Part shown: positions 1 to 64,000 of the stretch, piece by piece
Layout of the letters: each line of letters starts with the position of its first letter
Position numbering within the stretch: position 1 is the stretch's first letter
Assembly: GCF_025950095.1 (NCBI RefSeq)
Contig: NZ_JAPDDR010000011.1
Location: 1 to 64,000 of the forward strand
From: Luteolibacter rhizosphaerae
Lineage (GTDB): Bacteria > Verrucomicrobiota > Verrucomicrobiia > Verrucomicrobiales > Akkermansiaceae
Length of the DNA stretch: 64,000 nucleotides
Direction: 5' to 3'
Program-made: the position numbers and the translations under genes
The notes under the pieces: model-generated
What the model was told of the DNA's origin: nothing
What the model saw: only the letters and a program-made list of their open reading frames with translations
The model's database searches: none

Positions 1-177
1 GGTGGTTTGTTTTCTCCGGCCCGCTCGCCCCGCCGGTTCGCGTGCGAGCCGGTTCATCCGAAGAACCTCGCGTAGAGGTCCCATGTGCAGAAAAATATCC
101 AAGTTTTCCGCCCGTCAAGAGGCAGGCGAAAAAAATTCTCAGAGTGGTGGAGATGTTGATGCGCCAGCTAGCGATTA

Positions 178-319
178 GCGAGGACGATTCCTGAATGGCG
201 ACCAGTCTTCATCGCTTTCCACGTGCACCCGACGCCGGGCACAGAGTTTGAGAAGTTCGTGCGGCGGTCTTCGGCCCAATGATGACGAAGGGAAGGACAC
301 GTGGGCTTTCGAGCTCTAA
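178..319 (+). pseudogene. Decayed copy 1 of a small repeated gene family (CLPG-W-E-VP-W family)
   Basis: No intact gene is present, but two reading-frame pieces join into one protein. The first piece, from base 193, reads PEWRPVFIAFHVHPTPGT and continues as EFEKFVRR. After one extra G near bases 260-270 the second piece reads LRPNDDEGKDTWAFEL and stops at 317-319. Removing that one base gives a continuous C-terminus that matches the copy at 23798-24036 (PEW, IA, HPTPGT, F--F-RRLRP-DDE-KD-W). The N-terminal CLPG half is not readable here. The function is unknown. The remnant lies in an otherwise gene-free stretch of about 540 bases before the first real gene. Confidence 0.6.
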
Positions 320-465
320 TCTTTAGGTCTGAGTACCACTCTGCCCCGGGGAGCTTCGCAGGGAACGCACGACCGATTGAGGCCAAGCGCCTTCTAACGC
401 CGTGCTGTACAACTTGGCGTCTTGCTTCTCGCGGGAATGGGGTGACGAGGCAACTTATAATGACA

Positions 466-494
466 AAGGCACCCGGGCATTTCCCGGGTGCCTT
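466..494 (-). terminator. Hairpin terminator after the beta-repeat protein gene
   Basis: A 12-bp perfect stem (AAGGCACCCGGG pairing with CCCGGGTGCCTT) with a 5-base loop lies about 50 bases past the stop of the minus-strand gene at 541. On the minus strand it is followed by a weak T-rich stretch, so a terminator for that gene is likely. Confidence 0.6.
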
Positions 495-540
495 GCAAAT
501 ACTAGCCTCCTTCTCTACCGGAGAAGAATCAGAGTTCTAA

Positions 541-2979
541 TCAAATCTCGCTCACCGAGAGTCGGGCGAAATGCCTCGGTGAGGTCATGGGGATCTCAGC
601 CGAAATGGCCGAAGCGTCGTTAACGATGTATGTGGTGACCGGAGTCCAAAAATCGGGAGCCGCCCCTAGGGTAGTGGACTCCTCAATCGCATAGGCAACG
701 TCCCCATTCGCTACAGCGATATCGCGTTTGGCGAAGCTGATAACGCCATCAACCAACGTTCCGGGGGATGCGTCCGGAGCAGTGGGATCCAAGCCCGCGA
801 TGGCATACTCCAGGAGATTGCTGAGGCCATCCTGATCTGGGTCTGCGCCAGGAAGCTTCTCCGCCTCGCTGAGTCCGGGAAACTGGTCCATGAACGCCGT
901 GTAGCCACCTCCCCCTGATTTTGTCAGCTTGATCTCCTTCGCGGTTGTGTCGTGTTGGAGGATGTATCCGGCGGGTACGTTCAAGCTAGAGACATCACCA
1001 CCAAATGAACCGGTATAAGTAACGAGGGTATACGACGTTGCGGTCGGCTCGGAAAGAACATTGAAGGTTACATTGTCAGGCGCGAAGCCGACGTCGCCAG
1101 AGATGTCTACCCGATCGGCATTAGCGCCGGAGATATCCACGTGGAGCTTTCCGCCTGACGAGAAGGAGAGATTGCCGGTAATTCCTAGATCTCCAACAGC
1201 TGTGGTTAGACCGGCAGTGAGTGTACCCCGTCCGCCAATTTGAATGCCGTTGCTGGAGGAAATGGCGCCGCTGCCACCCAAAAGCCCGGTGGCGTTCGTA
1301 TTATCAACACCATCTGCGTTCCCGTTGCCGACACGTATTGGGTTCGTCCCGTTGCTCTTGCTGAGTGTTCCGTCAACGATCAGGGAGCCGCTGGAACCCT
1401 CGTTTCTCCCAACAAAGAACTGCCCGGCAGCAGCCGAGGTGTCTGTGAGAGTCGCACCGGCACCGATGATGAGAGTCCCGCTACCGGATTCGCCGACACT
1501 GATATCGGACCCGGTGTGCACCGCGATTCCGCCGGCAAGGTTATAGGTTCCAGAATGGCCGGCAGCAAGGCCGACAACCAAAGCTCCGCCCACCTCGACT
1601 GCTCCTCCGCTTTGGTTCAGAGTGGCGCTGCCGGTTCCTGCGCTCGTGGTGGAGTCACCGCCCAGAAACAAACCTCCACGCACAGTAAAAATGCCATCAC
1701 CCACCGTGATGAGCCCAGTTCCGTTATTCACGCCGGCCCGTATCCCGCTAACGTTGGTGATCCCATCATTGTGGTTGAAATTACCGGTGCCCTCCGCGCC
1801 GATCACAAGATTCGAGGAACTGGTAATTTGGTAGATGCCGCCGTTGACGTTGACGGTGCCGTTTCCAGTGGAATTCTGCCCAAGCCAGTCCCAATTGCCC
1901 GATGAATTGTGGTAGAGTGCGTCGGTCTGGACATCCACCACACCAGTACCATTGAAGCCAATTCGCATGTCGCCCACGTTTCCTCCATCCTCGCGGCGGA
2001 ACTCCCCGCCGGATGCGATCGTTAAGGTGCCGATACCAGTGCCATTTCGACCTAGGAACAAATCTGACCTAGCCTCGATCGTGTTCGTGCGGGAAAAGAT
2101 CGCTGAGTTCTCCACGGTCATCGCGCCCGTCCCCGTGAAGCCGATGGTGAACTCTCCATCGGACATGTCCATCCGGGCTGACTCACCATTTAGATGCAGC
2201 AGGCCTTTCGCGCCGCCGCCGGCTCCTACCTCCACATTACCCCGCGCGTTTACTTGCCCACCCGGATTCACGGTGAGTGAACTTTGAAGGTCGGATGTCG
2301 ATTGCCCAATCCGTATGTGAGGGTTCAAGACCGCGGTGGCCCCGTTCCAAGTCTTCTGATCCCCTTCAAGGACCCCGTCGGAATTAATGGTGACGACACC
2401 AACAGTCCCGGTGCTGGGGGCGAGGTTCATTGAAAACGCTCCGCCGTTGGGCGAAAGATCCACGCGGTCGCGGAGATTAAGCACGGCGCTGCCGTCAGCC
2501 CCGACAGAGTCGCCAACCTTGATGGTGCCGTTGCCATTGGTTTCGACGCCGACCTGAAGGTTAGTGCCGCCACCTGTGGAATCAGTTACGTGGAAGCGTC
2601 CATCGTTAATGTTCAGGGTCCCGGCGCTCTTGTGGCCGATCCTAACCCACCAGCCGCCTTCAGCTTGGCTGAGAACACCCCCATTAATATTGACGGCGTT
2701 GCCGTTGCCTACACCGAAGTCGTTCGAACCATCTAGGCCGGCAAATGGAGCACCATTGGTGTAGATGACCGTATGGCCGGAAAGGATGTTTGCAGTATCC
2801 CCGACGCCGGTCTGAGGGACGACTCCACCAACCCAAGTTGTGGTGGCATTCCAGTTACCCGAAGTGGACGAGTCAATTGGCACAGCGGTGGCAATACCCA
2901 AGGGCAGGAAAATCAGGGCAAATGATGACTGCCGCGATAACGAAGAACGTAAAGTGTTGGCGGGGTTCATGGGGTTCAT
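541..2979 (-). CDS. Secreted glycine-rich beta-strand repeat protein with verrucomicrobial C-terminal tail
   Basis: An 812-residue protein, probably exported. Residues 1 to about 35 form a signal peptide with the hydrophobic core FALIFLPLGIATAV. Residues of about 45 to 640 are many imperfect repeats rich in Gly, Asn, Thr and Val, such as LFLGRNGTGIGTLTI, typical of autotransporter-associated beta-strand repeats that build a beta-helix. No outer-membrane barrel domain follows. Instead, from about residue 695 comes a tail with FPGLSEAE, DPDQDGLSNLLEYA and GLDP that ends in FARLSV, much like the end of the 1655-residue protein at 56051-61018. Such tails are common on exported verrucomicrobial proteins. 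A surface or matrix role is inferred; the ligand is unknown. A hairpin terminator lies downstream. Confidence 0.85.
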   Translation of the reverse strand: MNPMNPANTLRSSLSRQSSFALIFLPLGIATAVPIDSSTSGNWNATTTWVGGVVPQTGVGDTANILSGHTVIYTNGAPFAGLDGSNDFGVGNGNAVNINGGVLSQAEGGWWVRIGHKSAGTLNINDGRFHVTDSTGGGTNLQVGVETNGNGTIKVGDSVGADGSAVLNLRDRVDLSPNGGAFSMNLAPSTGTVGVVTINSDGVLEGDQKTWNGATAVLNPHIRIGQSTSDLQSSLTVNPGGQVNARGNVEVGAGGGAKGLLHLNGESARMDMSDGEFTIGFTGTGAMTVENSAIFSRTNTIEARSDLFLGRNGTGIGTLTIASGGEFRREDGGNVGDMRIGFNGTGVVDVQTDALYHNSSGNWDWLGQNSTGNGTVNVNGGIYQITSSSNLVIGAEGTGNFNHNDGITNVSGIRAGVNNGTGLITVGDGIFTVRGGLFLGGDSTTSAGTGSATLNQSGGAVEVGGALVVGLAAGHSGTYNLAGGIAVHTGSDISVGESGSGTLIIGAGATLTDTSAAAGQFFVGRNEGSSGSLIVDGTLSKSNGTNPIRVGNGNADGVDNTNATGLLGGSGAISSSNGIQIGGRGTLTAGLTTAVGDLGITGNLSFSSGGKLHVDISGANADRVDISGDVGFAPDNVTFNVLSEPTATSYTLVTYTGSFGGDVSSLNVPAGYILQHDTTAKEIKLTKSGGGGYTAFMDQFPGLSEAEKLPGADPDQDGLSNLLEYAIAGLDPTAPDASPGTLVDGVISFAKRDIAVANGDVAYAIEESTTLGAAPDFWTPVTTYIVNDASAISAEIPMTSPRHFARLSVSEI

Positions 2980-3224
2980 AGGAACAAGCTACTTGGAGCC
3001 GGCCTTACCCGGCGTCAACGGGAAAGGTAGTCACGGCGGCACGGCCTCGATGTATTGGCAATTAACAATTTCGGTGGGTGCTTTGCGTGGAGTCGTTGCG
3101 ACGCGATCCGCGCAGAATTCGAAGCGTCCTAAATGGAGTTTCCCCCGAAATTCCGGGACGGGTTTCAAGACGCGGGCAAAAGAAGCCCCAGCCCCATCGG
3201 TGCCGGGGCGATCATTGAGGCGGA

Positions 3225-3797
3225 TCAGGTTGACGGAGCTTCGCGCCAGGCTTCCCGGATCGCTGCCAAGGAAGCTTGGACGGCTGCGGGATTTGCCGAA
3301 GGTTCATCCTCTGCAAGCTCCTCACCCACCACCTGCGGGAGTTCGCGGGTAAGAAGTGTCACGGTGGGAGCACAGCCCTTCAGCCCTTCTTGGGCAATCG
3401 CCTGGAGTTCCGAATGTCCGGCGCTCAAGGCCAACGTGAGCAGCATTCCATAGGCAGTCGCTGCGGTCGTCTGCGCTACGATGTCGTCCCGAACCATGCG
3501 GGAGACGGAGTGCTCGCGCACCTTCCCGTAGAGACCTGCTAGCACTCCCGTCGCTGTCGTCACACTCTCCTTCAACGCGGCGCCGAGAGCACCTCCCTCG
3601 CTCTTTGAAATTGACTTGAGGGTCTCGATCCGTCGCTCGCTCGCAGTGGCTATCCCATCGAGCAGCGCGGTGAGAACTGGCCGGCGTGTTACCCGGTCAT
3701 CGTCGAGCTGCCCCCGAATCGCTTTGGAGATGTCGGTTTCCAATCCGATCATGTCGTTCACATACTGGCGGATACTGTCTTGGTGCTTCGTGCTCAT
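3225..3797 (-). CDS. All-helical protein, possibly ferritin-like
   Basis: A 190-residue soluble protein of unknown function. I chose the ATG at 3797 (MSTKHQDSIRQYVNDMIGLE), because upstream in-frame sequence is basic and not protein-like. The sequence is predicted to be nearly all amphipathic helix, with the spacing of a four-helix bundle, and the start (VNDMIGLETDISKAIRGQL) resembles DUF892/DUF2383 ferritin-like stress proteins such as those at 27095 and 30885. I cannot see a clear metal-binding ExxH pattern, so the fold is an inference. The gene is divergent from the zeta-like gene at 3983. The short GC-rich inverted repeat just past its stop (about 3186-3212) may terminate it. Confidence 0.65.
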   Translation of the reverse strand: MSTKHQDSIRQYVNDMIGLETDISKAIRGQLDDDRVTRRPVLTALLDGIATASERRIETLKSISKSEGGALGAALKESVTTATGVLAGLYGKVREHSVSRMVRDDIVAQTTAATAYGMLLTLALSAGHSELQAIAQEGLKGCAPTVTLLTRELPQVVGEELAEDEPSANPAAVQASLAAIREAWREAPST

Positions 3798-3982
3798 CGC
3801 CAAACTCGATCGCAGAGGGCGTGCCGCGGTCACGATCGTGCTGCAAAGCCTGTTCTTCCAATCCTGCATGTGCATGATGCATCTCGCTTGCACTTGGACA
3901 GGGCATTTTTCCGCCGCCCCGGTGTTCGATCCTCTCGGGCAAACAGCCTTTCCTCAGCTCCTCTCTCTGATAAAGCTCCCGC

Positions 3983-4633
3983 GTGTCCTCGCCCACGCTC
4001 TACCTCTTCGGCGGCCCCAATGGATCGGGGAAAACCACGTATGCCCGGGCGTTCCTTACCTCACAGTTTGAGCACCCGCTTCGCTTCCTGAACGCCGATG
4101 AGATGGCCCGAGGCCTATCGCCCCTGTCGCCTGAGTCCGTGGCGCTGAAAGCCGGGAAGCTTCTGCTCCGAGAGATCGACGAGTGCATCGCGGCCGGCAC
4201 TTCGTTCGGGCTTGAATCTACCCTGAGCGGGTCTGCTCAAGTTCGAATCCTTCAGCGCGCCAAAGCGAGGGGCTATCTGGTCGAGCTCCACTTCTTTGCC
4301 CTCCCGTCACCGGAATTGTCTATCGCCCGGATAGCCCAGCGTGTCGAAAAAGGTGGCCACCATGTTCCCGACGACGATGTCATGCGCCGCTACCCGCGGA
4401 GCCTGGGAAATCTCGCGCGCATCTACGAACCTCTCTCCGATCACTGCTTCCGCTGGAATAACGTCGCCGTTCCCGCCGCCCTTGAACCCGCACAATCGAG
4501 AACCGTGGATGCGTTTTCGGAACCTGCGACCGCGGCCGCTCGGGTGATGGCTTCAGACCTTTTGGCCGAGCAAAAGAGATGGCGTCTCCCTCTCCTCACT
4601 TGGAGAGGCGGTGCACTCTCGGAATTGACGTGA
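3983..4633 (+). CDS. Zeta-toxin-like P-loop ATPase/kinase
   Basis: A 216-residue soluble protein with a GTG start at 3983. Residues 6-20 hold a Walker A motif, LYLFGGPNGSGKTTYA. An Asn-Ala-Asp-Glu segment (NADEMARGLSP) and a later ESTLSG segment match the zeta toxin/AAA_33 family, in which an Asp and Arg bind the substrate; zeta toxins phosphorylate UDP-N-acetylglucosamine. Members of this branch that stand alone are usually small kinases rather than toxins. No epsilon-type antitoxin gene is visible next to it; the neighbour at 4687 is a small membrane protein on the other strand. Kinase activity is well supported; toxin activity is not. Confidence 0.8.
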   Translation: MSSPTLYLFGGPNGSGKTTYARAFLTSQFEHPLRFLNADEMARGLSPLSPESVALKAGKLLLREIDECIAAGTSFGLESTLSGSAQVRILQRAKARGYLVELHFFALPSPELSIARIAQRVEKGGHHVPDDDVMRRYPRSLGNLARIYEPLSDHCFRWNNVAVPAALEPAQSRTVDAFSEPATAAARVMASDLLAEQKRWRLPLLTWRGGALSELT

Positions 4634-4686
4634 AGTCGACGGCTCTCAGGCCCGCAGTGCGGCCGTGTTGCGGTGATGTTGAAAGC

Positions 4687-4821
4687 CTACCCAATGATCC
4701 ATTGCCAAAGCGCGCTTCCGCCGAGGATGGCCGCAGCTACCAGCCAAGAACCTGCGACCATCTTCAGACCGAGGCTGGCCTGAGGAGGATTTTCCGAACC
4801 GTATGCCTTGGACGCATTCAT
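4687..4821 (-). CDS. Small single-pass membrane protein
   Basis: A 44-residue protein that starts at the ATG at 4821 (MNASKAYGSENPPQ), preceded by a purine-rich AGGTAGG-type ribosome-binding site. Residues of about 18-42 form one hydrophobic helix with small residues (MVAGSWLVAAAILGGSALW). The function is unknown. It lies tail-to-tail with the zeta-like gene. A second tiny membrane protein with a similar layout occurs at 26720-26845. Confidence 0.5.
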   Translation of the reverse strand: MNASKAYGSENPPQASLGLKMVAGSWLVAAAILGGSALWQWIIG

Positions 4822-5214
4822 AGACCTACCTAACCAGCCAACTGGCAAGCTGCCACAAGGCCATCTACGTAGGGTAGCACTCTTCGCGCGCAAAATCGCG
4901 GAAGGCTGAGAAAACTGCTCTCCATTTCACTGGGCGCCCCAATGGATATCGACAACATCCGCAAAGGGGACCCGAGTGACCAAGCCGCCAGAGACATCGT
5001 TGTGTCACGAATCGCAGAATAACGCGGGAGGGGACCTCCTCAGCTCCACCTCCCGCGGCCGTGCGTTGACACAGCACTGTTTGTTAGAACGGTTTTTGCT
5101 GCTGGCAACTGAGCATGATGCGCAGTTATACGCCTCCATTCTCAAATTCGGACTCGATCTAAGCAACACACCTAAGAGTGTCGAAACAGTTTGCGCTAAT
5201 GGAACTCGCGAGGC
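4822..5214. other. Gene-poor stretch
   Basis: No convincing gene. A 26-codon open frame on the plus strand at 4942-5022 (start MDIDNIRKGDPSDQ) has protein-like composition, but no clear ribosome-binding site, and may be a fragment. A TTGACA hexamer near 5066 has no matching -10 box at the right distance. Confidence 0.4.
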
Positions 5215-5556
5215 ATGGTGCGAACTTTAGTTTCTTGCACGTTCTGCTCCTCTTCCTCTGAGCCCGTTCTCCCTGGCGCTCTCACCGGTAGCGGCCCACC
5301 TCTTGCCAATGCCGTTATGGAATCCACTGTGACAGGCGTACTACGTACGTCGCCTGAATGCTGCTTACCGGGGGCCTGGATACTCCCGGAGTCGGTGCCG
5401 GACTGGGAATGAAGCGTGAAGCCGCGTGTGGTCACGTGCTACGGCTTGAAGAAGAGGGAGATCGTCTTTCGCCTGGTGGGCCGTGTCGGCGGCCACCATC
5501 TCACCGCGTGGCGGCGGGTTGATAGTTTGAATGATGAAGCTACATGGAAAAGTTAA
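5215..5556 (+). pseudogene. Decayed copy 2 of the CLPG-W-E-VP-W family, in-frame TGA
   Basis: An open frame from 5215 reads to PECCLPGAWILPESVPDWE and meets TGA at 5410-5412. The same frame then continues for 47 codons (SVKPRVVTCYGLKKREIVF and onward) to TAA at 5554-5556, ending in NDEATWKS. The segment RTSP-CLPG-WI--E-VP-W matches the copy at 23798-24036 at about ten of fifteen positions, so homology is secure for that half. The C-terminal half is only loosely like the other copies (acidic D-E---W ending). It overlaps the start of the gene at 5531. The true start is uncertain; a Met at 5317 is an alternative. Function unknown. Confidence 0.55.
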
Positions 5557-5839
5557 TGCACCGGGCACGCTGGGCCTTGTCCGTGCGGCCGTAGAAGCAA
5601 GCCGGGAGCTCACCATTGGATATCAGGGTGAGATCCTCACGGTGCAGCCGCACGCCCTCCTTCAAGCCCCCAAGACCCATGCCTACGTCTTGGTTGCTTG
5701 GGATCCTCAGGCAGGCGATTGGGGTTACTTCCGGTTCGCTCTGATCCGTGGATTAAAATTCGAGTCCCGCGCCTTCGTGCCGAAGGGTAGGATTCCGCGG
5801 GCGGTCCCTCGCGGCTCCACCATGAAGAGGGCCAACTGA
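5531..5839 (+). CDS. Single WYL-like domain protein
   Basis: A 102-residue protein. The core reads LTIGYQGEILTVQPHALL, then THAYVLVAWDP, then YFRFALIRGLKFESRAFVP. This pattern (beta strand with I-Y, a V-P-H loop, L-AW, then R-a-IR-L-F) resembles a lone WYL domain, a sensor fold that binds nucleic acid or nucleotides in many transcription and defence regulators. A paralogue of the same size is at 36464-36778. No helix-turn-helix is attached, so a regulatory role is only inferred. Its start overlaps the end of the decayed gene at 5215-5556. A strong GC hairpin follows 4 bases after the stop. Confidence 0.6.
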   Translation: MMKLHGKVNAPGTLGLVRAAVEASRELTIGYQGEILTVQPHALLQAPKTHAYVLVAWDPQAGDWGYFRFALIRGLKFESRAFVPKGRIPRAVPRGSTMKRAN

Positions 5840-5842
5840 TTT

Positions 5843-5874
5843 CGGGCCGGGCCCCCTCAACGAAGCCCGGCCCG
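5843..5874 (+). terminator. GC-rich hairpin terminator
   Basis: A 10-bp stem (CGGGCCGGGC with GCCCGGCCCG) and 12-base loop starts 4 bases after the stop of the gene at 5531-5839. It faces the hairpin at 5952-5985, which serves the converging gene. Confidence 0.6.
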
Positions 5875-5951
5875 TCCGGAGCAACTGGGCGCTACACTGC
5901 CGTCCCTTCCATATTGGAAGGTTAGAAAGAACCAGTCCTGCCGGGAAGCTT

Positions 5952-5985
5952 GCGGGTCGGGCTGCCCCTAGGAAGCCCGACCCGC
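5952..5985 (-). terminator. GC-rich hairpin at the end of the converging gene
   Basis: A 12-bp stem (GCGGGTCGGGCT with AGCCCGACCCGC) with a 10-base loop. The stop codon at 5968-5970 lies in the loop. Its position supports the view that the minus-strand gene ends here and not at 5922. Confidence 0.5.
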
Positions 5986-6464
5986 TGGCAAGCCGCCCAA
6001 GCCATACGGGCGACGATTCTTGATATCCAGCTCGCGCCCGGTTTCAAGAATCGGAGCGTACGAGGATCTCTTATTTTTCCGGCCGGCGGCGGGACTTCCC
6101 ACCCGTTGCGCTGGAGGATCCATTCGTAGTGGTCTTCCCAATAGCTCTTGGCGCGCTCCGGGATTCGAGGACTGAGCCCGCGGGCCCACGCCAGCCGCTT
6201 CAGCACGTAGCGCCGAACCCGCTCATCCGGCTCCCTGATCCATTTGCCGCACCGGGTTTGATACTCTTCGCCGATCTCGATGTTCCACCACGGGACCTCC
6301 CAGCGCTGACCGTTCACTTCGACCACGAGCCGCTGGGGCTCGGGCTGGTCCACGATCCGGTACCGGACCCTATCGGGCAGCCCGTCGGGAAGCGGATAGT
6401 TTTGGCGCGCGCAGGTCCACTCGTCCATGCCGGGGAGCGGGTGAATCGGTCGCGTGCCTGCCAT
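5968..6464 (-). pseudogene. Hypothetical protein gene with a probable one-base frameshift
   Basis: The first part, from the ATG at 6464 (MAGTRPIHPLPGMDEW), reads as a Trp- and Arg-rich protein with VEVNGQRWEVPWWNIEIGEE and WILQRNGWEVPPPAG. In that frame the C-terminus becomes unlikely and runs to 5922 across a terminator-like hairpin. In the next frame the sequence reads YAPILETGRELDIKNRR and PYGLGGLPAGRAS and stops at 5968 in the hairpin loop. Adding one A to the five-A run at 6074-6078 would join the two halves into about 165 residues. I do not recognise the family. The alternative is an intact 180-residue gene at 5922-6464. Confidence 0.45.
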
Positions 6465-6527
6465 CCGGGACGGTAGCAACGAGATCGAGACTCGCAACGG
6501 ACAGCGCGGTCATCCCAGACTGAGCCC

Positions 6528-6995
6528 GTGAAGCTCGCTCTGCATCGCTCCGTCACCTTCTGGTCCGGCCTCCTCGTGATGGGGTTCATCTGCTGGGCGT
6601 GGTGGGATTCGCACGGCCACCTCTCATGGGTGCGCGGTAGGGAAGGAGGAATTTTGAGTCGCGCCGCGCTGGTTCAAGCGGACTGGGGTGACGACTCATA
6701 TTCGGGGCTCTCGGGGATAGGTCGCAAAGTGCTGAGAGATCCACCGGGCAGGATTGAGCATTTTACAGCGCCTGCGCTTATAAACGGCTCCAACGCTTAT
6801 TTAGACGTGCGTGAGTATGGAACCGTTCGCGAGTTGGCGGTGGTCTTTGCGCAAAGCAGGTCACCGGGGACTTGGACTCTGATTGCCCCCTTTTGGCTCA
6901 TCCTTCTCTCTTTCGCCCTCCCATGGTCCGCCCTGCTGCTCTGGCGGGTGAGGCGGAGGAGGCCAGCCTACCGGCGGCTCAGGCTCGCCCCTTGA
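6528..6995 (+). CDS. Hypothetical membrane protein with two transmembrane helices
   Basis: A 155-residue protein with a GTG start at 6528. A first hydrophobic helix lies at about residues 10-27 (VTFWSGLLVMGFICWAWW), and a second at about 115-138 (TWTLIAPFWLILLSFALPW), followed by a basic RVRRRRPAYRRLR tail that should stay in the cytoplasm. The middle of about 90 residues would lie outside. Proteins of this layout are common in Verrucomicrobia, usually in large paralogous sets, and have no known role. It starts divergently from the gene at 5968-6464 and its end overlaps the end of the gene at 6979 on the other strand. Confidence 0.65.
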   Translation: MKLALHRSVTFWSGLLVMGFICWAWWDSHGHLSWVRGREGGILSRAALVQADWGDDSYSGLSGIGRKVLRDPPGRIEHFTAPALINGSNAYLDVREYGTVRELAVVFAQSRSPGTWTLIAPFWLILLSFALPWSALLLWRVRRRRPAYRRLRLAP

Positions 6996-7194
6996 TGAGG
7001 GAGGAGTCGCTGACATCCAGCACTGCCATCTGGTCCTCCTCTACCCACGAGGATCCGTTCTCCCGCTTCACGAGGTAGAGAAGGGTGCCCCCGCTGATCA
7101 CCTGATCGAGCACCACTCCGCGCTTACCCTCGTTGACCCCTGACGTAATCCGCACGGGATCATTCTTTTGGTATTTCGGAAGAGTCACGGCCAC
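6979..7194 (-). CDS. Small KOW/SH3-like hypothetical protein
   Basis: A 71-residue protein with a GTG start right after the stop of the upstream gene at 7195. The sequence VRITSGVNEGKRGVVLDQVI followed by GTLLYLVKRENG resembles a KOW-type or small SH3-like barrel (GxNxGxxGxV turn), so nucleic-acid or protein binding is possible. Translation is likely coupled to the gene at 7195-7419. Function unknown. Confidence 0.55.
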   Translation of the reverse strand: MAVTLPKYQKNDPVRITSGVNEGKRGVVLDQVISGGTLLYLVKRENGSSWVEEDQMAVLDVSDSSLIKGRA

Positions 7195-7419
7195 CTAGCG
7201 CACTTGGTTTCCGATGATGCGGGAAATCTCGGCTGTCAGCTTCTCACGATCATTCGTCTTCAGGTTTTCATAGGCCTCGTCGAGCGCTTCCTCCACAGCC
7301 GAGCGGACCAAGCCAGGGTGATCTTCAATAAACTTGTCGACCACGTACCGTCGCTCGTGATCCTGCTGAAGGGCGACGCGCTGGCGATCCTGCGAGGTGT
7401 TACCTTGGGTATCACTCAT
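7195..7419 (-). CDS. Conserved small helical protein, paralogue of the gene at 19026
   Basis: A 74-residue acidic protein. It starts MSDTQGNTSQDRQRVAL, then HERRYVVDKFIEDHPGL, then a helix with EEALDEAYENLK. The protein at 19026-19271 shares the layout MSD--GNT-QDR--VAL---HERRY--D----HP-L----VE--LDEA. This pair defines a family that I do not recognise. It is followed directly by the KOW-like gene. Function unknown. Confidence 0.65.
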   Translation of the reverse strand: MSDTQGNTSQDRQRVALQQDHERRYVVDKFIEDHPGLVRSAVEEALDEAYENLKTNDREKLTAEISRIIGNQVR

Positions 7420-7550
7420 ACTACCTTAAGCTCGCACCTCTGGCCGGCAGCACGATTTGATAGAACTAGGCACCGACTCCTGAAGGAGTTTAAGCGAATT
7501 ACTCAATTGGACCGCCTTGTAACACACTTGGGGGGGAGCTACCCTCCTCC

Positions 7551-7910
7551 ATGGGTACGCTTAAGGAGGCCGAGGGACTCGCGGAGCTGGGTCTTTACGC
7601 AGAGGCGTGGGATGCCCTTGATAGCCTCCCTGCGGTAGAGCGCGTAATGCCGTCCGCCCTGAGAGTCCGGATTGACTGCTGTCCTCATCTGAACGCTTGG
7701 AGCGATGGCATGCAGATCGCGAAATTCCTTCGCCATGGAACTGACATCAACCGATTGGCCTCAGCAAACTTCTACCTTGAACTGGCAAGGTTCTGCGTCG
7801 AACACGATGAGCTGGCCGCCGCGAAAAAGGCTGTGCACGATTTCGCTGCAACACTCCCGGATGCCCAAAAGCATCTGATGAACGATCCGCTCGTGAAGCT
7901 CCTACTTTGA
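7551..7910 (+). CDS. TPR-like protein, tandem copy A
   Basis: A 119-residue helical protein. The N-terminus, KEAEGLAELGLYAEAWDALD followed by SLP, is a TPR-type helix pair. It continues with ALRVRIDCCPHLNAWSDGMQ and a later helix pair. The next gene (8083-8442) has exactly the same length and the same start pattern (EAEG--EL----AW--L-SLP), so the two are a tandem duplication. More distant relatives are at 16482 and 17335. TPR proteins act as binding scaffolds; no partner is evident. A long inverted repeat follows its stop. Confidence 0.7.
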   Translation: MGTLKEAEGLAELGLYAEAWDALDSLPAVERVMPSALRVRIDCCPHLNAWSDGMQIAKFLRHGTDINRLASANFYLELARFCVEHDELAAAKKAVHDFAATLPDAQKHLMNDPLVKLLL

Positions 7911-7915
7911 ACTGC

Positions 7916-7970
7916 GGACCGGGGGTTTGACCCCCTAGATTGAAACCACTCGCCCTAAGGCCCCCGGTCC
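7916..7970 (+). terminator. Inverted repeat after TPR-like copy A
   Basis: GGACCGGGGG pairs with CCCCCGGTCC 45 bases apart, and a shorter GGGGG-CCCCC hairpin is nested inside. The string AAGGCCCCCGG at its right arm recurs just after copy B (near 8441-8452), consistent with the duplication unit having included the 3' flank. Confidence 0.45.
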
Positions 7971-8082
7971 ACGGGGATAAGATGGACCTCGCCGTCTCAG
8001 AAGCAACGCCGGGCGTCTAAGCGCGCCGCCTAGGTGATTTCCGTTGCGATCGCTGGAGCTTACGCGTTGGTGCCCGTCTCCC

Positions 8083-8442
8083 ATGACGACTATCACCGAG
8101 GCCGAAGGATTTGTGGAACTGTCGATGTGGGAGGATGCTTGGGAGATCCTCGAATCCCTTCCTCATGCTCGAGGCAACGGGTTCAAAGCGCTTCGCCTCC
8201 GAGTGAAGTGCTGCGAGCACTTGGGCCGGTGGTCCCTGGGCTTCCACATCGCCGTAATGCTGGGGGAAGGGCCGGCACGAGACCGCCACCACGCTGCACG
8301 GTTCCTGCATCTTCTGGCCACGCGGAGGGCTGCGGACGACGATCTAGATGGTGCGGTTCTCGCCTTGGTGACCGCAGCGTCCATGTGCCCCGCCTACCGC
8401 CGGAGTCTGTTGGAGGACTCTGATCTATCCGAGTTCCTTTAA
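8083..8442 (+). CDS. TPR-like protein, tandem copy B
   Basis: A 119-residue helical protein. I chose the ATG at 8083 (MTTITEAEGFVELSMWEDAW) because it gives exactly the length of copy A at 7551-7910 and aligns with its start. It keeps the AWEILESLP helix, a KALRLRVKCCEHLGRWS segment matching copy A, and a final helix pair ending EDSDLSEFL. It likely acts as a scaffold or adaptor, but the partner is unknown. Confidence 0.7.
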   Translation: MTTITEAEGFVELSMWEDAWEILESLPHARGNGFKALRLRVKCCEHLGRWSLGFHIAVMLGEGPARDRHHAARFLHLLATRRAADDDLDGAVLALVTAASMCPAYRRSLLEDSDLSEFL

Positions 8443-8520
8443 AGGCCCCCGGCCCGCGGCTGCAGGGTAGCAGAGGGGTCAAGGGAGAGGATCGCGAAGT
8501 TGCCGAGAGAATTTAGATCA

Positions 8521-9075
8521 TCAGAGCTTCTCCAAACCAGGAAGCACCGCTTGATTTGGGTCAGCTTCTGGCTCCACTGGCTTTGGAGCCTCCGGCTTCT
8601 TAATGACCAACTTATCCAATAAAGGGTGTCCACTAAGATTCAGGAGGGAGCACTTGTCTTTGTCCACCTTTCCGCCATCGAACGTGTGGATTTCATCAAC
8701 TCCCAGGATCATTGCTGTCGCCACATGGATAGCATCGGGGACCGAGATTTTGAAAGCTGGCTCAGCCTTGTGGAGGTCCGCCCGCAGTCGACGGGCTTTC
8801 GTCATCACCTTAAGCTCAGCCCCATAAAGGCTGTGGTGAGATGCGTTGAACGACCGCTGAAATCGGTCCTCTAGATCCTTATCGTCAATGCAGGAGGTTA
8901 CCTCAAGCAACGTGATGGTGGACGTTACTATGATCGCATTCCGGCTCTCGGCGGCCTCAGCAAGCTCGATGATGTCTGGCAACCATTTGATGTTTGCCGC
9001 ATTTCGGTGAGAGTCTGGATATAGCCGTGTGATGTAGACACAAGAGTCCCAATAGTATTTGGGCTTACCAATCAT
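8521..9075 (-). CDS. PIN-domain ribonuclease-like protein
   Basis: A 184-residue protein with a PIN fold. The metal-binding acidic residues are visible in order: Asp in YYWDSCVYI near residue 10, Glu in TLLEVTSCID near residue 58, Asp in VPDAIHVATA and Asp in HTFDGGKVDKD. PIN proteins are Mg-dependent RNases and are the toxins of VapBC modules, but those are usually about 130-140 residues with a small DNA-binding antitoxin. Here the upstream partner (9065-9904) has 279 residues and no helix-turn-helix. The two overlap by 11 bases and are surely co-transcribed. The C-terminus is Pro- and Glu-rich (PEAPKPVEPEADP). A toxin or defence role is inferred only. Confidence 0.85.
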   Translation of the reverse strand: MIGKPKYYWDSCVYITRLYPDSHRNAANIKWLPDIIELAEAAESRNAIIVTSTITLLEVTSCIDDKDLEDRFQRSFNASHHSLYGAELKVMTKARRLRADLHKAEPAFKISVPDAIHVATAMILGVDEIHTFDGGKVDKDKCSLLNLSGHPLLDKLVIKKPEAPKPVEPEADPNQAVLPGLEKL

Positions 9076-9904
9076 CGTCGATATCGTGCGGGGAGGTTCC
9101 GTCGATGAAGCTTTCAGGGCTTCCGACCAAGGTGCTGAATTTGACTACGGATGAGGGGTGCAGTTCCTCGATCTCCGATAGCTCCATCATGTATGGGAAG
9201 TCGGATTTTTCCCGGTAATGCATAAAACCCGAAATGCGGACATACTTGTCCGCCAACTCCAGAATCTTCTTCCGAAAGAGGAGATTGAAGGTGCACCGAA
9301 TCTTCTTAGGTCCGATGGGGGGGTAGACATAGCACGAGTAGGGCCCTGACCCATGGACGTTCAGCGCCTCCAGTTGGCCGTCAAGGGTGCCATGTGATAC
9401 CAGTTCGCTGTTGATCAGCTTGGATACGTTAGATGAGAACTGCTGATCCAAGTCGAGCTGCGTATCTCCGTAGATCACGGACGACCGCGCGATGCCATTC
9501 GACGAAGATGGCGCTACTGCCTTAAGCGATACGAGCACTTGAGGGTCAACCTCATCTGAGACGCCAGCCTTATCCTTGATAGACCGAAGTTCACTCATCA
9601 AGCGTCGTGGTCTGTTTTCGACCTTGGGTGGCTTATAGGTCGGCAGGGCCTGATTCTTCGGGAGCTTCTTCTCGCGTCGCGGCAGTGCGACTGGCTCAAG
9701 CTCGATTGTTGCGGGACTCGAATGGCTGAGATTGACGACTCGGTAATAGACCTCTGGACGTCCACCTGGACTTTCCATCTGATCGAACTGATGGAGGATC
9801 TTCTTCCATTCCTCTAGTGCCTTCAGAAATTCACTCAGGCGCAGGTGCCCTTCCTCTTCGGGAAGACCCTCCAGCCGGATGAGAATGTTTCTGCGCGAGT
9901 CCAT
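9065..9904 (-). CDS. Conserved protein of unknown function paired with a PIN nuclease
   Basis: A 279-residue soluble protein whose end overlaps the start of the PIN gene by 11 bases. It begins NILIRLEGLPEEEGHLRLSE with a following helix (FLKALEEWKKILHQFDQ), has a region with VVNLSHSSPATIELEPVAL, a basic linker (RREKKLPKNQALPTYKPPK), a helical middle, and a beta-rich C-terminal half (SCYVYPPIGPKKIRCTF, YVRISGFMHY). I cannot assign it to a named family. The strict coupling to a PIN gene suggests an antitoxin, inhibitor or target-recognition subunit. It lacks an obvious DNA-binding motif, so it differs from VapB types. Confidence 0.7.
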   Translation of the reverse strand: MDSRRNILIRLEGLPEEEGHLRLSEFLKALEEWKKILHQFDQMESPGGRPEVYYRVVNLSHSSPATIELEPVALPRREKKLPKNQALPTYKPPKVENRPRRLMSELRSIKDKAGVSDEVDPQVLVSLKAVAPSSSNGIARSSVIYGDTQLDLDQQFSSNVSKLINSELVSHGTLDGQLEALNVHGSGPYSCYVYPPIGPKKIRCTFNLLFRKKILELADKYVRISGFMHYREKSDFPYMMELSEIEELHPSSVVKFSTLVGSPESFIDGTSPHDIDDDW

Positions 9905-10191
9905 GGGTTAAAGGACTATACGTCGGAACACTATGATCTCAATCGATCCGGCACGAGTCATTGGGAGGTGGCACCAGCCTAGCGTGACTGTCAAGCCACC
10001 CAAAATCGGTCAACACTTCCTCTGCATCTCCCGCGCCACCCTTCAAGAAAACCAGTTGCGCGACGGGCATCCGGCATTACAGGTGCGGCGGTCGCCAAAC
10101 CGAACCGGCGATACTCCTCCCCTCCACACTTAGACCCCGCCCGGCACGCCGGTCCCGGGGTCATTTCTTTTCCATCTACCCGCGCCACCCC
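9905..10191. other. Short non-coding stretch with two copies of a repeat
   Basis: No gene is seen. It carries two of three copies of a roughly 29-base repeat, listed separately. Confidence 0.4.
10019..10047. repeat. Short dispersed repeat, copy a
   Basis: The core CATCTCCCGCGCCACCCTTC is shared with copies at 10167-10195 and 10675-10704. On the opposite strand it reads GGGTGGCGCGGGAGATG. The right-hand part resembles the 3' end of a tRNA acceptor (CTCCCGCCACC), as in the fragment at 54569-54622. Confidence 0.5.
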
Positions 10192-10195
10192 TCAG
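10167..10195. repeat. Short dispersed repeat, copy b
   Basis: The core CCATCTACCCGCGCCACCCC differs from copy a by a few bases. It runs into the stop codon of the gene at 10192-10464. Confidence 0.5.
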
Positions 10196-10464
10196 AACCG
10201 CGAGCACCACAGCGCCCCGTGTGCCAGATGGAAGGCGTTAAGTGGCTTGGGCACTTCGATGCGGACCTCGACCGGCCTGACCTCCTTGTCCTCCCCGTTC
10301 CAGTCCCACTCGTGGCGCATGAAGTTCACCAGCATGTCGCGGGCGATCCGCTCGGAATCGTTGGGCGGCGTCTGGCCGTTGTACGCTGAAGGGTGAAGCT
10401 CGACCACCATATCGAGCGCGAAGTCATCGCGGATTCCGATTTTCAAGTAGTGTCTGGGGTTCAT
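10192..10464 (-). CDS. Hypothetical protein
   Basis: A 90-residue protein that starts MNPRHYLKIGIRDDFALDMV. Composition is protein-like with alternating hydrophobic strands (VRPVEVRIEVPKP) and a helical middle (DSERIARDMLVNFMRHEW). I do not recognise the family. It stands alone between dispersed repeats a/b and c. Confidence 0.55.
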   Translation of the reverse strand: MNPRHYLKIGIRDDFALDMVVELHPSAYNGQTPPNDSERIARDMLVNFMRHEWDWNGEDKEVRPVEVRIEVPKPLNAFHLAHGALWCSRF

Positions 10465-10674
10465 GGGAGTGAACGCCCGGATCGCTACGACCGAAAAAAT
10501 GCGCCGTCAAGAGGGGCATGGTAAGGGTATTACTTAGGGCTCCTCAATTGACCGCCGGGCGCTCACCTTCATAGCCTTTCTTCAATTCATTCTCTGGGGA
10601 GAGAAGAATTACTGGACCAGCAGTCCAGGAACGGCGGCCCGCCTGAGAAACGGGTCGCCGTTCGAGTTCCAAGG

Positions 10675-10704
10675 CTTTTCCATCTCCCTCGCCACCCCTT
10701 CGAG
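10675..10704. repeat. Short dispersed repeat, copy c
   Basis: The core CCATCTCCCTCGCCACCCCT. On the minus strand it is followed by a 24-codon open frame (10609-10683, start MEKPWNSNGDPFLRR) with a GAGGGAG stretch just upstream; whether this is translated is unclear. Copies a and b do not conserve that frame. Confidence 0.45.
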
Positions 10705-10746
10705 GATGCGGCCCTGAGCTTCGATCGCCTCGGTCTGCATCTCTAC

Positions 10747-11199
10747 TCAGGGTCCAAACGTCCCGGGTCCCTTGGTCGCATCTGTCTGCGGAAACGGGCC
10801 GCGAGAAATCGAGATCCCTCCGGGATCATTTCCGCGAGTACCGTGGAAGAAGTTGGGATCCCGAATGGTGTCGGCCTCGGCGAGCAGAGTGAACGCCACC
10901 AATCCGACGCAATGGACCGAGGCGAGAATCGCGAAAAAATAGATCAACTTCCGCTCATGGTTCAGATGCATGAACACCAATGCCACGAGTGACGATTTGA
11001 AGGTGGCGATCAGCAGCCCAAGCACCAAGTCCGCGGTGTCGAATCCGTGGCGACCGAAATCTAGTGCAGGAATGGTGGCAACAGCGACCGTGGCCAGCGT
11101 CCCACAGAAGAGAACAAGGCCGATGAGTAGATACAGTCGCATCGATCGGCGGATAGCGGAAGGGTCGAAGGAAGTATCGGCGTCCATTAGATTAGGCAT
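10747..11199 (-). CDS. Cytochrome c oxidase subunit IV-like membrane protein
   Basis: A 150-residue protein with three predicted membrane helices: LYLLIGLVLFCGTLATVAVA, then ADLVLGLLIATFKSSLVALV, then IYFFAILASVHCVGLVAF. The pattern of a second helix ending in K-SLV-FMHL followed by E-K-I is typical of prokaryotic COX4/CtaF subunits of caa3-type oxidases. The C-terminal 45 residues are hydrophilic and Gly/Pro-rich, longer than usual. No catalytic oxidase subunits I to III are nearby, so this is an orphan subunit or a relocated copy. Confidence 0.75.
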   Translation of the reverse strand: MPNLMDADTSFDPSAIRRSMRLYLLIGLVLFCGTLATVAVATIPALDFGRHGFDTADLVLGLLIATFKSSLVALVFMHLNHERKLIYFFAILASVHCVGLVAFTLLAEADTIRDPNFFHGTRGNDPGGISISRGPFPQTDATKGPGTFGP

Positions 11200-11672
11200 A
11201 TCACTTCGCAGATCCCGTTCCCGGCTCTGGCGCCCCTCCCTGCATTCCCCGGCGATGCCAGCGATTGCATTAACGTAAACGAGGATGCAGAGGGCACTCG
11301 CTAACCCGAGATCCTACACTCCATGGAGCCACGGAAGACCGCCGCGGATTTCTACACGCGGCGGCCTTCCAAGATGAGGGAGTGGCACCTCGCCGCACCA
11401 GCGTTCTCGCGTTGCGGTTTACTGAGCGGCGCTGACCGAGGTAGCGCCTCCGACTGTCCATGCAACACCTGGCGAATAGGCGATTTGCTTATGTACATAA
11501 CGAAGGGGGCATTTTAAAAATATTAGCCGAAGTCGCGGGCTCGAATCGCAAAAAACCTCCTGCCGTTGCAGAATGCGGGCATCATTATTTAACCAATCCG
11601 TAAGACTTGAGCTCGGGACCGCAGAAGCGTGATCGATATACCTTAGGTACAATTCGCGCGGGCGTAGTCATC
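11200..11672. other. Intergenic region between the COX4-like gene and ku
   Basis: No gene is convincing in about 470 bases. An A/T-rich patch near 11510-11530 and the last 60 bases before ku probably hold promoters for one or both divergent genes. No LexA-type palindrome was seen here. Confidence 0.4.
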
Positions 11673-12557
11673 ATGGCACGATCAATCTGGAAAGGGGCAA
11701 TCGCTTTCGGCCTGGTCAATATCCCCGTTGGCCTTACCAGTGCCGAAGAGGGATCGGAGGGTGTGAGTCTGAATCTGGTGGACAAGCGAAACAACGCGCG
11801 GATCCGCTACGAGAAGGTAAACGCGGAGACAGGTGAGCCGGTGCCATCTGACCAGATTGTGAAGGGCGTTGAGGTGGAAGAGGGGCACTTCATCCTTTTC
11901 GATGACAAGGAATTGGAGGGCATCCAGCCGAAGCTCACCAAGACGATCGAGATCGAGCAGTTCGTGAAGCTGAAGGAGATCGAGCCGCTGCTGTTCGAGA
12001 AACCCTATTATCTGGAGCCAGAGAAGCGTGGGAAGAAGGCCTACGCGCTCCTACGCCAGACCCTCTTGGAGACGGGGATGGCGGGAATCGCTCGGGTTGT
12101 GGTTCGGACCAAGCAATACCTCACTGCAATGTTCGTCCGCGGCGACGCTATCGTGCTCGAGATGATGCGCTTTCCCCAAGAGATCAGGCCGGCGGACAAG
12201 CTCGATCTCCCGGAATCCACGGAGACGGAGTATCAACCGAGCAAGAAGGAGTTGGATCTCGCCAAACATCTGGTGGCGAACATGACCGAGGATTGGAACC
12301 CGGCTGAACACCACGACGAGTATCAAGCCGAGCTGCAGCGCTACATCGATGAGAAGATCGCGACCGGCGGAGTTGCCCGTGTTAAGGGTGGGGAACGCGA
12401 TCGCGAAGGCCCGGTTGCCACCAACACTATCGACCTTGCCACCTACCTCGAGCAGAGCATCAAGGGGAGCAGATCCGTGGCTAACGGTCCGCCCAAGCCT
12501 GCGGCGAAGAAGGCCGCGAAGAAAGCGGCCAAGAAGATGGCGAAGAAATCGGCGTAG
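11673..12557 (+). CDS. ku: Ku protein, non-homologous end joining
   Basis: A 294-residue homodimeric DNA-end-binding protein. I chose the ATG at 11673 (MARSIWKGAIAFGLVNIPVG), which is the classic bacterial Ku start. The central Ku70/80-like barrel spans about residues 10-230, with LYSA-type core elements such as GVEVEEGHFILFDDKELEGI and KPYYLEPEKRGKKAYALLRQ. The C-terminal tail, from about residue 270, is Lys/Ala-rich (KPAAKKAAKKAAKKMAKKSA), a feature known to help DNA binding and LigD recruitment. LigD is encoded 7 kb away on the other strand, so a complete two-component NHEJ system is present. Confidence 0.95.
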   Translation: MARSIWKGAIAFGLVNIPVGLTSAEEGSEGVSLNLVDKRNNARIRYEKVNAETGEPVPSDQIVKGVEVEEGHFILFDDKELEGIQPKLTKTIEIEQFVKLKEIEPLLFEKPYYLEPEKRGKKAYALLRQTLLETGMAGIARVVVRTKQYLTAMFVRGDAIVLEMMRFPQEIRPADKLDLPESTETEYQPSKKELDLAKHLVANMTEDWNPAEHHDEYQAELQRYIDEKIATGGVARVKGGERDREGPVATNTIDLATYLEQSIKGSRSVANGPPKPAAKKAAKKAAKKMAKKSA

Positions 12558-12559
12558 CC

Positions 12560-12730
12560 ATAAGGGACCACGACTACGAAAGAGCGGACGAGGATGACCG
12601 GCTGCACTTCATCCAGTGCTCGGTCTGCGGCAAATGGATCGACGTTCGCGATCTCGCAGAGGTGATGGAGCATTATGAGCATGAGCCACCCCTGAGTGTT
12701 CAGGACCCTGTTGGTTCGATAGAACGGTGA
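12560..12730 (+). CDS. Possible 56-residue zinc-ribbon-like ORF without a standard start codon
   Basis: Right after ku, a frame reads RDHDYERADEDDRLHFIQCS and VCGKWIDVRDLAEVMEHYEH and ends at TGA 12728-12730. The CxxCGKW and the following H-Y-H suggest a small metal-binding finger. The composition is very protein-like. However, the frame has no ATG, GTG or TTG upstream before it runs into the Lys/Ala tail of ku; the coordinates start at an ATA. It may be translated by coupling to ku, may use a rare start, or may be the remnant of a gene whose start was lost. Confidence 0.4.
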   Translation: MRDHDYERADEDDRLHFIQCSVCGKWIDVRDLAEVMEHYEHEPPLSVQDPVGSIER

Positions 12731-12765
12731 AAGGCCTGAGTAACACGCGCTGCGAGCGACAGGAA

Positions 12766-15700
12766 TCAGTGGAAGTCGTGGCTGGTTGAGGCGCTCAAGC
12801 TTTCCCGACCCTGTAGCGTCCGAACTGCGGTGACATAGAGTGTCGCTTGATCCCCTTCCCCTTGCTGCACCCGTCCTTCCGCGAGGATGAATGACTCCGC
12901 CACGATCACCATCCGATAGGCTCGGAAGGTCTTCACGTTGACAAATAGGTTCGCGATGCCCGTTTCGTCCTCGAGCGAGATGAAGCAGTGGCCGTGTGCT
13001 GTGCCCGGGCGCTGGCGGCAGATGGCCATGCCGGCGATGCGCACGGGGAACCCATGGGGAAGGCGGCGGAGATCGCACGCTCGCACGACATCCTCGCCGG
13101 CGTGTGCCTTCCGCCAGAGCTTCATGGGGTGGGGCCCGGTGGAAGCTCCTTGGGTTACGAAGTCGGCCGCCAAGAGTTCCGCGGTTTCCATCCGGGCCAG
13201 CATCGTCTCCCCTGGTTCGTCCGGAATGAGGTCGTGGTGAAGCTTGAGCTCGGATTGCCAGAGTGCATTGCGGCGGTGCTCGACCTCGGGGAGATCGTTC
13301 AAGGACCCGGCTTTAGCCAGCAGGCGCCGCTCCTTATCGTTAGGCCTACATCGCGCGAGGAAGTCGGAGAGCGAGGCGAAGACGTCTCCAGCACGCTCTG
13401 CGGCGATCCTCTCGAGGGTGTCCTTGGTCATGCCCTTGATCCGATGAAGCCCCAGGCGGATCTCCCTATCACTCACCACCTCCGTCGCGATACCACTCTC
13501 CACCACCGATACGGGCCGGATCTGTAGCCCTCGCCGTTTGGCGTCCTGGATAAGGGTGTGGACCGAATAGAACCCCATTGGCTGATTGTTGATGAGCCCC
13601 GTGTAGAACTCCGCGGGGTGATGCACCTTCAGCCAGCAGCTCGAGTAGGCGATCAGGCCAAAGGAAATCGCATGGCTTTCCGGGAAGCCGTAGAGCGCGA
13701 AGGCTCCGATGCTCTGGACGATCTTCTCCTGGGCGGCCGGATCGAGGCCGCGCTCGGCCATCCCGCTCCGCAGCTTTGCCACCACGCGCTGCATCTTCTC
13801 CTGCGAGCGCTTCGAGCCCATCGCCCGGCGAAGCTCGTCGGCCTCAGCACCGGTGAAGCCCGCCACCTCCATCGCGATCCGGAGAATCTGCTCCTGGAAT
13901 AGAATGACCCCGAGCGTGCGCTTGAGGATCGGCTCGCAGAGCGGGTGGATGTGATCGATGGCCTCCTTTCCGTTGCGGCGGTTCAGGTAGGGGTGGCGCA
14001 TCTCGCCGACGATGGGGCCGGGCCGGATGATCGCGACCTCGACGGCGACATCGTAGAAGCAGCGCGGCCGCAGAATGGGTAAGGTCGCCATCTGGGCCCG
14101 GCTCTCGATCTGGAAGGTCCCCACGGTATCAGCGCAGCACATGAGGTCGTAGACCGCGGCGTCATCGTGCGGGATCTTCGCGAGATCGACCGGTCGTCCT
14201 CGCCGGCTGCAGATGGCGATGGCGTCCTCCATGGCCGCCAGCATGCCCAACCCGAGGAGATCGATCTTCACGATACCGAGGTCCTCGCAGTCGTCCTTGT
14301 CCCACTGTACGACGTGGCGGCCCGGCATGGTTGCCGGCTCCATTGGCACGACGCTATCGAGGCCGCGATCGCACACGATGATTCCTCCGGAGTGCTGGCC
14401 CAAGTGCCGCGGCTTGCCGAGGACCATGTTAAAGAGCATCGACAGCGCCGGGAGCCGTGGATGCGAGGGCGGCAGCAAGCGGCCCATCGCCTCCTCGAAA
14501 TCGAACTCCCGGTCCGCGTGCTCGTCGTCCACCTGACCGTCGGCGCGGTAGCCGCTGCTCTGCTGGGAGAAGCGGTCTGCAATCGAAGGGGGGAAGCCAA
14601 GCACCTTGCTCATTTCCCGGAAAGCGCTCTTCGGGCGGTAGGTAATGACGTTGGCGGTCATGGCAGCGCCGTGGCGACCATACTTCCGGAAGACGTGCTG
14701 GATCACGTCCTCGCGGCGATCCCCGGACGGGAAGTCGATGTCGATATCCGGCCATGCCTGCCGGTTCTCGGAGAGGAAGCGCTCGAAGAGCAAGCCGCTG
14801 GCGATCGGATCGAAGGCAGTGATGCCGAGGCAGAAGCAAACCGCACTATTGGCGGCGGATCCCCGGCCTTGGCAAAGGATACCCTTGCCCCGCGCATACT
14901 CGACGATCTCGCGCACGATCAGGAAGTAACCGGAGAAGCCGAGCCGCTGAATCATCGCAATCTCGTGCTCGAGCTGGTCCTTCACCTTCCGCGGTATGCG
15001 CCCCGCGTAGCGCCGGAAGGCTCCCTCGTAAGTGAAGCGGCGAAGCATGGTCCCCTGCTCCGCCTGGGAGAGCGGAAAGCCACGGCCGTCCGGGAAGTCA
15101 GGGAAGCGATAGCCGAGGTTCTCGAGTGTAAAATCGATGCGATCGAGGAGACGCCGGCCGTTGTCGATCGCCGCGGGTAGGTCCCGGAACAATTCCACCA
15201 TGGTTCCCGGCCTCCGGATGTGCCGGTCGGCATTCGGCTCAAGGAGCAAGCCGGCGCCGTCGAGTGAGGTATGATTTCGCAGGCAGGTGAACGCATCGGC
15301 CAGCAGGCGATCGCGGCGCGTCGCGAAGAGCGGCGAATTGGTGGCCAGCAGTGGAAGCCTGAGATGCCCGGCGAGCTGGATCAGGTGCCGGTTGAGGCGG
15401 GCATCGTCGCGCAGCCCGTGGCGCTGGATCTCGACGAAGACGTTCCGGGCACCGTAGATGGCCACCAGCCTCTCCGCCGCCGCGAGCGCGGCCTTGGTGT
15501 CGTCTTGGAGGAGCGGGCGAACTACGGGCCCGTCCCGGCCGCCGGTGAGTGCGATCAAATCGCCGGAGGCCGCCCCGAACTCGATGGCGGACTCCCCGAA
15601 GTGGATCCGGGTAAGCTGCCGGCTGAGGCTCTGATAGCCCTTTCGGCTGGCGCAAAGGACCGGGAACGCCCCCCCGCCCGCTTCGTCAGCCTCCAGAGAG

Positions 15701-15909
15701 GCCCCGACCAGCGCACGGATCCCGCATTCCTTCGCCGCGGCGTGGGCTCGCGCCGATCCGTAGAAGCCCGCGTGATCCGGGATAGCGATCGCCGGGTAGC
15801 CGAGCTCCGCCGCTTTCATGACCATTTCCTCCGGCTGGCTGGCGCCATGTAGGAAGGAGAAGGCGGACAGAGCGTGAAACTCGCAAAAAAAGGGACCGGA
15901 ATCGAGCAC
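12766..15909 (-). CDS. dnaE2: Error-prone DNA polymerase DnaE2 (ImuC)
   Basis: A 1047-residue C-family polymerase, the catalytic subunit of the mutasome for translesion synthesis. The N-terminal PHP domain starts FHALSAFSFLHGAS and PDHAGFYGSARAH, with some metal ligands lost, as is usual in DnaE2. The polymerase catalytic acids are seen in WPDIDIDFPSGDRRED and in EDLGIVKIDLLGLGML. Helix-hairpin-helix and OB-fold regions follow, and it ends without the tau-binding tail of replicative DnaE. DnaE2 usually needs ImuA and ImuB; neither gene is in this window. A perfect verrucomicrobial LexA box lies 31 bases upstream of the start, so SOS control is very likely. Confidence 0.95.
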   Translation of the reverse strand: MLDSGPFFCEFHALSAFSFLHGASQPEEMVMKAAELGYPAIAIPDHAGFYGSARAHAAAKECGIRALVGASLEADEAGGGAFPVLCASRKGYQSLSRQLTRIHFGESAIEFGAASGDLIALTGGRDGPVVRPLLQDDTKAALAAAERLVAIYGARNVFVEIQRHGLRDDARLNRHLIQLAGHLRLPLLATNSPLFATRRDRLLADAFTCLRNHTSLDGAGLLLEPNADRHIRRPGTMVELFRDLPAAIDNGRRLLDRIDFTLENLGYRFPDFPDGRGFPLSQAEQGTMLRRFTYEGAFRRYAGRIPRKVKDQLEHEIAMIQRLGFSGYFLIVREIVEYARGKGILCQGRGSAANSAVCFCLGITAFDPIASGLLFERFLSENRQAWPDIDIDFPSGDRREDVIQHVFRKYGRHGAAMTANVITYRPKSAFREMSKVLGFPPSIADRFSQQSSGYRADGQVDDEHADREFDFEEAMGRLLPPSHPRLPALSMLFNMVLGKPRHLGQHSGGIIVCDRGLDSVVPMEPATMPGRHVVQWDKDDCEDLGIVKIDLLGLGMLAAMEDAIAICSRRGRPVDLAKIPHDDAAVYDLMCCADTVGTFQIESRAQMATLPILRPRCFYDVAVEVAIIRPGPIVGEMRHPYLNRRNGKEAIDHIHPLCEPILKRTLGVILFQEQILRIAMEVAGFTGAEADELRRAMGSKRSQEKMQRVVAKLRSGMAERGLDPAAQEKIVQSIGAFALYGFPESHAISFGLIAYSSCWLKVHHPAEFYTGLINNQPMGFYSVHTLIQDAKRRGLQIRPVSVVESGIATEVVSDREIRLGLHRIKGMTKDTLERIAAERAGDVFASLSDFLARCRPNDKERRLLAKAGSLNDLPEVEHRRNALWQSELKLHHDLIPDEPGETMLARMETAELLAADFVTQGASTGPHPMKLWRKAHAGEDVVRACDLRRLPHGFPVRIAGMAICRQRPGTAHGHCFISLEDETGIANLFVNVKTFRAYRMVIVAESFILAEGRVQQGEGDQATLYVTAVRTLQGRESLSASTSHDFH

Positions 15910-15939
15910 GGCGGAGCACCGTGCGCGGAAATTCTAAAA

Positions 15940-15953
15940 TGTTCAAGTGAACA
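15940..15953. promoter_or_regulatory. LexA box upstream of dnaE2
   Basis: The sequence TGTTCAAGTGAACA is an exact match to TGTTC-N4-GAACA, the LexA motif reported for Verrucomicrobia. It sits 31-44 bases before the dnaE2 start codon, in promoter position. It also lies 35 bases past the stop of the DUF883-like gene, which is transcribed toward it. Confidence 0.85.
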
Positions 15954-15987
15954 CTGCTTCCGCGGAGTCGGATCACTCCTACTTTTT

Positions 15988-16272
15988 TCACCTCTGACCG
16001 CAAATGCCTACGAGCAATCCAATAAGAATGCCGGCTCCCACGGCAGCGGCGACGGCTCCATAGGGGTTCTCTTGGATTGCCACGGCGAAGCAATCCCGAT
16101 GCTGCAGAGGCTGGCGAGCCGCGGTGGGTTCCGGCTGTACCCGCTCGGATCTGGCTCGTTCCAATGCGTCCTCGGGGTTCTCGCGCTCGATGTTGAGGGA
16201 TGCGCCGGAGAGTGGGTTGCCTGCGGCACGAGGGCCCGGATGAGACCCGGGAGATTGAGGTTCAGATTCCAT
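15988..16272 (-). CDS. DUF883/ElaB-like membrane-anchored protein
   Basis: A 94-residue protein that starts at the ATG at 16272 (MESEPQSPGSHPGPRAAGN). The first 60 residues are hydrophilic. The C-terminus IQENPYGAVAAAVGAGILIG followed by LLVGICGQR is the glycine-zipper membrane anchor typical of ElaB/YgaM/YqjD (DUF883) proteins, which tether ribosomes or act in stress at the inner membrane in E. coli. It is upstream of dnaE2 on the same strand, but the LexA box between them suggests separate transcription. Confidence 0.75.
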   Translation of the reverse strand: MESEPQSPGSHPGPRAAGNPLSGASLNIERENPEDALERARSERVQPEPTAARQPLQHRDCFAVAIQENPYGAVAAAVGAGILIGLLVGICGQR

Positions 16273-16481
16273 GTAGTCGCCCTTGCACACGGGATGCCAC
16301 CCGCCACTGCCGAAGGAATGGAAGAATGTTCGGTGCGAGGCTTACTCGCAGGCTGTGCAGTTGGCATCTGCCAAGGGCGAAATGCAAGGGGCGGTCCCGG
16401 GTAGCGACGGTGCCCACCTCGGCCTGAATCGCGTGGCACATTGAACTTGCTCCGCCTCGGCTCGAAAACATCCTTCCATTC

Positions 16482-17318
16482 ATGGGCTGGCAGGAAGATC
16501 TCGCGGAAGGCGAGAAGTGTCTCGATCAGGAACTGTGGAAGGAAGCTTACCGGATTGCGGAGAAGCTCAACCGTGACCTGACAGTCCTCCCGAGCGTCCG
16601 GATGTTCTGCTTCATGTTCAAGTCCGCCTGCATGGTTCGCGCCACGGCTTGGGCCGACGCGCTTGCCAAGAAGATGGCAGTGATGAGCGAGGACCGGGCG
16701 AAGTTCACTGCCGCATCCTGGTATCATACGCTTGCGGCCGAGGCATGGGCGGGCGGGCGTCAGGAGGATGCGTATGCCTACTTGGACGAGTGTCTCGCCA
16801 TTGCCCCGGGTCACCGGGCGACGTTCCTCGCCGATCCTCGACTCGGGGAGATGTTGCCGGGATTCGATAATCACGAGAAGGGATTGAATCCTCTCGCCGT
16901 CAACCCACCTCCGCCGAAGCCGGATTACGGGCCCGTGCCCCCGCTCGCGATTAAGGCATACACGAAAGCTGCCGAGCTCGTGAAACGGAAGAGATACCCG
17001 GAAGCGTGGGAGATCATGGGCCGGCTCCGCGTGAACGATTTCCACCGGCGCGAGCCGCTTATCTTGGCGTTCCATATCGCGTGCGGGATGCAAAACGGAC
17101 AGCTCGCCCTGGGCCTCTGCGAGTTGCTGCGCCGGGGAGACGCGCATGAGCGTGAGCTGGCGGCCGACTTTTACCGGCGCCAGGCAATCGCCGCGATCGA
17201 AGCGGGCAAGAGGGACACTGCGGGGTGGATCCTCAAGGATGCACTGAAGGGGATGGCCGATTTCCGAGATTATTTCTCCGAGGACCCGCGGCTCGCCGTC
17301 TTAATCGCATCCCTGTGA
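16482..17318 (+). CDS. TPR-like helical repeat protein, double length
   Basis: A 278-residue helical protein. Residues 1-130 and 160-278 are two similar halves: EGEKCLDQELWKEAYRIAEK in the first and KAAELVKRKRYPEAWEIMGR in the second, each followed by three or more helix pairs and closing with LADPRLGEML and SEDPRLAVLI. Its halves are related to the 119-residue genes at 7551 and 8083 and to the 142-residue gene at 17335, so this looks like a fused pair. The gene converges on 17335-17763. Function unknown; scaffold likely. Confidence 0.75.
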   Translation: MGWQEDLAEGEKCLDQELWKEAYRIAEKLNRDLTVLPSVRMFCFMFKSACMVRATAWADALAKKMAVMSEDRAKFTAASWYHTLAAEAWAGGRQEDAYAYLDECLAIAPGHRATFLADPRLGEMLPGFDNHEKGLNPLAVNPPPPKPDYGPVPPLAIKAYTKAAELVKRKRYPEAWEIMGRLRVNDFHRREPLILAFHIACGMQNGQLALGLCELLRRGDAHERELAADFYRRQAIAAIEAGKRDTAGWILKDALKGMADFRDYFSEDPRLAVLIASL

Positions 17319-17334
17319 TCCGCGGGGCCGGTTG

Positions 17335-17763
17335 TCAGAATCTCACCACCTTGAGGCCGAACCGGGTCCGGAATATCTCGGGAAAGCGTTCGTCGTCTCG
17401 CAACGCTTCGAGTTTGCGAGGGTCGGCAGTAATTGCAGCGGAGGCCAGTTTGATTGCCTCTGTTTCACGGCCACGCTTGAGAGCTTCTGCCGCCAGGGTT
17501 TGGAAGGCATCCGCAGCGGATATCCGGTCGTCCTCATTTCCGTCCTTCATGGGCACGGCAAGCTTCAAAGCCCGCTGCCAAAGTCCGAGCGCCAGGGTGG
17601 CGCGTAGTTCCGCGCGGCACCCGGCTCTTCTTTCCCTGACTTCCGCCGGCAAGGCCTCAATAAGCCGCAGCCCTTCATGGTACATTCCGAGGTCCAGAAG
17701 ATCGATCGCATGCGCGAGCGACGCGCGCGGCCCTTGGGATTCAATCGTTGCGGAGGAGCTCAT
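17335..17763 (-). CDS. TPR-like protein
   Basis: A 142-residue helical protein with HAIDLLDLGMYHEGLRLIEA, a start like that of the other TPR-like genes in the window, then a helix set ending ALRDDERFPEIFRTRFGLKV. This is the same terminal motif (D-R---I) as in 16482-17318. Its start codon overlaps the stop of the small gene at 17760-17891 (ATGA), so the two are translationally coupled. Confidence 0.7.
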   Translation of the reverse strand: MSSSATIESQGPRASLAHAIDLLDLGMYHEGLRLIEALPAEVRERRAGCRAELRATLALGLWQRALKLAVPMKDGNEDDRISAADAFQTLAAEALKRGRETEAIKLASAAITADPRKLEALRDDERFPEIFRTRFGLKVVRF

Positions 17764-17891
17764 GGTGTTAGATCGGTTAGAGCAGTACCGTTAGGCCGCA
17801 AGAGGTATTCTCGCAGCAACCTCAGCATTTCTCCGGAAATGGGTCGCCCATATTGACGGGGTTGCACGGGGTGCTTCGTTCGGCGCGTCAT
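17760..17891 (-). CDS. Small basic protein coupled to a TPR-like gene
   Basis: A 43-residue protein starting MTRRTKHPVQPRQYGRPISG, with a helix GEMLRLLREYLLRPNG. Its stop overlaps the start of the TPR-like gene in an ATGA. This overlap and the amphipathic helix support it as a real gene. Function unknown. Confidence 0.5.
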   Translation of the reverse strand: MTRRTKHPVQPRQYGRPISGEMLRLLREYLLRPNGTALTDLTP

Positions 17892-17994
17892 GAGCAAGGG
17901 CGCCAGCCTGACACTGCGCGTTCCTTCCCGGCACGGAGGGCGCTCTCGACAAGACTCGGGGGCGTCCTCCTTCGCCGCCTCACAGCCCTTCGCC

Positions 17995-18297
17995 ATGGTA
18001 CCGACTCGCCTTCAACTCAGCCGCCGGAAAGGCTTCCGGTTGCAAGAGGCGTCCACCCTGATGAACGGGCTTCCGGCCGCAAAGGTTGCCCGTCCCGGGC
18101 CTTGGGGTAACCCGTTCAAGGTGGGGATTGATGGCGATGCGACCGAGTGCGTCCGGAGATTTGAAGAAATCACCCGCCGGCGGCTTGAGACAGAGCCCGG
18201 CTTTCTCGCCCCGCTCCGGGGCAAGAACTTGGCGTGCTTCTGCTCCCTTCAAGCCCCTTGTCATGCCGACGTGCTTCTTGAGCTTGCCAACCGATAG
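17995..18297 (+). CDS. DUF4326 domain protein
   Basis: A 100-residue protein with ATG at 17995. It contains RLQLSRRKGFRLQEAS, then VARPGPWGNPFKVG, then LRGKNLACFCSLQAPCHADV, which are the three signature blocks of DUF4326 (R-LSR-KG, RP-WGNPF, and a C-C-C-H-D block). This family is frequent in phages and accessory DNA; its function is not known, but the conserved Cys/His/Asp residues suggest a nucleotide- or metal-related activity. It is a single gene between two minus-strand operons. Confidence 0.8.
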   Translation: MVPTRLQLSRRKGFRLQEASTLMNGLPAAKVARPGPWGNPFKVGIDGDATECVRRFEEITRRRLETEPGFLAPLRGKNLACFCSLQAPCHADVLLELANR

Positions 18298-18307
18298 GGG
18301 CGGCCGC

Positions 18308-18706
18308 CTACTCGGGGATCCACTCCAGTTCTCCGAGATCCAGCTCCAAGTCGCTCAGGTATCCGGAGAGATCTGTGCCCTCTTTCTTCGGAAATAAAGC
18401 TTTGACCCGGACGTAACCGGACAGATTGCCTCGTCGCGTTTCCGCTTCCTTCTCTTCCGCGCCCTCCGCTTGGATTGCTTCCACGAAGTTCCCTTGGACG
18501 AGCGCGGAACCTTCCTCATCGACCACGCTCAAGTCGGAAAGGGATAGATCGAGAATGCTGCAGTCGATCACTTCCCCGAAGACCGCTTCGTCTCCAAGAC
18601 GGATCATCTTTCCGCTCCGGGATTTCACTGCGGCGCGGTTCACGTGGTCCTCGAACTCCTGGGATTCGAGATGCTCCAGCAAGGGCCGTTCAATTTCATC
18701 CGACAT
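18308..18706 (-). CDS. Hypothetical acidic protein
   Basis: A 132-residue acidic protein (MSDEIERPLLEHLESQEFED). It contains AAVKSRSGKMIRLGDEAVFG and DLSLSDLSVVDEEGSALVQG. It is the last gene of a minus-strand run 21614-18308 that begins with ligD, with small gaps between genes. I do not recognise the family. Confidence 0.6.
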   Translation of the reverse strand: MSDEIERPLLEHLESQEFEDHVNRAAVKSRSGKMIRLGDEAVFGEVIDCSILDLSLSDLSVVDEEGSALVQGNFVEAIQAEGAEEKEAETRRGNLSGYVRVKALFPKKEGTDLSGYLSDLELDLGELEWIPE

Positions 18707-18718
18707 ATGATTCAGGAA

Positions 18719-19024
18719 TTAGGGGTGCAAGGGTTGCCGCTCCGAGCCATCGGGATCATCGCCCTCCAATTCCGGCAATCCGAGTGCCTCCCGAAGATCT
18801 CTCTCCAAGAAGACCGCAGCGTCATTGCCATCGAGAGGCGTTACAATCCCGTCGAAGATCAGCGGCTCTTCAGGAGGAATTTCGACTTCAAGGACACACC
18901 GGGCGGAGGGACTTTGCATCCACACAATCTCGACCGGGCAGGCCGGCGGCCATTCGCTCGCGAACGATGCGGCAAGCGTGTGCTGCGGCCCCACGAGGGT
19001 CCGGGAATTGAGGGTGATTCTCAT
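18719..19024 (-). CDS. Hypothetical protein
   Basis: A 101-residue protein starting at the ATG at 19024 (MRITLNSRTLVGPQHTLAAS), two bases after the stop of the gene at 19026, which argues for co-translation. It is beta-rich at first (VLEVEIPPEEPLIFDGIVTP), then has a short acidic helix. I do not recognise the family. Confidence 0.6.
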   Translation of the reverse strand: MRITLNSRTLVGPQHTLAASFASEWPPACPVEIVWMQSPSARCVLEVEIPPEEPLIFDGIVTPLDGNDAAVFLERDLREALGLPELEGDDPDGSERQPLHP

Positions 19025-19025
19025 G

Positions 19026-19271
19026 TCACTGGATGGGTAGATCGGGCTGCTCTTCGACGCCCAAGGCCTTCTCCACTGCCGCGACGAGGGCCTCGCGCGA
19101 TTCCGACGGTGCGATCGATTGCGCCGCCTCGTCGAGGACCGCTTCCACGTCTTCCCGCGTGAGTTGAGGGTGATTGCGGACGATCTGGTCGATGAAGTAC
19201 CGGCGCTCGTGTTCCTCGGAGAGGGCAACGGTGCGGCGGTCTTGGGGCGTGTTTCCTTTTTCGTCACTCAT
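19026..19271 (-). CDS. Conserved small helical protein, paralogue of the gene at 7195
   Basis: An 81-residue acidic protein starting MSDEKGNTPQDRRTVALSEE and continuing HERRYFIDQIVRNHPQL and VEAVLDEAAQ. It shares this plan with the protein at 7195-7419. It lies 21 bases after ligD and 1 base before the next gene, so it is in the ligD operon. Function unknown. Confidence 0.65.
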   Translation of the reverse strand: MSDEKGNTPQDRRTVALSEEHERRYFIDQIVRNHPQLTREDVEAVLDEAAQSIAPSESREALVAAVEKALGVEEQPDLPIQ

Positions 19272-19292
19272 GGTGGTGTTGGTGGGGTAAAG

Positions 19293-21614
19293 TCAGGCGA
19301 GGCCGAATTCCTTGATATGGGCCTTGGTGATGCGCTGCCGCTTGAAGGCGGTCCATTCCGCGGGGGCCTGCGGCGGTTCATCGATTGTGAAACCGGCGGG
19401 AGTCACCTGATGCAGATCGTCCCATGAAACAGGCATCGATATCGGAGCCCGCGGCCTGGCCCGCAATCCCCATGGAGCGATGCAAGTGGCTCCACGTCCG
19501 TTGCGCAGATAATCGATGAAGATCTTACCCTTCCGGCGGCTCTTCGAGATGACAGTCGTGAACTTCGGGGGATTGAAGGCGGCGACGGCTATCGAAACCT
19601 GCTTGGTGAACTCTTTCATCAGGTCCCATCCGTAAAAAGGTCTTATGGCCAGTTGGATGTGCAGCCCCTTGCCACCTGATGTTTTCACCATCGGCTCTAG
19701 CCCCCGCGCGTGAAGAAAATCACGAAGTAAGAATGCTGCCCCCATGACCTCGGGCCACTCCACCGACGAATCCGGGTCCAAGTCCCAGATCAGGAAGTCC
19801 GGCTTGTCGCCCTCCGGATAGGCTGCCCCCCAAGGATGGAGCTCGAGCACACCGAACTGAGCCAAGGATACGAGGCCCTTGACGTCTTTGACGAAGATTG
19901 TCTCGGTGCCATCCGAGAGCGTTTTGGCGTAGACGTTTGGCGGCTGTCCTTTGTCGAATGACTTCTGGAAAAACAGCTGCCTCCCCACACCTTCCGGCGC
20001 CCGGAGAAGTGCGAGAGGACGGTTTGTCAAAAACGGGAGGATCAGTTCGCCGGCGCGCTCGAAATACTCCGCTACCTGAAACTTGGTGACGCCGTCGCCG
20101 GGAAACACGACGCGGTCCGGGTGAGTGATCGTGATGCCATGCACCGTTGAACCCCTCGAATCTGCCCGGGCCTTTTGGACGCCTTCGAGATGCACCTCCT
20201 TCGCACTCTTGTCCTCGCGCAACGCGATGAAGCTGGCCTGCCTCACCGAGCCATCGCGGGTGATCTCGGCGTACTCCACCTCTGCAACAAGCTGCGGACG
20301 AATCCAGACGACGTTGCGCTCGTCGAACTTGAATGCCGGAGTATCGGTGCGGAGCCGCTCCAGCTTCCGGAGCAGTTGCCGGCGGCTTTCGTCGGAGAAG
20401 CCGGTGCCCACCTTACCGCGGGCAACGAGCTTTCCGTTCTCCACCGTGCCAAGAACCAGGGACGAAAAGGCCGGGAGGGAGCTCTTCGGAGGAAGATATC
20501 CGCAGACAATGAACTCCTGCCGTGGCCGGCATTTGCTCTTGGTCCACTCGCGCATGTCCGGAGCATAGGGCTGGGTGAGCTTCTTCGAGATGATTCCCTC
20601 GAGGTCCAGCCTGCAAGCTTCCCTGAAAAGATCGGCCCCGGAATCGGACGTCCAGACCTTCGAACGCCGGATTGATCCGGTTTCACCGATCGGGAGTTTG
20701 GATAGCCAAGTGAGACGCTCGGAGAGCGGGAGCGGCCGGAGATTGAGGCCGTCGAAATGGAGGATATCGAAGGCGACGAAACAAATCTCCACGCCCGGCT
20801 TGTAGCGGGCGCGGACACCGAGCGCTTCCTGCAACAGGCCGAAGCTGGACCGGCCCTTCTCATCGAACACCACCGCTTCGCCATCGAGTGCGAAGTCGTT
20901 CGTCGACAAGGCATCCAATCGCTTGGCCAAGGTCCCGAACTTGTCCGTCCAATCGTGGCCGTTGCGGGTGAAGATCTGGAGCTTGCCCGCCGCCTTCACC
21001 GCCTGGATGCGGTAGCCGTCGAGCTTCAGCTCGTGGATCCACTCGCTTCCGGAGGGAACGGTGGGTACGACCTTGGCGAGTTGGAAGGGGACGAACTTGG
21101 CCTTCTCACGCTCCAGCTCGACTGCAGCTTCAAAGGGGGCCGCGTCGGAGATCTTCCTCAAAAGCCAGTTCGGCTCTTCCGTGCGGATCAAGAGATACTC
21201 TCCGTGCAGGCGCGTGCCCCGGAGGAAGAACTTGAGTTTTCCCTTCTCGAAATCCTTGCGCCATGAGCGCCCTTCCGGCTCCCACTCGCCTTTGTCCCAA
21301 ATTTTCACGGTCCCCGCGCCGTAGTTGCCTTTGGGGATTTCACCCTCGAAGGATCCGTATTCGAGCGGGTGATCTTCCACATGCACCGCGAGCCGCTTGG
21401 CCTTGGGTTCCTCCGGGATTCCCTTCGGGACCGCCCAGCTCACCAGCACCCCGTCGATCTCGAGGCGGAAGTCGAAATGATGATGGCTCGCGTGATGTTC
21501 CTGAATGACGAAGGAAGCGCCGGCTTTGCGACCAACCTTGCCCGCAGGCTCCGGAGTCGCGCCGAACCTCCGCTTGTCCTTGTACTTTCCCAGCTTGGAC
21601 CTCGTGGTAGCCAC
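19293..21614 (-). CDS. ligD: ATP-dependent DNA ligase D (phosphoesterase-ligase-polymerase)
   Basis: A 773-residue multidomain ligase for NHEJ. I chose the GTG at 21614, which has a GGAG ribosome-binding site 7 bases upstream and gives the usual start (TTRSKLGKYKDKRRFGATPE). The frame extends to 21743 and an ATG at 21638 is an alternative. The 3'-phosphoesterase domain comes first (FVIQEHHASHHHFDFRLEID), then the ligase with the adenylated Lys near residue 197 in HELKLDGYRIQ, then the primase-polymerase domain from about residue 510 (FLIWDLDPDS metal-binding acids and KTSGGKGLHIQ). The order PE-LIG-POL matches the Pseudomonas type. It works with Ku encoded at 11673. Confidence 0.95.
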   Translation of the reverse strand: MATTRSKLGKYKDKRRFGATPEPAGKVGRKAGASFVIQEHHASHHHFDFRLEIDGVLVSWAVPKGIPEEPKAKRLAVHVEDHPLEYGSFEGEIPKGNYGAGTVKIWDKGEWEPEGRSWRKDFEKGKLKFFLRGTRLHGEYLLIRTEEPNWLLRKISDAAPFEAAVELEREKAKFVPFQLAKVVPTVPSGSEWIHELKLDGYRIQAVKAAGKLQIFTRNGHDWTDKFGTLAKRLDALSTNDFALDGEAVVFDEKGRSSFGLLQEALGVRARYKPGVEICFVAFDILHFDGLNLRPLPLSERLTWLSKLPIGETGSIRRSKVWTSDSGADLFREACRLDLEGIISKKLTQPYAPDMREWTKSKCRPRQEFIVCGYLPPKSSLPAFSSLVLGTVENGKLVARGKVGTGFSDESRRQLLRKLERLRTDTPAFKFDERNVVWIRPQLVAEVEYAEITRDGSVRQASFIALREDKSAKEVHLEGVQKARADSRGSTVHGITITHPDRVVFPGDGVTKFQVAEYFERAGELILPFLTNRPLALLRAPEGVGRQLFFQKSFDKGQPPNVYAKTLSDGTETIFVKDVKGLVSLAQFGVLELHPWGAAYPEGDKPDFLIWDLDPDSSVEWPEVMGAAFLLRDFLHARGLEPMVKTSGGKGLHIQLAIRPFYGWDLMKEFTKQVSIAVAAFNPPKFTTVISKSRRKGKIFIDYLRNGRGATCIAPWGLRARPRAPISMPVSWDDLHQVTPAGFTIDEPPQAPAEWTAFKRQRITKAHIKEFGLA

Positions 21615-21713
21615 GCCGTCTCCATTCGCAGGAATCATTCCCGAGCGTCCGAACGGGGAATTCCGCCTCGCGTCACGATTGTCCGTTGCGGGTCTGCAAC
21701 CAGACCATGCCAA

Positions 21714-22085
21714 ATGCAAACGATTGGGTCGCAGGTGGCACATCAGCTTGAAGCCGGGGGCTCATCGGTGGATGATGCCTCGGTGGAGCGCGGCGAACTA
21801 TCGGAATGCGAGATCGGAGATTGGGTCTCCATCATGACCGCCCCCGAAAACTGGGAGCTATCGAACAGCCCATGCTCCTGGGTGTCCGCCGAGGGCGCGG
21901 TCTGGCATTTTGGATGGACTGAAGCTCCGACAATCGACCAGGAAGGGGACGATGGCGAAGTCGGATCGGCCTTCGTTTGGATGCGATTCGATCCCGCGGG
22001 GCCTCCGCCACCCGTCAGGGGAGAGCGCCCCACGCGAAGAGGACTGGACGATTCATCTGCGGCCGACTGGTGGAAATCAGAGTAG
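21714..22085 (+). CDS. Possible hypothetical protein between ligD and the SRAP gene
   Basis: A 123-residue frame from ATG at 21714 with CEIGDWVSIMTAPENWELSN, SWVSAEGAVWHFGWTEAP and EVGSAFVWMRFDP. The acidic, Trp-rich composition is more protein-like than the opposite-strand frame, which is Ser/Arg-rich. Its end overlaps the end of the SRAP gene by 9 bases and it runs divergently from ligD. No family recognised. Confidence 0.4.
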   Translation: MQTIGSQVAHQLEAGGSSVDDASVERGELSECEIGDWVSIMTAPENWELSNSPCSWVSAEGAVWHFGWTEAPTIDQEGDDGEVGSAFVWMRFDPAGPPPPVRGERPTRRGLDDSSAADWWKSE

Positions 22086-22757
22086 CTCGCCTTGGTCCGG
22101 GTCAGGTTTCCTGCCACGTGACTTCGGTGCCTTCGATGCCGGCGGTTTCGAAGCCTTCTTCGCAGCGTTAGCCTGCTTGATGAAGTTCTCCGCTTCGCTC
22201 CATTCAAGAGGCTCCGCGGAAGGACCGAAGGCGTGGAGGCTTCCCTCGAGGTACGGCCGGAGTTGTTGCTCCGTGAGCACGGCGGGCATCCGGTCGTGCA
22301 CCGGCTCGATGGCGGTAGTCGGCTCGGTGGTGATCATCGAGAACCATCGCCCCCAATCCTCTTTCTCTCCCCATATGCCCGCAATCCACATCCCGCGCTT
22401 CCCTGGTCTCCGGAACCGGAGCGGGACGGCATTCCCGAGCGGGCCCGTCGTCCATTCGTAGAAAGCCGCGGCAGGAATGATACAGCGTCGCTCCTTGAAC
22501 GCCTGGCTCCAGAGGGCAATCTTGAGCTTGTCCTCTCTGGTGTTTCCCACCCAAAGCGGCTTCTTCGCTCCCCAAGGGGTGTGCCGGAATCCCCATTTCA
22601 GAAGCTCCGCCCTTCCGTGCGGCATGATTACCGGTGCCATCAGCGTGGGCCGGATGATTTGGTAGGCCCCCTCATCGAACATCGAAGCCTCGAACGCATC
22701 GGCCACCAGCCAATCGACGTCGAAATCCGTCGTCCCGATCTCGTAGGCAGTGCACAT
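22077..22757 (-). CDS. SRAP/HMCES-type abasic-site shielding protein (YedK-like)
   Basis: A 226-residue protein that protects abasic sites in single-stranded DNA by a covalent link through Cys2. The start MCTAYEI gives the catalytic Cys directly after Met. Further conserved parts are WVGNTREDKL (Asn), CIIPAAAFYEWT (Glu), and IEPVHDRMPAVL (His). A basic Lys/Ala/Pro tail ends the protein (AKKASKPPASKAPKSRGRK). It fits the surrounding DNA-repair genes ku, dnaE2 and ligD. No LexA box was seen directly upstream. Confidence 0.9.
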   Translation of the reverse strand: MCTAYEIGTTDFDVDWLVADAFEASMFDEGAYQIIRPTLMAPVIMPHGRAELLKWGFRHTPWGAKKPLWVGNTREDKLKIALWSQAFKERRCIIPAAAFYEWTTGPLGNAVPLRFRRPGKRGMWIAGIWGEKEDWGRWFSMITTEPTTAIEPVHDRMPAVLTEQQLRPYLEGSLHAFGPSAEPLEWSEAENFIKQANAAKKASKPPASKAPKSRGRKPDPDQGELL

Positions 22758-22829
22758 GGCGGAAAGCTAGCATCAGGGTCAAGGAACGGCGCCGCTTGAC
22801 TCGGTCCGGCCAGGGGCGAGGGATAACGC

Positions 22830-23165
22830 ATGGATTTCCCAGACGGATTCGATCCCCTCGGGGTGAAAGTGCTCACCTTGAATGGGTGCTATTTCGGGGA
22901 CATGGACGCGGCCGTGGAGCGTTTTGCCGGGTTGTTCCCCAATGCGGAGCATCGTTACATGCTCTTCGAGGATTTCCCGGATATGTGCATCGCCCGGATC
23001 GAACCGGACCCGGGCGTTTCGGAACCCGATCACGCCCGGCTCCTGAAGCAACTTGAAGCGGTGGTCGCTGACCTTAGAGGATACCCTATCGAAGGAGGAG
23101 AGCTAGGCCCGCCTATTGGGGAATGGAAACCCCGGAACGCGGACGCGTGGAAACAAGACGACTAG
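22830..23165 (+). CDS. Hypothetical protein
   Basis: A 111-residue acidic protein starting MDFPDGFDPLGVKVLTLNGC, with AVERFAGLFPNAEHRYMLFE and a C-terminal EWKPRNADAWKQDD. It is divergent from the SRAP gene. I do not recognise the family. Confidence 0.55.
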   Translation: MDFPDGFDPLGVKVLTLNGCYFGDMDAAVERFAGLFPNAEHRYMLFEDFPDMCIARIEPDPGVSEPDHARLLKQLEAVVADLRGYPIEGGELGPPIGEWKPRNADAWKQDD

Positions 23166-23173
23166 CGCCCAGT

Positions 23174-23434
23174 TCAATACCGGTCCTCCGCTGTAGCCGG
23201 ACCAATCACGACCCGTCCCTCTCTGACCTCGATCATCCTCTTTACTGCGGCAGCCATTTGGTCATGCGTCGCATCGGTGCCCATCATCTCCAGCGCGTCG
23301 TCGAGGACCGGTGCCACCGAGCGAAACCGGATGTGGCGGTTCTCCGCCATGAAGCGATCAAGGAAAGCACCGAGGAAGCCGAGGGCTGAAACGCGATTCG
23401 CACTCCGTGCACTGCTAGAAATCAGAATGTTCAT
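23174..23434 (-). CDS. Hypothetical protein
   Basis: An 86-residue protein with likely start at 23434 (MNILISSSARSANRVSALGF). It is mainly helical with DRFMAENRHIRFRSVAPVLD and AAAVKRMIEVREGRVVIGP. It converges on the gene at 22830. The upstream Met at 23458 is an alternative start. Function unknown. Confidence 0.45.
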   Translation of the reverse strand: MNILISSSARSANRVSALGFLGAFLDRFMAENRHIRFRSVAPVLDDALEMMGTDATHDQMAAAVKRMIEVREGRVVIGPATAEDRY

Positions 23435-23609
23435 GGCGGGCCCTGTCGCAATTGCCATGCCTCGGCTCTAAATCGTCGGTTCAGGGGATTTTTTGGGAGT
23501 TCTGGTGGCAAAATTCACCCCGCTATTTGCAGGTCGCGCGATCCCGAGGCGCATTCCGCCATAAATACGTCCAGTTAGAGCTGGTATATTCTCTGCGAAG
23601 AGCGCGGGC

Positions 23610-23801
23610 ATGTTCAAGATCCCCTTACTGCATATCGTCTCCGATCCAAGCCTGTGGATTCCTGTCGCATTGGTCGCGACCTTCGTTCCAGCGACGTTTG
23701 CCCTGCGCTCATGCGACGAAGTCGGGGAGGCCTCATCCGCCGCAGCGTATGTGGCAGAGCCTTCCACCTCTACCCCTACCCCCGACCTCCCCCAAAAATG
23801 A
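23610..23801 (+). CDS. Possible small membrane protein
   Basis: A 63-residue frame with one hydrophobic helix at about residues 11-32 (SDPSLWIPVALVATFVPATF) and a Thr/Pro-rich tail. Its stop overlaps the ATG of the decayed gene at 23798 (ATGA), which suggests translational coupling. A long minus-strand frame covers the same bases, so strand choice is uncertain. Confidence 0.35.
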   Translation: MFKIPLLHIVSDPSLWIPVALVATFVPATFALRSCDEVGEASSAAAYVAEPSTSTPTPDLPQK

Positions 23802-24036
23802 AGCTCGCCCGACCCGACTTGGAGGCCGAAACGGTGAGCGTCGGCGGCACCGCGAGGACCTCTCCTCATGAATGTCTGCCCGGTGACTGGATCTTCGCCG
23901 AACTTGTCCCCGAATGGGGGCCAAGCGGCATCGCTACCTATGTCCATCCTACCCCGGGCACAAGTTCAAGCGCTTCGCGCGGCGTCTGCGGCCAGATGAT
24001 GACGAAGAAAAGGACGCGTGGGTTCTCAAGCCCTAG
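23798..24036 (+). pseudogene. Decayed copy 3 of the CLPG-W-E-VP-W family, one-base frameshift
   Basis: From the ATG at 23798 (MKLARPDLEAETVSVGGTAR) the frame reads TSPHECLPGDWIFAELVPEW and then IATYVHPTPGT. At PGT one base is missing relative to copy 1 (ACA-GAG-TTT there, ACA-AGT here). In the shifted frame the protein goes on as FKRFARRLRPDDDEEKDAWV and LKP to a TAG at 24034-24036. Restoring one base gives a continuous protein of about 79 residues. This is the best-preserved of three copies and defines the family. Function unknown. Confidence 0.65.
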
Positions 24037-24503
24037 GACCCAAATCGGAGGTTATGACCCGCGGGACACACTCCTCTCGACTACGGCAAAGGCTGAGGCA
24101 TCTCACGATGGGTGGTTATCGCAACAATATCTAAAGCCGCGAACTAAATCATGAAAACGGCATGTAGGCATTGCCCCAGTGCCCTGCAAATCTCAAAGTG
24201 CCCCCCGTCCGAAACGACCTGAAAGTCCATGAAGATGCCTTGTCAAGATTGACCTGTCGCCGACACTGCTCGCATCGTCGCTGGCCAGATCGCCGGGCCC
24301 TGCTTGCCCTTATTGAAGCTAGGCTGTTCGGCGCGGATGGAAGGAAGTTCAAAATCGGCACCTTCGCAGGCAGTGCAGATCGAAGCACCACGGTGCATGC
24401 TGCGCGACTCGGATTGGCTACGTGCAATCATTCTCTTAGTAGAATGCCTTAGCTGATGTGACTACAGAGATGGCATCGAACCGGTAAAGTGAGCAATTCA
24501 TCG
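24037..24503. other. Gene-free stretch before the sorbosone-dehydrogenase-like gene
   Basis: About 460 bases. Open frames on both strands have biased composition and no homology that I can see. I cannot support any gene here. Confidence 0.4.
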
Positions 24504-25700
24504 ATGATTATTACCCCACCTACCACCCTAGCCGTTACCCTTGTTTTAGCGCTCCCCGTCTTCTCCGAGGAGCCGACTACATCGACGATCACTGGCAACA
24601 TCTTCAGGCCTGTCCAACTAACGGCAACCGATGAGAGGATTGCCGGGCTGAAAATTGCCGACGGTTTCAAGCTTTCGGTATTCGCACGCGATCTCGACAA
24701 ACCTCGAATGATGGCCGCTGACTCCCAAGGCCGTGTCTACGTCACACGCCGCGGCGAGAAGGGAGATATTCTCCTACTCGAAGACCCAGACAAGGATGGG
24801 GCGGCCGAGGCGCCTCGCAAGGTTCTTGAGCTGCCACACGTCCACGGGATTGCCATCAAGGGTAGCACGGTCTTTCTAGCGACGATCAGGGAAGTGTACT
24901 CAGCTCCGCTATCCGACGACGGAGGAATCGGACAACTGAAGCTCCTCTACGAGGGGTTGCCGGACGCCGGACAGCACCCGAACCGGACTTTGGACTTCAG
25001 CCCGGATGGCGAACTGTTTCTGTCGGTGGGAAGCGCAGCGAACGCGGCTGCGGAACCCAACAAGGAGAGCGCCACGATGCTCTGGATCGATCTTGAAGGG
25101 AAGACGCGGGATATCTTCGCAAGCGGACTTCGAAACACCATCGGATTCGATTGGCATCCCGTGACAGGAAAGTTCTATGGGATGGATCACGGCATCGATT
25201 ATCTAGGAGACGACGCGCAAAAGGAGGAGCTGAACGAGCTGAAGAAGGGCAAGAAATACGGGTGGCCTTTCGTTTATGAAGATGGGAAGGCGAACTTGGA
25301 GGACGATCCGAAGGAAACCACCGGAATGAATTGGGATGAATATGCGGAGCTTTGCGAGCCCAGTGTCCTGACCGCCACCGCTCACAGCGCGCCCATGGCG
25401 CTCCTGTTTCCATCCGCAACGAACTTCCCGAAGGCATTCCACGGTGATGCCTTGGTTACCTTTCACGGGTCGTGGAACCGATCCAAACCGAGCGGCTACT
25501 CCGTAATGCGTTTACGCTTCAAAGACGGAGCACCGGACAAGTTTGAAGATTTCCTGACAGGGTTTGTCCGTGGCGACGGGCAGTTCGGTCGTCCCTGCGG
25601 ACTCCTGGAGTTGAAAGACGGATAGGTCTTGCTGAGCGACGACGGCGGCGGCGTAATTTACCGGATTACAAGCGAAGGCGACGCGGCATCGGCGGAATAA
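24504..25700 (+). pseudogene. Sorbosone/glucose-dehydrogenase-like beta-propeller gene with an in-frame TAG
   Basis: Encodes a PQQ-dependent sugar-dehydrogenase-like propeller, probably periplasmic. The signal peptide is MIITPPTTLAVTLVLALPVF and a GTG at 24489 is an alternative start. Family features include FARDLDKPRMMAADSQGRVY, LPDAGQHPNRTLDFSPDGEL, GLRNTIGFDWHP, MDHGIDYLGDD and FHGSWNRSKPSGY. The reading frame meets TAG at 25623-25625 right after LELKDG, but the next codons in the same frame read VLLSDDGGGVIYRITSEGD and end at TAA 25698-25700. That is the normal last strand of this family, where a Ser or other residue stands at the stop. The truncated product would lack the closing strand of the propeller. 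Confidence 0.75.
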
Positions 25701-26071
25701 TGCCCAACGATTACTATAAAGACCACCGACCTTTCAGAGCAAGAGAGGCTGGAAGAGCCGAAGTCACTGCGGATCAGTGATGAACTAACGCTTACGCAAA
25801 ACATACCCATTTTGTCGGAGGATCTGCAGGGAGGGATTTAAATTTGTTGATGAGACCGGGGACTGCCCTCGCGTCCCAATGGAATGCGATCGAACGGTTT
25901 ATTAGGGTTCCATGCTCGAATTGGGGTTCGGAACAATGGTCTCTGATTCGGTCGCTTCGGCACAACTCTGTTCGTGCAATCTGCCCGCGCTTGAAACTGC
26001 GCATCTAATCCCCTTGTTAGATCCGGATGTTAAGCGAGCTTCGACACGTTCTTTCCCCGGATCAAAGGACT

Positions 26072-26102
26072 CGCTGGCACCGTATCCCCCATGGTGCCAG
26101 CG
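26072..26102. repeat. Perfect inverted repeat in the gene-free region
   Basis: CGCTGGCACC and GGTGCCAGCG form a 10-bp stem around an 11-base loop. No gene ends nearby, and there is no T tract, so its role is unknown. Confidence 0.45.
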
Positions 26103-26603
26103 GGTTCAACCCTAGCAGATGTCGCTTCCTTAAAGGGCGACCGGTGACCAAAGACTCGCCTCCCCAGGAAGCCCTCGACACCCCGGCCGCAGATCGCTCA
26201 TGACAGCCTGCAAGCGCCCTGAGTCTCCCGCGTCATCTATAAGAATTTAAGCGTTTTCGTGGCATGTCGGCATCATCGGCTAGCTCCCAAATCGCTCCGC
26301 CACCCACGTCGATGTGCAAAGCGGCCACCGGCGGTTGGGCCGGTGACCGCTCGCGACGGCCGGAGAGTCCCCCCGGATATCGCCGGCCTGTCGTGACTAT
26401 CCCGATAGGGACCATCCCCTCCGATTTAACCGCTCCGGTAGGCGATTCAAGTCCATTTGATTAAGCAGATTTCGTATTCTCTCTTTGTTGCCTTTCGACT
26501 CACGAGCCCATAACCATCAACGGTCTTTTCTCGTGGGACCGGAAACCTACTTTCAATCCCTTTGAAGGGCAAAAGTGGTGTAGTGCAAGCTGGTTGCCAC
26601 GGG

Positions 26604-26636
26604 GCGGGCCGGTCCCGTTGGGGGTGTCCGGCCCGC
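26604..26636 (+). terminator. GC hairpin, terminator-like
   Basis: GCGGGCCGG pairs with CCGGCCCGC over a 15-base loop, followed on the plus strand by TTCTCCTCC. No plus-strand gene that it would end is visible; it could also end transcripts of the small minus-strand gene at 26720. Confidence 0.35.
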
Positions 26637-26719
26637 TTCTCCTCCATCAATCGCTGCACCTTTCCCTATCCCTCGCCTCCAACCCTGCGCTCCATGCCCG
26701 GCCATCGGCCTTCGGCACC

Positions 26720-26845
26720 CTAAACGCCGCGCAAAAGTAGCCAGGGAGCAGCCATCATCAGATGGCCACCGATGATCAAGATCACGGCAACTGCTAACCG
26801 GCGCGACCACAGGCGGAGCAAGAATCGGCTGGAACGAGTTGGCAT
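26720..26845 (-). CDS. Small single-pass membrane protein
   Basis: A 41-residue protein from ATG at 26845, with a GGGGAAG ribosome-binding site about 5 bases upstream. It starts MPTRSSRFLLRLWSRRLAVA, so it has a positive N-terminus that should stay inside, then a helix ending GGHLMMAAPWLLLRGV. It is about the size of the small membrane protein at 4687-4821, but without clear sequence similarity. Function unknown. Confidence 0.5.
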   Translation of the reverse strand: MPTRSSRFLLRLWSRRLAVAVILIIGGHLMMAAPWLLLRGV

Positions 26846-27094
26846 AGCTTCCCCGGAGACGTCGGGGGAACGATTTTTCTAACAGTGATATGTTTCTCCG
26901 CTAGGTTCATCTCTTCGCTCTTTCAGCGTTAACGGTTCCTGAGCTCCTATCAGTGCAGCTTGCCACCCCACGTATCGCATCCTGCATCTGGAGCAATCCG
27001 TTTCTTCGTTCTGGAGCCTGTTGCTTGCTGGCCCTCCTCCTGCTCATCACCCGGACTCCGGATTCCCCGGGCCTAATACGAAACGATCAAGTCA

Positions 27095-27532
27095 ATGAAC
27101 TCCACCGAAGACTGCATCGACACCTTCAATAGCCTGCTCCGTGGCGAACTCTCCGCCGTTGAGAACTACAACCAAGCTATCGAGAAGTTCACCAACGAGC
27201 CGGAACTAGGCGACTTGCAGGCCATTAAGGCGGATCACCAGGAAGCCGTCGGCATCCTTCGTCAGCATGTCTCCCATATGGGCGGCACTCCGGCCGAGGA
27301 CTCGGGCGCATGGGGCACCTTCGCGAGGGCCGTCGAAGGCGGAGCGAAGCTGCTTGGCGAATCGCTGGCCCTTTCCGCTCTCATCGCCGGCGAGGAGCAC
27401 GGCATCTCCGAATATCAGGAAGCACTCGAGCAGCAGGGGGCGATGGAAGAAATCAAAGAGCCCATCCGCTCCAAGCTGCTCCCCGCGCTCGAAAAGCACA
27501 TCAACGCTCTCAAGCGCCTGCAGCACCTCTGA
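27095..27532 (+). CDS. PA2169-family four-helix-bundle protein (DUF2383)
   Basis: A 145-residue soluble protein. The start TEDCIDTFNSLLRGELSAVE followed by NYNQAIEKF and later KADHQEAVGILRQHVSHMGG and EEHGISEYQEAL are the helix signatures of the DUF2383/PA2169 ferritin-like family, with Glu and His residues at typical metal-ligand positions. The role is not established; these genes often sit among general-stress genes. It is the first gene of the stress-related block. Confidence 0.85.
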   Translation: MNSTEDCIDTFNSLLRGELSAVENYNQAIEKFTNEPELGDLQAIKADHQEAVGILRQHVSHMGGTPAEDSGAWGTFARAVEGGAKLLGESLALSALIAGEEHGISEYQEALEQQGAMEEIKEPIRSKLLPALEKHINALKRLQHL

Positions 27533-27834
27533 TTTCCCTCCATTTCATGGGTAGGTGGCGGTAAGGTCCGTCTTATCGGCCGAACCGGCCACCGAACTCT
27601 CCCCTGAGATTACCGCGTACCAGGTGGGGAGGCAGTACAACGCAATCTCGGCATCCTCCGGGGGGACCAGGCCCGCCATCGGATCTGGCCCTCCAAATAA
27701 CGAAAGGCCTGATGTAGCGACGCATCCTGATAACGAGCCGCGAATTCCAACTAGAAATCGCAGAATGCGTACGCTGCCACGCTGGCGACCCGTCCGCCGG
27801 CCCCAGCTTGGGGCAAGATCCTATCTGAGCAACC
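27533..27834. other. Intergenic region
   Basis: About 300 bases between two converging genes. Open frames exist on both strands but none is supported by composition, a ribosome-binding site or family features. Confidence 0.4.
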
Positions 27835-28719
27835 CTACCCGTTAATGATCTCTCCCCCATTGGGATGGAGAACTTGACCGGTGATGTAGCTAGCGGCGTC
27901 GCTAGCCAAGAAGACGAAACACTCGGCGCATTCCCAAGGTTCCCCAGCACGACCCAGCGGGCTGTCCGATCCAAAAGTCGCCACCTCATCCGCTGGAAAC
28001 GTTGCCGGGATTAATGGGGTCCAGATCGGGCCTGGTGCCACCGCATTCACCCTTATTTTCTCTTTAGCGAGTTGCCCGGCCAACGACCTGGTGAAGCTTA
28101 CGATTGCTCCCTTGGTCGCCGAGTAATCTAGCAATTTCGGGCTTCCGCGATAAGCCGTTACCGATGTGGTATTAATGATTGCCGCTGCACGTGATTTCAT
28201 AAGCTCCGGGAGAGCCGCGGCGGTTAAGTGGAACATGGCAAAAATGTTCGTGCGGAACGTCCTCTCCAATTGGTCTTCGGTGATGTCCGCAATGGATTCC
28301 TGAGGATGCTGCTCCGCGGCATTGTTAACCAAGATGTCCAGCTTGCCGAAGGTCTGAAGGGTGACAGCGATCGCCTCTCGGCAAGCTTCCCGCTGACCGA
28401 TGTCAGCTTTGTGGAGAAGGCATCGTTGTCCCTTTTCATGGATCAAAGCAGCGGTGGCACGGGCGTCCTCATCCTCTTCCAAGTAGATGATCGCAATGTC
28501 CGCGCCCTCACGCGCGAATGCCACCGCCGTCGCCCTTCCGATACCGGAGTCGCCTCCCGTGATGATCGCGACGCGGCCAGCCAAGCGCCCGCTGCCCCGT
28601 AGTTCCGGGTTCTCGAAGACCGGCGATGGATTCATCTCACCCTCACGTCCTGGCTGCTTGGCCTGCTCCTGCTCGGGACGCTGAGGGTGCTCGTGTTCAC
28701 CTTTGGATTTGTTGCTCAT
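27835..28719 (-). CDS. Short-chain dehydrogenase/reductase, general-stress type (YhdF/YghA-like)
   Basis: A 294-residue NAD(P)-dependent oxidoreductase. The long polar N-terminus (SNKSKGEHEHPQRPEQEQAK) is typical of the YhdF/YghA/GSP39 branch. The Rossmann motif is ITGGDSGIGRATAVAFAREG, the NNAAE motif is present, and the active site is Ser in NTTSVTAYRG with Tyr and Lys in LDYSATKGA. The C-terminus SYITGQVLHPNGGEIING is family-typical. The substrate is unknown; relatives are induced by general stress in Bacillus. It stands next to DUF2383 and amylase genes. Confidence 0.9.
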   Translation of the reverse strand: MSNKSKGEHEHPQRPEQEQAKQPGREGEMNPSPVFENPELRGSGRLAGRVAIITGGDSGIGRATAVAFAREGADIAIIYLEEDEDARATAALIHEKGQRCLLHKADIGQREACREAIAVTLQTFGKLDILVNNAAEQHPQESIADITEDQLERTFRTNIFAMFHLTAAALPELMKSRAAAIINTTSVTAYRGSPKLLDYSATKGAIVSFTRSLAGQLAKEKIRVNAVAPGPIWTPLIPATFPADEVATFGSDSPLGRAGEPWECAECFVFLASDAASYITGQVLHPNGGEIING

Positions 28720-28812
28720 CTGTTCGGCCGAAATTGCGTTGAAGATTCCTGAAGTGGATTCGTGGCCATTAATTGCATCTACCGTGCCGATGGCTTCCTG
28801 AGCTTCGGATGC

Positions 28813-30651
28813 TTAGCTCCTTTCCCAGTTGTCTCGCCATTTGGCGCAGCGGTTGGCGAGAATGAGGCGACGGCGGACGAGGAGATTTTCGCGGCAAGGG
28901 GCAGCATCGCGCTCCGGGGGGAGGATGACGTACTTGTAGCCTGCAACCTTGCCGGCGGAGGCTTTGAAGACGAGTTCGCCGAACCATGTGTTGTTGTTGA
29001 TACATTCGAGCTCAATGCCTTCATTGAGGTCCCATGAGCCCAGTTCCTCGCAATCGCCGATGACGAGGACGCGGTCGCCCGGGTTGGTGGGGGCACCGTT
29101 GAGAAGGAGGCGGACCTTGGTGTCGCCCTGCAGGGTCTGCTCGGGGCGGGAGATCACGATGGCGGATTCCTTGCCCAGTTCGAGGGTGGCCTTGCCATCC
29201 TGCGTGACGACGCGGGCATCGCCGAGTAGACAGCGATACTCGCCGTCTGGCAGAGCCAGATTCTCTAGTTCCAGAGTGCGGGCCTCGCCCTTGTTCAAGA
29301 TGACGAGGCAGCAGGATGATCGATAGGAACGCTCGAACACGTAGGTGTTTTCGTCGATCCAGCGAGGCCGTTGGCCGCCGAACTGTATCGCTTCGTTCTG
29401 GCGTCGTTCCGCGGCGAGGATGCCGATGATGCGAGTGGCCTCAGTGAGCTCCCAGCGTTCCATCATCGGGCGGTTGTAGGGGTCATTGCCGCCATCGGTG
29501 TCGTTATGGAGGTACTGCTCGCAACCGTAGTAGAGGCAAGGAATGCCACGGGAGAGGAGGAGTAGCACCAGGGCGAGTTCCAACTGCCGATCCGAAACTC
29601 CGAGCGACTGGAGGCGAGGCATATCGTGGTTCTCGAAGAAGGTGACCAGCTCGGTGGCGCAGGAGTATTTGCCGTCGCATTCCAGAACACGGCTCAGGGC
29701 ATTGAAGCCACGCCCATCCTGCGCCGCGAAGCAATCGCGGATGGCGTGGCAGAGACCAAAGTCGAGAATCGACATGCCGGAGCGGTTGGAGAACTCTACC
29801 GAGAGCTCGTCCTCTGGGTCACTGTTGATCCATTCCCCGAATCGGAAAACCTCCGGATTCGCTGCATCGGTGTCTGCACTGAATTCCTGCCAGAACCAGA
29901 GCGGCATGTGCTTCACGGTGTCGATTCGGAGGCCATCCACCCCCTTGCCGAGCCAGAGCCTCACCGCTTCCTTGATGTAGTTGCGGAAGAGAATGTTATT
30001 TTCATTGAAGGTAGCCAGCCCCCCGATCTCCTTGTTCTGAAGCTGCCATTCGTCACACCAATCGGTGACCTCACCGTAATGGTGATACCAATGGTCCACG
30101 TCATTGTCGAAGTCCGCGACCAGCTTGCCGTCGTCATAGAGCTTCCCCTTCCCTGCCGCAGTCTGCGGCGAGCTGTGGTTGCAGACGAAATCGAGAATGA
30201 ACTTCATCTCCTGGTCATGCATGCGCGCCAAGAGTGCATCAAAGACTGTGTCGTTGCGCGTGAAGATGCGTTTCTCCTCGGGGTGATTCATCCAGCGCGG
30301 GTTGATGCGCTTGAAGTCGCTGGTCCAGTAGCCGTGGATGGGAGCGCGCGGCTCGGAATCGCCATTCGTCATTGACTCCACCTGCTCGAAAAGCGGGGTG
30401 CTCCACAACGCCCCGATGCCGAAAGAGCGGAGGTAGTCCAGCTTGTCGAGCAGTCCTTGGAGGTCGCCGCCCCAATACTTGTTCCACTGCTTGCGTTCGG
30501 GATCTAGCATGCCGTCGTTTTCGCGGGGCTTGTCCGGTGAGCCCTCGTGGAATCGATCGAGGACAATGAAGTAGATGGTCTGGGCGCGGAACTCAGCATC
30601 CGAGCCGGTAAGCACTTCAAGTTCGCTGGTATCCGGGGTGCTGGTTGACAT
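28813..30651 (-). CDS. GH13 alpha-amylase-family enzyme with C-terminal CBM20 starch-binding domain
   Basis: A 612-residue glycoside hydrolase. It has no signal peptide, so the enzyme is probably cytoplasmic and acts on glycogen or maltodextrin. The (beta/alpha)8 barrel shows IYFIVLDRFHEGSPD, LRSFGIGALWSTP, FVCNHSS, GLRIDTVKHMPLWF (nucleophile Asp), FRFGEWINSD (acid/base Glu) and VTFFENHDMPRL (third acid). A beta-sandwich C domain follows, then from about residue 510 a CBM20 (VLVIGDCEELGSWDLNEGIE, and VAGYKYVILPP). The layout is like cyclodextrin glucanotransferases and maltogenic amylases, but shorter. GH77 at 37850 may use its products. Confidence 0.9.
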   Translation of the reverse strand: MSTSTPDTSELEVLTGSDAEFRAQTIYFIVLDRFHEGSPDKPRENDGMLDPERKQWNKYWGGDLQGLLDKLDYLRSFGIGALWSTPLFEQVESMTNGDSEPRAPIHGYWTSDFKRINPRWMNHPEEKRIFTRNDTVFDALLARMHDQEMKFILDFVCNHSSPQTAAGKGKLYDDGKLVADFDNDVDHWYHHYGEVTDWCDEWQLQNKEIGGLATFNENNILFRNYIKEAVRLWLGKGVDGLRIDTVKHMPLWFWQEFSADTDAANPEVFRFGEWINSDPEDELSVEFSNRSGMSILDFGLCHAIRDCFAAQDGRGFNALSRVLECDGKYSCATELVTFFENHDMPRLQSLGVSDRQLELALVLLLLSRGIPCLYYGCEQYLHNDTDGGNDPYNRPMMERWELTEATRIIGILAAERRQNEAIQFGGQRPRWIDENTYVFERSYRSSCCLVILNKGEARTLELENLALPDGEYRCLLGDARVVTQDGKATLELGKESAIVISRPEQTLQGDTKVRLLLNGAPTNPGDRVLVIGDCEELGSWDLNEGIELECINNNTWFGELVFKASAGKVAGYKYVILPPERDAAPCRENLLVRRRLILANRCAKWRDNWERS

Positions 30652-30884
30652 GGCTTCGGGAAACTCGAGGGCTCGCTATCGCAGGTGCCGTACCGCGGGA
30701 TGAAGCCCATATCTTGTTAGATCGGGTCCGGGCGTGAGGGCTGTCAGCCAGTGCGAGTTGCACGTCCAAGGTGCTTGCTGCACGCGCTGGCGTCCTTTCC
30801 CGCCCCATTCCATACCCGAGGGTCTAGGCCTCCGGGACGTGGGCCGTTTGGTATTGCCGCTGCGAAGGGACTCCACCGCAGGCC

Positions 30885-31382
30885 ATGAAGATTCAAAGCA
30901 GTGAAGACGTCCTAAAAGACCAGCTCAACGATCTCCATAGCTGCGAAACTCAAGCAGACGAGAGTTGGCCGGACCTGGCCAAGGCGGCCACGAACGAGGC
31001 TTTGCGCTCGAACCTGCTCCAAACCAAGGAGGCGGCGGCAAGGCACCTGCAAACGCTGGCTTTCGTCTCCGAATTGGTAGGTCACCAACCTTCAGGGGAC
31101 CCGTGCAAAGCGATGCAGGGATTAATCGAGGGAGGCGACGAGCATCTTGCGATCGCCGAAGCCGCAGCGACCCGCGACCTGCTGCTGGTCGCCCACTGCA
31201 ATCGGATCCTGCACTATGAAGTCGCCGCCTTCGGTTTTGCTTCGGCCTTGGCCCGCTCGGTTGGTTACCGAGAAGCCGCTGAAGCATTGTGCGTAGTCTT
31301 CTCGGAGAAACTGGCCCAATCAGCGGAACTCGCGCATGTGGCAGCCGCCGAGTTCGGAATCAACCTGGGAGGTAGCGCATGA
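30885..31382 (+). CDS. DUF892 ferritin-like protein (YciE/YciF type)
   Basis: A 165-residue soluble four-helix protein. The start EDVLKDQLNDLHSCETQADE is the hallmark of DUF892, followed by DEHLAIAEAAATRDLLLVAH and HYEVAAFGFASALA with Glu/His residues at metal-ligand positions. YciE/YciF proteins are stress-induced under RpoS in enterics; the exact role is unknown. The stop overlaps the start of the next gene in ATGA, so the genes 30885-33150 form one operon. Confidence 0.9.
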   Translation: MKIQSSEDVLKDQLNDLHSCETQADESWPDLAKAATNEALRSNLLQTKEAAARHLQTLAFVSELVGHQPSGDPCKAMQGLIEGGDEHLAIAEAAATRDLLLVAHCNRILHYEVAAFGFASALARSVGYREAAEALCVVFSEKLAQSAELAHVAAAEFGINLGGSA

Positions 31383-31999
31383 GGCGCGCACTCAGGGACC
31401 ATGGGCTAAGCCTTACCCTCGGGTTCCTGTTTCTCCTATTCTGGGCCTGCCAAGCGGTGGCCGGGCACGCGGTCTTCAACGAAGATCTAGAAACGCACGG
31501 GCAGGCAGCGATCTCGCTGACGGCGTATCTCGCCAGCGGCCACTTCTGGCAAGCTACGGGCGAAAACTGGGAAAGCGAGTTCCTCCAGATGGGGGCCTAT
31601 GTGATCCTGACCGCTTACCTCTTCCAGCGGGGATCAGCCGAATCCAATGATCCCGACCAAGCCGACAAGATCGCCAAGGAGCGGCAAAGCAAGCCCGCCC
31701 CTTGGTTGTACAGGAACTCCCTATCACTGGCTTTCCTCGGCCTATTCCTCGTGTCCTTCGGCATCCACGCCGCAGGAGGCTGGAAAGAATTCAATGCCGA
31801 GAGGGTCGAGCACGGCGAAGAACCCGAACCCTTCGCGGCGTTCCTAGGCGACGCCGAATTTTGGTTCCAGTCGTTCCAGAACTGGCAGAGCGAGTTCCTC
31901 GCGGTGCTCTCGATCGTTATTCTCAGCATCTTCCTGCGCCAGAACGGGTCTCCGGAAAGCAAGAAGGTGAACGACCCCGACTCCAAAACCGGCACCTAG
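31379..31999 (+). CDS. DUF6766 membrane protein
   Basis: A 206-residue protein with four membrane helices in two repeated halves. Each half has a hydrophobic helix, then a short F-A-FL/TAYL stretch, then FW---NW-SEFL and a second helix ending in L-Q-GS-ES: compare GHFWQATGENWESEFLQMGA with AEFWFQSFQNWQSEFLAVLS. The family (DUF6766) is widespread near stress genes; no activity is known. It is coupled to the DUF892 gene by an ATGA overlap. Confidence 0.8.
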   Translation: MRRALRDHGLSLTLGFLFLLFWACQAVAGHAVFNEDLETHGQAAISLTAYLASGHFWQATGENWESEFLQMGAYVILTAYLFQRGSAESNDPDQADKIAKERQSKPAPWLYRNSLSLAFLGLFLVSFGIHAAGGWKEFNAERVEHGEEPEPFAAFLGDAEFWFQSFQNWQSEFLAVLSIVILSIFLRQNGSPESKKVNDPDSKTGT

Positions 32000-32011
32000 C
32001 CTTCAATCATT

Positions 32012-32548
32012 ATGGACGACAAACTAAGCCGTTATCTCAACGATCATCTGGCCGGATCCGCCGGAGCCGTGGACCTCATCGAAGCCATCGCCAAGGCGTG
32101 CGAAGAAGACGAGGACATCGGCTTCTACCGCGAACTCGGTCGCAAAGTTGAACAGGACCGGAAGGTGCTGCATGAGCTAATCCTGGCCACGGGCAAGAAG
32201 AGCAGCAGGGTGCTCGAAACAGCGGGAAAGATCACCGCCAAGGCCGGACGTCTCAAGCTGATGTGGGAGGGTCTGGAGCCGGGTGATCTGGGACTTTTCG
32301 AAGCGCTGGAGATGCTGGTGCTGGGCATCCAAGGCAAACGCATCCTCTGGGTGGTATTGCGGGAACTCCAGCCGTGGACCCCGGAATGGGAAGATATCGA
32401 CTTCGCAGCCTTGGAGGCGGAAGCGATCGCGCAGCGGGACGCGGTCGAGGAACGGCGGGTGACCGCCGCCATGGATGCGCTACTGAGCCCGGAGCGGCGC
32501 GCCGCCAAGCTTCCAGAGATGGAGACGCAGGTTCTATCCTCCCGATGA
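32012..32548 (+). CDS. Hypothetical helical protein
   Basis: A 178-residue soluble protein, predicted nearly all helix, starting MDDKLSRYLNDHLAGSAGAV. The middle VLETAGKITAKAGRLKLMWE and LFEALEMLVLGIQGKRILW is like a ferritin-like bundle. It follows the DUF6766 gene by 12 bases, so it is in the same operon. Similar genes often accompany DUF892 in stress loci. Function unknown. Confidence 0.7.
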   Translation: MDDKLSRYLNDHLAGSAGAVDLIEAIAKACEEDEDIGFYRELGRKVEQDRKVLHELILATGKKSSRVLETAGKITAKAGRLKLMWEGLEPGDLGLFEALEMLVLGIQGKRILWVVLRELQPWTPEWEDIDFAALEAEAIAQRDAVEERRVTAAMDALLSPERRAAKLPEMETQVLSSR

Positions 32549-32595
32549 CAAGCGGGCGGATGCAAGCGCGGTGATCCGTGCGATGTTTCAATGCC

Positions 32596-33150
32596 ATGAA
32601 GATTCCAAGTCGCCATGCGCTTCTCCTGATCGACGTGATCAACGACATGGCCTTCCCGGAGAGCGAGGCCCTGCTCAAGCATGCCCTGCCAGCGGCCAAG
32701 AAGATCGCCGCGCTGCGCAAGCGGCTGAAGAAAGCCGGGGTGCCAGTGATCTACGTGAACGACAACTTCGGGCACTGGCAATGCGACTTCCAATCGCAGA
32801 TCAAGCGCTGCAGCTCGCCCGAATCTCCGGGGAGGGAGGTCGCGAAGCTGCTGCTGCCGGAGGATGACGATTACTTCGTGCTCAAGCCGATGCACTCGGG
32901 ATTCTACTCCACCTCCCTGGACGTACTGCTGCGTTTCCTCCAAGCGGAGACCCTCATTCTCGCGGGTTTCGCCGCGGATATCTGCGTGCTGTATACGGCA
33001 AACGACGCCTATATGCGCGACTTCGCGCTGGTGGTGCCGACGGACTGCGTGGCCTCCGAAGATGCGAAGGGCACGCGGCAAGCGTTGGATCACATGAAGA
33101 ACCGGCTGAAGGCGCGGGTGATGGAGTCCCGCTACCTGCACTGCGGATGA
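32596..33150 (+). CDS. Isochorismatase-family cysteine hydrolase
   Basis: A 184-residue enzyme with start at 32596 (MKIPSRHALLLIDVINDMAF). The catalytic triad is visible: Asp in LLIDVINDM, Lys in VLKPMHSGFYST, and Cys in AGFAADICVLYTANDA. The family includes nicotinamidases and isochorismatases; the substrate cannot be told. It is probably the last gene of the operon that starts at 30885. Its stop directly abuts the stop of the histidine-kinase gene on the other strand. Confidence 0.9.
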   Translation: MKIPSRHALLLIDVINDMAFPESEALLKHALPAAKKIAALRKRLKKAGVPVIYVNDNFGHWQCDFQSQIKRCSSPESPGREVAKLLLPEDDDYFVLKPMHSGFYSTSLDVLLRFLQAETLILAGFAADICVLYTANDAYMRDFALVVPTDCVASEDAKGTRQALDHMKNRLKARVMESRYLHCG

Positions 33151-35997
33151 TCAAAGTGCAGGCAAGGGCAGCCCAGCACGAATGGTGGTACCGGCGCCGG
33201 GGGCTGACTCGATTGCGAGCGAGCCGCCGAGCGAGTTCAAGCGCTCGCGCATGCCCAGCAATCCCAAGCGACCTTTTCCACTGACGGGCTCGAAGCCGCG
33301 GCCATTGTCCGAGATCATGAGCAGGACTTCCCCGTCTGCGTCAAGATGCAGGTCCACCTTGGTAGCCGAGGCGTGGCGCGTGACATTGGCCAGGGCCTCT
33401 TGGACGACACGATACAATGCGATTTCAGCATCGGGCGGGAGACGCAGGTCGCTCCAAGTGCCGGTGTGCAGGTGCGAAGCGATCCCGGTTTTATTGCTCC
33501 AATCCTGAAGATAGTGCCGAAGCGCGACTTCCAAGCCGAGATGGTCTAGCTCGGAAGGCCGTAGCTCCCAAGCCCGACGGTGAACCGCCCGGATCAGTTC
33601 ATCCACGCGGCCCATGAGTGACTCGAAGACATCCTTTTGCACCAGTTCGGGGTGCTCGTCGGTGAGTTGCCTGCGCAAGTTATCGATCTCCATGCGCATG
33701 GTCACCATGTGCTGGGACAGGTCATCATGCAGATCGCGGGAAAGCCGGGCCCTCTCTTCCTCCTGAGAACTGACCAAGCGGGACAGCAAGGTGCCGCGCT
33801 CCTCCTCCAAGCGCTCCCGCTGGCTGACCTCCCGCTGGAGGTCCTGCATCGCTTCGCGCAGTTCACGGGTGCGATCCTGAACGCGGGTTTCCAAGAGATC
33901 GTGGGCGGCTTGGAGTTCCTGGGCCTGGATCTTGCGCTCGGTGATATCGGTGGCGGTGCCAAACCAGCCGATGACGAGTCCCTGATCGTCGAAGTGGGGA
34001 ACATTCCGGACAATGAACCAGCGGTAGCTGCCATCGCAGGCGCGCAAGCGCACCTCCGCATCGAGGATCCGGCCTCCCTGCAGCGCGGAGTTCCATTCCT
34101 GAAGCAAGGCTTCCGCATCATCCGGATGAATGAAGGCCTGCCAGCCGGAGCCGAGAGATGCGGCGGGATCGGCAGCGGTGTAGTCGAACCAGCGGCGGTT
34201 AAAATAGGCGGCATCGCCGGCCGGAGTATTCGACCAGACGATCTGCGGCATGGAATCGGCAAGGAGGCGGAAACGTTGCTCGCTGTCGCGAACCGCGGCT
34301 TGGGCGACGCGTTGCTCGGTGAGATCGCGAGCGACCTTTACGTAGCCCTTCACCAGATCTCCTTCTTCCAATGGTGACATCACCCCGGAAACCCAGAAGC
34401 GGCGACCGTCTTTTCGCAGGTGCCAGCGTTCGTCGGCGGCATGGCCTTTCGTTCTCGCAATGACAAACTCGGCCTGCGGGATGCCCGCCGCCTGATCCTC
34501 GGGAGTGAAAATCATGCCGACATGGCGACCAAGGACCTCTTCCGGCCCGTAGCCAAAGATGTGCCGCGCGCCCGTGTTCCACCCGGTGATGAGGCCTTCG
34601 ACATCGGTGGTGATGATCGCGTAGTCCCGGACGCTATCCATCACCAAGCGGAGATTTACCTCGGAAGCCAAGAGATCGGCCTCCATTTTCCGGCGCTCGG
34701 TAAGGTCGACCGTGACGGCAAGGATGGAAACCTCCTCACGACCCGGGACCTGCAGCGCGGAGAAAGAGCTATTCGCCCAGACGATCCTCCCATCCGGCCG
34801 GACATAGCGCTTATCGATCGAGACAGGATGGCCGGTTTCCAAGACGCTGCGGAAGCCGGCGAGGGTTTCGCCAACGTCATCGGGATAAGTCACATCCGCC
34901 GGGCGCAGGTGCATCAGATCCTCCCGGGAGCGGCCCAAGAGATCGCAGAGGCGGTTGTTCACCCGCAGGAAGGAGCCCTCCGCGGAGACTTCGGCAATGC
35001 CGACCGGAGCTTCCGCAAAGATGGCGGCGAGCTGGGCCTGCGATGCCCTAAGATCTTCCTCGGAGCGGGCGCGCTCGATGCAATCAGAGGCGATCCATGC
35101 AAGCAGGTCAAGGTGGCGGAGCTCGTGCTCCTCGTAAGTGCGCGCCTCCGTGGCGTAGGTGGAGAGCAGTCCCAACAGGCGACCTTGGCTGGAAATAATC
35201 GGGATGGCCTGCACTGCCCGGATATCCTGCGAGAGAAGCAAGCGGATCTCGTCCGAGTGAGCCGTCTCCTGCTCTGCGGCGAGATCGCCGAGAAAGTAGT
35301 GCCGTCCACCTGCAAGCTCCGCTTGGCAGGCGGGAGCCAAGGTGATGGCCCCCAAGCCGGAGAGCAGGGGCGCGGCGAGGCCGGAATGAGCGGCGAGGTC
35401 CAAGCGGCCGCCCGGGTCCAAGAGGCGGATGCAGCCGCCCGTCATGCGGGAGATGAAGAGCGTGGCCTCGAGGATCTCCGTCAGCATCTCCCCCAGTCTA
35501 CGGCTCCGCATCAGCCTGCGGTTCAGGTCGTGGAGGCGCTTCATGCCTTCGAGATCGGCCAAGGCCTTATCCAACTGATCCGGAGGTTCCGCGGAAGAGG
35601 AGAGCGGGACGAAGAGAATGCGACAGAGTATGCGGGAGGGATCCGGCACGCGCCGGGCCACGATGAGGTGACGCCGTGGCGGCAAGCCGATGCTGCTCTC
35701 AAAAGCGACAGAAGGCTCATCGGCAAGAATGGGTCTCAAGCGCTGCAACCACTCTTCGTCCCCATGCGCGGGCAGCGACTGCGATAGCAGGGTGCCCCGG
35801 GCGAGTTGCTGCCCCTCCGCTCCGGAGGGAAGGACATTGCAACTGATGACCCGCCAATCCCCGCCGGGCATCTCCGGGGTGGTGACTGCCTCGCAAAGGA
35901 GCACGCTCAGAACTCCGATAGGAAGCCAATGCTCCCCCTCCATTCCCGACTCCATAGGGGTCCGAACAGGGTGGCCCCGATCTGGGAGAGAAGTCAC
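33151..35997 (-). CDS. Multi-PAS/GAF sensor histidine kinase, NarL type
   Basis: A 948-residue soluble kinase without membrane helices, so it senses an internal or diffusible signal. A GAF domain lies at about residues 160-310 (LLRSQD-type turn, ACQAELAGGRHYFLG), followed by three or more PAS domains with PAC segments (VNNRLCDLLGRSREDLMHLR; ITGWNTGARHIFGYGPEEVL; FNRRWFDYTAADP). A coiled coil leads to the HisKA_3 box with phospho-His757 in LSRDLHDDLSQHMV, then an HATPase domain with SDNGRGFEPV and GLLGMRERLNSLGG. The likely partner is the NarL-type regulator at 36864. Some start uncertainty remains because of Met residues at 15 and 19. Confidence 0.9.
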   Translation of the reverse strand: MTSLPDRGHPVRTPMESGMEGEHWLPIGVLSVLLCEAVTTPEMPGGDWRVISCNVLPSGAEGQQLARGTLLSQSLPAHGDEEWLQRLRPILADEPSVAFESSIGLPPRRHLIVARRVPDPSRILCRILFVPLSSSAEPPDQLDKALADLEGMKRLHDLNRRLMRSRRLGEMLTEILEATLFISRMTGGCIRLLDPGGRLDLAAHSGLAAPLLSGLGAITLAPACQAELAGGRHYFLGDLAAEQETAHSDEIRLLLSQDIRAVQAIPIISSQGRLLGLLSTYATEARTYEEHELRHLDLLAWIASDCIERARSEEDLRASQAQLAAIFAEAPVGIAEVSAEGSFLRVNNRLCDLLGRSREDLMHLRPADVTYPDDVGETLAGFRSVLETGHPVSIDKRYVRPDGRIVWANSSFSALQVPGREEVSILAVTVDLTERRKMEADLLASEVNLRLVMDSVRDYAIITTDVEGLITGWNTGARHIFGYGPEEVLGRHVGMIFTPEDQAAGIPQAEFVIARTKGHAADERWHLRKDGRRFWVSGVMSPLEEGDLVKGYVKVARDLTEQRVAQAAVRDSEQRFRLLADSMPQIVWSNTPAGDAAYFNRRWFDYTAADPAASLGSGWQAFIHPDDAEALLQEWNSALQGGRILDAEVRLRACDGSYRWFIVRNVPHFDDQGLVIGWFGTATDITERKIQAQELQAAHDLLETRVQDRTRELREAMQDLQREVSQRERLEEERGTLLSRLVSSQEEERARLSRDLHDDLSQHMVTMRMEIDNLRRQLTDEHPELVQKDVFESLMGRVDELIRAVHRRAWELRPSELDHLGLEVALRHYLQDWSNKTGIASHLHTGTWSDLRLPPDAEIALYRVVQEALANVTRHASATKVDLHLDADGEVLLMISDNGRGFEPVSGKGRLGLLGMRERLNSLGGSLAIESAPGAGTTIRAGLPLPAL

Positions 35998-36463
35998 TCG
36001 ACCCTACCCTAGACCATAAGGGGGGCCGCGCCAAACCAGAATGTAGCACGCGGATCAGGAAGTTAAGCACCCGCGAGGCGGAAACAGAAATGGCGGGCGG
36101 GCCGGCGACAGAAGGAAGTGATACGGAGAGCCATGAGCCTGAGCCTGTCAGGCATATTGGGGGGCGTCTCTAAGGGAAGTCTACAGCCAGATCTAAGCGA
36201 AAACCTTAGGCTCTCGATTCGAGCTTTGAAAATGAAGGTGAAAGACGGGGAACAAACCCTGCAAGCATTGCAGGAAACGTGTTCGCTTAGAAAAAGTAAG
36301 CGATCCGCTTAGTTGAGATGATGGGATTCGCTTACGTGCCGCAGGTTGCCTCGGGGGTTATGAGGCCCTCAAATGCTACCCAGCCCCATCTCGACCGCCT
36401 GAAAGGTTAAGGTTGAGTCCCGCCTCGCTCATCCAGTCCGCTCCAAAACCTCTTCTCTACCCA
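35998..36463. other. Intergenic region with clustered CGCTTA motifs
   Basis: About 460 bases between divergent genes. A 64-codon frame at 36118-36312 is not convincing. The stretch 36200-36340 holds several CGCTTA/TAAGCG words, including a palindrome listed at 36297-36312. It is likely regulatory. Confidence 0.45.
36281..36312. promoter_or_regulatory. Overlapping CGCTTA/TAAGCG inverted repeats, possible operator
   Basis: Within 36283-36302, CGCTTA and TAAGCG flank a short A-rich spacer, and at 36297-36312 TAAGC-GATCC-GCTTA forms a second inverted repeat that shares a half site. The same 15-base palindrome, with GATCT in the centre, is inside the hairpin at 52781-52805 upstream of katE. A shared regulator is possible. 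Confidence 0.4.
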
Positions 36464-36778
36464 ATGCACGTCCTACCTTACGCCAATCTGGAGGACGTTC
36501 GCTATGCGATCCGCCATCGCTGTTTAATCTCCTTCTCCTACAAGCGGGAGCGGATAACAGCCGAACCTCACTTGTTGGGAAACTTTCAGAAGACACATGC
36601 CTTAATTCTCGTGGCATGGAAAACGGAGCCGGAGGAAGGCTGGGATCACTACCGTTACGCTCAGATCCGCGACTTCGAGGTGCTCAGGGAACGTTTCTAC
36701 CATTTCAGGACCGGCTTTACCCCCCATGACCGGAAGATCGTGGGCATCGACACGATGGTGAGCGGTTACCCGCGCTAA
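36464..36778 (+). CDS. Single WYL-like domain protein, paralogue of the gene at 5531
   Basis: A 104-residue protein; I chose the ATG at 36464 (MHVLPYANLEDVRYAIRHRC), which gives the length of its paralogue, although a TTG at 36413 would extend it. The core LISFSYKRERITAEPHLLGN and THALILVAWKTEP and HYRYAQIRDFEVLRERFYHF matches the WYL pattern and aligns with 5531-5839 (F-Y----I-----PH-L, THA--LVAW, YR-A-IR). It lacks a DNA-binding domain. It precedes the response-regulator gene by 85 bases on the same strand, so it could be linked to that circuit. Confidence 0.6.
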   Translation: MHVLPYANLEDVRYAIRHRCLISFSYKRERITAEPHLLGNFQKTHALILVAWKTEPEEGWDHYRYAQIRDFEVLRERFYHFRTGFTPHDRKIVGIDTMVSGYPR

Positions 36779-36863
36779 GGGCTTTCACGCGACGGCGACG
36801 ATCCTTGCAAGGCTGCTCCTGCGCGGCTATGGATGAAGATTCGCGCCGGAGCGAGCACTGATC

Positions 36864-37556
36864 ATGAATACGATTTATCTCGTCGACGATCACCCGATGC
36901 TCCGCGGGGGATTGAGCCATATCGTCCAGCAGGACGGCCGCTTCCAGATCTGCGGAGAGGCCTCCACCGCGATGCAGGCGATGAATGAGATCCCGCAACT
37001 GCGCCCGGACGTGGTGGTGATGGACATCACTCTTCCGGACAAGAGCGGGCTGGAACTCATCAAGGACCTGCTGGCACTGCACCCGACCCTGCGGGTGCTG
37101 GTCTTCTCAATGCACGACGAAATGCTGTATGCGGAGAGGGTGATCCGCGCAGGAGGCAAGGGCTATCTGGTGAAGGGATCCGACAGCGAGCAATTCACGC
37201 AAGCGCTACGCGAAGTGATCGGCGGCGGGATCTACCTCAGCGAGCGAGTCTCAGCACATATCCTGAACCGGATGTCGGTAGGGCATAACCGGGAGCCAGC
37301 CTTCGGCCCGGCGACGCTGACCGATCGCGAGCTGGAGATCTTCCAAATGCTCGGGCAGGGCCTAGGGACGCCGCAGATCGCGGCGAAGCTACACATCAGC
37401 CCCCGCACAGTGGATGCACATCGGAACAATATCCGGATGAAGCTCTCCCTGCCGGATGCGGCGGCAGTGCTGCGGGAAGCGGTGATCTGGGTGGAGTCGG
37501 GGGGGCTCGAAGGTTCCACGGCTGAGTCGTCCAGAAGTAGCAAGTCTGGGGAATGA
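36864..37556 (+). CDS. NarL/LuxR-family response regulator
   Basis: A 230-residue regulator. The receiver domain (residues 1-120) has the acidic pair in YLVDDHPML, the phospho-acceptor Asp54 in VVVMDITLPDKSG, and Lys in GYLVKGS. A LuxR-type helix-turn-helix spans about residues 150-210 (LTDRELEIFQMLGQGLGTPQ, then LHISPRTVDAHRNNI). It is the probable partner of the histidine kinase at 33151-35997, whose HisKA_3 domain belongs to the same subclass, although the two genes are on opposite strands about 0.9 kb apart. Confidence 0.9.
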   Translation: MNTIYLVDDHPMLRGGLSHIVQQDGRFQICGEASTAMQAMNEIPQLRPDVVVMDITLPDKSGLELIKDLLALHPTLRVLVFSMHDEMLYAERVIRAGGKGYLVKGSDSEQFTQALREVIGGGIYLSERVSAHILNRMSVGHNREPAFGPATLTDRELEIFQMLGQGLGTPQIAAKLHISPRTVDAHRNNIRMKLSLPDAAAVLREAVIWVESGGLEGSTAESSRSSKSGE

Positions 37557-37849
37557 AGTCTGCCTCAGAATACGATGGTGCTAGTAGCACGCATCGAGCT
37601 TCTTCCGTTTAAGAGCAGACCGACGTTCCTCCGGGGCGGAGCGGAATTGGGCGGACTGGTCGCGCGCCGCAGGATGCAGAATGAGGATGGGTTAGCGGCA
37701 ACCTGCAAGAATGAGGGGCTTCCGAGTTTCGCTGCGCCCCGCAGATACCGTTGGCGCGGTTCATGCGAGGTCCGGAGTTCGCGCAACACCATGCAGAGCC
37801 TCGAGATAAAGGGCGTGCGCCTGCCCCCGCCGAAAGACTTTCCCAAGCC

Positions 37850-39550
37850 ATGAACCAGACGATGCTCAATCGACGACGTGCCGGCCTCCTCGTGCCGGTG
37901 TATGCGCTGCGCCGGGACGGCGACTACGGCATCGGTGATACTGCTGCGGTGAAGGAGGCAATCGATTTCTGCGCGGATCACGGATTCAGCGTGCTGCAGA
38001 TCCTTCCAGTGCACGAGACGATCGGCGATCATAGCCCATACAATCCGATCAGCTCGCGCGCCCTCGCGCCGGCGCTGCTAACGATCGCTCCGGAGGAGGT
38101 GCCCGGCCTCAGCGAGGAGATGATGGCGCAGGCAGCACCGGAGGCGTGGCTGACCCAGCTGCGGGAAGGCAAGGTGCGGCAAGAAGCGGTGCACCCGTTG
38201 AAGGCCCAGATCCTTCTGGCGGCCTCGTATCAATTCAACGCGCAGGGTGAGGTCGCGCTGCGGGAGGAATTCGAATGCTTCCTCAAGGCGCAGGCCTCCT
38301 GGTTGGACGCATACGCACTCTTCCGGCTGCTGGTGCGGGAATATGAGGGAAATACGCACTGGGATGATTGGCGACCGGAGCACCGCTCCTACGAGGCGGC
38401 GCAGAGCTGGCTGTCGCAGCATCCGGCGCGGGAGGATCTCGAAGAGCTCCGGAGAGGCTTCTCCTTCATCCAGTGGGTGGGCTACCGCCAATGGAAGGCA
38501 GTGCGCCGACATGCAGACGCACGCGGGATTCTGGTGATGGGTGAGATGTCCTTCGGCGTCGGCCAAAGCAGTGCGGATGTGTGGGCGAATTCCACACTCT
38601 TCGACACGGAATGGAGCATGGGAACACGGCCGCTGGCACACTTCGACACGACGAAGGATGCGGAGCGGTGGGGGCAGAACTGGGGGCTGCCGCCGTATCG
38701 ATGGGAAAACCATCGCTCCAGCGGGTTTGCTTGGCTGCGAGGGCGCGTGGAATGGGAGAAGGAGTTCTTCCACGCATGCCGGATCGATCATCTACGGGGC
38801 TATTTCCGTGCTTACATGTTCCCGTGGCGTGGCGGGGCGGCCCATGTCGAGTTCTCCGCGCTGACCGAAGAGGAAGCGGCGGAGAAGACGGGCGGGCTGC
38901 TGCCGCGCTTCGTGCCCGGACCGGACGAAGATCCGTTGACGGCGGGGATGAACGAGCTGCAAGGGCGGGAGGTGATCGGCCAGATCATCGATGCGGCCGG
39001 AGAGATGGATCTGGTGGCGGAGATCATGGGCGAGATGCCCGATTACATGCGTCGTACGCTGGACGAACTCGAGTTGGCGAACCTTTCTTTTCCACAACTG
39101 CTGAGAAGGGCAGACGAACGGGTGATCGCTCCAGAAGCTTTTCGAGAGTTCAGCCTGGCCACCTATGCGAACCACGATAACGCGCCGCTCGCTTCGCTAT
39201 TCCACCAGCTTTCGACGGAATCGAGGGACGATCCCGAGGGAAAATCGGCGGAGGACCTGGAAGCGCTTTTGACCTTCGCGGGTCTGCACGAGCACGGCCC
39301 GGAAACCTTGGATGATGTGAGTCTAGCAGCGCTGCAAGCGGCGCTCTTCCAGACCCGGGCGAGACTGGCGATACTGATGTGCAGCGATCTCTTGGGAATC
39401 CCGCTGAGATTCAACCTGCCGGGGAGCTATGGCCGCGGAACCTGGAGCGACCGCTTGGAGATGCCTCTGAGAAGCTATGCGCTTCATCCGGTATACGGGC
39501 CGAGAATCCGCGCGGCGGTGACTCATGCTAGCGAGAGCAGACGGGTGTAA
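37850..39550 (+). CDS. malQ: 4-alpha-glucanotransferase (GH77)
   Basis: A 566-residue amylomaltase that transfers maltosyl units between alpha-1,4-glucans in the cytoplasm. I chose the ATG at 37850 (MNQTMLNRRRAGLLVPVYAL), because the family begins with R-AG-L-P---LR--GD-GIGD. Catalytic parts are CRIDHLRGYF (nucleophile near Asp313), LVAEIMGEMP (acid/base near Glu391) and ATYANHDNAPL (His-Asp). FNLPGSYGRGTWSDRLEMPL is a normal GH77 end. The length matches bacterial MalQ. It works with the GH13-CBM20 enzyme at 28813 in glycogen or maltodextrin turnover. The gene starts about 290 bases after the response regulator. Confidence 0.9.
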   Translation: MNQTMLNRRRAGLLVPVYALRRDGDYGIGDTAAVKEAIDFCADHGFSVLQILPVHETIGDHSPYNPISSRALAPALLTIAPEEVPGLSEEMMAQAAPEAWLTQLREGKVRQEAVHPLKAQILLAASYQFNAQGEVALREEFECFLKAQASWLDAYALFRLLVREYEGNTHWDDWRPEHRSYEAAQSWLSQHPAREDLEELRRGFSFIQWVGYRQWKAVRRHADARGILVMGEMSFGVGQSSADVWANSTLFDTEWSMGTRPLAHFDTTKDAERWGQNWGLPPYRWENHRSSGFAWLRGRVEWEKEFFHACRIDHLRGYFRAYMFPWRGGAAHVEFSALTEEEAAEKTGGLLPRFVPGPDEDPLTAGMNELQGREVIGQIIDAAGEMDLVAEIMGEMPDYMRRTLDELELANLSFPQLLRRADERVIAPEAFREFSLATYANHDNAPLASLFHQLSTESRDDPEGKSAEDLEALLTFAGLHEHGPETLDDVSLAALQAALFQTRARLAILMCSDLLGIPLRFNLPGSYGRGTWSDRLEMPLRSYALHPVYGPRIRAAVTHASESRRV

Positions 39551-39560
39551 AACGAAGGAT

Positions 39561-39608
39561 CTCACGGCGGTATCTCTGGGTACTGAACTGCCGGAGAACC
39601 GCCGTGAG
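39561..39608. terminator. Inverted repeat after malQ
   Basis: CTCACGGCGGT pairs with ACCGCCGTGAG across a 26-base loop, 11 bases after the malQ stop. There is no T tract, so it may act through RNA structure alone. The minus-strand decayed gene at 39643 also ends toward it. Confidence 0.5.
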
Positions 39609-39642
39609 CCTCGGGGGGATGGTGCAAATGGATTACGGGATA

Positions 39643-39861
39643 TTACTTCTTAGCTTCCTTGACGACGCTATGGATGGCATCGTGAAGCCAATCATCCTCT
39701 TGCTGGAGGGCTAGATGGAGTCCCACTTACCGCAAGACGCTGCGGATCTCAGTAAGTGAATATTCAGGATGGCGGACCTGAAACGAAGTTAAGAACGCAG
39801 CTTCCGCGCCGGAAGGGGCTGTTTCCGGCGGCGTTTCGTGAAGTGGTGAGGAGTCACTCAT
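39643..39861 (-). pseudogene. 72-codon small gene with an in-frame TAA at codon 45
   Basis: From the ATG at 39861 the frame reads MSDSSPLHETPPETAPSGAE, AAFLTSFQVRHPEYSLTEIR and SVLR, then TAA at 39727-39729, then in the same frame VGLHLALQQEDDWLHDAIHS and VVKEAKK and a final TAA at 39643-39645. Both halves have clear protein character. The internal stop would be a one-base change from CAA (Gln) or AAA (Lys). A GTG right after the stop could restart translation. The protein is a soluble, helical, acidic-start type, broadly like the MSD--G family at 7195 and 19026, but not clearly related. It follows the SDR gene at 39870 by 8 bases on the same strand. Confidence 0.65.
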
Positions 39862-39869
39862 TGCAGAGA

Positions 39870-40697
39870 TCAGGTTTGGTTCTCTTTGTCACCACGGGCG
39901 CGGGTTTGCTTCTCCGGCGGAACCTCTTGATACATGGCTTCGTTCAGCTTTGCCTGGGCGTGCTCGGTGAGCACGCGCCGGCCGGCCACGAGCGCCTTGT
40001 TCATCGCGCCGGGTATCACAAGGAGTTCACCTTCCATCACGCCTGAATAGCCTGCCTTGGCAACCTCCTGGGGTGCCATGAGATTACCCTTTTGGAATCC
40101 GACAACGCCGATCATGTCGGCCTTCGGGAAGAAGTCGGTATCCGTGGGGCCGGGGCAGAGAGCAGTAACTGATACCCCGGTGCCTTCCAGTTCGACCGAC
40201 AGGCCCTCGCTATAGGAGAGCACAAAAGCCTTGGTGGAATGATACACGTTCAGCATCGGACCAGGCTCGAATCCGGCGACGGGCGCCGTATTCAGGATTC
40301 TCCCGCTCCCTTTCGCCAGCATCGGAGGGAGGAATAGCTTCGTCATGCGCAAAATCGCCTCGATGTTGAGACGGACCATCGAGATATCCTTGTGCAAAGG
40401 AATCTCCCAGCTTTTGCCTCGGAAGCCGTGGCCCGCATTGTTGACGAGAATGTCGACCTCGGTGCCCTCGCGTTGCAGTCGATAGAAGATGTCCTCGGCG
40501 GCATCCTCGTGTTCGAGATCCTTGGCTACAGACACAGCTGCTACTCCGAACTCAGCCGATATACGGTTGGTGAGAGCTCTCAATTCAGAAGCATCCGGCG
40601 CAACAAGCACCAGAGGATGACCGTGCGCGGCGAATTCGTGAGCAAGGTGGAGGCCGATGCCGCTGGTGCAGCCGGTAACGAGAGCGGTTTCTTTCAT
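39870..40697 (-). CDS. Short-chain dehydrogenase/reductase with altered active-site Ser
   Basis: A 275-residue NAD(P)-binding protein of the DltE/YqjQ-like branch. The Rossmann motif is VTGCTSGIGLHLAHEFAAHG, NNAGHGF is present, and Tyr and Lys are in VYHSTKAFVL. In most relatives the strand before it reads A-S-(I/V)-AGF-PGP; here it reads NTAPVAGFEPGP, so the catalytic Ser is replaced by Pro. The enzyme may therefore be inactive or use another residue. It is followed at 8 bases by the broken small gene at 39643. Confidence 0.85.
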   Translation of the reverse strand: MKETALVTGCTSGIGLHLAHEFAAHGHPLVLVAPDASELRALTNRISAEFGVAAVSVAKDLEHEDAAEDIFYRLQREGTEVDILVNNAGHGFRGKSWEIPLHKDISMVRLNIEAILRMTKLFLPPMLAKGSGRILNTAPVAGFEPGPMLNVYHSTKAFVLSYSEGLSVELEGTGVSVTALCPGPTDTDFFPKADMIGVVGFQKGNLMAPQEVAKAGYSGVMEGELLVIPGAMNKALVAGRRVLTEHAQAKLNEAMYQEVPPEKQTRARGDKENQT

Positions 40698-40736
40698 GGT
40701 GATCTCCCTTTCGCACCACGCGTGCCACGCGAGATG

Positions 40737-40998
40737 TCAGGTTTCCTCCTCTTCGTTCGCGATGGCAGCGGTATCGGGACGATCGAATTCGGATTCCTCG
40801 TCGGAGAAGTCGCTTATAGTATCGGTATCCGAAATTCGGGCAGAGGCCTCATAGTCATCAGCCACAGCTTCGCGCTCGGTAGCGGATGCTACTTCGGCCC
40901 CCTGATCCTCCGAGCCAACCCGGGTCTGCTCGGCGCGGGTTAGAGGTGTTGATGACTTGCCCGGCGGTAGAACCCTTCTCCTTATCTTCCGGTTTCAT
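40737..40998 (-). pseudogene. Small acidic protein gene with a one-base frameshift
   Basis: From ATG at 40998 the frame reads MKPEDKEKGSTAG. A one-base shift at the three-G run (40960-40962 on the plus strand) leads into KSSTPLTRAEQTRVGSEDQG, AEVASATEREAVADDYEASA and RISDTDTISDFSDEESEFDR, ending in a run of Glu and TGA at 40737-40739. With one G removed the product is about 86 residues, very acidic and hydrophilic, likely disordered. No start codon is available in the second frame alone. Function unknown; such proteins are often stress related. Confidence 0.5.
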
Positions 40999-41091
40999 GC
41001 CGGTCATCTCGCAGAGCGGATGCCAAGAGTTTTCCGATCATGAGCCTCGGCGGCTTGGGAACGGCCGCTTGTGAGTCTTTCATGAAGCGCA

Positions 41092-41440
41092 TTACGCAGC
41101 TGCAGAATGCAAATCGAGACGGCTGGACTGCTTAGCGCTCGCCTTCCGCATCCGGTCGGTCGCCTCCTGCGGTGGGAGCTCCGTGCGGATTTCCACCGGC
41201 ATTGCTCCCGGCACCGACGTGATCGCCGGAGCTTGGTCGTTGACCTCCGACCACTCCATTACCGCTTCGCGTTTCGGAGTCTCCAGTGGCTTGAGCTCCC
41301 TGCGGGATTCTTTGTCCTGTTGGTTGCGTCCGCTGATCTCCGGGGGGCTGGCGGTAAGGACTGTCGGCCCGCAAGGGAGGATAGTCATCATCACAGCCGC
41401 AAAGGAGTAAGGACGGAAGGAGTAGCAGTTTCTTGATCAT
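41092..41440 (-). pseudogene. Small lipoprotein gene with a probable frameshift in a C run
   Basis: From ATG at 41440 the frame gives a lipoprotein signal MIKKLLLLPSLLLCGC with the lipobox Cys at residue 16, then DDDYPPLRADSPYRQPP. At a six-C run (41342-41347) the original frame turns to a Gly/Gln/Arg-rich shadow, while the next frame reads EISGRNQQDKESRRELKPLE, TPKREAVMEWSEVNDQAPAI and TSVPGAMPVEIRTELPPQEA and ends at 41092. One C fewer would join them into about 115 residues. The role is unknown. Confidence 0.5.
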
Positions 41441-41566
41441 TCGACTCCGCTCGCACGCCTCATGCCAGAGAGTTCGTTCCCGCTGGAGCCTAAGCGTATT
41501 CCTTAGATCCGGGGAAGCGGACGGTTTTGCAGCCGGTTTCGGAGTCACCTCTGCTATATAGGAGGA

Positions 41567-41965
41567 ATGCACGCTTCGGTCACAAGCTTCATCATGGGAG
41601 CCACCAGGTTGGGAGCCCGGCCGAGAACGACTCAATCAGCAATTTTCTTCGATCGGCTCGCCTTGGAGATCATACCCTCCGTTAAAGCGAATGAGCCGAC
41701 AACCCTGGAGCTGATTTGGCCCTGCAGCGAGCACGGCTATGATGTTTACGCGGCACTGCTTTACTCGGCTATTCTCGGACCGGAGTGTCACTTCAGTGAT
41801 TTCATGACATCTGCCTGCGCGAGGATGTCGGGTGGGTGCGGATATTCTGAATCTCAAGGCGATTGGGCCGTGAGAATGTATAGCCGCCGGGATCACTTTT
41901 GTCTCATGTTTATGGATATGGGATCCTTCGACTCACGGGGCCACAGTTCCCGTAGATCCACCTAG
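41567..41965 (+). CDS. Possible hypothetical protein
   Basis: A 132-residue frame with AIFFDRLALEIIPSVKANEP, TTLELIWPCSEHGYDVYAAL and RMYSRRDHFCLMFMDMGSFD. It is Cys-rich (seven Cys). A minus-strand frame covers part of the same region, so strand choice is uncertain. No family recognised. Confidence 0.35.
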   Translation: MHASVTSFIMGATRLGARPRTTQSAIFFDRLALEIIPSVKANEPTTLELIWPCSEHGYDVYAALLYSAILGPECHFSDFMTSACARMSGGCGYSESQGDWAVRMYSRRDHFCLMFMDMGSFDSRGHSSRRST

Positions 41966-41997
41966 GCGGCCGAGGCGGAGAACCTTGATTCCTCGTA

Positions 41998-42288
41998 TCA
42001 TGCCTGTCCGCCCAAGGCGGCGAAGTCGTCGCGCCAATCGCGATCAAACTTCGCTTGGTAGTCGCCCGGATGGAGGGCTCCGTAATCTTCGGTGAATGCG
42101 TCCACCGACTCTTTTGCCAAGCTAAGCGACGATCCTTCGCCATCATCAAACACCAGCAAACCATCCCGCGAATTGCTCCTAAGCCATAAGCGCAAGTGCT
42201 CCGCAATCGTGAGATCATCGTTGGCCTTGGGTGCGACCGGTTCTGCCAAAGTTTGCTGATCGGAAAGTTCCCTGTTTCTATCGCTCAT
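41998..42288 (-). CDS. Hypothetical acidic protein
   Basis: A 96-residue protein starting at 42288 (MSDRNRELSDQQTLAEPVAP). It has LTIAEHLRLWLRSNSRDGLL and FDDGEGSSLSLAKESVDAFT, and is acidic. The ATG at 42378 would add 30 residues. No family recognised. Confidence 0.55.
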   Translation of the reverse strand: MSDRNRELSDQQTLAEPVAPKANDDLTIAEHLRLWLRSNSRDGLLVFDDGEGSSLSLAKESVDAFTEDYGALHPGDYQAKFDRDWRDDFAALGGQA

Positions 42289-42428
42289 AGGGGACTTGTC
42301 TTGCAGGACGCGTTCCTCAATCGACTGGAGTGCTGCTCCGTGACTAAATCGGGGAAAACGCGCTTTGACTTTCGCCACCCCAGTGCGACCGCTGCGTCGC
42401 TTCCAAAATTCACGGAAGCCCTCTCAAA

Positions 42429-42620
42429 ATGAAAACCGCCTACTTCCTTGCTGCTGCAGTCGCGTTCACTTTCGCCGCCTGCGAAAAAAACGATACCGTT
42501 AAGGACAAGATCAATGATGGACTCGACCGCCGTCCCGCCGAAGGCATCCAAGATGCCGGCGAGGACATCAAGGGCGCCGCCAAGGATGTGAAGGAAGACG
42601 TGAAGGACGCTACGAAATAA
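42429..42620 (+). CDS. Small lipoprotein with an amphipathic helical tail
   Basis: A 63-residue exported protein. The signal ends in a lipobox, MKTAYFLAAAVAFTFAAC with Cys18, followed by EKNDTVKDKINDGLDRRPAE. The C-terminus IKGAAKDVKEDVKDATK has an 11-residue-like pattern of Lys/Ala/Asp as in small desiccation or YtxH-like proteins. It is probably anchored to a membrane. A good terminator follows 26 bases after its stop. Confidence 0.75.
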   Translation: MKTAYFLAAAVAFTFAACEKNDTVKDKINDGLDRRPAEGIQDAGEDIKGAAKDVKEDVKDATK

Positions 42621-42646
42621 TCCTCTCGATTCGGCAATTGCGCACG

Positions 42647-42675
42647 AGGCCGACGTCCCGCTAGGGAGTCGGCCT
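42647..42675 (+). terminator. Rho-independent terminator of the small lipoprotein gene
   Basis: AGGCCGAC pairs with GTCGGCCT with an inner CCC-GGG extension, followed by TTCGCTTCT. It lies 26 bases after the stop at 42620. Confidence 0.7.
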
Positions 42676-42742
42676 TTCGCTTCTCGGATTCCAGCGCGTA
42701 TCGAGTCGCGCACCCGAAGGGACCGCCCAATCCGAAACCGAA

Positions 42743-42772
42743 ATGCCCGCCGCGGCTTAGCGCGGCGGGCAT
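42743..42772 (-). terminator. Terminator hairpin of the EF-hand gene
   Basis: ATGCCCGCCGCG pairs with CGCGGCGGGCAT around a 6-base loop, a 12-bp perfect stem, about 50 bases past the stop of the minus-strand gene at 42825. The minus strand continues with a moderately T-rich stretch. Confidence 0.65.
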
Positions 42773-42824
42773 ATGCCCATTTGAGCGAGAACGACCGCCA
42801 TCCGTAGCGGAGTCTCCAAGCAAA

Positions 42825-43490
42825 TCAGTTGTTCCGAACTCCCGGATTCCACTCGCTGGTGGTCAGGAAGCCATCCGAGTTCGCGTCGAAGCGGGTAAAC
42901 TTCGTCTGGATCTTGGTCTCAGAAGCGCCCTGGGCGAAGAAGTACCCGAACTCGGTCAGGTTCACCTGCGCATTGGCGTCAAAGTCCGCGAGGACGTAGA
43001 TCGAGTCCGTGTTGGGAGAGGTCTGACCACGGCGGAGAGAGTTGTATTCCTGCAGACTCACCGAGCCGTCCAAATTCACATCCGAGCGCAGAAAGTTCCG
43101 GCGGATATTAACGTAGGACGTGCGCGCACCGTAGGTGCTGACAAATTCATCCCAGCTAAGCGTACCGCTCAAGGAGAGGTCGCTTTGATAGAAAGCCGTC
43201 TCGATCTTGTTCTGCGGCTGGATTGCGCCGCGGAAGATCAGGAACTCGTTCACTTGGATCGCCGCATCCCGATTGTAGTCGGCACGGCGAAAAGACTTCG
43301 CTTGGGCGCGGACACTCAGTCCCGCCTCGAGCGTGGTGTTAAACTCGGTGGTGCTGAGGCCGCCCGAGAGGTTCACATCGGCAAGGACGAAGGCCGAGGT
43401 ATCAAGGCTACCGGCCAGAGAGGTTCCTGCGGCGACGAAGGACATGGCGAAACCCGCGAGGGCTGCTTTTGCGTGTGAGGATGTTTTCAT
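42825..43490 (-). CDS. Secreted protein with about six EF-hand calcium-binding loops
   Basis: A 221-residue exported protein. The signal peptide is about 26 residues (KAALAGFAMSFVAAGTSLAG). Six 12-residue loops follow at near regular spacing: DVNLSGGLSTTEF, DYNRDAAIQVNEF, DLSLSGTLSWDEF, DVNLDGSVSLQEY, DFDANAQVNLTEF and DANSDGFLTTSEW. The first, third, fourth and sixth keep the D-x-[DN]-x-[DS]-G pattern; the second and fifth have lost some ligands. Calcium binding is likely; the partner is unknown. It stands alone with its own terminator. Confidence 0.85.
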   Translation of the reverse strand: MKTSSHAKAALAGFAMSFVAAGTSLAGSLDTSAFVLADVNLSGGLSTTEFNTTLEAGLSVRAQAKSFRRADYNRDAAIQVNEFLIFRGAIQPQNKIETAFYQSDLSLSGTLSWDEFVSTYGARTSYVNIRRNFLRSDVNLDGSVSLQEYNSLRRGQTSPNTDSIYVLADFDANAQVNLTEFGYFFAQGASETKIQTKFTRFDANSDGFLTTSEWNPGVRNN

Positions 43491-43712
43491 GGTCGTCGCC
43501 CCTCAAGCAATTTGAATACCCGACGTCAGGAAGGCGCGAACGCCTACATGCTACATGATTCTCCCAAGCATATCCTCTTGCAGCGCTTTCTGAAGCAGTG
43601 CGTTGTGCTTTGCACACATGCAGGATGCGATCCCCAAGCATTTTAACGTCGTCATGCTCAAATGCGTAGCGCCCTGAAGTAATGCTGCTGTCACCGGAGG
43701 CTCAGCGTTTGC

Positions 43713-44315
43713 TCAGTTCGGACCAGGAAGGCTTTTCAGCAGCTCCCTCAAAGCGTCGCTTTCGCTTAGAATGCGGAATGACGAGGCCGCAAAGTCGCTC
43801 AGATTTTCAAGCAAGCGGCGATCTTCGGCATCGAACTTCTGACCGGGCTTGTGAATCACAGCCCAGACAGTTCCTACCGGCTTTCCGTTCATGTAAAAGG
43901 GCACAAGCAGCACTTCCTCAAGCGCGGGCTTGATCGGAGCCAAATAGGTGAAGTAGCGTTGAGGCTGACGAAAGAGAACCGGCGCATCGCGGTCCAGCAC
44001 CGTGCCGCAAGGGCCAAAATCGGCGGGCGTCCCGGCGCCGACGTAGCGCGCCAAGCCACCGGTGACGGCCGGCCAAACGAAGATTCCCCGCGATTCGTCC
44101 AGCAGGCTGATCCCTGCCGATTCGGCATTGGAGAATTTCAGCACCGCTGCCACAATTTCCGGAAACAGGCTCTCCGGGGCTTTGGCGAGTTCCTGCACCA
44201 ACTCAAGGAATGCAGCTGTCTCGGCCGCCTCATCAATTGGCCGCGACGGCCTCGCATCCAGCTGATCGGTAGCGATCACAATTTCCAATTCGCAGCCGGG
44301 GGAACTGTTGATCAT
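43713..44315 (-). CDS. GAF-domain protein
   Basis: A 200-residue soluble protein with start at 44315 (MINSSPGCELEIVIATDQLD). A single GAF domain covers about residues 40-190: FSNAESAGISLLDESRGIFV, GPCGTVLDRDAPVLFRQPQR and VLLVPFYMNGKPVGTVWAVI. No output domain is attached. GAF domains bind small ligands or chromophores, and this FGPCG-V-D pattern is common in stand-alone sensors of kinase clusters. The ATG at 44429 would add 38 residues of less convincing sequence. Confidence 0.8.
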   Translation of the reverse strand: MINSSPGCELEIVIATDQLDARPSRPIDEAAETAAFLELVQELAKAPESLFPEIVAAVLKFSNAESAGISLLDESRGIFVWPAVTGGLARYVGAGTPADFGPCGTVLDRDAPVLFRQPQRYFTYLAPIKPALEEVLLVPFYMNGKPVGTVWAVIHKPGQKFDAEDRRLLENLSDFAASSFRILSESDALRELLKSLPGPN

Positions 44316-44473
44316 AGGGCGGGCCCACTTTTGGATTAGATCCGCATTTTCGCAAGTGGCGATGCGATCCTTCGCTCTTGCTGATTCTCCGCGCCCCACG
44401 GCGCGGTGCAATGGAGATCCCCTGCCCATGCCCTGCAGTCGAAGCCTCGCTCGCCAATGGAGTATTTGTTCGG

Positions 44474-44944
44474 CTACCCATCTGCCATGAGAGCCGGATG
44501 CCAGTGAAATCGCAGCTTGATGCGGGAGCCTCGCTTCAAGTGAGGATCGCCGGGCGGAACCGAGATCTCCTCGCCCTGATTGCCCGTCAATCTCTCAAGC
44601 GTCCGGCGGGACGCGTGATTCTCTGGATCGCAGGTCAGAACCAGAGGCGAGCCAATGGTATGGGCAAAAGGAGCGAGGGCTTGGCAGGCCAGTAATGCAA
44701 ACCCATGCCCGCGACACCGCTTGCGGATGCCGAAACCGACGTGACCCACGACCCTCCGTATGTGCTCGCTATCCCCCACCCGCAGGTTGATGTGCCCGAC
44801 ATCCTTGAGCGCGGAGAGAATCCGGAAATGGTAGTAAGGCGCGAGATGCTTGCCCACCGGGACGACCGCCTTGGCGAAGCGAAGGGCAAGAGGACCCGAG
44901 TGCAGTGCCTGCGGCGGCGGAGGTGGCAACGGAGGCGCAGGCAT
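44474..44944 (-). CDS. GNAT-family N-acetyltransferase
   Basis: A 156-residue protein with start at 44944 after a Pro-rich stretch. The acetyl-CoA-binding segment VVGHVGFGIRKRCRGHGFAL followed by LACQALAPFA is the R/Q-x-x-G-x-G/A motif of GNAT enzymes, and LTCDPENHASRRTLERLTG is the normal following strand-helix pair with Asn. The substrate (amine or protein N-terminus) is unknown. It follows the FAD-protein gene by 22 bases on the same strand, so an operon is likely. Confidence 0.85.
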   Translation of the reverse strand: MPAPPLPPPPPQALHSGPLALRFAKAVVPVGKHLAPYYHFRILSALKDVGHINLRVGDSEHIRRVVGHVGFGIRKRCRGHGFALLACQALAPFAHTIGSPLVLTCDPENHASRRTLERLTGNQGEEISVPPGDPHLKRGSRIKLRFHWHPALMADG

Positions 44945-44966
44945 GAGAACAAAGGGGGGTAGAAGA

Positions 44967-46796
44967 TCACTTCTGATGATCTTCGCCGATCTTATCGTAG
45001 ACCCGGGTGTAGTCGGCGACATCGGCCTTTACCGGGTGACCCTTTTCAAGTTCCTCCAGCCATGCTTGGACCACAATGGCGCTGGTGTCGCTGCATGCCT
45101 GAAGGCCGTAAGAATAGGGTCGGAAACCGGTGGTGTGAGGAAAGGAGATCTCGTGAATCCGGGGGCTCGATTCGCCATTACGAGCGACCAAGCGGTAGGC
45201 GCCATCGACGCCCACGCCACCCACATGATACATTATCTCGCCTTCTCTTTGGAGCAGATGCTCCCTCTTATCTGCATCCAAAGACTTTGCGACTTCGGGA
45301 TCCACGAACGGAACCCGGGCACGGCTTGCCGTGTGTGTGCTCACCAAGCCGGGAAAGGGGTATTCATCAAGTTCCAAGGGCTTCTGCCCGCTACAATCGA
45401 CAAACATCCGGTAGTTCGTTCCGGCACCCTCCCCTTCCCCGTCTTCGATCACCCCCGTGGTGTAGCCGCCGTGAGGATCCTTGCCGGTGACCTTGGCCTT
45501 CCCCGGTTCGAGTGCGAGCTTACCGGCATCGTAGAGAGCCAGCAGAGTCTCTGCGGATGAAAGCGGCATAGCCGCAATGACGTTCATTTGAAAAGGCAGG
45601 ACTACCTCCTGAAGCGTGAGGTGATCTTCCGCAGGCATCAGTTCGGCATGGAAGTTCAGCGTATACATGAGGTCATCGATGAGTTCCTTCCAATGGATCG
45701 GCCGATGACCGATCACCGACCTGCGTGCCTCCTGCATCTCGCGGCGCATGCCCTCGAATGCGTTTGCATAGTCGTGCCGGGTGGTCATCTCCTCGACGAA
45801 GTCGCGAAGACCGAAGGACGGTTCGGATAGCTTGGAGACCAACTCCGGCATCCGGTCACGCTCAAAGGCTTGGATCAAATGCGGCCTGCAAACGTGGTCA
45901 AAGTAGGTATCGATGCGGAGAAAGCCTTCGGCGTCCAAGAGGTCGAGTAGTTCTCTCCTCCGAACGTGACGGTAAATCTCACGCATGGCCTCCACCTGAT
46001 CGAACTGCAGGTGCGGTAGCAGGCCCTGCGCCGAGTGCATGACCACCTTAAACTCCTCTGTCCCCGGCGAGGGGTGGTAGATCATCGCGCCCCCCGGAGC
46101 TTGTTCGAATGTCCCATGGCGATGGGCGAGGGATGCAATCACATCGAAGGCGCTCAGGGAGGCGCCCAAGGTGCCGACAGCAAAGTCAAACTTCTCCCCG
46201 GCGCGAGGGAGCAGCTTCGAGATCGGCCAAGGCGAAGCAAAGTAGCCAGCAGGTACGCAATCTTGATCCGGCCAGCGGTGACCAGTGGCTAACACCACCC
46301 GGTGGAAGGCTTCCTCTTTCCCATCCGCCGTAACGACTAGAACACTTTTTTCCCTTGGCAGATCCTTCACGTCGATGACCTCCAACCCTGGGCGTTCGCG
46401 GACATCAATTCCCTGTTCACCGAGCTTGCCCACGATCAAGCGATACTGGGACTGCAAGTAGCGGCCCAAGGCGATACGCGGGTAGATCGCGTCATCCTTG
46501 ATCGCGAGGTCGCCAATACCAAGCTCCAGCAGCGTCGAGGAATCCTGCGCGCGAAGCCAGTCCGCGAAGGTTTCCACGAGAGCCGGGATCTCTTCCGAGG
46601 AGATGTTCGACATGTTGTGGCGGTCCGACATCTGCGGGCTGTAGGGCATGCCCACGCCGAGGATGGAGGCCTTTTCAATGACGGTGACTGTCGCAAGGGA
46701 TCGCTGCAACACCCCGGAATTTTGCAAAATGTGTCGTAGGAGGTAGATCGCCGAAGGACCGCTTCCGACGATGGCGAGGGACTGGCATGGATTCAT
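44967..46796 (-). CDS. FAD/NAD(P)-binding oxidoreductase (NAD_binding_9 type)
   Basis: A 609-residue flavoprotein with start at 46796 (MNPCQSLAIVGSGPSAIYLL). The Gly-rich dinucleotide motif IVGSGPSAIY is at residues 9-18, with TVIEKASILGVGMPYSPQMS next, the HNMSN segment and LATGHRWP near residues 180-190. Proteins of this type belong to the FAD-NAD(P)-binding family related to hydroxyacyl-CoA reductase-like and lysine N-hydroxylase-like enzymes; the substrate is unknown. The MOSC gene at 46921 is divergent from it. Upstream Met at 46862 is an alternative start. Confidence 0.85.
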   Translation of the reverse strand: MNPCQSLAIVGSGPSAIYLLRHILQNSGVLQRSLATVTVIEKASILGVGMPYSPQMSDRHNMSNISSEEIPALVETFADWLRAQDSSTLLELGIGDLAIKDDAIYPRIALGRYLQSQYRLIVGKLGEQGIDVRERPGLEVIDVKDLPREKSVLVVTADGKEEAFHRVVLATGHRWPDQDCVPAGYFASPWPISKLLPRAGEKFDFAVGTLGASLSAFDVIASLAHRHGTFEQAPGGAMIYHPSPGTEEFKVVMHSAQGLLPHLQFDQVEAMREIYRHVRRRELLDLLDAEGFLRIDTYFDHVCRPHLIQAFERDRMPELVSKLSEPSFGLRDFVEEMTTRHDYANAFEGMRREMQEARRSVIGHRPIHWKELIDDLMYTLNFHAELMPAEDHLTLQEVVLPFQMNVIAAMPLSSAETLLALYDAGKLALEPGKAKVTGKDPHGGYTTGVIEDGEGEGAGTNYRMFVDCSGQKPLELDEYPFPGLVSTHTASRARVPFVDPEVAKSLDADKREHLLQREGEIMYHVGGVGVDGAYRLVARNGESSPRIHEISFPHTTGFRPYSYGLQACSDTSAIVVQAWLEELEKGHPVKADVADYTRVYDKIGEDHQK

Positions 46797-46920
46797 GGAG
46801 GACGTGGTTAAAACTTGGCCTGATGGAGCGTCAGTCGGTTCTTGGCATCTTTGCATGTGCAAGACGTTTGACCGCCACGCAAGCGGTTCTACGGTTCAGG
46901 CTGATACCTTCTGCGCGCCC

Positions 46921-47487
46921 ATGGAATTCGAACCGCACTGCCAAATGGATCAAGCCGAACGGACCTCGCACTGCGGGAGTTCCTCTGCCGTGGCAGCGGT
47001 GCCGGCATGGACGGGACGCCTTGTGAAGATCTACATCTCCAAGGGCCACGACTACTGGGGCAGAAGCGGAGAGGGTCGGCTCCAAAGCGGCATCGATGAG
47101 CTGAAAGAAATCGAATGTGTCGCTGGCATGGGACTGCGGGGAGACCGCTACTTCGGAACCAAGCCCGGCTTTAAAGGCCAAGTCACGTTTTTCGATCAGA
47201 AGGTGGTCGATGAGATGCGGCAGCAATTCAAGCTCGCGAAGCTGCCCGCTTCGGTCTTCCGACGTAATCTCATCGTAAGCGGAGTTGATCTGAGCGAATG
47301 GCTGGGGAAGCGCTTCTGCTTTCAAAACATCGAGTTCGAGGGGGCTCAGGAATGCCATCCTTGCCACTGGATGGACCGGGTTGTCGGACCGGGCGCTGCC
47401 GGGTTCATGAAGGAAGGATTCCGCGGTGGCTTGCGTGCCAGAATTCACGGCAACGGGTTCTTGAGCGTGCAACCTCATGGTGGGTGA
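46921..47487 (+). CDS. MOSC-domain protein
   Basis: A 188-residue protein with start at 46921 (MEFEPHCQMDQAERTSHCGS). The MOSC fold spans most of it: VKIYISKGHDYWGR, GMGLRGDRYFGTKPGFKGQV, FRRNLIVSGVDLSEWLGKRF, and the signature Cys in ECHPCHWMDRVVGPGAAGFM followed by GGLRARIHGNG. MOSC domains transfer sulfur to, or bind, molybdenum cofactor. There is no molybdoenzyme gene nearby. Divergent from the FAD-protein gene. Confidence 0.88.
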   Translation: MEFEPHCQMDQAERTSHCGSSSAVAAVPAWTGRLVKIYISKGHDYWGRSGEGRLQSGIDELKEIECVAGMGLRGDRYFGTKPGFKGQVTFFDQKVVDEMRQQFKLAKLPASVFRRNLIVSGVDLSEWLGKRFCFQNIEFEGAQECHPCHWMDRVVGPGAAGFMKEGFRGGLRARIHGNGFLSVQPHGG

Positions 47488-47540
47488 AACAGGCATTTTA
47501 GTGGAGGCTTCAGACCATTACTCACGCCCTTGTCCTGAAC

Positions 47541-47897
47541 TCAGTTGGGATCGGGCGAAATGATCGAATCATTGACATCGTTAAAATATTCCGTATCCGA
47601 AGCGAATTCCCGGGGAACTCTCAACGCAGGATGGTGGTAGCCACCCATACCCCGGGTCCATATTACATATTGGGAGGAGGTAGGAAAGATTGCTACCACC
47701 GTGTCGGCACCCTCCTCCGGCGGATGAGGTATGCCTACCTGAGCAAGATACTCGCAGTCGTCCCTGCGATAACGCAGAGCGAAAAGGAGAGCGGGAGTGA
47801 CGGGCTGGCCGATGTCTTCAGCGCATACTCGCGCAAGGGCTCCGTGTACTTCGGTCGCGAGTTTTGGATTATCGATGCCGGGTACGAAGAATTTCAT
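47541..47897 (-). CDS. Hypothetical protein
   Basis: A 118-residue protein starting MKFFVPGIDNPKLATEVHGA, then LARVCAEDIGQPVTPALLFA, then a beta-rich middle (TVVAIFPTSSQYVIWTRG). I do not recognise the family. It follows the HD gene by 9 bases on the same strand and may be the last gene of the katE operon. Confidence 0.6.
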   Translation of the reverse strand: MKFFVPGIDNPKLATEVHGALARVCAEDIGQPVTPALLFALRYRRDDCEYLAQVGIPHPPEEGADTVVAIFPTSSQYVIWTRGMGGYHHPALRVPREFASDTEYFNDVNDSIISPDPN

Positions 47898-47906
47898 GCC
47901 GTCTTG

Positions 47907-48473
47907 CTACTGGGGATTGTGAAGCGATGAGAGTGCCTCAATCGCATCCCGAAGCGCAGCTGATGCGCGCTGGATTTCCGGCTCCGCCGAAGTCGCCAAG
48001 GCAAGTGCCTTGTGTGCCGACTTAAGGCGCTCGGCGAGATACTCAGGAGGTCCATTAAGATGATCGAGGGCGTCCGCCATCTTTACTAGACGCGCTTGCC
48101 ACGGTGATGCAGCAAGCCGTTGCCAGTAGATCTTTTTCTCATCCGGGGAAGTCTTGGAAAGATACTCCACCCAAGAAGCGACATTCGCGCCCATGGCTAT
48201 CGCCATACCTTCCCGATTCACCTTGGTCTTCTCAAGCACATCGTGAAGCAGTGCGGTGGCCAAGACCTCCTGATCATGGCAGCCGAAGACCGCCGAAACG
48301 ATGAGAGCGACACGCGAGGGATGAGCGAAGTAGGGCATCCCGGATCCGGGGGGCGTTTGACCGTCGTGGGCCTCCGCCGCCACCGCCGCCGCGTATTGCC
48401 AAAGGAACGCGGCTGGCGAGAGAGATAGCAGCGGAGTGGGTAACATGGCGTAGAATTTCTTGGCTTTCATCAT
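47907..48473 (-). CDS. HD-domain phosphohydrolase, possible (p)ppGpp hydrolase type
   Basis: A 188-residue protein. Metal-binding HD-family residues are in [19 protein letters not shown] (His), [16 protein letters not shown] (His-Asp) and [14 protein letters not shown] (Asp). Spacing fits the small RelA/SpoT-like hydrolases (MESH1 type) that remove pyrophosphate from (p)ppGpp, but other HD hydrolases look similar. Its start overlaps the stop of the alcohol dehydrogenase gene in ATGA, so it is translated with that gene. Confidence 0.8.
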
Positions 48474-49669
48474 GCAGGCACCTGCGCGGTGTCCATGCCG
48501 GGCTTGATGACGACCTTGATACAGCCGTCTTCCTTTTTTCGAAACTTCTCGTAGGCATCAGGCGCAGCTTCGAGAGGGATGCGGTGGGTAATCACGAACG
48601 AGGGGTCGATCTTGCCTCCGTCGATCATCTCCAGCAGCGGGCCCAGATATTTCTGCACGTGGGTCTGGCCGGATTTCACCGTGAGCCCCTTACCCACCAG
48701 CGCGCCGACGGGGATCTTATCAAGAAGACCGAAATAGACACCCGGAATGGAGAGCGTTCCACCCTTGCGACAGGCCATGATGGCCTGTCGCAGCGCATGC
48801 GGCCGGTCCATGGATAGTTTCAGTGCCTGCTTCGCGCGATCAACTACGGCATCCAATGAGCCTGTCCCGTGGGCCTCCGCACCGACGGCATCGATGCAAC
48901 GGTCCGGCCCTCTTCCACCGGTCATTTCGATAAGGCGATTGTGGATGTCCTCCTCCTGGAAGTTTAGAACTTCCGCGCGGCCGTGGACACGAGCCATTTC
49001 CAAGCGCTCGGGGACGTGATCGATGGCGATGACACGTGCCGCACCGAACATCCATGCGCATTGGATGGTGAACTGACCCACCGGCCCGCAACCCCACACG
49101 GCCACGGTATCTCCGGCTTCTATGCCGGCATTCTCGGCCGCCTGATAACCCGTAGGGAAGATATCGGAAAGGAACAGCACCTGCTCATCGCTGAGGCCAG
49201 AATCGATCTTGATTGGGCCAACATCCGCATGTGGCACCCGCAGGAACTCGGCCTGCCCGCCGGGATAGCGCCCCATCATCCCCGAGTAACCGAAGAGCCC
49301 CGCACCCGCTTGGCCCATCGCGGCCTTCTGGAGATCTGCGCCGGGGTTGGTGGTATCACAAGCGGAGAAGAGCTGCTTCTGGCAGAAGAAGCAGCATCCG
49401 CAGGCAATGACGAAGGGAACCACCACACGGTCGCCCTTCTTGAATTTCTTAACCTCCCCGCCCACTTCGACAACGATACCCATCGGCTCATGGCCTATGA
49501 TGTCCCCCTCCTCCATCGTGGGTGTGAGGCCGTCGTAGAGATGGAGGTCCGAGCCGCAGATGCCACTCGCTGTGATCTGAATGATGATGTCCTTCGGATC
49601 CAAGATTGCGGGATCGGGAACGCGATCGACGCGCACGTCTCCCACGCCATGCCAACAAAGTGCTTTCAT
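48470..49669 (-). CDS. Zinc-dependent alcohol/formaldehyde dehydrogenase
   Basis: A 399-residue MDR enzyme with start at 49669 ([20 protein letters not shown]). Catalytic zinc ligands are Cys38 in [10 protein letters not shown] and the GHEPMG His-Glu pair; the structural zinc Cys cluster is [15 protein letters not shown]. The nucleotide-binding motif is [18 protein letters not shown] and the second substrate half has [18 protein letters not shown]. The overall plan matches glutathione-independent formaldehyde dehydrogenase-like proteins often found with catalase in stress loci. The next gene (HD) overlaps by ATGA; the upstream gene is the alpha/beta hydrolase. Confidence 0.9.
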
Positions 49670-49691
49670 ATGATTTTTTTGTTCGAGGGGT

Positions 49692-50474
49692 TCAAGCGCG
49701 GATGGCGGAGAGATGGCCTTCCAACCAATTCGAGACGGAGACCGCGACCTCGTCCCAGCCGGGCTCACCGCAGATGAAGTGCCCGCGGCCGTTGAATTCC
49801 TTGTATTCGTGGTGCGAGCGCTCGTCCTCGTAGGCGTGTGCGTTCCGCCTCACCAAGGGCGCAGGGATAATCTCGTCCTTCTCCGCACCGATAAGAAGCA
49901 GGGGATTGTGCGGAAGGGAGAGATCGATCTCACCATCGGATCCCAGGATATCGCGCATCACTTGCCGGCTCTCATGGACTGCATAAGCCTCCCACGCGGC
50001 ATCGCTATCGGTGCGGCTGAGCGCATTGGCGAAGTTCCGGTGGAATAGTTCCGGCGTCATTTCGTAGGGATCATTACCTGCGAAAGGATTGGTGATGGAG
50101 GCGCTGTTGCGCAGGAACCCCCAATCCAGCGCGAGCATCTTGTTTGGCGCCACCGAGGCGATGCCCACCGCTGCGCGGACCAGGCCATCTGCCAACAGCT
50201 TCTGCGCAACCAGACCGCCGAGAGAGTGGCCGATCACTACCGGCGGCTCGGGCTCCGCGGCTGCGAGCGTATGAAAGTGGCCATAGACCTCGGCCAAAGT
50301 CAGGTTGCCGAGCCCGGCGGGGATGTTCGCGCGGATATCGGACGGCTCGCCCTCGTGAAGTGGCCATGCGGGGGCAAGGGCTTCGAAGCCCGTGGCCTCG
50401 AAGAACGAGACCCACTCTCGCCAGCTCTTGGGGTTTTGGAACATTCCATGGATGAAGATGATTTTCGAATTCAT
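49692..50474 (-). CDS. Alpha/beta-hydrolase
   Basis: A 260-residue enzyme with start at 50474 ([20 protein letters not shown]). The nucleophile elbow is GHSLGG with Ser84; the acid is in [12 protein letters not shown] and the His in [13 protein letters not shown]. The oxyanion motif is HGMFQ. No lipid or epoxide features are clear, so the substrate is unknown. It follows katE by 16 bases and precedes the alcohol dehydrogenase by 22 bases, forming one operon. Confidence 0.85.
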
Positions 50475-50490
50475 GAGTTGATCTGGAGGG

Positions 50491-52593
50491 TCAGCCGATG
50501 CTGCGGAGGGTTGGCTCGCGATCCCAGCGGCGGCCTTGTTTGGCACTGCGAACAAACGTCTTTCCGGGATTCGCCCCCGCGAGGAGCACTGTGCCGTCAT
50601 CGGGTTCGACACCAGCGGCCTCCATCAGCGCCGTGGCCTCCGGTGAATAGCCGATAACCTTCAGGTGCCCGAATGCGTCGCGGACCCAATTCACCGCCGC
50701 AGCCTCTCGCACCAAGTCCCCGATCGCTTTCTCCGAGGCCAGGATAACGACGGTATCGAAGAGCACGGACGGGGCACCGGAGAGGGAATGGTGGACCGCA
50801 ATCGCCGATCCATTGGAAGCGGTAACTCCGCCGATCTTCGGCGCGATCAATTCGACCGCGGCTTTTTCATTCGAGAAGGCGGCTAGCAGCGCCTGGAGTG
50901 TTGAGGCATCTGTTCCCTCGGTAACTAGGATCCCGGCTTTGCGACCCTTCAGAGTTTGGGGGTCCTTAGCGATCATGCTGAGTGAGGGCGAAAGCGCGAG
51001 ATCGCGCGGGGCGACCGCTGCTTGAATCTTTACGCTCTCCTTCACGGACATGCCCAGGGCGTCGGCCACGGTCTGCTGCAAGACCGGATCAATGAGCGCG
51101 AGATGACCGAGCATACGCTGCCGGATCCCGACAATCTCTACCTTTGCCAGTTCGAACGCGAGCGCGCTCGCGATATGGTTCTGCTCCGGCACTGTCATCG
51201 AGCGATAGAAGAGGCGGGCTTGGGAATAGTGATCGGCGAACGTATCCGAACGCTTGCGAATCTTCTCACCCGTCTCTGCCTCGGGGTGAGTGCGGAAGCC
51301 GTGCATGGGACACTCGCGCGGAGCCGAGGGCGGAGAAATCTGGCTGGGCTCATAGGCGACACGGCCCTTGTGAACGTGCATCTGGCGCAGTCCATCTCGC
51401 TGGTTGTTCGCGAAGGGGCAGCGGGGCGCATTCACTGGAATCTGGTGGAAGTTCGGGCCGCCCAAGCGGCTCAGCTGTGTATCCAAGTAGGAGAAGAGCC
51501 GACCTTGGAGCAGGGGGTCATCCGAAAAACCGATCCCGGGAACGATATGGCTGGGGCAATAAGCGACCTGCTCGGTTTCGGCGAAGTGGTTGTCGGGATT
51601 TCGATTGAGCACCATCTTGCCCAGCATCCGAATGGGGATGATCTCTTCCGGAATCAGCTTAGTGGGATCGAGCAGATCGAAGTCGAGATCCGCTGCTTGG
51701 CCTTCTTCGATCACTTGAACGCCGAGCTCCCACTCCGGAAAGTCGCCGCGTTCGATCGCCTCCCACAGATCACGGCGATGGAAGTCAGGGTCCGCACCAC
51801 TGATCTTTACCGCCTCATCCCAAACGACGGCGGCGCTGCCGATGGTGGGTCGCCAATGGAACTTTACGAAACGGCTGACGCCCTTCGCCGTGATGAAGCG
51901 GAAGGTGTGTACGCCGAAGCCCTCGATCATCCGCAGAGAGCGCGGGATGGCGCGATCGGACATGGCCCACATGATCATGTGCATGCTTTCCGGCGTCAGA
52001 GAGATGAAGTCCCAGAAGGTCGCGTGGGCGGACGCGGCTTGGGGAAAGCCGCGATCCGGCTCCATCTTCACGGCGTGAACCACATCCGGGAATTTCATCG
52101 CATCCTGGATGAAGAAGACCGGGATATTGTTGCCCACGAGATCGAAGTTTCCCTCCTCGGTGTAGAACTTCACGGCAAAGCCCCGCACGTCGCGAGGCAG
52201 ATCAACGGACCCGGCGCCGCCGGCCACGGTGGAGAAGCGGACAAAGACCTCGGTTATCTTCTTCGGATCTTGGAGAAAACCCGCCGAGGTGATATCCGCG
52301 GCGGATTCATAGGGCTGGAAGTAGCCATGTGCGCCGGATCCCCGCGCATGCACGATGCGCTCGGGGATGCGCTCATGGTCGAAATGCGTGATCTTCTCGC
52401 GCAGGATGAAGTCCTCTAGCAGCAGCGGGCCGCGCACTCCCGCCTTCAAGGAATTCTGATTGTCAGCAATCGGCAAGCCTTGGTTGGTGGTCAGATGAGG
52501 CTCGCCATCAACCGCGACTTGGTGCAACTCGGCGGGAAGCTTTGTGGGTTTGGCATCTGACGATGGTGCTGGAGGAGATTTTTTGGCGGACAT
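50491..52593 (-). CDS. katE: Catalase HPII, large-subunit type
   Basis: A 700-residue haem catalase that removes hydrogen peroxide. Start chosen at 52593 ([20 protein letters not shown]). Catalase signatures include [17 protein letters not shown] (active-site His), [16 protein letters not shown], and [20 protein letters not shown] with the haem-ligand Tyr. From about residue 540 an extra C-terminal flavodoxin/GATase-like domain follows ([20 protein letters not shown]), which only large-subunit catalases have. It is the first gene of an operon running to 47541. A hairpin lies upstream at 52781. Confidence 0.95.
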
Positions 52594-52780
52594 GGCGGAT
52601 AAGCGCCACGATGAGATTGCGACCCGTGGCGCCGTTCCTTCGCACGCCATATGCCCGACCTCCTGCTCGGGCTTAGCCCCACTAGATCGGGGACCTGAGA
52701 TCCCGCTCATCACCTCAAGCTATTCAATTTGCCCGGTGACCGCGCATTGTGCGTTATCACAACACGTCACGCCCAGAACT

Positions 52781-52805
52781 GCTTCTAAGCGATCTGCTTA
52801 GAAGC
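52781..52805. promoter_or_regulatory. Perfect 10-bp inverted repeat upstream of katE
   Basis: GCTTCTAAGC and GCTTAGAAGC flank the 5-base centre GATCT. It is about 190 bases before the katE start and shares TAAGC-GATCY-GCTTA with 36297-36312. There is no T tract, so an operator is more likely than a terminator. Confidence 0.45.
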
Positions 52806-52862
52806 TACCCGGATCCTAAAAACATCTCGCATTTGAAAGGCTCCCCGGGCCTACAATGACGG

Positions 52863-53069
52863 GTGACTTTCGAGATTTACCGTGACACGAAGCAGCTCTA
52901 TCGATGGCGGCTCGTCAAAATCGATACGGGAGTCACCCTCGCGGAGTCTGCGAGCGGGTTTCCCCAGATGGTTGTGTGTGAGGCTTCAATCGACTTGGTG
53001 AAGTCCATCGGACGATCAACTCCGATCCGGTTTCTCACAGAGTCGGAGGTTAAAGAGGTCCGAGAATAG
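52863..53069 (+). CDS. DUF1508 (YegP-like) small protein
   Basis: A 68-residue protein with a GTG start at 52863. FEIYRDTKQLYRWRLVKIDT followed by GVTLAESASGF is one DUF1508 unit (F-I-----YRWRL-----G--LA-S--G), a two-stranded fold seen once or twice in YegP-type proteins. Its role is unknown, and it is often in stress-related or horizontally acquired DNA. It is divergent from katE. Confidence 0.75.
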   Translation: MTFEIYRDTKQLYRWRLVKIDTGVTLAESASGFPQMVVCEASIDLVKSIGRSTPIRFLTESEVKEVRE

Positions 53070-53191
53070 GGTGTAAGATTGCAGAAGCCTTACCCCCGGT
53101 TTACCCACTCATTTTGCGGAGAAGATCTCGTCGGGCATTTCTCCGCTACCCGCAGCGAAGCCATTTCTCCGGTCACCAAGATGGCTTCTTC

Positions 53192-54475
53192 TCAGATTAC
53201 CCTTAAGGACGCTTCTGTTTGCCCTCGTGATTGTCTGAACATCGCTCGACGTCTGACCCGGTCATGACCGATTCGAAAGAATTTCTCTCCGTCTTCCCGA
53301 GGGTGAACATTCAGGTAGTGACGTTTCACGATGCTCTCGCTGTTTCCCGCCTGCAGGGCAGCATCACCGATGCTGCGGTGGAGGGCTACATGGTAAGAAA
53401 TAAAGCTGTGACGCGGTTCGTCGTGGGTCAGCTCGAAATGCTTTCGAACCATTTTGGCCAGGCGATCGTAGTTCTTTGGCAACAGGCTCCCCGGGAAAGC
53501 CTCCAACCATTCCGCAAGGTTAGGCGCGATCGAAACCTGCCGGTCATGTCTTGTTTTCGAAACATTTGCCGGGACGGTTATCGTCGACGTCTTGAGGTTC
53601 ACCAATGCAGACCGTCTCGACGCCATACGCTTCAATTCTTCGGGGCGGATGCCCGAGAAATAAAGCATCGCGAAAGGGGGAATCATTACTCCCTGGCGCC
53701 AGCGCGAGAGTACAGAGAAGAGGCGAAGCACTTTCTCCGGATTTGTGGTGATGGGAGTATCACCTTGCTGTTCCCTGACTTGGCGGGCCGCGAACACCCG
53801 GATCCCCGAAACCGGATTCTCGAATGAAAAGGGTCGATTGCTGGGCTTGTCGGGAATAACGCACCAGCTGAAGAAAGCGTTCAGCTCGTTCCGATAGTTG
53901 TTCCAAGTTTTTTTGGTAGCTCGGTCGGTGCCGTTTCTTGCCCGGAGCCCACGTAGGAAAGCTTCCACCTGGCCCGCTGTGGATTCATGCACCCAAGGAT
54001 TATCCGCAGCGGTCAAGAACTGGCTCAAAACGCTCGCAATGGCCTTCAAAGACCGGGGCCTGAGTCCGTCATGCTCCTTATCGTCGATATAAAGGGTGAT
54101 GGCATCCCCCAGCCTTATCGTAAACTCGGGTGGCCGATGGTGGCGGAGGAAGAAGGTAACAGCATCGGTGAGGGTGTATGTGCTTCCAAGCCGATCAAAT
54201 GCGGCCAGAGCCTCCTCATGCTGGTCATCGCTGAGTGGAGAGAGAACCATCCGCTGCGCCCGACCTTGGTTTTCAAGCTGGACTCGCAGTTCTGCCGCAA
54301 ACGTCTCGGCCTTCTTTCGATCCTTGAATCGCTTCCGCTGCCACTTTCCATTTTCCTGCCAGCCTTGGACCAAGTGAAAGACATAGCCCTGAGCATCGAC
54401 TTTCGAAACAATCGTGATCCCCGTGGAGGCAGTCTTGCTGGCCACGGTGCGCGTTCGTTTTGCTTTCCTGCTCAT
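53192..54475 (-). CDS. Tyrosine recombinase (phage-type integrase)
   Basis: A 427-residue site-specific recombinase. Residues 1-70 are a basic arm-binding region, 100-210 a SAM-like core-binding domain, and 240-410 the catalytic domain: Arg in FSGIRPEELKRM, Lys in VSKTRHDRQV, a box II DEPRHSFISYHVA and the nucleophile Tyr in IVKRHYLNVH. In box II the first His of the usual H-x-x-R is replaced by Asp or displaced by one residue, as in some verrucomicrobial integrases. It starts about 95 bases from the tRNA-Met 3' fragment, which should be its attachment site. Confidence 0.92.
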   Translation of the reverse strand: MSRKAKRTRTVASKTASTGITIVSKVDAQGYVFHLVQGWQENGKWQRKRFKDRKKAETFAAELRVQLENQGRAQRMVLSPLSDDQHEEALAAFDRLGSTYTLTDAVTFFLRHHRPPEFTIRLGDAITLYIDDKEHDGLRPRSLKAIASVLSQFLTAADNPWVHESTAGQVEAFLRGLRARNGTDRATKKTWNNYRNELNAFFSWCVIPDKPSNRPFSFENPVSGIRVFAARQVREQQGDTPITTNPEKVLRLFSVLSRWRQGVMIPPFAMLYFSGIRPEELKRMASRRSALVNLKTSTITVPANVSKTRHDRQVSIAPNLAEWLEAFPGSLLPKNYDRLAKMVRKHFELTHDEPRHSFISYHVALHRSIGDAALQAGNSESIVKRHYLNVHPREDGEKFFRIGHDRVRRRAMFRQSRGQTEASLRVI

Positions 54476-54568
54476 AGATGCATCGGAACGGCATGCGATG
54501 GCACTTGCAAGCTTCTATTGCATGGTGAGGCGCATGGAAATCTCCGAATTCCCGTTCTACAAGCATTG

Positions 54569-54622
54569 CGCTTCAGGCTCATAACCTGAAGGTCGTAGGT
54601 TCAAATCCTACTCCCGCCACCA
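54569..54622 (+). tRNA. 3' fragment of tRNA-Met (CAU), attachment-site remnant
   Basis: The anticodon arm TTCAGG-CTCATAA-CCTGAA (anticodon CAT at 54580-54582), variable loop, T arm GTAGG-TTCAAAT-CCTAC, the 3' acceptor strand TCCCGCC, discriminator A and encoded CCA are all present. The 5' acceptor strand (expected GGCGGGA) and D arm are absent upstream, where unrelated sequence begins at about 54568. So this is a 54-base 3' end of a tRNA gene, as left at one end of an element that integrates into tRNA-Met. Its own terminator follows. Confidence 0.85.
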
Positions 54623-54625
54623 CTT

Positions 54626-54658
54626 GAAGGGCCGGATCTCACAAGGATCCGGCCCTTC
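54626..54658 (+). terminator. Terminator downstream of the tRNA fragment
   Basis: GAAGGGCCGGATC pairs with GATCCGGCCCTTC, a 13-bp stem with a 7-base loop, followed by GCCTTTTCC. It would be the native terminator of the tRNA gene before integration. Confidence 0.75.
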
Positions 54659-54794
54659 GCCTTTTCCCGGGTGGCCGGGGCATTGTGCATCGGCGAGGGC
54701 ACGGGCATGCACGGTGGCACTTTGAGTGGCCGCTTGCTTCCGTTTGCTTATCAAGCTTTTGGGATCCGGCACGCCACGAGCGATAGGCCATGGC

Positions 54795-56003
54795 ATGAAG
54801 GCGACATCGATTTCCCGACTCTGCATCATTCTCTCCGCCGCCAGCCTCGCGGTGGCATCGGCGCAAGAACCCGCGAACCCCGATTCAAAGCCGCTGACGG
54901 ATGAATCGATCAAGGCTTCTCCGGATGCCAGCAAGGTGAAGGACGCGAGCCGAGATCTCGCCAATCCGGAATCGCGGATCACCGAGCCCTTGGAGCGCGA
55001 GCTCAAGAGCGGCGAGGAAGAGGTGGTTACTGATGGACCCTCCGCCTTCGAAAGTGAGACGGCAGTCCGCGAGGCAACCACTGCAGCAGAGGCTGCGGTG
55101 CGGCAGAGCAAGCTGAACATCGCCAATGCGGATGAGGCCCGCACGATCCTTGAAGGCATCATCGGCGGGGATGGTGAAATCTCCCGCGCCGAACAGGCGC
55201 GCGGCAAGAGCCTCAGTGAGGAGGCGTCATCTGTAGCCGCCATCGTCCCGGACGAAATGCGCGAGGAAGCGAAGATCTACGTGCAGGACTACCTTCGCGG
55301 GCAAGTGACCGCGGACCGTAAGGTGCCGACCTTCTTCGGGACCTCTCTGGACCAAGAGAGCAGCGATCGGGCAGCTCTCTCCTTCGAGAACGGGAAGCGC
55401 TTCTTCCAATCCGGCAAGCGTTCCGTCCACTTCTACTCCAAGACTTCGGTGCCAGCCGTGCTGCTGGCGAATGCCACGCTCGGGAATGTGGAGCTGAACA
55501 CCGCTGTTCAAGCGGCGAAGATCATGCCCGTCCCCGAGGAAAGGATCGCCGCACTTCCGGGCGGTTATCGCTCCGTGGATGCGTGGGTGATCTCTTACCC
55601 GGTGAATACGGAAGGCATGTTCAGCACCGACAAGATCAGCTTCCGTCCGAGTTCGACTCAGTTCGCGGATACGCTTTCCAAGGACATGATTGCCGTGCTG
55701 GCCGAGGCGATGAAGAATCCCTCCTTCGAAGGCCAACGCTTCGTGATCGAATCCCACACGCCGGTGGATGGGGAGTTCGAGCAGAACCAGATCCTCTCGC
55801 AGGAGCGGGCCGAGGCGATCGCCCGGGCACTCATTCGTGAAGGCGTGCCGATGGAACAGTTGATCCCGGTGGGCTATGGTGAAGCGGAAGCGCAGCATGC
55901 GCAGACAGCCGCTCCCGCCCAGCGACTGACCGACCGGCGGACGATCATCTTCCGTCTGGGCGAAAACAAGCTGGCCCAGCCAGAGCAAACGCTTTCCGAG
56001 TAA
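54795..56003 (+). CDS. OmpA-family outer-membrane/periplasmic protein
   Basis: A 402-residue exported protein with start at 54795 (MKATSISRLCIILSAASLAV) and a signal peptide of about 25 residues. An Ala/Glu-rich helical region follows, then a middle domain, and from about residue 275 an OmpA C-terminal peptidoglycan-binding domain: FADTLSKDMIAVLAEAMKNP, FVIESHTPVDGEFEQNQILS and QERAEAIARALIREGVPMEQ, with a closing DRRTIIFRLGEN. This domain normally anchors proteins to the cell wall. It is the first gene to the right of the tRNA fragment and belongs to the ordinary chromosome part. Confidence 0.85.
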   Translation: MKATSISRLCIILSAASLAVASAQEPANPDSKPLTDESIKASPDASKVKDASRDLANPESRITEPLERELKSGEEEVVTDGPSAFESETAVREATTAAEAAVRQSKLNIANADEARTILEGIIGGDGEISRAEQARGKSLSEEASSVAAIVPDEMREEAKIYVQDYLRGQVTADRKVPTFFGTSLDQESSDRAALSFENGKRFFQSGKRSVHFYSKTSVPAVLLANATLGNVELNTAVQAAKIMPVPEERIAALPGGYRSVDAWVISYPVNTEGMFSTDKISFRPSSTQFADTLSKDMIAVLAEAMKNPSFEGQRFVIESHTPVDGEFEQNQILSQERAEAIARALIREGVPMEQLIPVGYGEAEAQHAQTAAPAQRLTDRRTIIFRLGENKLAQPEQTLSE

Positions 56004-56018
56004 ATCACGATCAAATCA

Positions 56019-56046
56019 AAAGGGGCCGGTTCTCACCGGCCCCTTT
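56019..56046. terminator. Bidirectional terminator
   Basis: AAAGGGGCCGGT pairs with ACCGGCCCCTTT around a 4-base TCTC loop with T/A tracts on both sides. It serves both the OmpA-like gene and the converging 1655-residue protein gene. Confidence 0.85.
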
Positions 56047-56050
56047 CTTT

Positions 56051-59000
56051 TCAAGGACGCGTGATCTCGAGCCGGAGGAACTGCTTCGGCTCATCTCCGA
56101 TCGGCAGCAAGGAGCGGACCTTCACCGTTTCGGTTCCGTTCAGATTATCCTGCGGATAGCCCGCGACCATCACCGCTTGATTCCACGGTCCATCGGCCAA
56201 GTTGATTGTAGTACGATGGTGATAGGAGATCCCGGCGATCGCCGGCTTGGGCCTTGTATAGGTCGAGGTGAGGTAGAGCTGGCCTTCGATCAACTCCACC
56301 TCCTCTGAGGGTAGGCGGGTGGCATCCATGGCATTCGGGAGACCACCGAGGGCGGCTTCCATCAGCACGCTCAGCCCGTCGGCATCGCCGTCCGCATCGT
56401 CCTGCGCATTCGGTTGCTGCGCGGCGGCCAGGCTCCCGAAGACCGCGGTCTTCCACTGATTCATCGGCGAATCCTGCAGGGTGATCTGCGCGCTGGATGC
56501 GGCCCCGGCGACATACTTCTCCGCATCATGCAGCGCTAGGGTCACGGTCAGCGGACCGGTCGGCGTGCCGCGGTCCACCCCGGCCAAGGTCAGGGTGGCA
56601 TTCTCCTGCCCTGCGGGAATCACGAAGGCGGTCGGCAGAGGCGCCAAGGTGTAGTCGATCCGCGGCAGCGCCTGATTGCTGCCGTAGCTCACCGAAAGCC
56701 CCACTTGCAGGGCCTCCGTCGTGGGCCCGCTGCGGGTCACCCTGAAGGTGCCGGTATTCGCGGTGCCGCGCTGGGCCGTGGCATCCGTGGCTGCGAGAGT
56801 GACCACGCTGCTCTGCGATCCCAGGAGGGACAGCTCGGAAGGATCCAAGGCACGTCCGTAGACACGGATCTCATCGAGATAACCTTTGAAGTGATCGACC
56901 GCGGGAGCATTCGTGGTTTTGGTCCCGATGTTCAGGGCATTGCTTGTCGTGGGAATCGCACCGCTCGCCGCGACCGTCCCCACGATCTGACCATTCACGT
57001 AGAGCCGCATCTCGGTGCCGTCGTAGGTGCCCGCGATATGGGACCATTGTTCGACCGGCGGGAGGTCCACCTCGATCCGACCACGGGTCGCGATCTCCCA
57101 GACCAGCGAGCCATTCTCCGCGAGGAGGCGATACTGGTTGTCGTTGTTGCCCTTCTGAACCAAGCGACGGTTGCCGTTCCATTCCAAGGGATAGGCCCAA
57201 GCCATCACCGAGATCGCGGCGGTCGGGTTAAAGCCGCTATTCGGCACCACCAATCCCTGATTCTGAACGCCGGTGAATTCGAGCGCGCCGCCGAACTTCC
57301 CGTCCGGCTCCCACAGTGGCAGTGGGGCATTCAAGGTGCCCGTGCGGCCGTTGCCGGAACTATCCGCAGCCGTGGTGCCGCTGCCCTCTTCCAGCCGCCA
57401 CCAGCCGAGGAGTGCCTGAGCCACCGCATTCCCGCTGATGGCGAAGGTGGTCACCGGCTCGCTGGGATCGTTCGAAGGGATCGAAACCGTCGCGCTCTTC
57501 GGCCCCGCACTCGAGGGGCTGAAGTTGATCTGGAAGGTGGTGCCGCCCGGACCGGCAAGCCACGCCGACGGCTGCGCCACGATGCTGAACGAAGAAGCTC
57601 CCGCTCCGGAGATCGAGATGTGCGGCGCGCCGCCCAGCATGAGCGGGGCATTGCCCAGATTCTCCAGCGTGAAGGTGCGCGAGATCGCAGGACCGCCCGG
57701 ATCAGCCATGCCGAAGTCGGTGCCATCCGAGTAATCCGTCACGAGATCGCCGCTCTGGATGATGCGGCCATTTCCCGTGATGCGGATCTCCGAGGCCGGA
57801 GGGCCGATATCGGTGGTGGCGAAGGCGGTGTTCGAGTAGCCGGAGTAGACGAAGTCACCGAAGGCGGCGACGCGATAGTAGTTCGCCGAGAAAGGATCCG
57901 CGGTGGTATCCGTGTAGGTCGTCTCGCCGGGACCGGTCACGCCGATGGCGGTGAAATTGATGCTATCCAGCGAGCGCTCGATCGAGAAGCCGGCCTCATT
58001 GTCCGATTGATCGGCCCAGGCGAGTTCCACCTCCGTATTCGAAAGCGCGGTGGCGACCAGACCTGAGGGCGGCAGCACCGTCTCGGGCTCGATCGACTGG
58101 ATCCACGCGGCGAGCATGGCCACACCTTCCTCATCCACGCGGTTCTTCGCCAGCGGCGGCATCTGCTTGTCGCCCACGGTATTCACCCGCGTGTGCAGGA
58201 TCGAGCGGGCCAGATCCTGCGGCACGATCACGCGGGCATCGGGATCGCCGAGGTTGTCCACCACCGGACCGTACATGATCCCCTGATCAACGAAGGGCGT
58301 CTCGAAGCGGCCATCCCACAACGCCTGCACGCCATCGGGGCGATGGCAGTAGGAGCAGTTCGCATCAATGTAAGAGCGGGCACGATCCTGCAACGAGGCG
58401 CTGGTATCGTTGTGGTGCACCAGCTTTTCCAGTGTGGGAATCTCGGCCTCCGCCGGGGCATCATCGAAGAGTCCGACATGACCCCAGGCGCGGAGCTGGT
58501 TGTCCGTCACACCACCGGGGAAGAGCATCTCCTTGTTGAACTGCCGCGTGCTGGGCCCAAGCACTCCACCGGCCTGCGGATTGTGGCAGCGCAGGCAATC
58601 CTGACGGCTCGGGTAGTACCACGGCTGGCGGCGGCTATCGACATGGAACTTCGCCACCGTGACCGGCGAGGCGGTGTGCGCCGTGACCGCGAGGCCGAAG
58701 AAGAGCGTGTCCGGCAGATCCAGCGTGGTGCGGGAGTACTCCGCCCAGGTGAAGCCATCCGAACTGCAGAAGGCGATAAAGGTATCCCCTTCCCGCTTCA
58801 TGCGCAGCCAGGTGTCCGGGTAGTTCACGCGCGGCTGCGGATCCGCGGGATAGAGCGCCACGGCACCGCCGCCGGTGTTCGCGCGGTACTGGAACTCATA
58901 GCCGCCGTCGTTGTTGTTGCGCGCGGCATTGCTGGGGAAGACCAGCGCCATCACATGGCGCGCATTCGCCGCGAGCGTATCGCGAACCATGAGACCGGTC

Positions 59001-61018
59001 TTGGTATAAAGGTCCGCCTGCACCACGGACTCGATTCGCACGGAGACATCGAAGTCGCCGGTGCGCTGCTGGTGGGCGAAGTGGAATTGATCGCTCGTCC
59101 CCCAGATGTCCGTGCCGCCCGCGGTGATGGTGATGACGCTGCCATCCCGCACGGTGGAGCCTGCCAAGGCAGGGCTGCCGATATCCTGGCTGGTGAAGGA
59201 GCCCACCGGAGCGGTCGCGATCGGGATGCTTTCGGTGAGTCCGGCATCCAGCAGATCCGCATCGCTCTGGTCCGCACGCCACTTGTAGGTGGCGCCATAC
59301 ACATTGCCATCCGGCTGTTTCACGATCACGCGTGTCTCGAGGCGGCGCTTCGCATTCGGGTCCACGTCGCTGGAGGGGAAGTCGAAGTGCTTCACTAGCA
59401 CGCTGCCGCTCGGGAAGTTCCACTGCCCGCTCGGCTCGAAGCCCACCGTGCTATTGTTCGGCACGGCGGCGAAGCGGGTCTTGATCGCCCCGTCCGACCA
59501 GAAGGGCGCATTCAGCGCGTAGGGGATCAGGCGCTCGCTCGGCGTGAGCGTGGCGAGATTACTGAAAAGACCGGTGGCGCTCAGGGTGCCGGGCAGCGGC
59601 GTGCCGGGAGCCGGGCCACCACGGTTCAGCTTGTAGATCTTCCCCTGCGTGGTGCCCATCTGGCAGAGGTAGAGCTCGTTGTTCGCATCCACGCCGAAGG
59701 ACGAGAGGCCGCGGTAATCGTTGCCGGAGTTGTCCCCCTGGCCATCGGGCATCTGGGCGAGGAAGACCTTGGTGGCGGGCACGGTGGATTCATCGAGGTA
59801 CCAGACAAAGCCGGTCATGTTATCGCCGAAGATGTATTTGCCATTCAGCTCCGGGAACTCGCTGCCGCGGTAGACATAGCCGCCGACGACGCAACTCCCG
59901 ACGCCCTCGCTATGGCGGTAGTCGATGATCGGACGCTTGTTGGTGCCGATGAAGGGCGCGGTCAGGTCGCCGTTGTTGCCCTCGATGTCGTTCCACTGGA
60001 AATTCAGCCCGGGAGGGTCGCTCGGCTCGATCACGCTGATCTCTTCCCGTGAACCCTGACCCACATCACCGATGAAGATGCGGCCGGTCACCGGATCGAT
60101 GGTCATGCGGTGGGGACTGCGCAGGCCGAGCGCGTAGATTTCCTCCAGAGCATTAGGCTGGCCCACGAAGGGATTGTCATTCGGCACGTAGTAGCGCGGC
60201 CAGGTCGGGCTTACCTCGTTCGCCGGGCGCTTGGTCGGGGCGTGGCTGATGCTGCCGCCGCGCAGGTCGGTATCGATGCGGATCACGCAGGAGAAGAGCG
60301 AGAGATCGATGCGCTGCGTGTGCAGGCCGCCGTTCTGGTCATCCCCGTTCGTCATGTAGAGGAAGCCATTCTGCGGGTGGAAGAACAGGCCGCCGCCATT
60401 GTGCCAGACGGTGCCGTCCTTCTGGTCGATCACGACGTATTCGCCTGCTTGGGTGGTCTGATAGTTCGTATCCAGAATGAAGCGGGAGAGCCGGTTGCGG
60501 GTGGGAGTGGCGGTGGGCGGGCGGTTCTCGGAATCGCCGATCACCGGGCCGAGGTCCCCGGTGCCGCCGACTTGGCCGCCGCGCCAGTTGTACCAGATCC
60601 ACATCTGACGGTTGTTGGCGAAGTCCGGATGCAGGGCCAGGCCGAGCATGCCGGAGTCATCCCAGCCTTGGGTATTGGCGGAAAGGTCGATCACCAGCGT
60701 CTTCGTGCTGACGGTGGGATTGTTCTCGAAGCTCCAGATCTTGCCCTCGCGTTCCCACACGATCAGGCGGTTCGTGCCGGGAATCGCGGTAAGCCCGACC
60801 GGACAGACGAAGCTTAGATTCGGAAAGGCCTGTATGGTCGACCAGTTGGCCGGGATCGACGGCGCTTCCTCCGGGAAGGTGCCGTCGTAGAAGGCATCCA
60901 CATCCGGGCGCTCGGTCAGGCCGTAGCCTTGGGCGTGGGAGCGGGAGCTGAGGAGGAGCAGGGCCGGAAGCAGAAGCACGGCGGCTGCTGCCAATCGCAG
61001 GAAGTGGATTGGATTCAT
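56051..61018 (-). CDS. Large secreted sugar-dehydrogenase/dihaem cytochrome c fusion with adhesion-type modules
   Basis: A 1655-residue exported protein starting at 61018 with a signal peptide (FLRLAAAAVLLLPALLLLSS). Residues 30-480 are a PQQ-type glucose/sorbosone dehydrogenase propeller (FVCPVGLTAIPGTNRLIVWE, LGLALHPDFANNRQMWIWYN, GLRSPHRMTIDPVTGRIFIG). Then comes a conserved region with APFWSDGAIKTRF, a concanavalin-like insert (QQRTGDFDVSVRIESVVQAD), and two haem-binding motifs, CLRCH and CSYCH, in a cytochrome c domain ending KQMPPLAKNRVDEEG. The last third has an FN3 domain (PPSGLVATALSNTEVELAWA), an Ig-like choice-of-anchor domain, a LamG domain (LGWWRLEEGSGTTAADSSGN), a Calx-beta domain and a tail like that of 541-2979. 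Extracellular oxidation of a sugar with electron transfer to haem is inferred. Confidence 0.85.
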   Translation of the reverse strand: MNPIHFLRLAAAAVLLLPALLLLSSRSHAQGYGLTERPDVDAFYDGTFPEEAPSIPANWSTIQAFPNLSFVCPVGLTAIPGTNRLIVWEREGKIWSFENNPTVSTKTLVIDLSANTQGWDDSGMLGLALHPDFANNRQMWIWYNWRGGQVGGTGDLGPVIGDSENRPPTATPTRNRLSRFILDTNYQTTQAGEYVVIDQKDGTVWHNGGGLFFHPQNGFLYMTNGDDQNGGLHTQRIDLSLFSCVIRIDTDLRGGSISHAPTKRPANEVSPTWPRYYVPNDNPFVGQPNALEEIYALGLRSPHRMTIDPVTGRIFIGDVGQGSREEISVIEPSDPPGLNFQWNDIEGNNGDLTAPFIGTNKRPIIDYRHSEGVGSCVVGGYVYRGSEFPELNGKYIFGDNMTGFVWYLDESTVPATKVFLAQMPDGQGDNSGNDYRGLSSFGVDANNELYLCQMGTTQGKIYKLNRGGPAPGTPLPGTLSATGLFSNLATLTPSERLIPYALNAPFWSDGAIKTRFAAVPNNSTVGFEPSGQWNFPSGSVLVKHFDFPSSDVDPNAKRRLETRVIVKQPDGNVYGATYKWRADQSDADLLDAGLTESIPIATAPVGSFTSQDIGSPALAGSTVRDGSVITITAGGTDIWGTSDQFHFAHQQRTGDFDVSVRIESVVQADLYTKTGLMVRDTLAANARHVMALVFPSNAARNNNDGGYEFQYRANTGGGAVALYPADPQPRVNYPDTWLRMKREGDTFIAFCSSDGFTWAEYSRTTLDLPDTLFFGLAVTAHTASPVTVAKFHVDSRRQPWYYPSRQDCLRCHNPQAGGVLGPSTRQFNKEMLFPGGVTDNQLRAWGHVGLFDDAPAEAEIPTLEKLVHHNDTSASLQDRARSYIDANCSYCHRPDGVQALWDGRFETPFVDQGIMYGPVVDNLGDPDARVIVPQDLARSILHTRVNTVGDKQMPPLAKNRVDEEGVAMLAAWIQSIEPETVLPPSGLVATALSNTEVELAWADQSDNEAGFSIERSLDSINFTAIGVTGPGETTYTDTTADPFSANYYRVAAFGDFVYSGYSNTAFATTDIGPPASEIRITGNGRIIQSGDLVTDYSDGTDFGMADPGGPAISRTFTLENLGNAPLMLGGAPHISISGAGASSFSIVAQPSAWLAGPGGTTFQINFSPSSAGPKSATVSIPSNDPSEPVTTFAISGNAVAQALLGWWRLEEGSGTTAADSSGNGRTGTLNAPLPLWEPDGKFGGALEFTGVQNQGLVVPNSGFNPTAAISVMAWAYPLEWNGNRRLVQKGNNDNQYRLLAENGSLVWEIATRGRIEVDLPPVEQWSHIAGTYDGTEMRLYVNGQIVGTVAASGAIPTTSNALNIGTKTTNAPAVDHFKGYLDEIRVYGRALDPSELSLLGSQSSVVTLAATDATAQRGTANTGTFRVTRSGPTTEALQVGLSVSYGSNQALPRIDYTLAPLPTAFVIPAGQENATLTLAGVDRGTPTGPLTVTLALHDAEKYVAGAASSAQITLQDSPMNQWKTAVFGSLAAAQQPNAQDDADGDADGLSVLMEAALGGLPNAMDATRLPSEEVELIEGQLYLTSTYTRPKPAIAGISYHHRTTINLADGPWNQAVMVAGYPQDNLNGTETVKVRSLLPIGDEPKQFLRLEITRP

Positions 61019-61431
61019 GTGGGCGGCGGGGCGGCTGGATGCCTGTTGGGTTTTTGCGGACGCCACGAACCGGAGCCTCGGGCTTCCGTAGATCACTCAC
61101 CGAAAGACTCCCCGCTTCGCCATGGCGGGAGGACTTGTCGGAGAATCTTGGGAACAAGAAGACAGGGGCAGGGAAATGGGCCGACGGGAAACGTCCGGCA
61201 GGGGGCTCCGGGTTTAGTGCATGCTTATGTGACAATCTCGCCCCCTAGGCCAGCCAAGAAGCTATGCGTTTTGCATCCTGCGACTCCGGTTCATGCAATC
61301 TTTCAAACGCCAAGCACCGTTCTTACAGACCCACACACCATGCATTAACCATTGGAATCAAACAAGTCACAGCACGATAGAAACCTGAGGCACATGCCAT
61401 GCTCGACTAAAAGAGGACAACCCCAAATCCC
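61019..61431. other. Intergenic region with divergent promoters
   Basis: About 410 bases between two divergent genes. No gene seen. Composition drops in GC in the last 150 bases before 61432, as expected for a promoter, but I cannot place clear -35/-10 boxes. Confidence 0.45.
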
Positions 61432-61698
61432 ATGAAGACGAGTTCCCGAATCATTACTGCCGTTGGCGTGGCCGCCTTTGTCGTCACCACCACTTCGTGT
61501 ATGACCACTTATGATGCCTATGGGCGTCCGGTGCAGAGCGTCGATCCAGGCGCGGCTGCTGCCGGTGCCGTCGCGGCCGGAGCACTGGGTTATGCGATCG
61601 GTCAGAACAACGATGATCGCCACTACCACCACTATCATGGCGGATACCGCCGGCCCTATTACGGTGGCTACCGACGCGGCTACGGTCGCTGGCGCTAA
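61432..61698 (+). CDS. Glycine-zipper lipoprotein with His/Tyr/Arg-rich tail
   Basis: An 88-residue exported lipoprotein. The lipobox Cys23 is in VTTTSCMTTYDAYG. A glycine-zipper helix follows (GAAAAGAVAAGALGYAIGQN), then a His/Tyr/Gly/Arg tail (HYHHYHGGYRRPYYGGYRRG). It is likely anchored to the outer or inner membrane; the tail could bind metal. The YMGG-like family has no clear function. A strong terminator follows. Confidence 0.8.
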   Translation: MKTSSRIITAVGVAAFVVTTTSCMTTYDAYGRPVQSVDPGAAAAGAVAAGALGYAIGQNNDDRHYHHYHGGYRRPYYGGYRRGYGRWR

Positions 61699-61740
61699 GC
61701 CCGGGTAAGCATCCCCGGGATCTTTATCGAACCCCGAACC

Positions 61741-61764
61741 TCCGCCGCGGGCAACCGCGGCGGA
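61741..61764. terminator. Bidirectional terminator
   Basis: TCCGCCGCGG pairs with CCGCGGCGGA around GCAA, followed by TTTCTTCTTT on the plus strand. It ends the lipoprotein gene and may also serve the converging glycosyltransferase gene. Confidence 0.8.
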
Positions 61765-61773
61765 TTTCTTCTT

Positions 61774-62526
61774 TCATGGAATCAGCTCCAAGCGAATGCC
61801 CCGCGCTTCCAGCTTGCTACGATGTCTCTCGTAGATTTCCGTCATGTCGCGGTTGTAGCGGTCCTTGTCTACCTCCCGCGAGATGTTCCGGTCGTGCAGG
61901 CGGTGGAGATGGCTGACCATGGGGACATAGACGGGCAGGCCCGCCTCGAGGATGAAGCGCGTGTAGAGCTCCAGATCCTCCGCGGTCGTCATGTCCTCCG
62001 CATAGGCGCCCGCCCGCTCGAAGAGCTGGCGGCTGAAACAGACATTCCCTTGGATATAGTGCCGTCCCGAGAAGATCGCCTGCAGCATTTCCTCCGCCGT
62101 GCCGAAGCGCCATGCGTAGTAGTCCTTGCCCGGGATGTAGCGGCCCTCATGGTCGATCGAGAGGAAGTCGCTCACCGCCCACTCCGCCTCCGAGGTGGTG
62201 AGGGCGTGGACGAAGTGATGCGCGCTGCGCTGCAGCAGTAAATCATCGTCATCCAGCGGCATGATGAAGTCACCGGGAGCCGAGGCTGCCGCGATATTGC
62301 GGGCTAGGCCGGGTGGCATGGCATGGGCGGAGAGCGTGATCTGCAAGCGCGGATCATCCCGCTGCGAGGCCAGCCACTCGGCGGTGCCATCGTCCGAGCC
62401 GCAGTCGTGGAGGGCTTGCCATAGCTGGATATCCAGCGGGTCCAAGCTGCTCATGCGGACGCTTTCGACATTCTCGCGCAGGTAGCCAAGGCGGTTCCGG
62501 GTGGGGGTGAGGATGAGAAGTTGCAA
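61774..62526 (-). CDS. Family 2 glycosyltransferase
   Basis: A 250-residue GT-A enzyme. It starts MQLLILTPTRNRLGYLRENV and shows DCGSDDGTAEWL for the nucleotide-sugar loop, and LDDDDLLLQRSAHHFVHAL in place of the DxD metal motif. The second half has GNVCFSRQLFERAGAYAEDM and TTAEDLELYTRFILE, with the ED general-base motif. The donor and acceptor are unknown. No transmembrane segment; cytoplasmic. Divergent from the glutathione-transferase gene. Confidence 0.85.
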   Translation of the reverse strand: MQLLILTPTRNRLGYLRENVESVRMSSLDPLDIQLWQALHDCGSDDGTAEWLASQRDDPRLQITLSAHAMPPGLARNIAAASAPGDFIMPLDDDDLLLQRSAHHFVHALTTSEAEWAVSDFLSIDHEGRYIPGKDYYAWRFGTAEEMLQAIFSGRHYIQGNVCFSRQLFERAGAYAEDMTTAEDLELYTRFILEAGLPVYVPMVSHLHRLHDRNISREVDKDRYNRDMTEIYERHRSKLEARGIRLELIP

Positions 62527-62579
62527 GTTTCCAACAGAGCGCCGCTTTCGCCCGCGTCAACTGCGTGCTATGAAGGAAG

Positions 62580-63476
62580 ATGGCTCAGTTTCCGGACGAA
62601 TCGAAAGACGGTGCCTTCGAGCGGCAGGAGGATGCCTTCCGGCGCATCGTGGGAAAGGACGAGGATCTCCCGGCGATTCCCGGGCGCTACCATCTTTACG
62701 TCTCGCTGGCCTGCCCTTGGGCTCATCGCACGCTGATCGTTCGCTCGCTGCTAGGGCTGAAGGACGCGATCGGCATCAGCATCGCCGACCCGGTGCGGGA
62801 CGAGCGCGGCTGGGCCTTCCATGAGGGCGCGGGACACGGCCCCGATGAGGCCGAGGGATTCCGCTTCCTGATGGAGGCCTACCGTGCGAGCGATCCGACT
62901 TTCGACGGCCGCGTGACCGTGCCGGTGCTGTGGGATCGGCTGGAGAAGCGGATCGTGAACAACTCTGAGGACGACATCTGCCGGATGTTCCAAGACTCCT
63001 TCGCCGGACCGGAGGCTCCGAATCTTTTTCCCGCCCAGCTCGCCGCGGAGCAGGAAGCGCTGAGCCGCTATCTCTACGAGAACGTGAACAACGGCGTGTA
63101 TGAGGCGGGCTTCGCGACGCGGCAGGACGTGTACGAAATGGCGGCCCGTCAGGTTTTCGCCGCACTGGATGAACTGGAGAAGCGGCTGCAAGGATCCAAG
63201 TATCTGCTCGGCGAGGTGCCGGTGGAGAGCGACTGGCGGCTATTCTGCACGCTGGTCCGCTTCGACGCGGTGTATCACGGCCACTTCAAGTGCAACCTGC
63301 GGCGGATCCTCGACTACCCCGCACTGAGCCGACACCTGAACGATCTCCACGGACTGCCGGGCATCGCGGAAACGGTGAATCTCGACCACATCAAGCGGCA
63401 CTACTACGTGACGCATGACGACATCAACCCGACGCGGATCGTGCCGGTGGGCCCGGCGGTGGTGTTTGCGGGATGA
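62580..63476 (+). CDS. Glutathionyl-hydroquinone reductase / omega-type glutathione transferase (YqjG/ECM4-like)
   Basis: A 298-residue soluble enzyme. The N-terminal thioredoxin-like domain has the catalytic Cys in SLACPWAHRTLIVRSLLGLK, followed by TVPVLWDRLEKRIVNNSEDD. The C-terminal helical domain has LFCTLVRFDAVYHGHFKCNL and DYPALSRHLNDLHGLPGIAE, a Y-H-Y pattern (HIKRHYYVTHDDINP) typical of this family. It reduces glutathionyl-hydroquinones using glutathione. The stop overlaps the start of the next gene by ATGA, so the two are co-translated. Confidence 0.92.
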   Translation: MAQFPDESKDGAFERQEDAFRRIVGKDEDLPAIPGRYHLYVSLACPWAHRTLIVRSLLGLKDAIGISIADPVRDERGWAFHEGAGHGPDEAEGFRFLMEAYRASDPTFDGRVTVPVLWDRLEKRIVNNSEDDICRMFQDSFAGPEAPNLFPAQLAAEQEALSRYLYENVNNGVYEAGFATRQDVYEMAARQVFAALDELEKRLQGSKYLLGEVPVESDWRLFCTLVRFDAVYHGHFKCNLRRILDYPALSRHLNDLHGLPGIAETVNLDHIKRHYYVTHDDINPTRIVPVGPAVVFAG

Positions 63477-64000
63477 GTCTCGCCAGAGAGAGGAGCGCCT
63501 GCTTGGATGTCGCCGTGTCCGGCACCACGACAGAGCGCCTGTTTCCCGCAGGCGAATGGTCGGAGCGGTCCGCCGCCCATCGCGCGCGGGCCGAGCGCTG
63601 GACCGTGCCGGCGAGGGATCGCCGCGCGGCGAACAAGCCGCACCCTGTGGATGATTTCCTCTTCACCTACTATCGCTTCTCCTATGCGAAGATCGAGGAG
63701 TGGCACCCGCCGGTCGGCACGGCGCTGGAGAGCGTAAATCCCCTGCCCTCTCATCTGGCGAAGGAACCCTACCGTGCCGATGGCGGGGCTTTGATCGCGG
63801 ATCCCGCACTGCTTTCGGACAAGGAGCGGGCGCGTTTGCGCTGGATGCGCGAGCTGCTTGTTGCCACGCGGGATCGCCCGGCGGTTTTCTCCTGCCACGG
63901 CCTGCACGAGTGGGCGATGGTATACCGCGGCGACGAGATCCGGCATGCCGGGACTGCAACGCTGCGGCTGCCGCAGGCGGAGGTGGATGCGCTGGTGGAA
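63473..64000 (+). CDS. Partial gene, protein of a family often labelled 3-methyladenine DNA glycosylase
   Basis: 176 codons from the ATG at 63473 remain open to the end of the window, so the 3' end is missing. The sequence has ERLFPAGEWSERSAAHRARA, then ERWTVPARDRRAANKPHPVD, then DFLFTYYRFSYAKIEEWHPP, matching proteins with an HPV-DFLFTYY motif that are frequently annotated as 3-methyladenine DNA glycosylases. That function is not proven for the family. It overlaps the upstream transferase gene in ATGA. Confidence 0.6.
   Translation, partial: MSLARERSACLDVAVSGTTTERLFPAGEWSERSAAHRARAERWTVPARDRRAANKPHPVDDFLFTYYRFSYAKIEEWHPPVGTALESVNPLPSHLAKEPYRADGGALIADPALLSDKERARLRWMRELLVATRDRPAVFSCHGLHEWAMVYRGDEIRHAGTATLRLPQAEVDALVE

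What the first reader, a model, noticed from the sequence alone, without database searches (positions are those of the whole stretch)
8521..9904. PIN nuclease coupled to a 279-residue unknown protein: possible unusual toxin-antitoxin or defence module
The 184-residue PIN protein keeps its acidic active-site residues. Its upstream partner overlaps it by 11 bases and is far larger than a VapB antitoxin, with no DNA-binding motif visible but a basic linker and a beta-rich second half. The pair lies in accessory DNA next to TPR-like genes and repeats. This is the best candidate in the window for an undescribed two-gene system.
Basis: partly seen in the sequence, partly recalled or inferred. Interest (0 to 1): 0.65.

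Follow-up and report, generated by a model that had tools for sequence, protein, structure and literature searches.

The report
Transposon-borne PIN nuclease partner pair
A VapC-like nuclease gene and an unusually large OB-fold partner gene form a conserved pair that elsewhere rides inside small bacterial transposons and phages, so it is probably an undescribed mobile toxin-antitoxin-like module.

Summary
In detail: a 184-aa PIN protein and a 279-aa partner overlap by 11 bases. They form a rare conserved unit. Partner-led searches gave 9 relatives (two weak hits dropped), 8 with a PIN beside them; PIN-led finds have the partner upstream in 5 of 5. Four acidic PIN residues are invariant in 14 of 14. 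The window partner matches no Pfam, NCBIfam, PHROGs or PADLOC model. Its model has a small alpha/beta domain, an OB-fold and a disordered tail, often ending in a conserved tryptophan. The main result is context: of 14 pairs, five lie in elements with inverted ends and exact 8-bp duplications (four with IS1- or IS1595-type transposases, one without), two beside such transposases, three in phage or viral contigs. In one element an IS1595 transposase DNA-binding domain replaces the partner's N-terminal part. The window copy has no transposase or ends; it fills one of five repeat-flanked slots in its genome, others holding sce7726/sce7725 genes and a SecB-like gene. Best reading: a VapC-type toxin with an OB-fold antitoxin/regulator, carried as transposon and phage cargo. 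Toxicity, neutralisation and target are untested. New variant of a known kind.

The parts
8521..9075 (-). PIN-domain protein, 184 aa, VapC-like fold, putative RNase toxin
   Evidence: Pfam PF01850 25.3 bits, cut-off 23.6; D10/E58/D114/D133 invariant in 14 of 14; model pLDDT 80.6, Foldseek best hit a VapC, E 2.5e-5
9065..9904 (-). OB-fold partner protein, 279 aa, putative antitoxin or regulator; overlaps the PIN gene by 11 bases
   Evidence: No family match; partner-led relatives carry the PIN beside them in 8 of 9; model pLDDT 78.4
9686..9886 (-). N-terminal beta-alpha-beta-beta domain of the partner (residues 7-73)
   Evidence: Secondary structure of the model; in viral contig L025 its place is taken by an IS1595 transposase zinc-ribbon/HTH domain
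9164..9403 (-). OB-fold domain of the partner (residues 168-247)
   Evidence: VIA-align Z 9.4 to PriB over 75 residues, rmsd 2.9; SSB and RPA-type OB domains at Z 8-9; Foldseek best E 5.1e-3
9068..9154 (-). Partner tail (residues 251-279), predicted disordered; W279 conserved
   Evidence: pLDDT below 50; W279 invariant in 7 of 7 rows, kept in 8 of 11 in a wider set
9915..9942 (-). Promoter-like site TTGAGA-16-TATAGT, 10 bases before the partner ATG
   Evidence: Consensus scan: 1 found, 0.7 expected from shuffles, so no better than chance
8447..8484 (.). 38-bp repeat at the left border of the variable slot
   Evidence: Copies at four other places in the genome, 93.8% (over 32 bp) to 100% identical
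10192..10464 (-). 90-aa ORF in the repeat at the right border of the slot
   Evidence: Four further copies, 84-90% identical, one with a stop inside; a sixth match is only 28%; DNA repeat from 10154, 10171 or 10194 to at least 10487

Best explanation
The pair is a type II toxin-antitoxin-like module. Shown by sequence and models: a VapC-fold PIN protein with a complete acidic site, and, overlapping it, an upstream OB-fold protein with a conserved disordered tail; the two are inherited together, often as cargo of IS1/IS1595-type transposons and of phages. Inferred: the PIN protein is a ribonuclease toxin; the partner, made first, neutralises it with its C-terminal tail as VapB tails do (recalled); the OB domain and a separate or fused DNA-binding module (an upstream small RHH-like protein in some copies, the IS1595 end-binding domain in L025) let the complex repress the operon promoter near the element end. 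The benefit would go to the mobile element: loss of the element, or infection by a rival, frees the toxin. The window copy is a chromosomal descendant, without transposase or ends, kept in a variable slot.
For: Partner-before-PIN order: PIN beside the partner in 8 of 9 partner-led finds, partner before the PIN in 5 of 5 PIN-led finds. Acidic tetrad 14 of 14; VapC fold. Partner and PIN diverge together: r = 0.86 over 10 pairs, 0 of 20,000 permutations as high. Transposon cargo: exact 8-bp target duplications plus inverted ends (12/16 or better) in L015, L018, L019, L025, L026; 0 of 2000 and 0 of 2100 control placements gave such a hit. Transposases: PF03400 in L015, PF12762 in L018 and L019. 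Phage or viral-contig cargo: L024, L030, AV001. Disordered tail with conserved tryptophan. Precedent: TA pairs, PIN toxins included, embedded in Tn3 transposons (PMC7157771, abstract and passages).
Against: Toxicity, neutralisation and complex formation are untested. The partner is about three times the size of the genes before 8 other PINs of this genome (79-114 aa) and has no recognisable antitoxin DNA-binding domain. In G872 the partner is broken into two frames (102 and 172 aa) beside an intact PIN, which should be harmful in a TA pair unless it is a sequencing error. In G840 a partner homologue has no PIN. Four of 14 pairs, the window among them, show no mobile-element sign in what I checked (end scans, ORFs by eye, and for the window two transposase families genome-wide).
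Confidence: 0.5

Rival explanations
1. Guided nuclease rather than toxin: the OB-fold partner recognises a nucleic-acid structure (single strand, tRNA, or foreign transcript) and brings the PIN nuclease to it, so the pair works as an interference or superinfection-exclusion system of transposons and phages.
For: OB-fold closest to PriB, SSB, RPA and tRNA-synthetase anticodon domains. Lies in what look by eye like structural-gene regions of viral contigs L024 and L030 and beside the S24-type repressor of Pseudomonas phage AV001, places where exclusion genes are common (recalled). Partner larger than the gene before each of the 8 other PINs examined.
Against: No PADLOC match for the window pair and one marginal match (E 0.0095) among 10 homologous proteins. 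OB-folds also bind proteins. The conserved tail and partner-first order are those of TA pairs.
Confidence: 0.22
2. Transposition regulator: the pair acts on the transposon itself, for example limiting transposase mRNA with the PIN nuclease and binding the element ends through the partner or its DNA-binding helpers.
For: L025 joins the IS1595 end-binding domain to the OB half and no catalytic DDE domain was recognised in that gene. Cargo lies directly downstream of the transposase on the same strand in L018, L019, L026 and G778. Lima-Mendez et al. suggest a regulatory role for TA pairs in Tn3 (PMC7157771, abstract).
Against: Pairs also live in phages and chromosomes without a transposase seen beside them; in the two IS1-type copies the transposase is divergent.
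Confidence: 0.15
3. Inert or housekeeping RNA-processing pair picked up by chance by mobile elements.
For: The window copy has no element ends, and G872 has a broken partner.
Against: Repeated presence in several element types and hosts, an invariant active site and co-divergence speak for selection.
Confidence: 0.1

Closest known systems
VapBC type II toxin-antitoxin systems
   Same: PIN toxin of VapC fold with full acidic site; partner gene upstream and overlapping; disordered C-terminal tail in the partner
   Different: Partner 259-310 aa in the unfused intact copies, OB-fold, no RHH, AbrB, Phd or HTH match; activity untested
TA pairs embedded in Tn3-family transposons (Lima-Mendez et al. 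2020, PMC7157771)
   Same: TA-like pairs, PIN toxins among them, carried in transposons
   Different: IS1/IS1595-type elements instead of Tn3; Pfam found none of that paper's antitoxin families in the window partner
IS1595- and IS1-family transposons with passenger genes
   Same: Transposase families PF12762/PF03400, inverted ends, 8-bp target duplications in homologous loci
   Different: Window copy has neither transposase nor ends; my paper searches listed no report of an OB/PIN cargo
PriB/SSB/RPA OB-fold proteins
   Same: OB-fold of about 80 residues, Z 8-9
   Different: Only one domain of the partner; 6-21% identity in the rows shown; no replication context

Membership tests
VapBC type II toxin-antitoxin | PIN toxin with four conserved acidic residues and VapC fold | tested here: met
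   Invariant D/E/D/D in 14 of 14 (D10 was part of the search pattern for three of them); Foldseek top hits VapC
VapBC type II toxin-antitoxin | Antitoxin gene directly upstream, overlapping or abutting | tested here: met
   Overlap of 11 bases; in the 13 other pairs from a 17-base overlap to a 3-base gap
VapBC type II toxin-antitoxin | Small antitoxin with RHH, AbrB, Phd or HTH DNA-binding domain | tested here: not met
   279 aa, no family match, OB-fold; 8 other PINs of the genome have 79-114 aa upstream genes
VapBC type II toxin-antitoxin | Toxicity of the PIN protein and neutralisation by the partner | not testable with these tools
   Needs expression assays
IS1595 transposon cargo | PF12762 transposase, inverted ends and 8-bp target duplication around the pair | tested here: not met
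   Window: no PF12762 or PF03400 match in the genome, no ends found in the ranges scanned. Homologues: ends and duplication met in L018, L019, L026; PF12762 scanned and met in L018 and L019
Known anti-phage defence systems (PADLOC-DB 2023) | Match of either protein to a PADLOC model | tested here: not met
   No match for the window pair at E up to 1; for 10 homologous proteins one marginal match, E 0.0095
Tn3-family transposon TA modules | Tn3 transposase and resolvase beside the pair | not tested
   No Tn3 model was searched; the transposases identified beside homologues are IS1- or IS1595-type
OB-fold nucleic-acid-binding proteins | OB barrel that binds single-stranded nucleic acid | tested here: inconclusive
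   Fold matches; binding not testable

The most novel reading that the evidence does not exclude
IS1/IS1595 transposons and phages share a mobile conflict module in which an OB-fold protein aims a VapC-type nuclease, and in which transposase end-binding domains have been taken over as the DNA-binding part of the cargo system itself (L025, and a stand-alone IS1595-type domain beside sce7726/sce7725 in another slot of the same genome). The module would act against competing elements rather than as simple addiction.
Probability: 0.2. Interest if true: 0.82.

Novelty: new variant of a known kind. Interest (0 to 1): 0.6.

Why it matters
It would add a TA-like system with an OB-fold partner to the cargo of very small bacterial transposons, outside the Tn3 family, and show the same module in phages. 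The joining of a transposase end-binding domain to the partner makes a clear, testable link between cargo control and transposon ends. It also gives copies in named records (Methylobacterium pMOC1, Roseomonas p1318-1, Pseudomonas phage AV001) on which the function can be tested.

Tried and rejected
Searches that found nothing new: genome contigs with the window partner and with A3 (only the three loci already known); plasmids and phages with P0002; plasmids with the L011 and L012 partners and with the L018, L019 and L026 partners (only the Roseomonas or Methylobacterium record itself); phages with the AV001 partner (only itself); viral contigs with A1, A3 and the L019 partner and with A8 (only L026 itself); 387 genomes of the phylum with A1 (the window and one chance hit). 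So the family is rare in these collections, at limited sensitivity: with one sequence, did not report G104, which the profile found.

Hits dropped as chance: L013 (G141, E 8.6e-4; no PIN seen among ORFs of 100 aa or more; no match with the profile) and G453 (E 6.5e-4 and 3.6e-4, one stop inside). Counting them, the partner-led figure would be 8 of 11. One search (A10, largely a PIN model) gave weak matches in G137, G201 (two) and G157, also dropped: L033 and L034, looked at, are PINs behind a 334-aa ORF that does not resemble the partner by eye; L035 and L036 were not opened.

Rejected: that the window copy is a complete IS1/IS1595 element (no ends with duplication in the ranges scanned; no PF12762 or PF03400 match in the genome; no copy of the L015 end motif in the window). 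The repeat-flanked slots C4a and C4b show no such ends; C2 and C11 slots were not scanned. No ends with duplication were found around L016, L017, L024, L030, G104 (L027), G872 or G840. Weak candidates (11/16) were ignored: two near L025 and one near G778 that does not enclose the pair. The partner's N-terminal domain was not identified: the fold comparison covered mainly residues 167-252.

In one search the L015, L023 and L024 partners were trimmed at the N-terminus and L025 was left out of the permutation test (r with it 0.85). The 8-of-11 tail count leaves out AV001, G872, G778 and G840. The RHH label of small upstream ORFs and the phage-gene labels in L024/L030 are by eye, except the L015 ORF (Pfam NikA-like 27.1 bits, cut-off 27; Pfam found nothing in those of L016 and L017). 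The IS1 label of G104 rests on 51% identity to the L015 transposase.

Full report
What is there. On the minus strand of the window a 279-aa protein (9065-9904) is followed, with an 11-base overlap, by a 184-aa PIN protein (8521-9075). Pfam gives the PIN 25.3 bits against PF01850 (cut-off 23.6); the partner gets no match in Pfam, PADLOC, NCBIfam or PHROGs at E up to 1. The genome (6.23 Mb) lies in the same order as G031, G167 and G047, whose contigs match records titled Akkermansia, Verrucomicrobiales and Verrucomicrobiia MAGs. It has 12 PF01850 matches. For 8 of the other 11 I looked at the gene upstream: 79-114 aa, the usual antitoxin size. The window pair is the exception.

Conservation. With the partner as query, relatives turned up in G047, G031 and G167 (3 besides the window among 386 genomes of the order), G104 (all 4 matches among 74 genomes of that family carry the pair), viral contig L030, Pseudomonas phage vB_PaeS_AV001 (profile comparison probability 99.1, E 7.5e-19), and G872, G840 and G778 (5 of 384 genomes matched, one the window itself and one, G453, dropped as chance). 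A PIN gene follows the partner in 8 of these 9; G840 has none. With PINs as query, plasmids of Roseomonas marmotae and Methylobacterium oryzae and viral contigs L024, L025 and L026 appeared; the partner precedes the PIN in 5 of 5. The partner of L018 is related to A1 with probability 94.8 (E 5.1e-8); that of L019 reaches only 46.8 (E 2e-4), so L019 rests also on position and neighbours. In all, 14 pairs. D10, E58, D114 and D133 of the PIN are invariant in 14 of 14; D10 was part of the search pattern for L024-L026, the other three were not. Over 10 pairs, partner and PIN identities correlate with r = 0.86, and 0 of 20,000 permutations reach it. Homologous partners also lack clear family matches: among those scanned the only hits were sub-threshold (AV001, Pfam DUF948 15.5 bits; L019, PADLOC E 0.0095) apart from the IS1595 domain of L025.

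Structure. The PIN model (pLDDT 80.6, seven sequences) matches VapC proteins best, E 2.5e-5. The partner model (pLDDT 78.4, four sequences) has a beta-alpha-beta-beta domain (7-73), a poorly predicted linker, a mixed middle, an OB-fold (168-247) and an unordered tail (251-279). VIA-align puts the OB domain nearest PriB (Z 9.4, 75 residues, rmsd 2.9), with SSB, RPA and tRNA-synthetase domains at Z 8-9; Foldseek alone gave no E below 0.001. The final tryptophan is invariant in the 7 rows of A12 and kept in 8 of 11 in a wider set. A disordered tail of this kind is how VapB antitoxins grip VapC (recalled, not tested).

Mobile context. A scan for inverted ends flanked by an 8-bp duplication found exact duplications around L015 (GAATCGAG, ends 16/16), L018 (TATCTTTA, 13/16) and L019 (AATCGGAA, 12/16), L026 (AATAAAAA, 15/16) and L025 (ATTTCTTT, 16/16). 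The test at 12/16 or better gave 0 of 2000 random placements in the window and 0 of 2100 in seven loci with a reversed right part. The transposases are IS1-type in L015 (PF03400, 27.3 bits, cut-off 24.1) and IS1595 in L018 and L019 (PF12762, 124.5 and 116 bits); that of L026 is 75% identical to that of L018; L025 has none of its own. G104 has an IS1-type transposase, 51% identical to that of L015, and G778 a decayed IS1595-like one, without recovered ends. L024 and L030 lie at the same place in two related viral contigs, against the strand of genes that look structural by eye, and AV001 has the pair just behind its S24-type repressor; its PIN is annotated 'repressor protein' but hits PF01850 at 35.3 bits. 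So of 14 pairs, 5 lie in bounded elements (two of them, L025 and L026, in viral contigs), 2 beside such transposases, 3 in phage or viral contigs without ends found, and 4 (window, G047, G167, G872) show nothing of the kind.

A telling variant. The L025 element has no recognisable DDE domain. Its first gene (328 aa) starts with an IS1595 zinc ribbon (PF12760, 32.5 bits) and the following HTH region, 34-40% identical to IS1595-type transposases over 114-125 residues, and continues as the OB half of the partner, followed by a PIN, a 48-aa ORF and an M78 (ImmA/IrrE-like) peptidase. Small ORFs recur: a 43-62 aa ORF behind the PIN in all five IS1595-linked copies (L018, L019, L025, L026, G778; likeness judged by eye and doubtful for G778), and an RHH-like ORF before the partner in L015, L016, L017 and L023. 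The window has nothing that resembles either by eye.

The window locus. No PF12762 or PF03400 match is found in this genome and no bounded element around the pair. Instead the flanks recur: a 38-bp repeat (8447-8484) and a repeat holding a 90-aa ORF (10192-10464) enclose the pair, and four more such slots of 1.05-2.67 kb exist in C2, C11 and twice in C4, each with other genes. One slot carries a stand-alone IS1595-type DNA-binding domain (35% identical to the L025 gene over 119 residues; Pfam 17.2 and NCBIfam 40.6 bits, both below cut-off) with sce7726 and sce7725 family genes (142 and 215 bits, cut-offs 70 and 60); another holds a SecB-like gene (Pfam 43.1 bits, cut-off 26) with ORFs of 195 and 119 aa. 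An IS1595 transposase listed with sce7726 and sce7725 genes in one genomic island is reported for Leptospira (PMC12457778, passages), so that association recurs. The pair thus sits in an exchangeable accessory slot.

How it most likely works. I rank a TA-like module first (0.5): PIN as RNase toxin, OB-fold partner as antitoxin made first, operon repressed through the partner and its DNA-binding helpers, benefit to the mobile element. Against it: partner size, a broken partner beside an intact PIN in G872, and no activity data. A partner-guided nuclease (0.22) and a transposition regulator (0.15) remain open. The single promoter-like site 10 bases before the partner start is no better than chance.

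Known or new. TA pairs in Tn3 transposons are known, PIN toxins included (PMC7157771: abstract, outline and passages). [quoted passage not shown] My full-text searches for IS1595 with passenger genes, toxin-antitoxin or PIN, and for PIN with OB-fold antitoxin, listed no report of this pair (listings and abstract starts, long lists capped). The one paper holding both 'PIN domain' and 'IS1595' (PMC6211672, passages) names them in unrelated places. The library lacks most subscription papers; the IS1595 founding paper, recalled, was not seen. The pair is not a VapBC by the antitoxin criterion, but may work like one. I file it as a new variant of a known kind.

Noticed in passing
window 8447-8484 and 10154-10487; L058 (C2), L059 (C11), L060 and L061 (C4): Five paralogous slots in one genome share a 38-bp repeat on one side and a repeat with a 90-aa ORF on the other, each with different cargo of about 1-2.7 kb: OB/PIN, a 306-aa protein, a 256-aa protein, a SecB-like set, and an sce7726/sce7725 set. 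How cargo is exchanged is unknown.
   Followed up: partly
L061:1871-4375: Stand-alone IS1595-type zinc-ribbon/HTH protein without DDE domain directly before sce7726 and sce7725 family genes and an 88-aa ORF; suggests transposase DNA-binding domains reused as regulators of conflict genes. A Leptospira island lists the same three families together (PMC12457778, passages).
   Followed up: partly
L060:2280-3618: 195-aa ORF, 119-aa ORF and SecB-like 134-aa protein in one slot; resembles a toxin-antitoxin-chaperone arrangement (TAC recalled).
   Followed up: no
window 10747-11199: COX4_pro-type gene with a 94% identical copy on C2, a 74% copy also on C2 and a 53% copy on C6 with a stop inside.
   Followed up: no
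window 3983-4633: Zeta-toxin/AAA_33 kinase-like gene about 4 kb from the pair (Pfam Zeta_toxin 46.5 bits).
   Followed up: no
L030:4308-4934: Uma2 nuclease-like gene beside the pair in viral contig L030 (Pfam 105.2 bits).
   Followed up: no
L037:4291-4824: Pseudomonas phage AV001 gene annotated 'repressor protein' is a PIN-domain protein.
   Followed up: yes
L075:3728-4552: Partner homologue without a PIN gene in G840, ending in LRAEW plus extra residues.
   Followed up: partly
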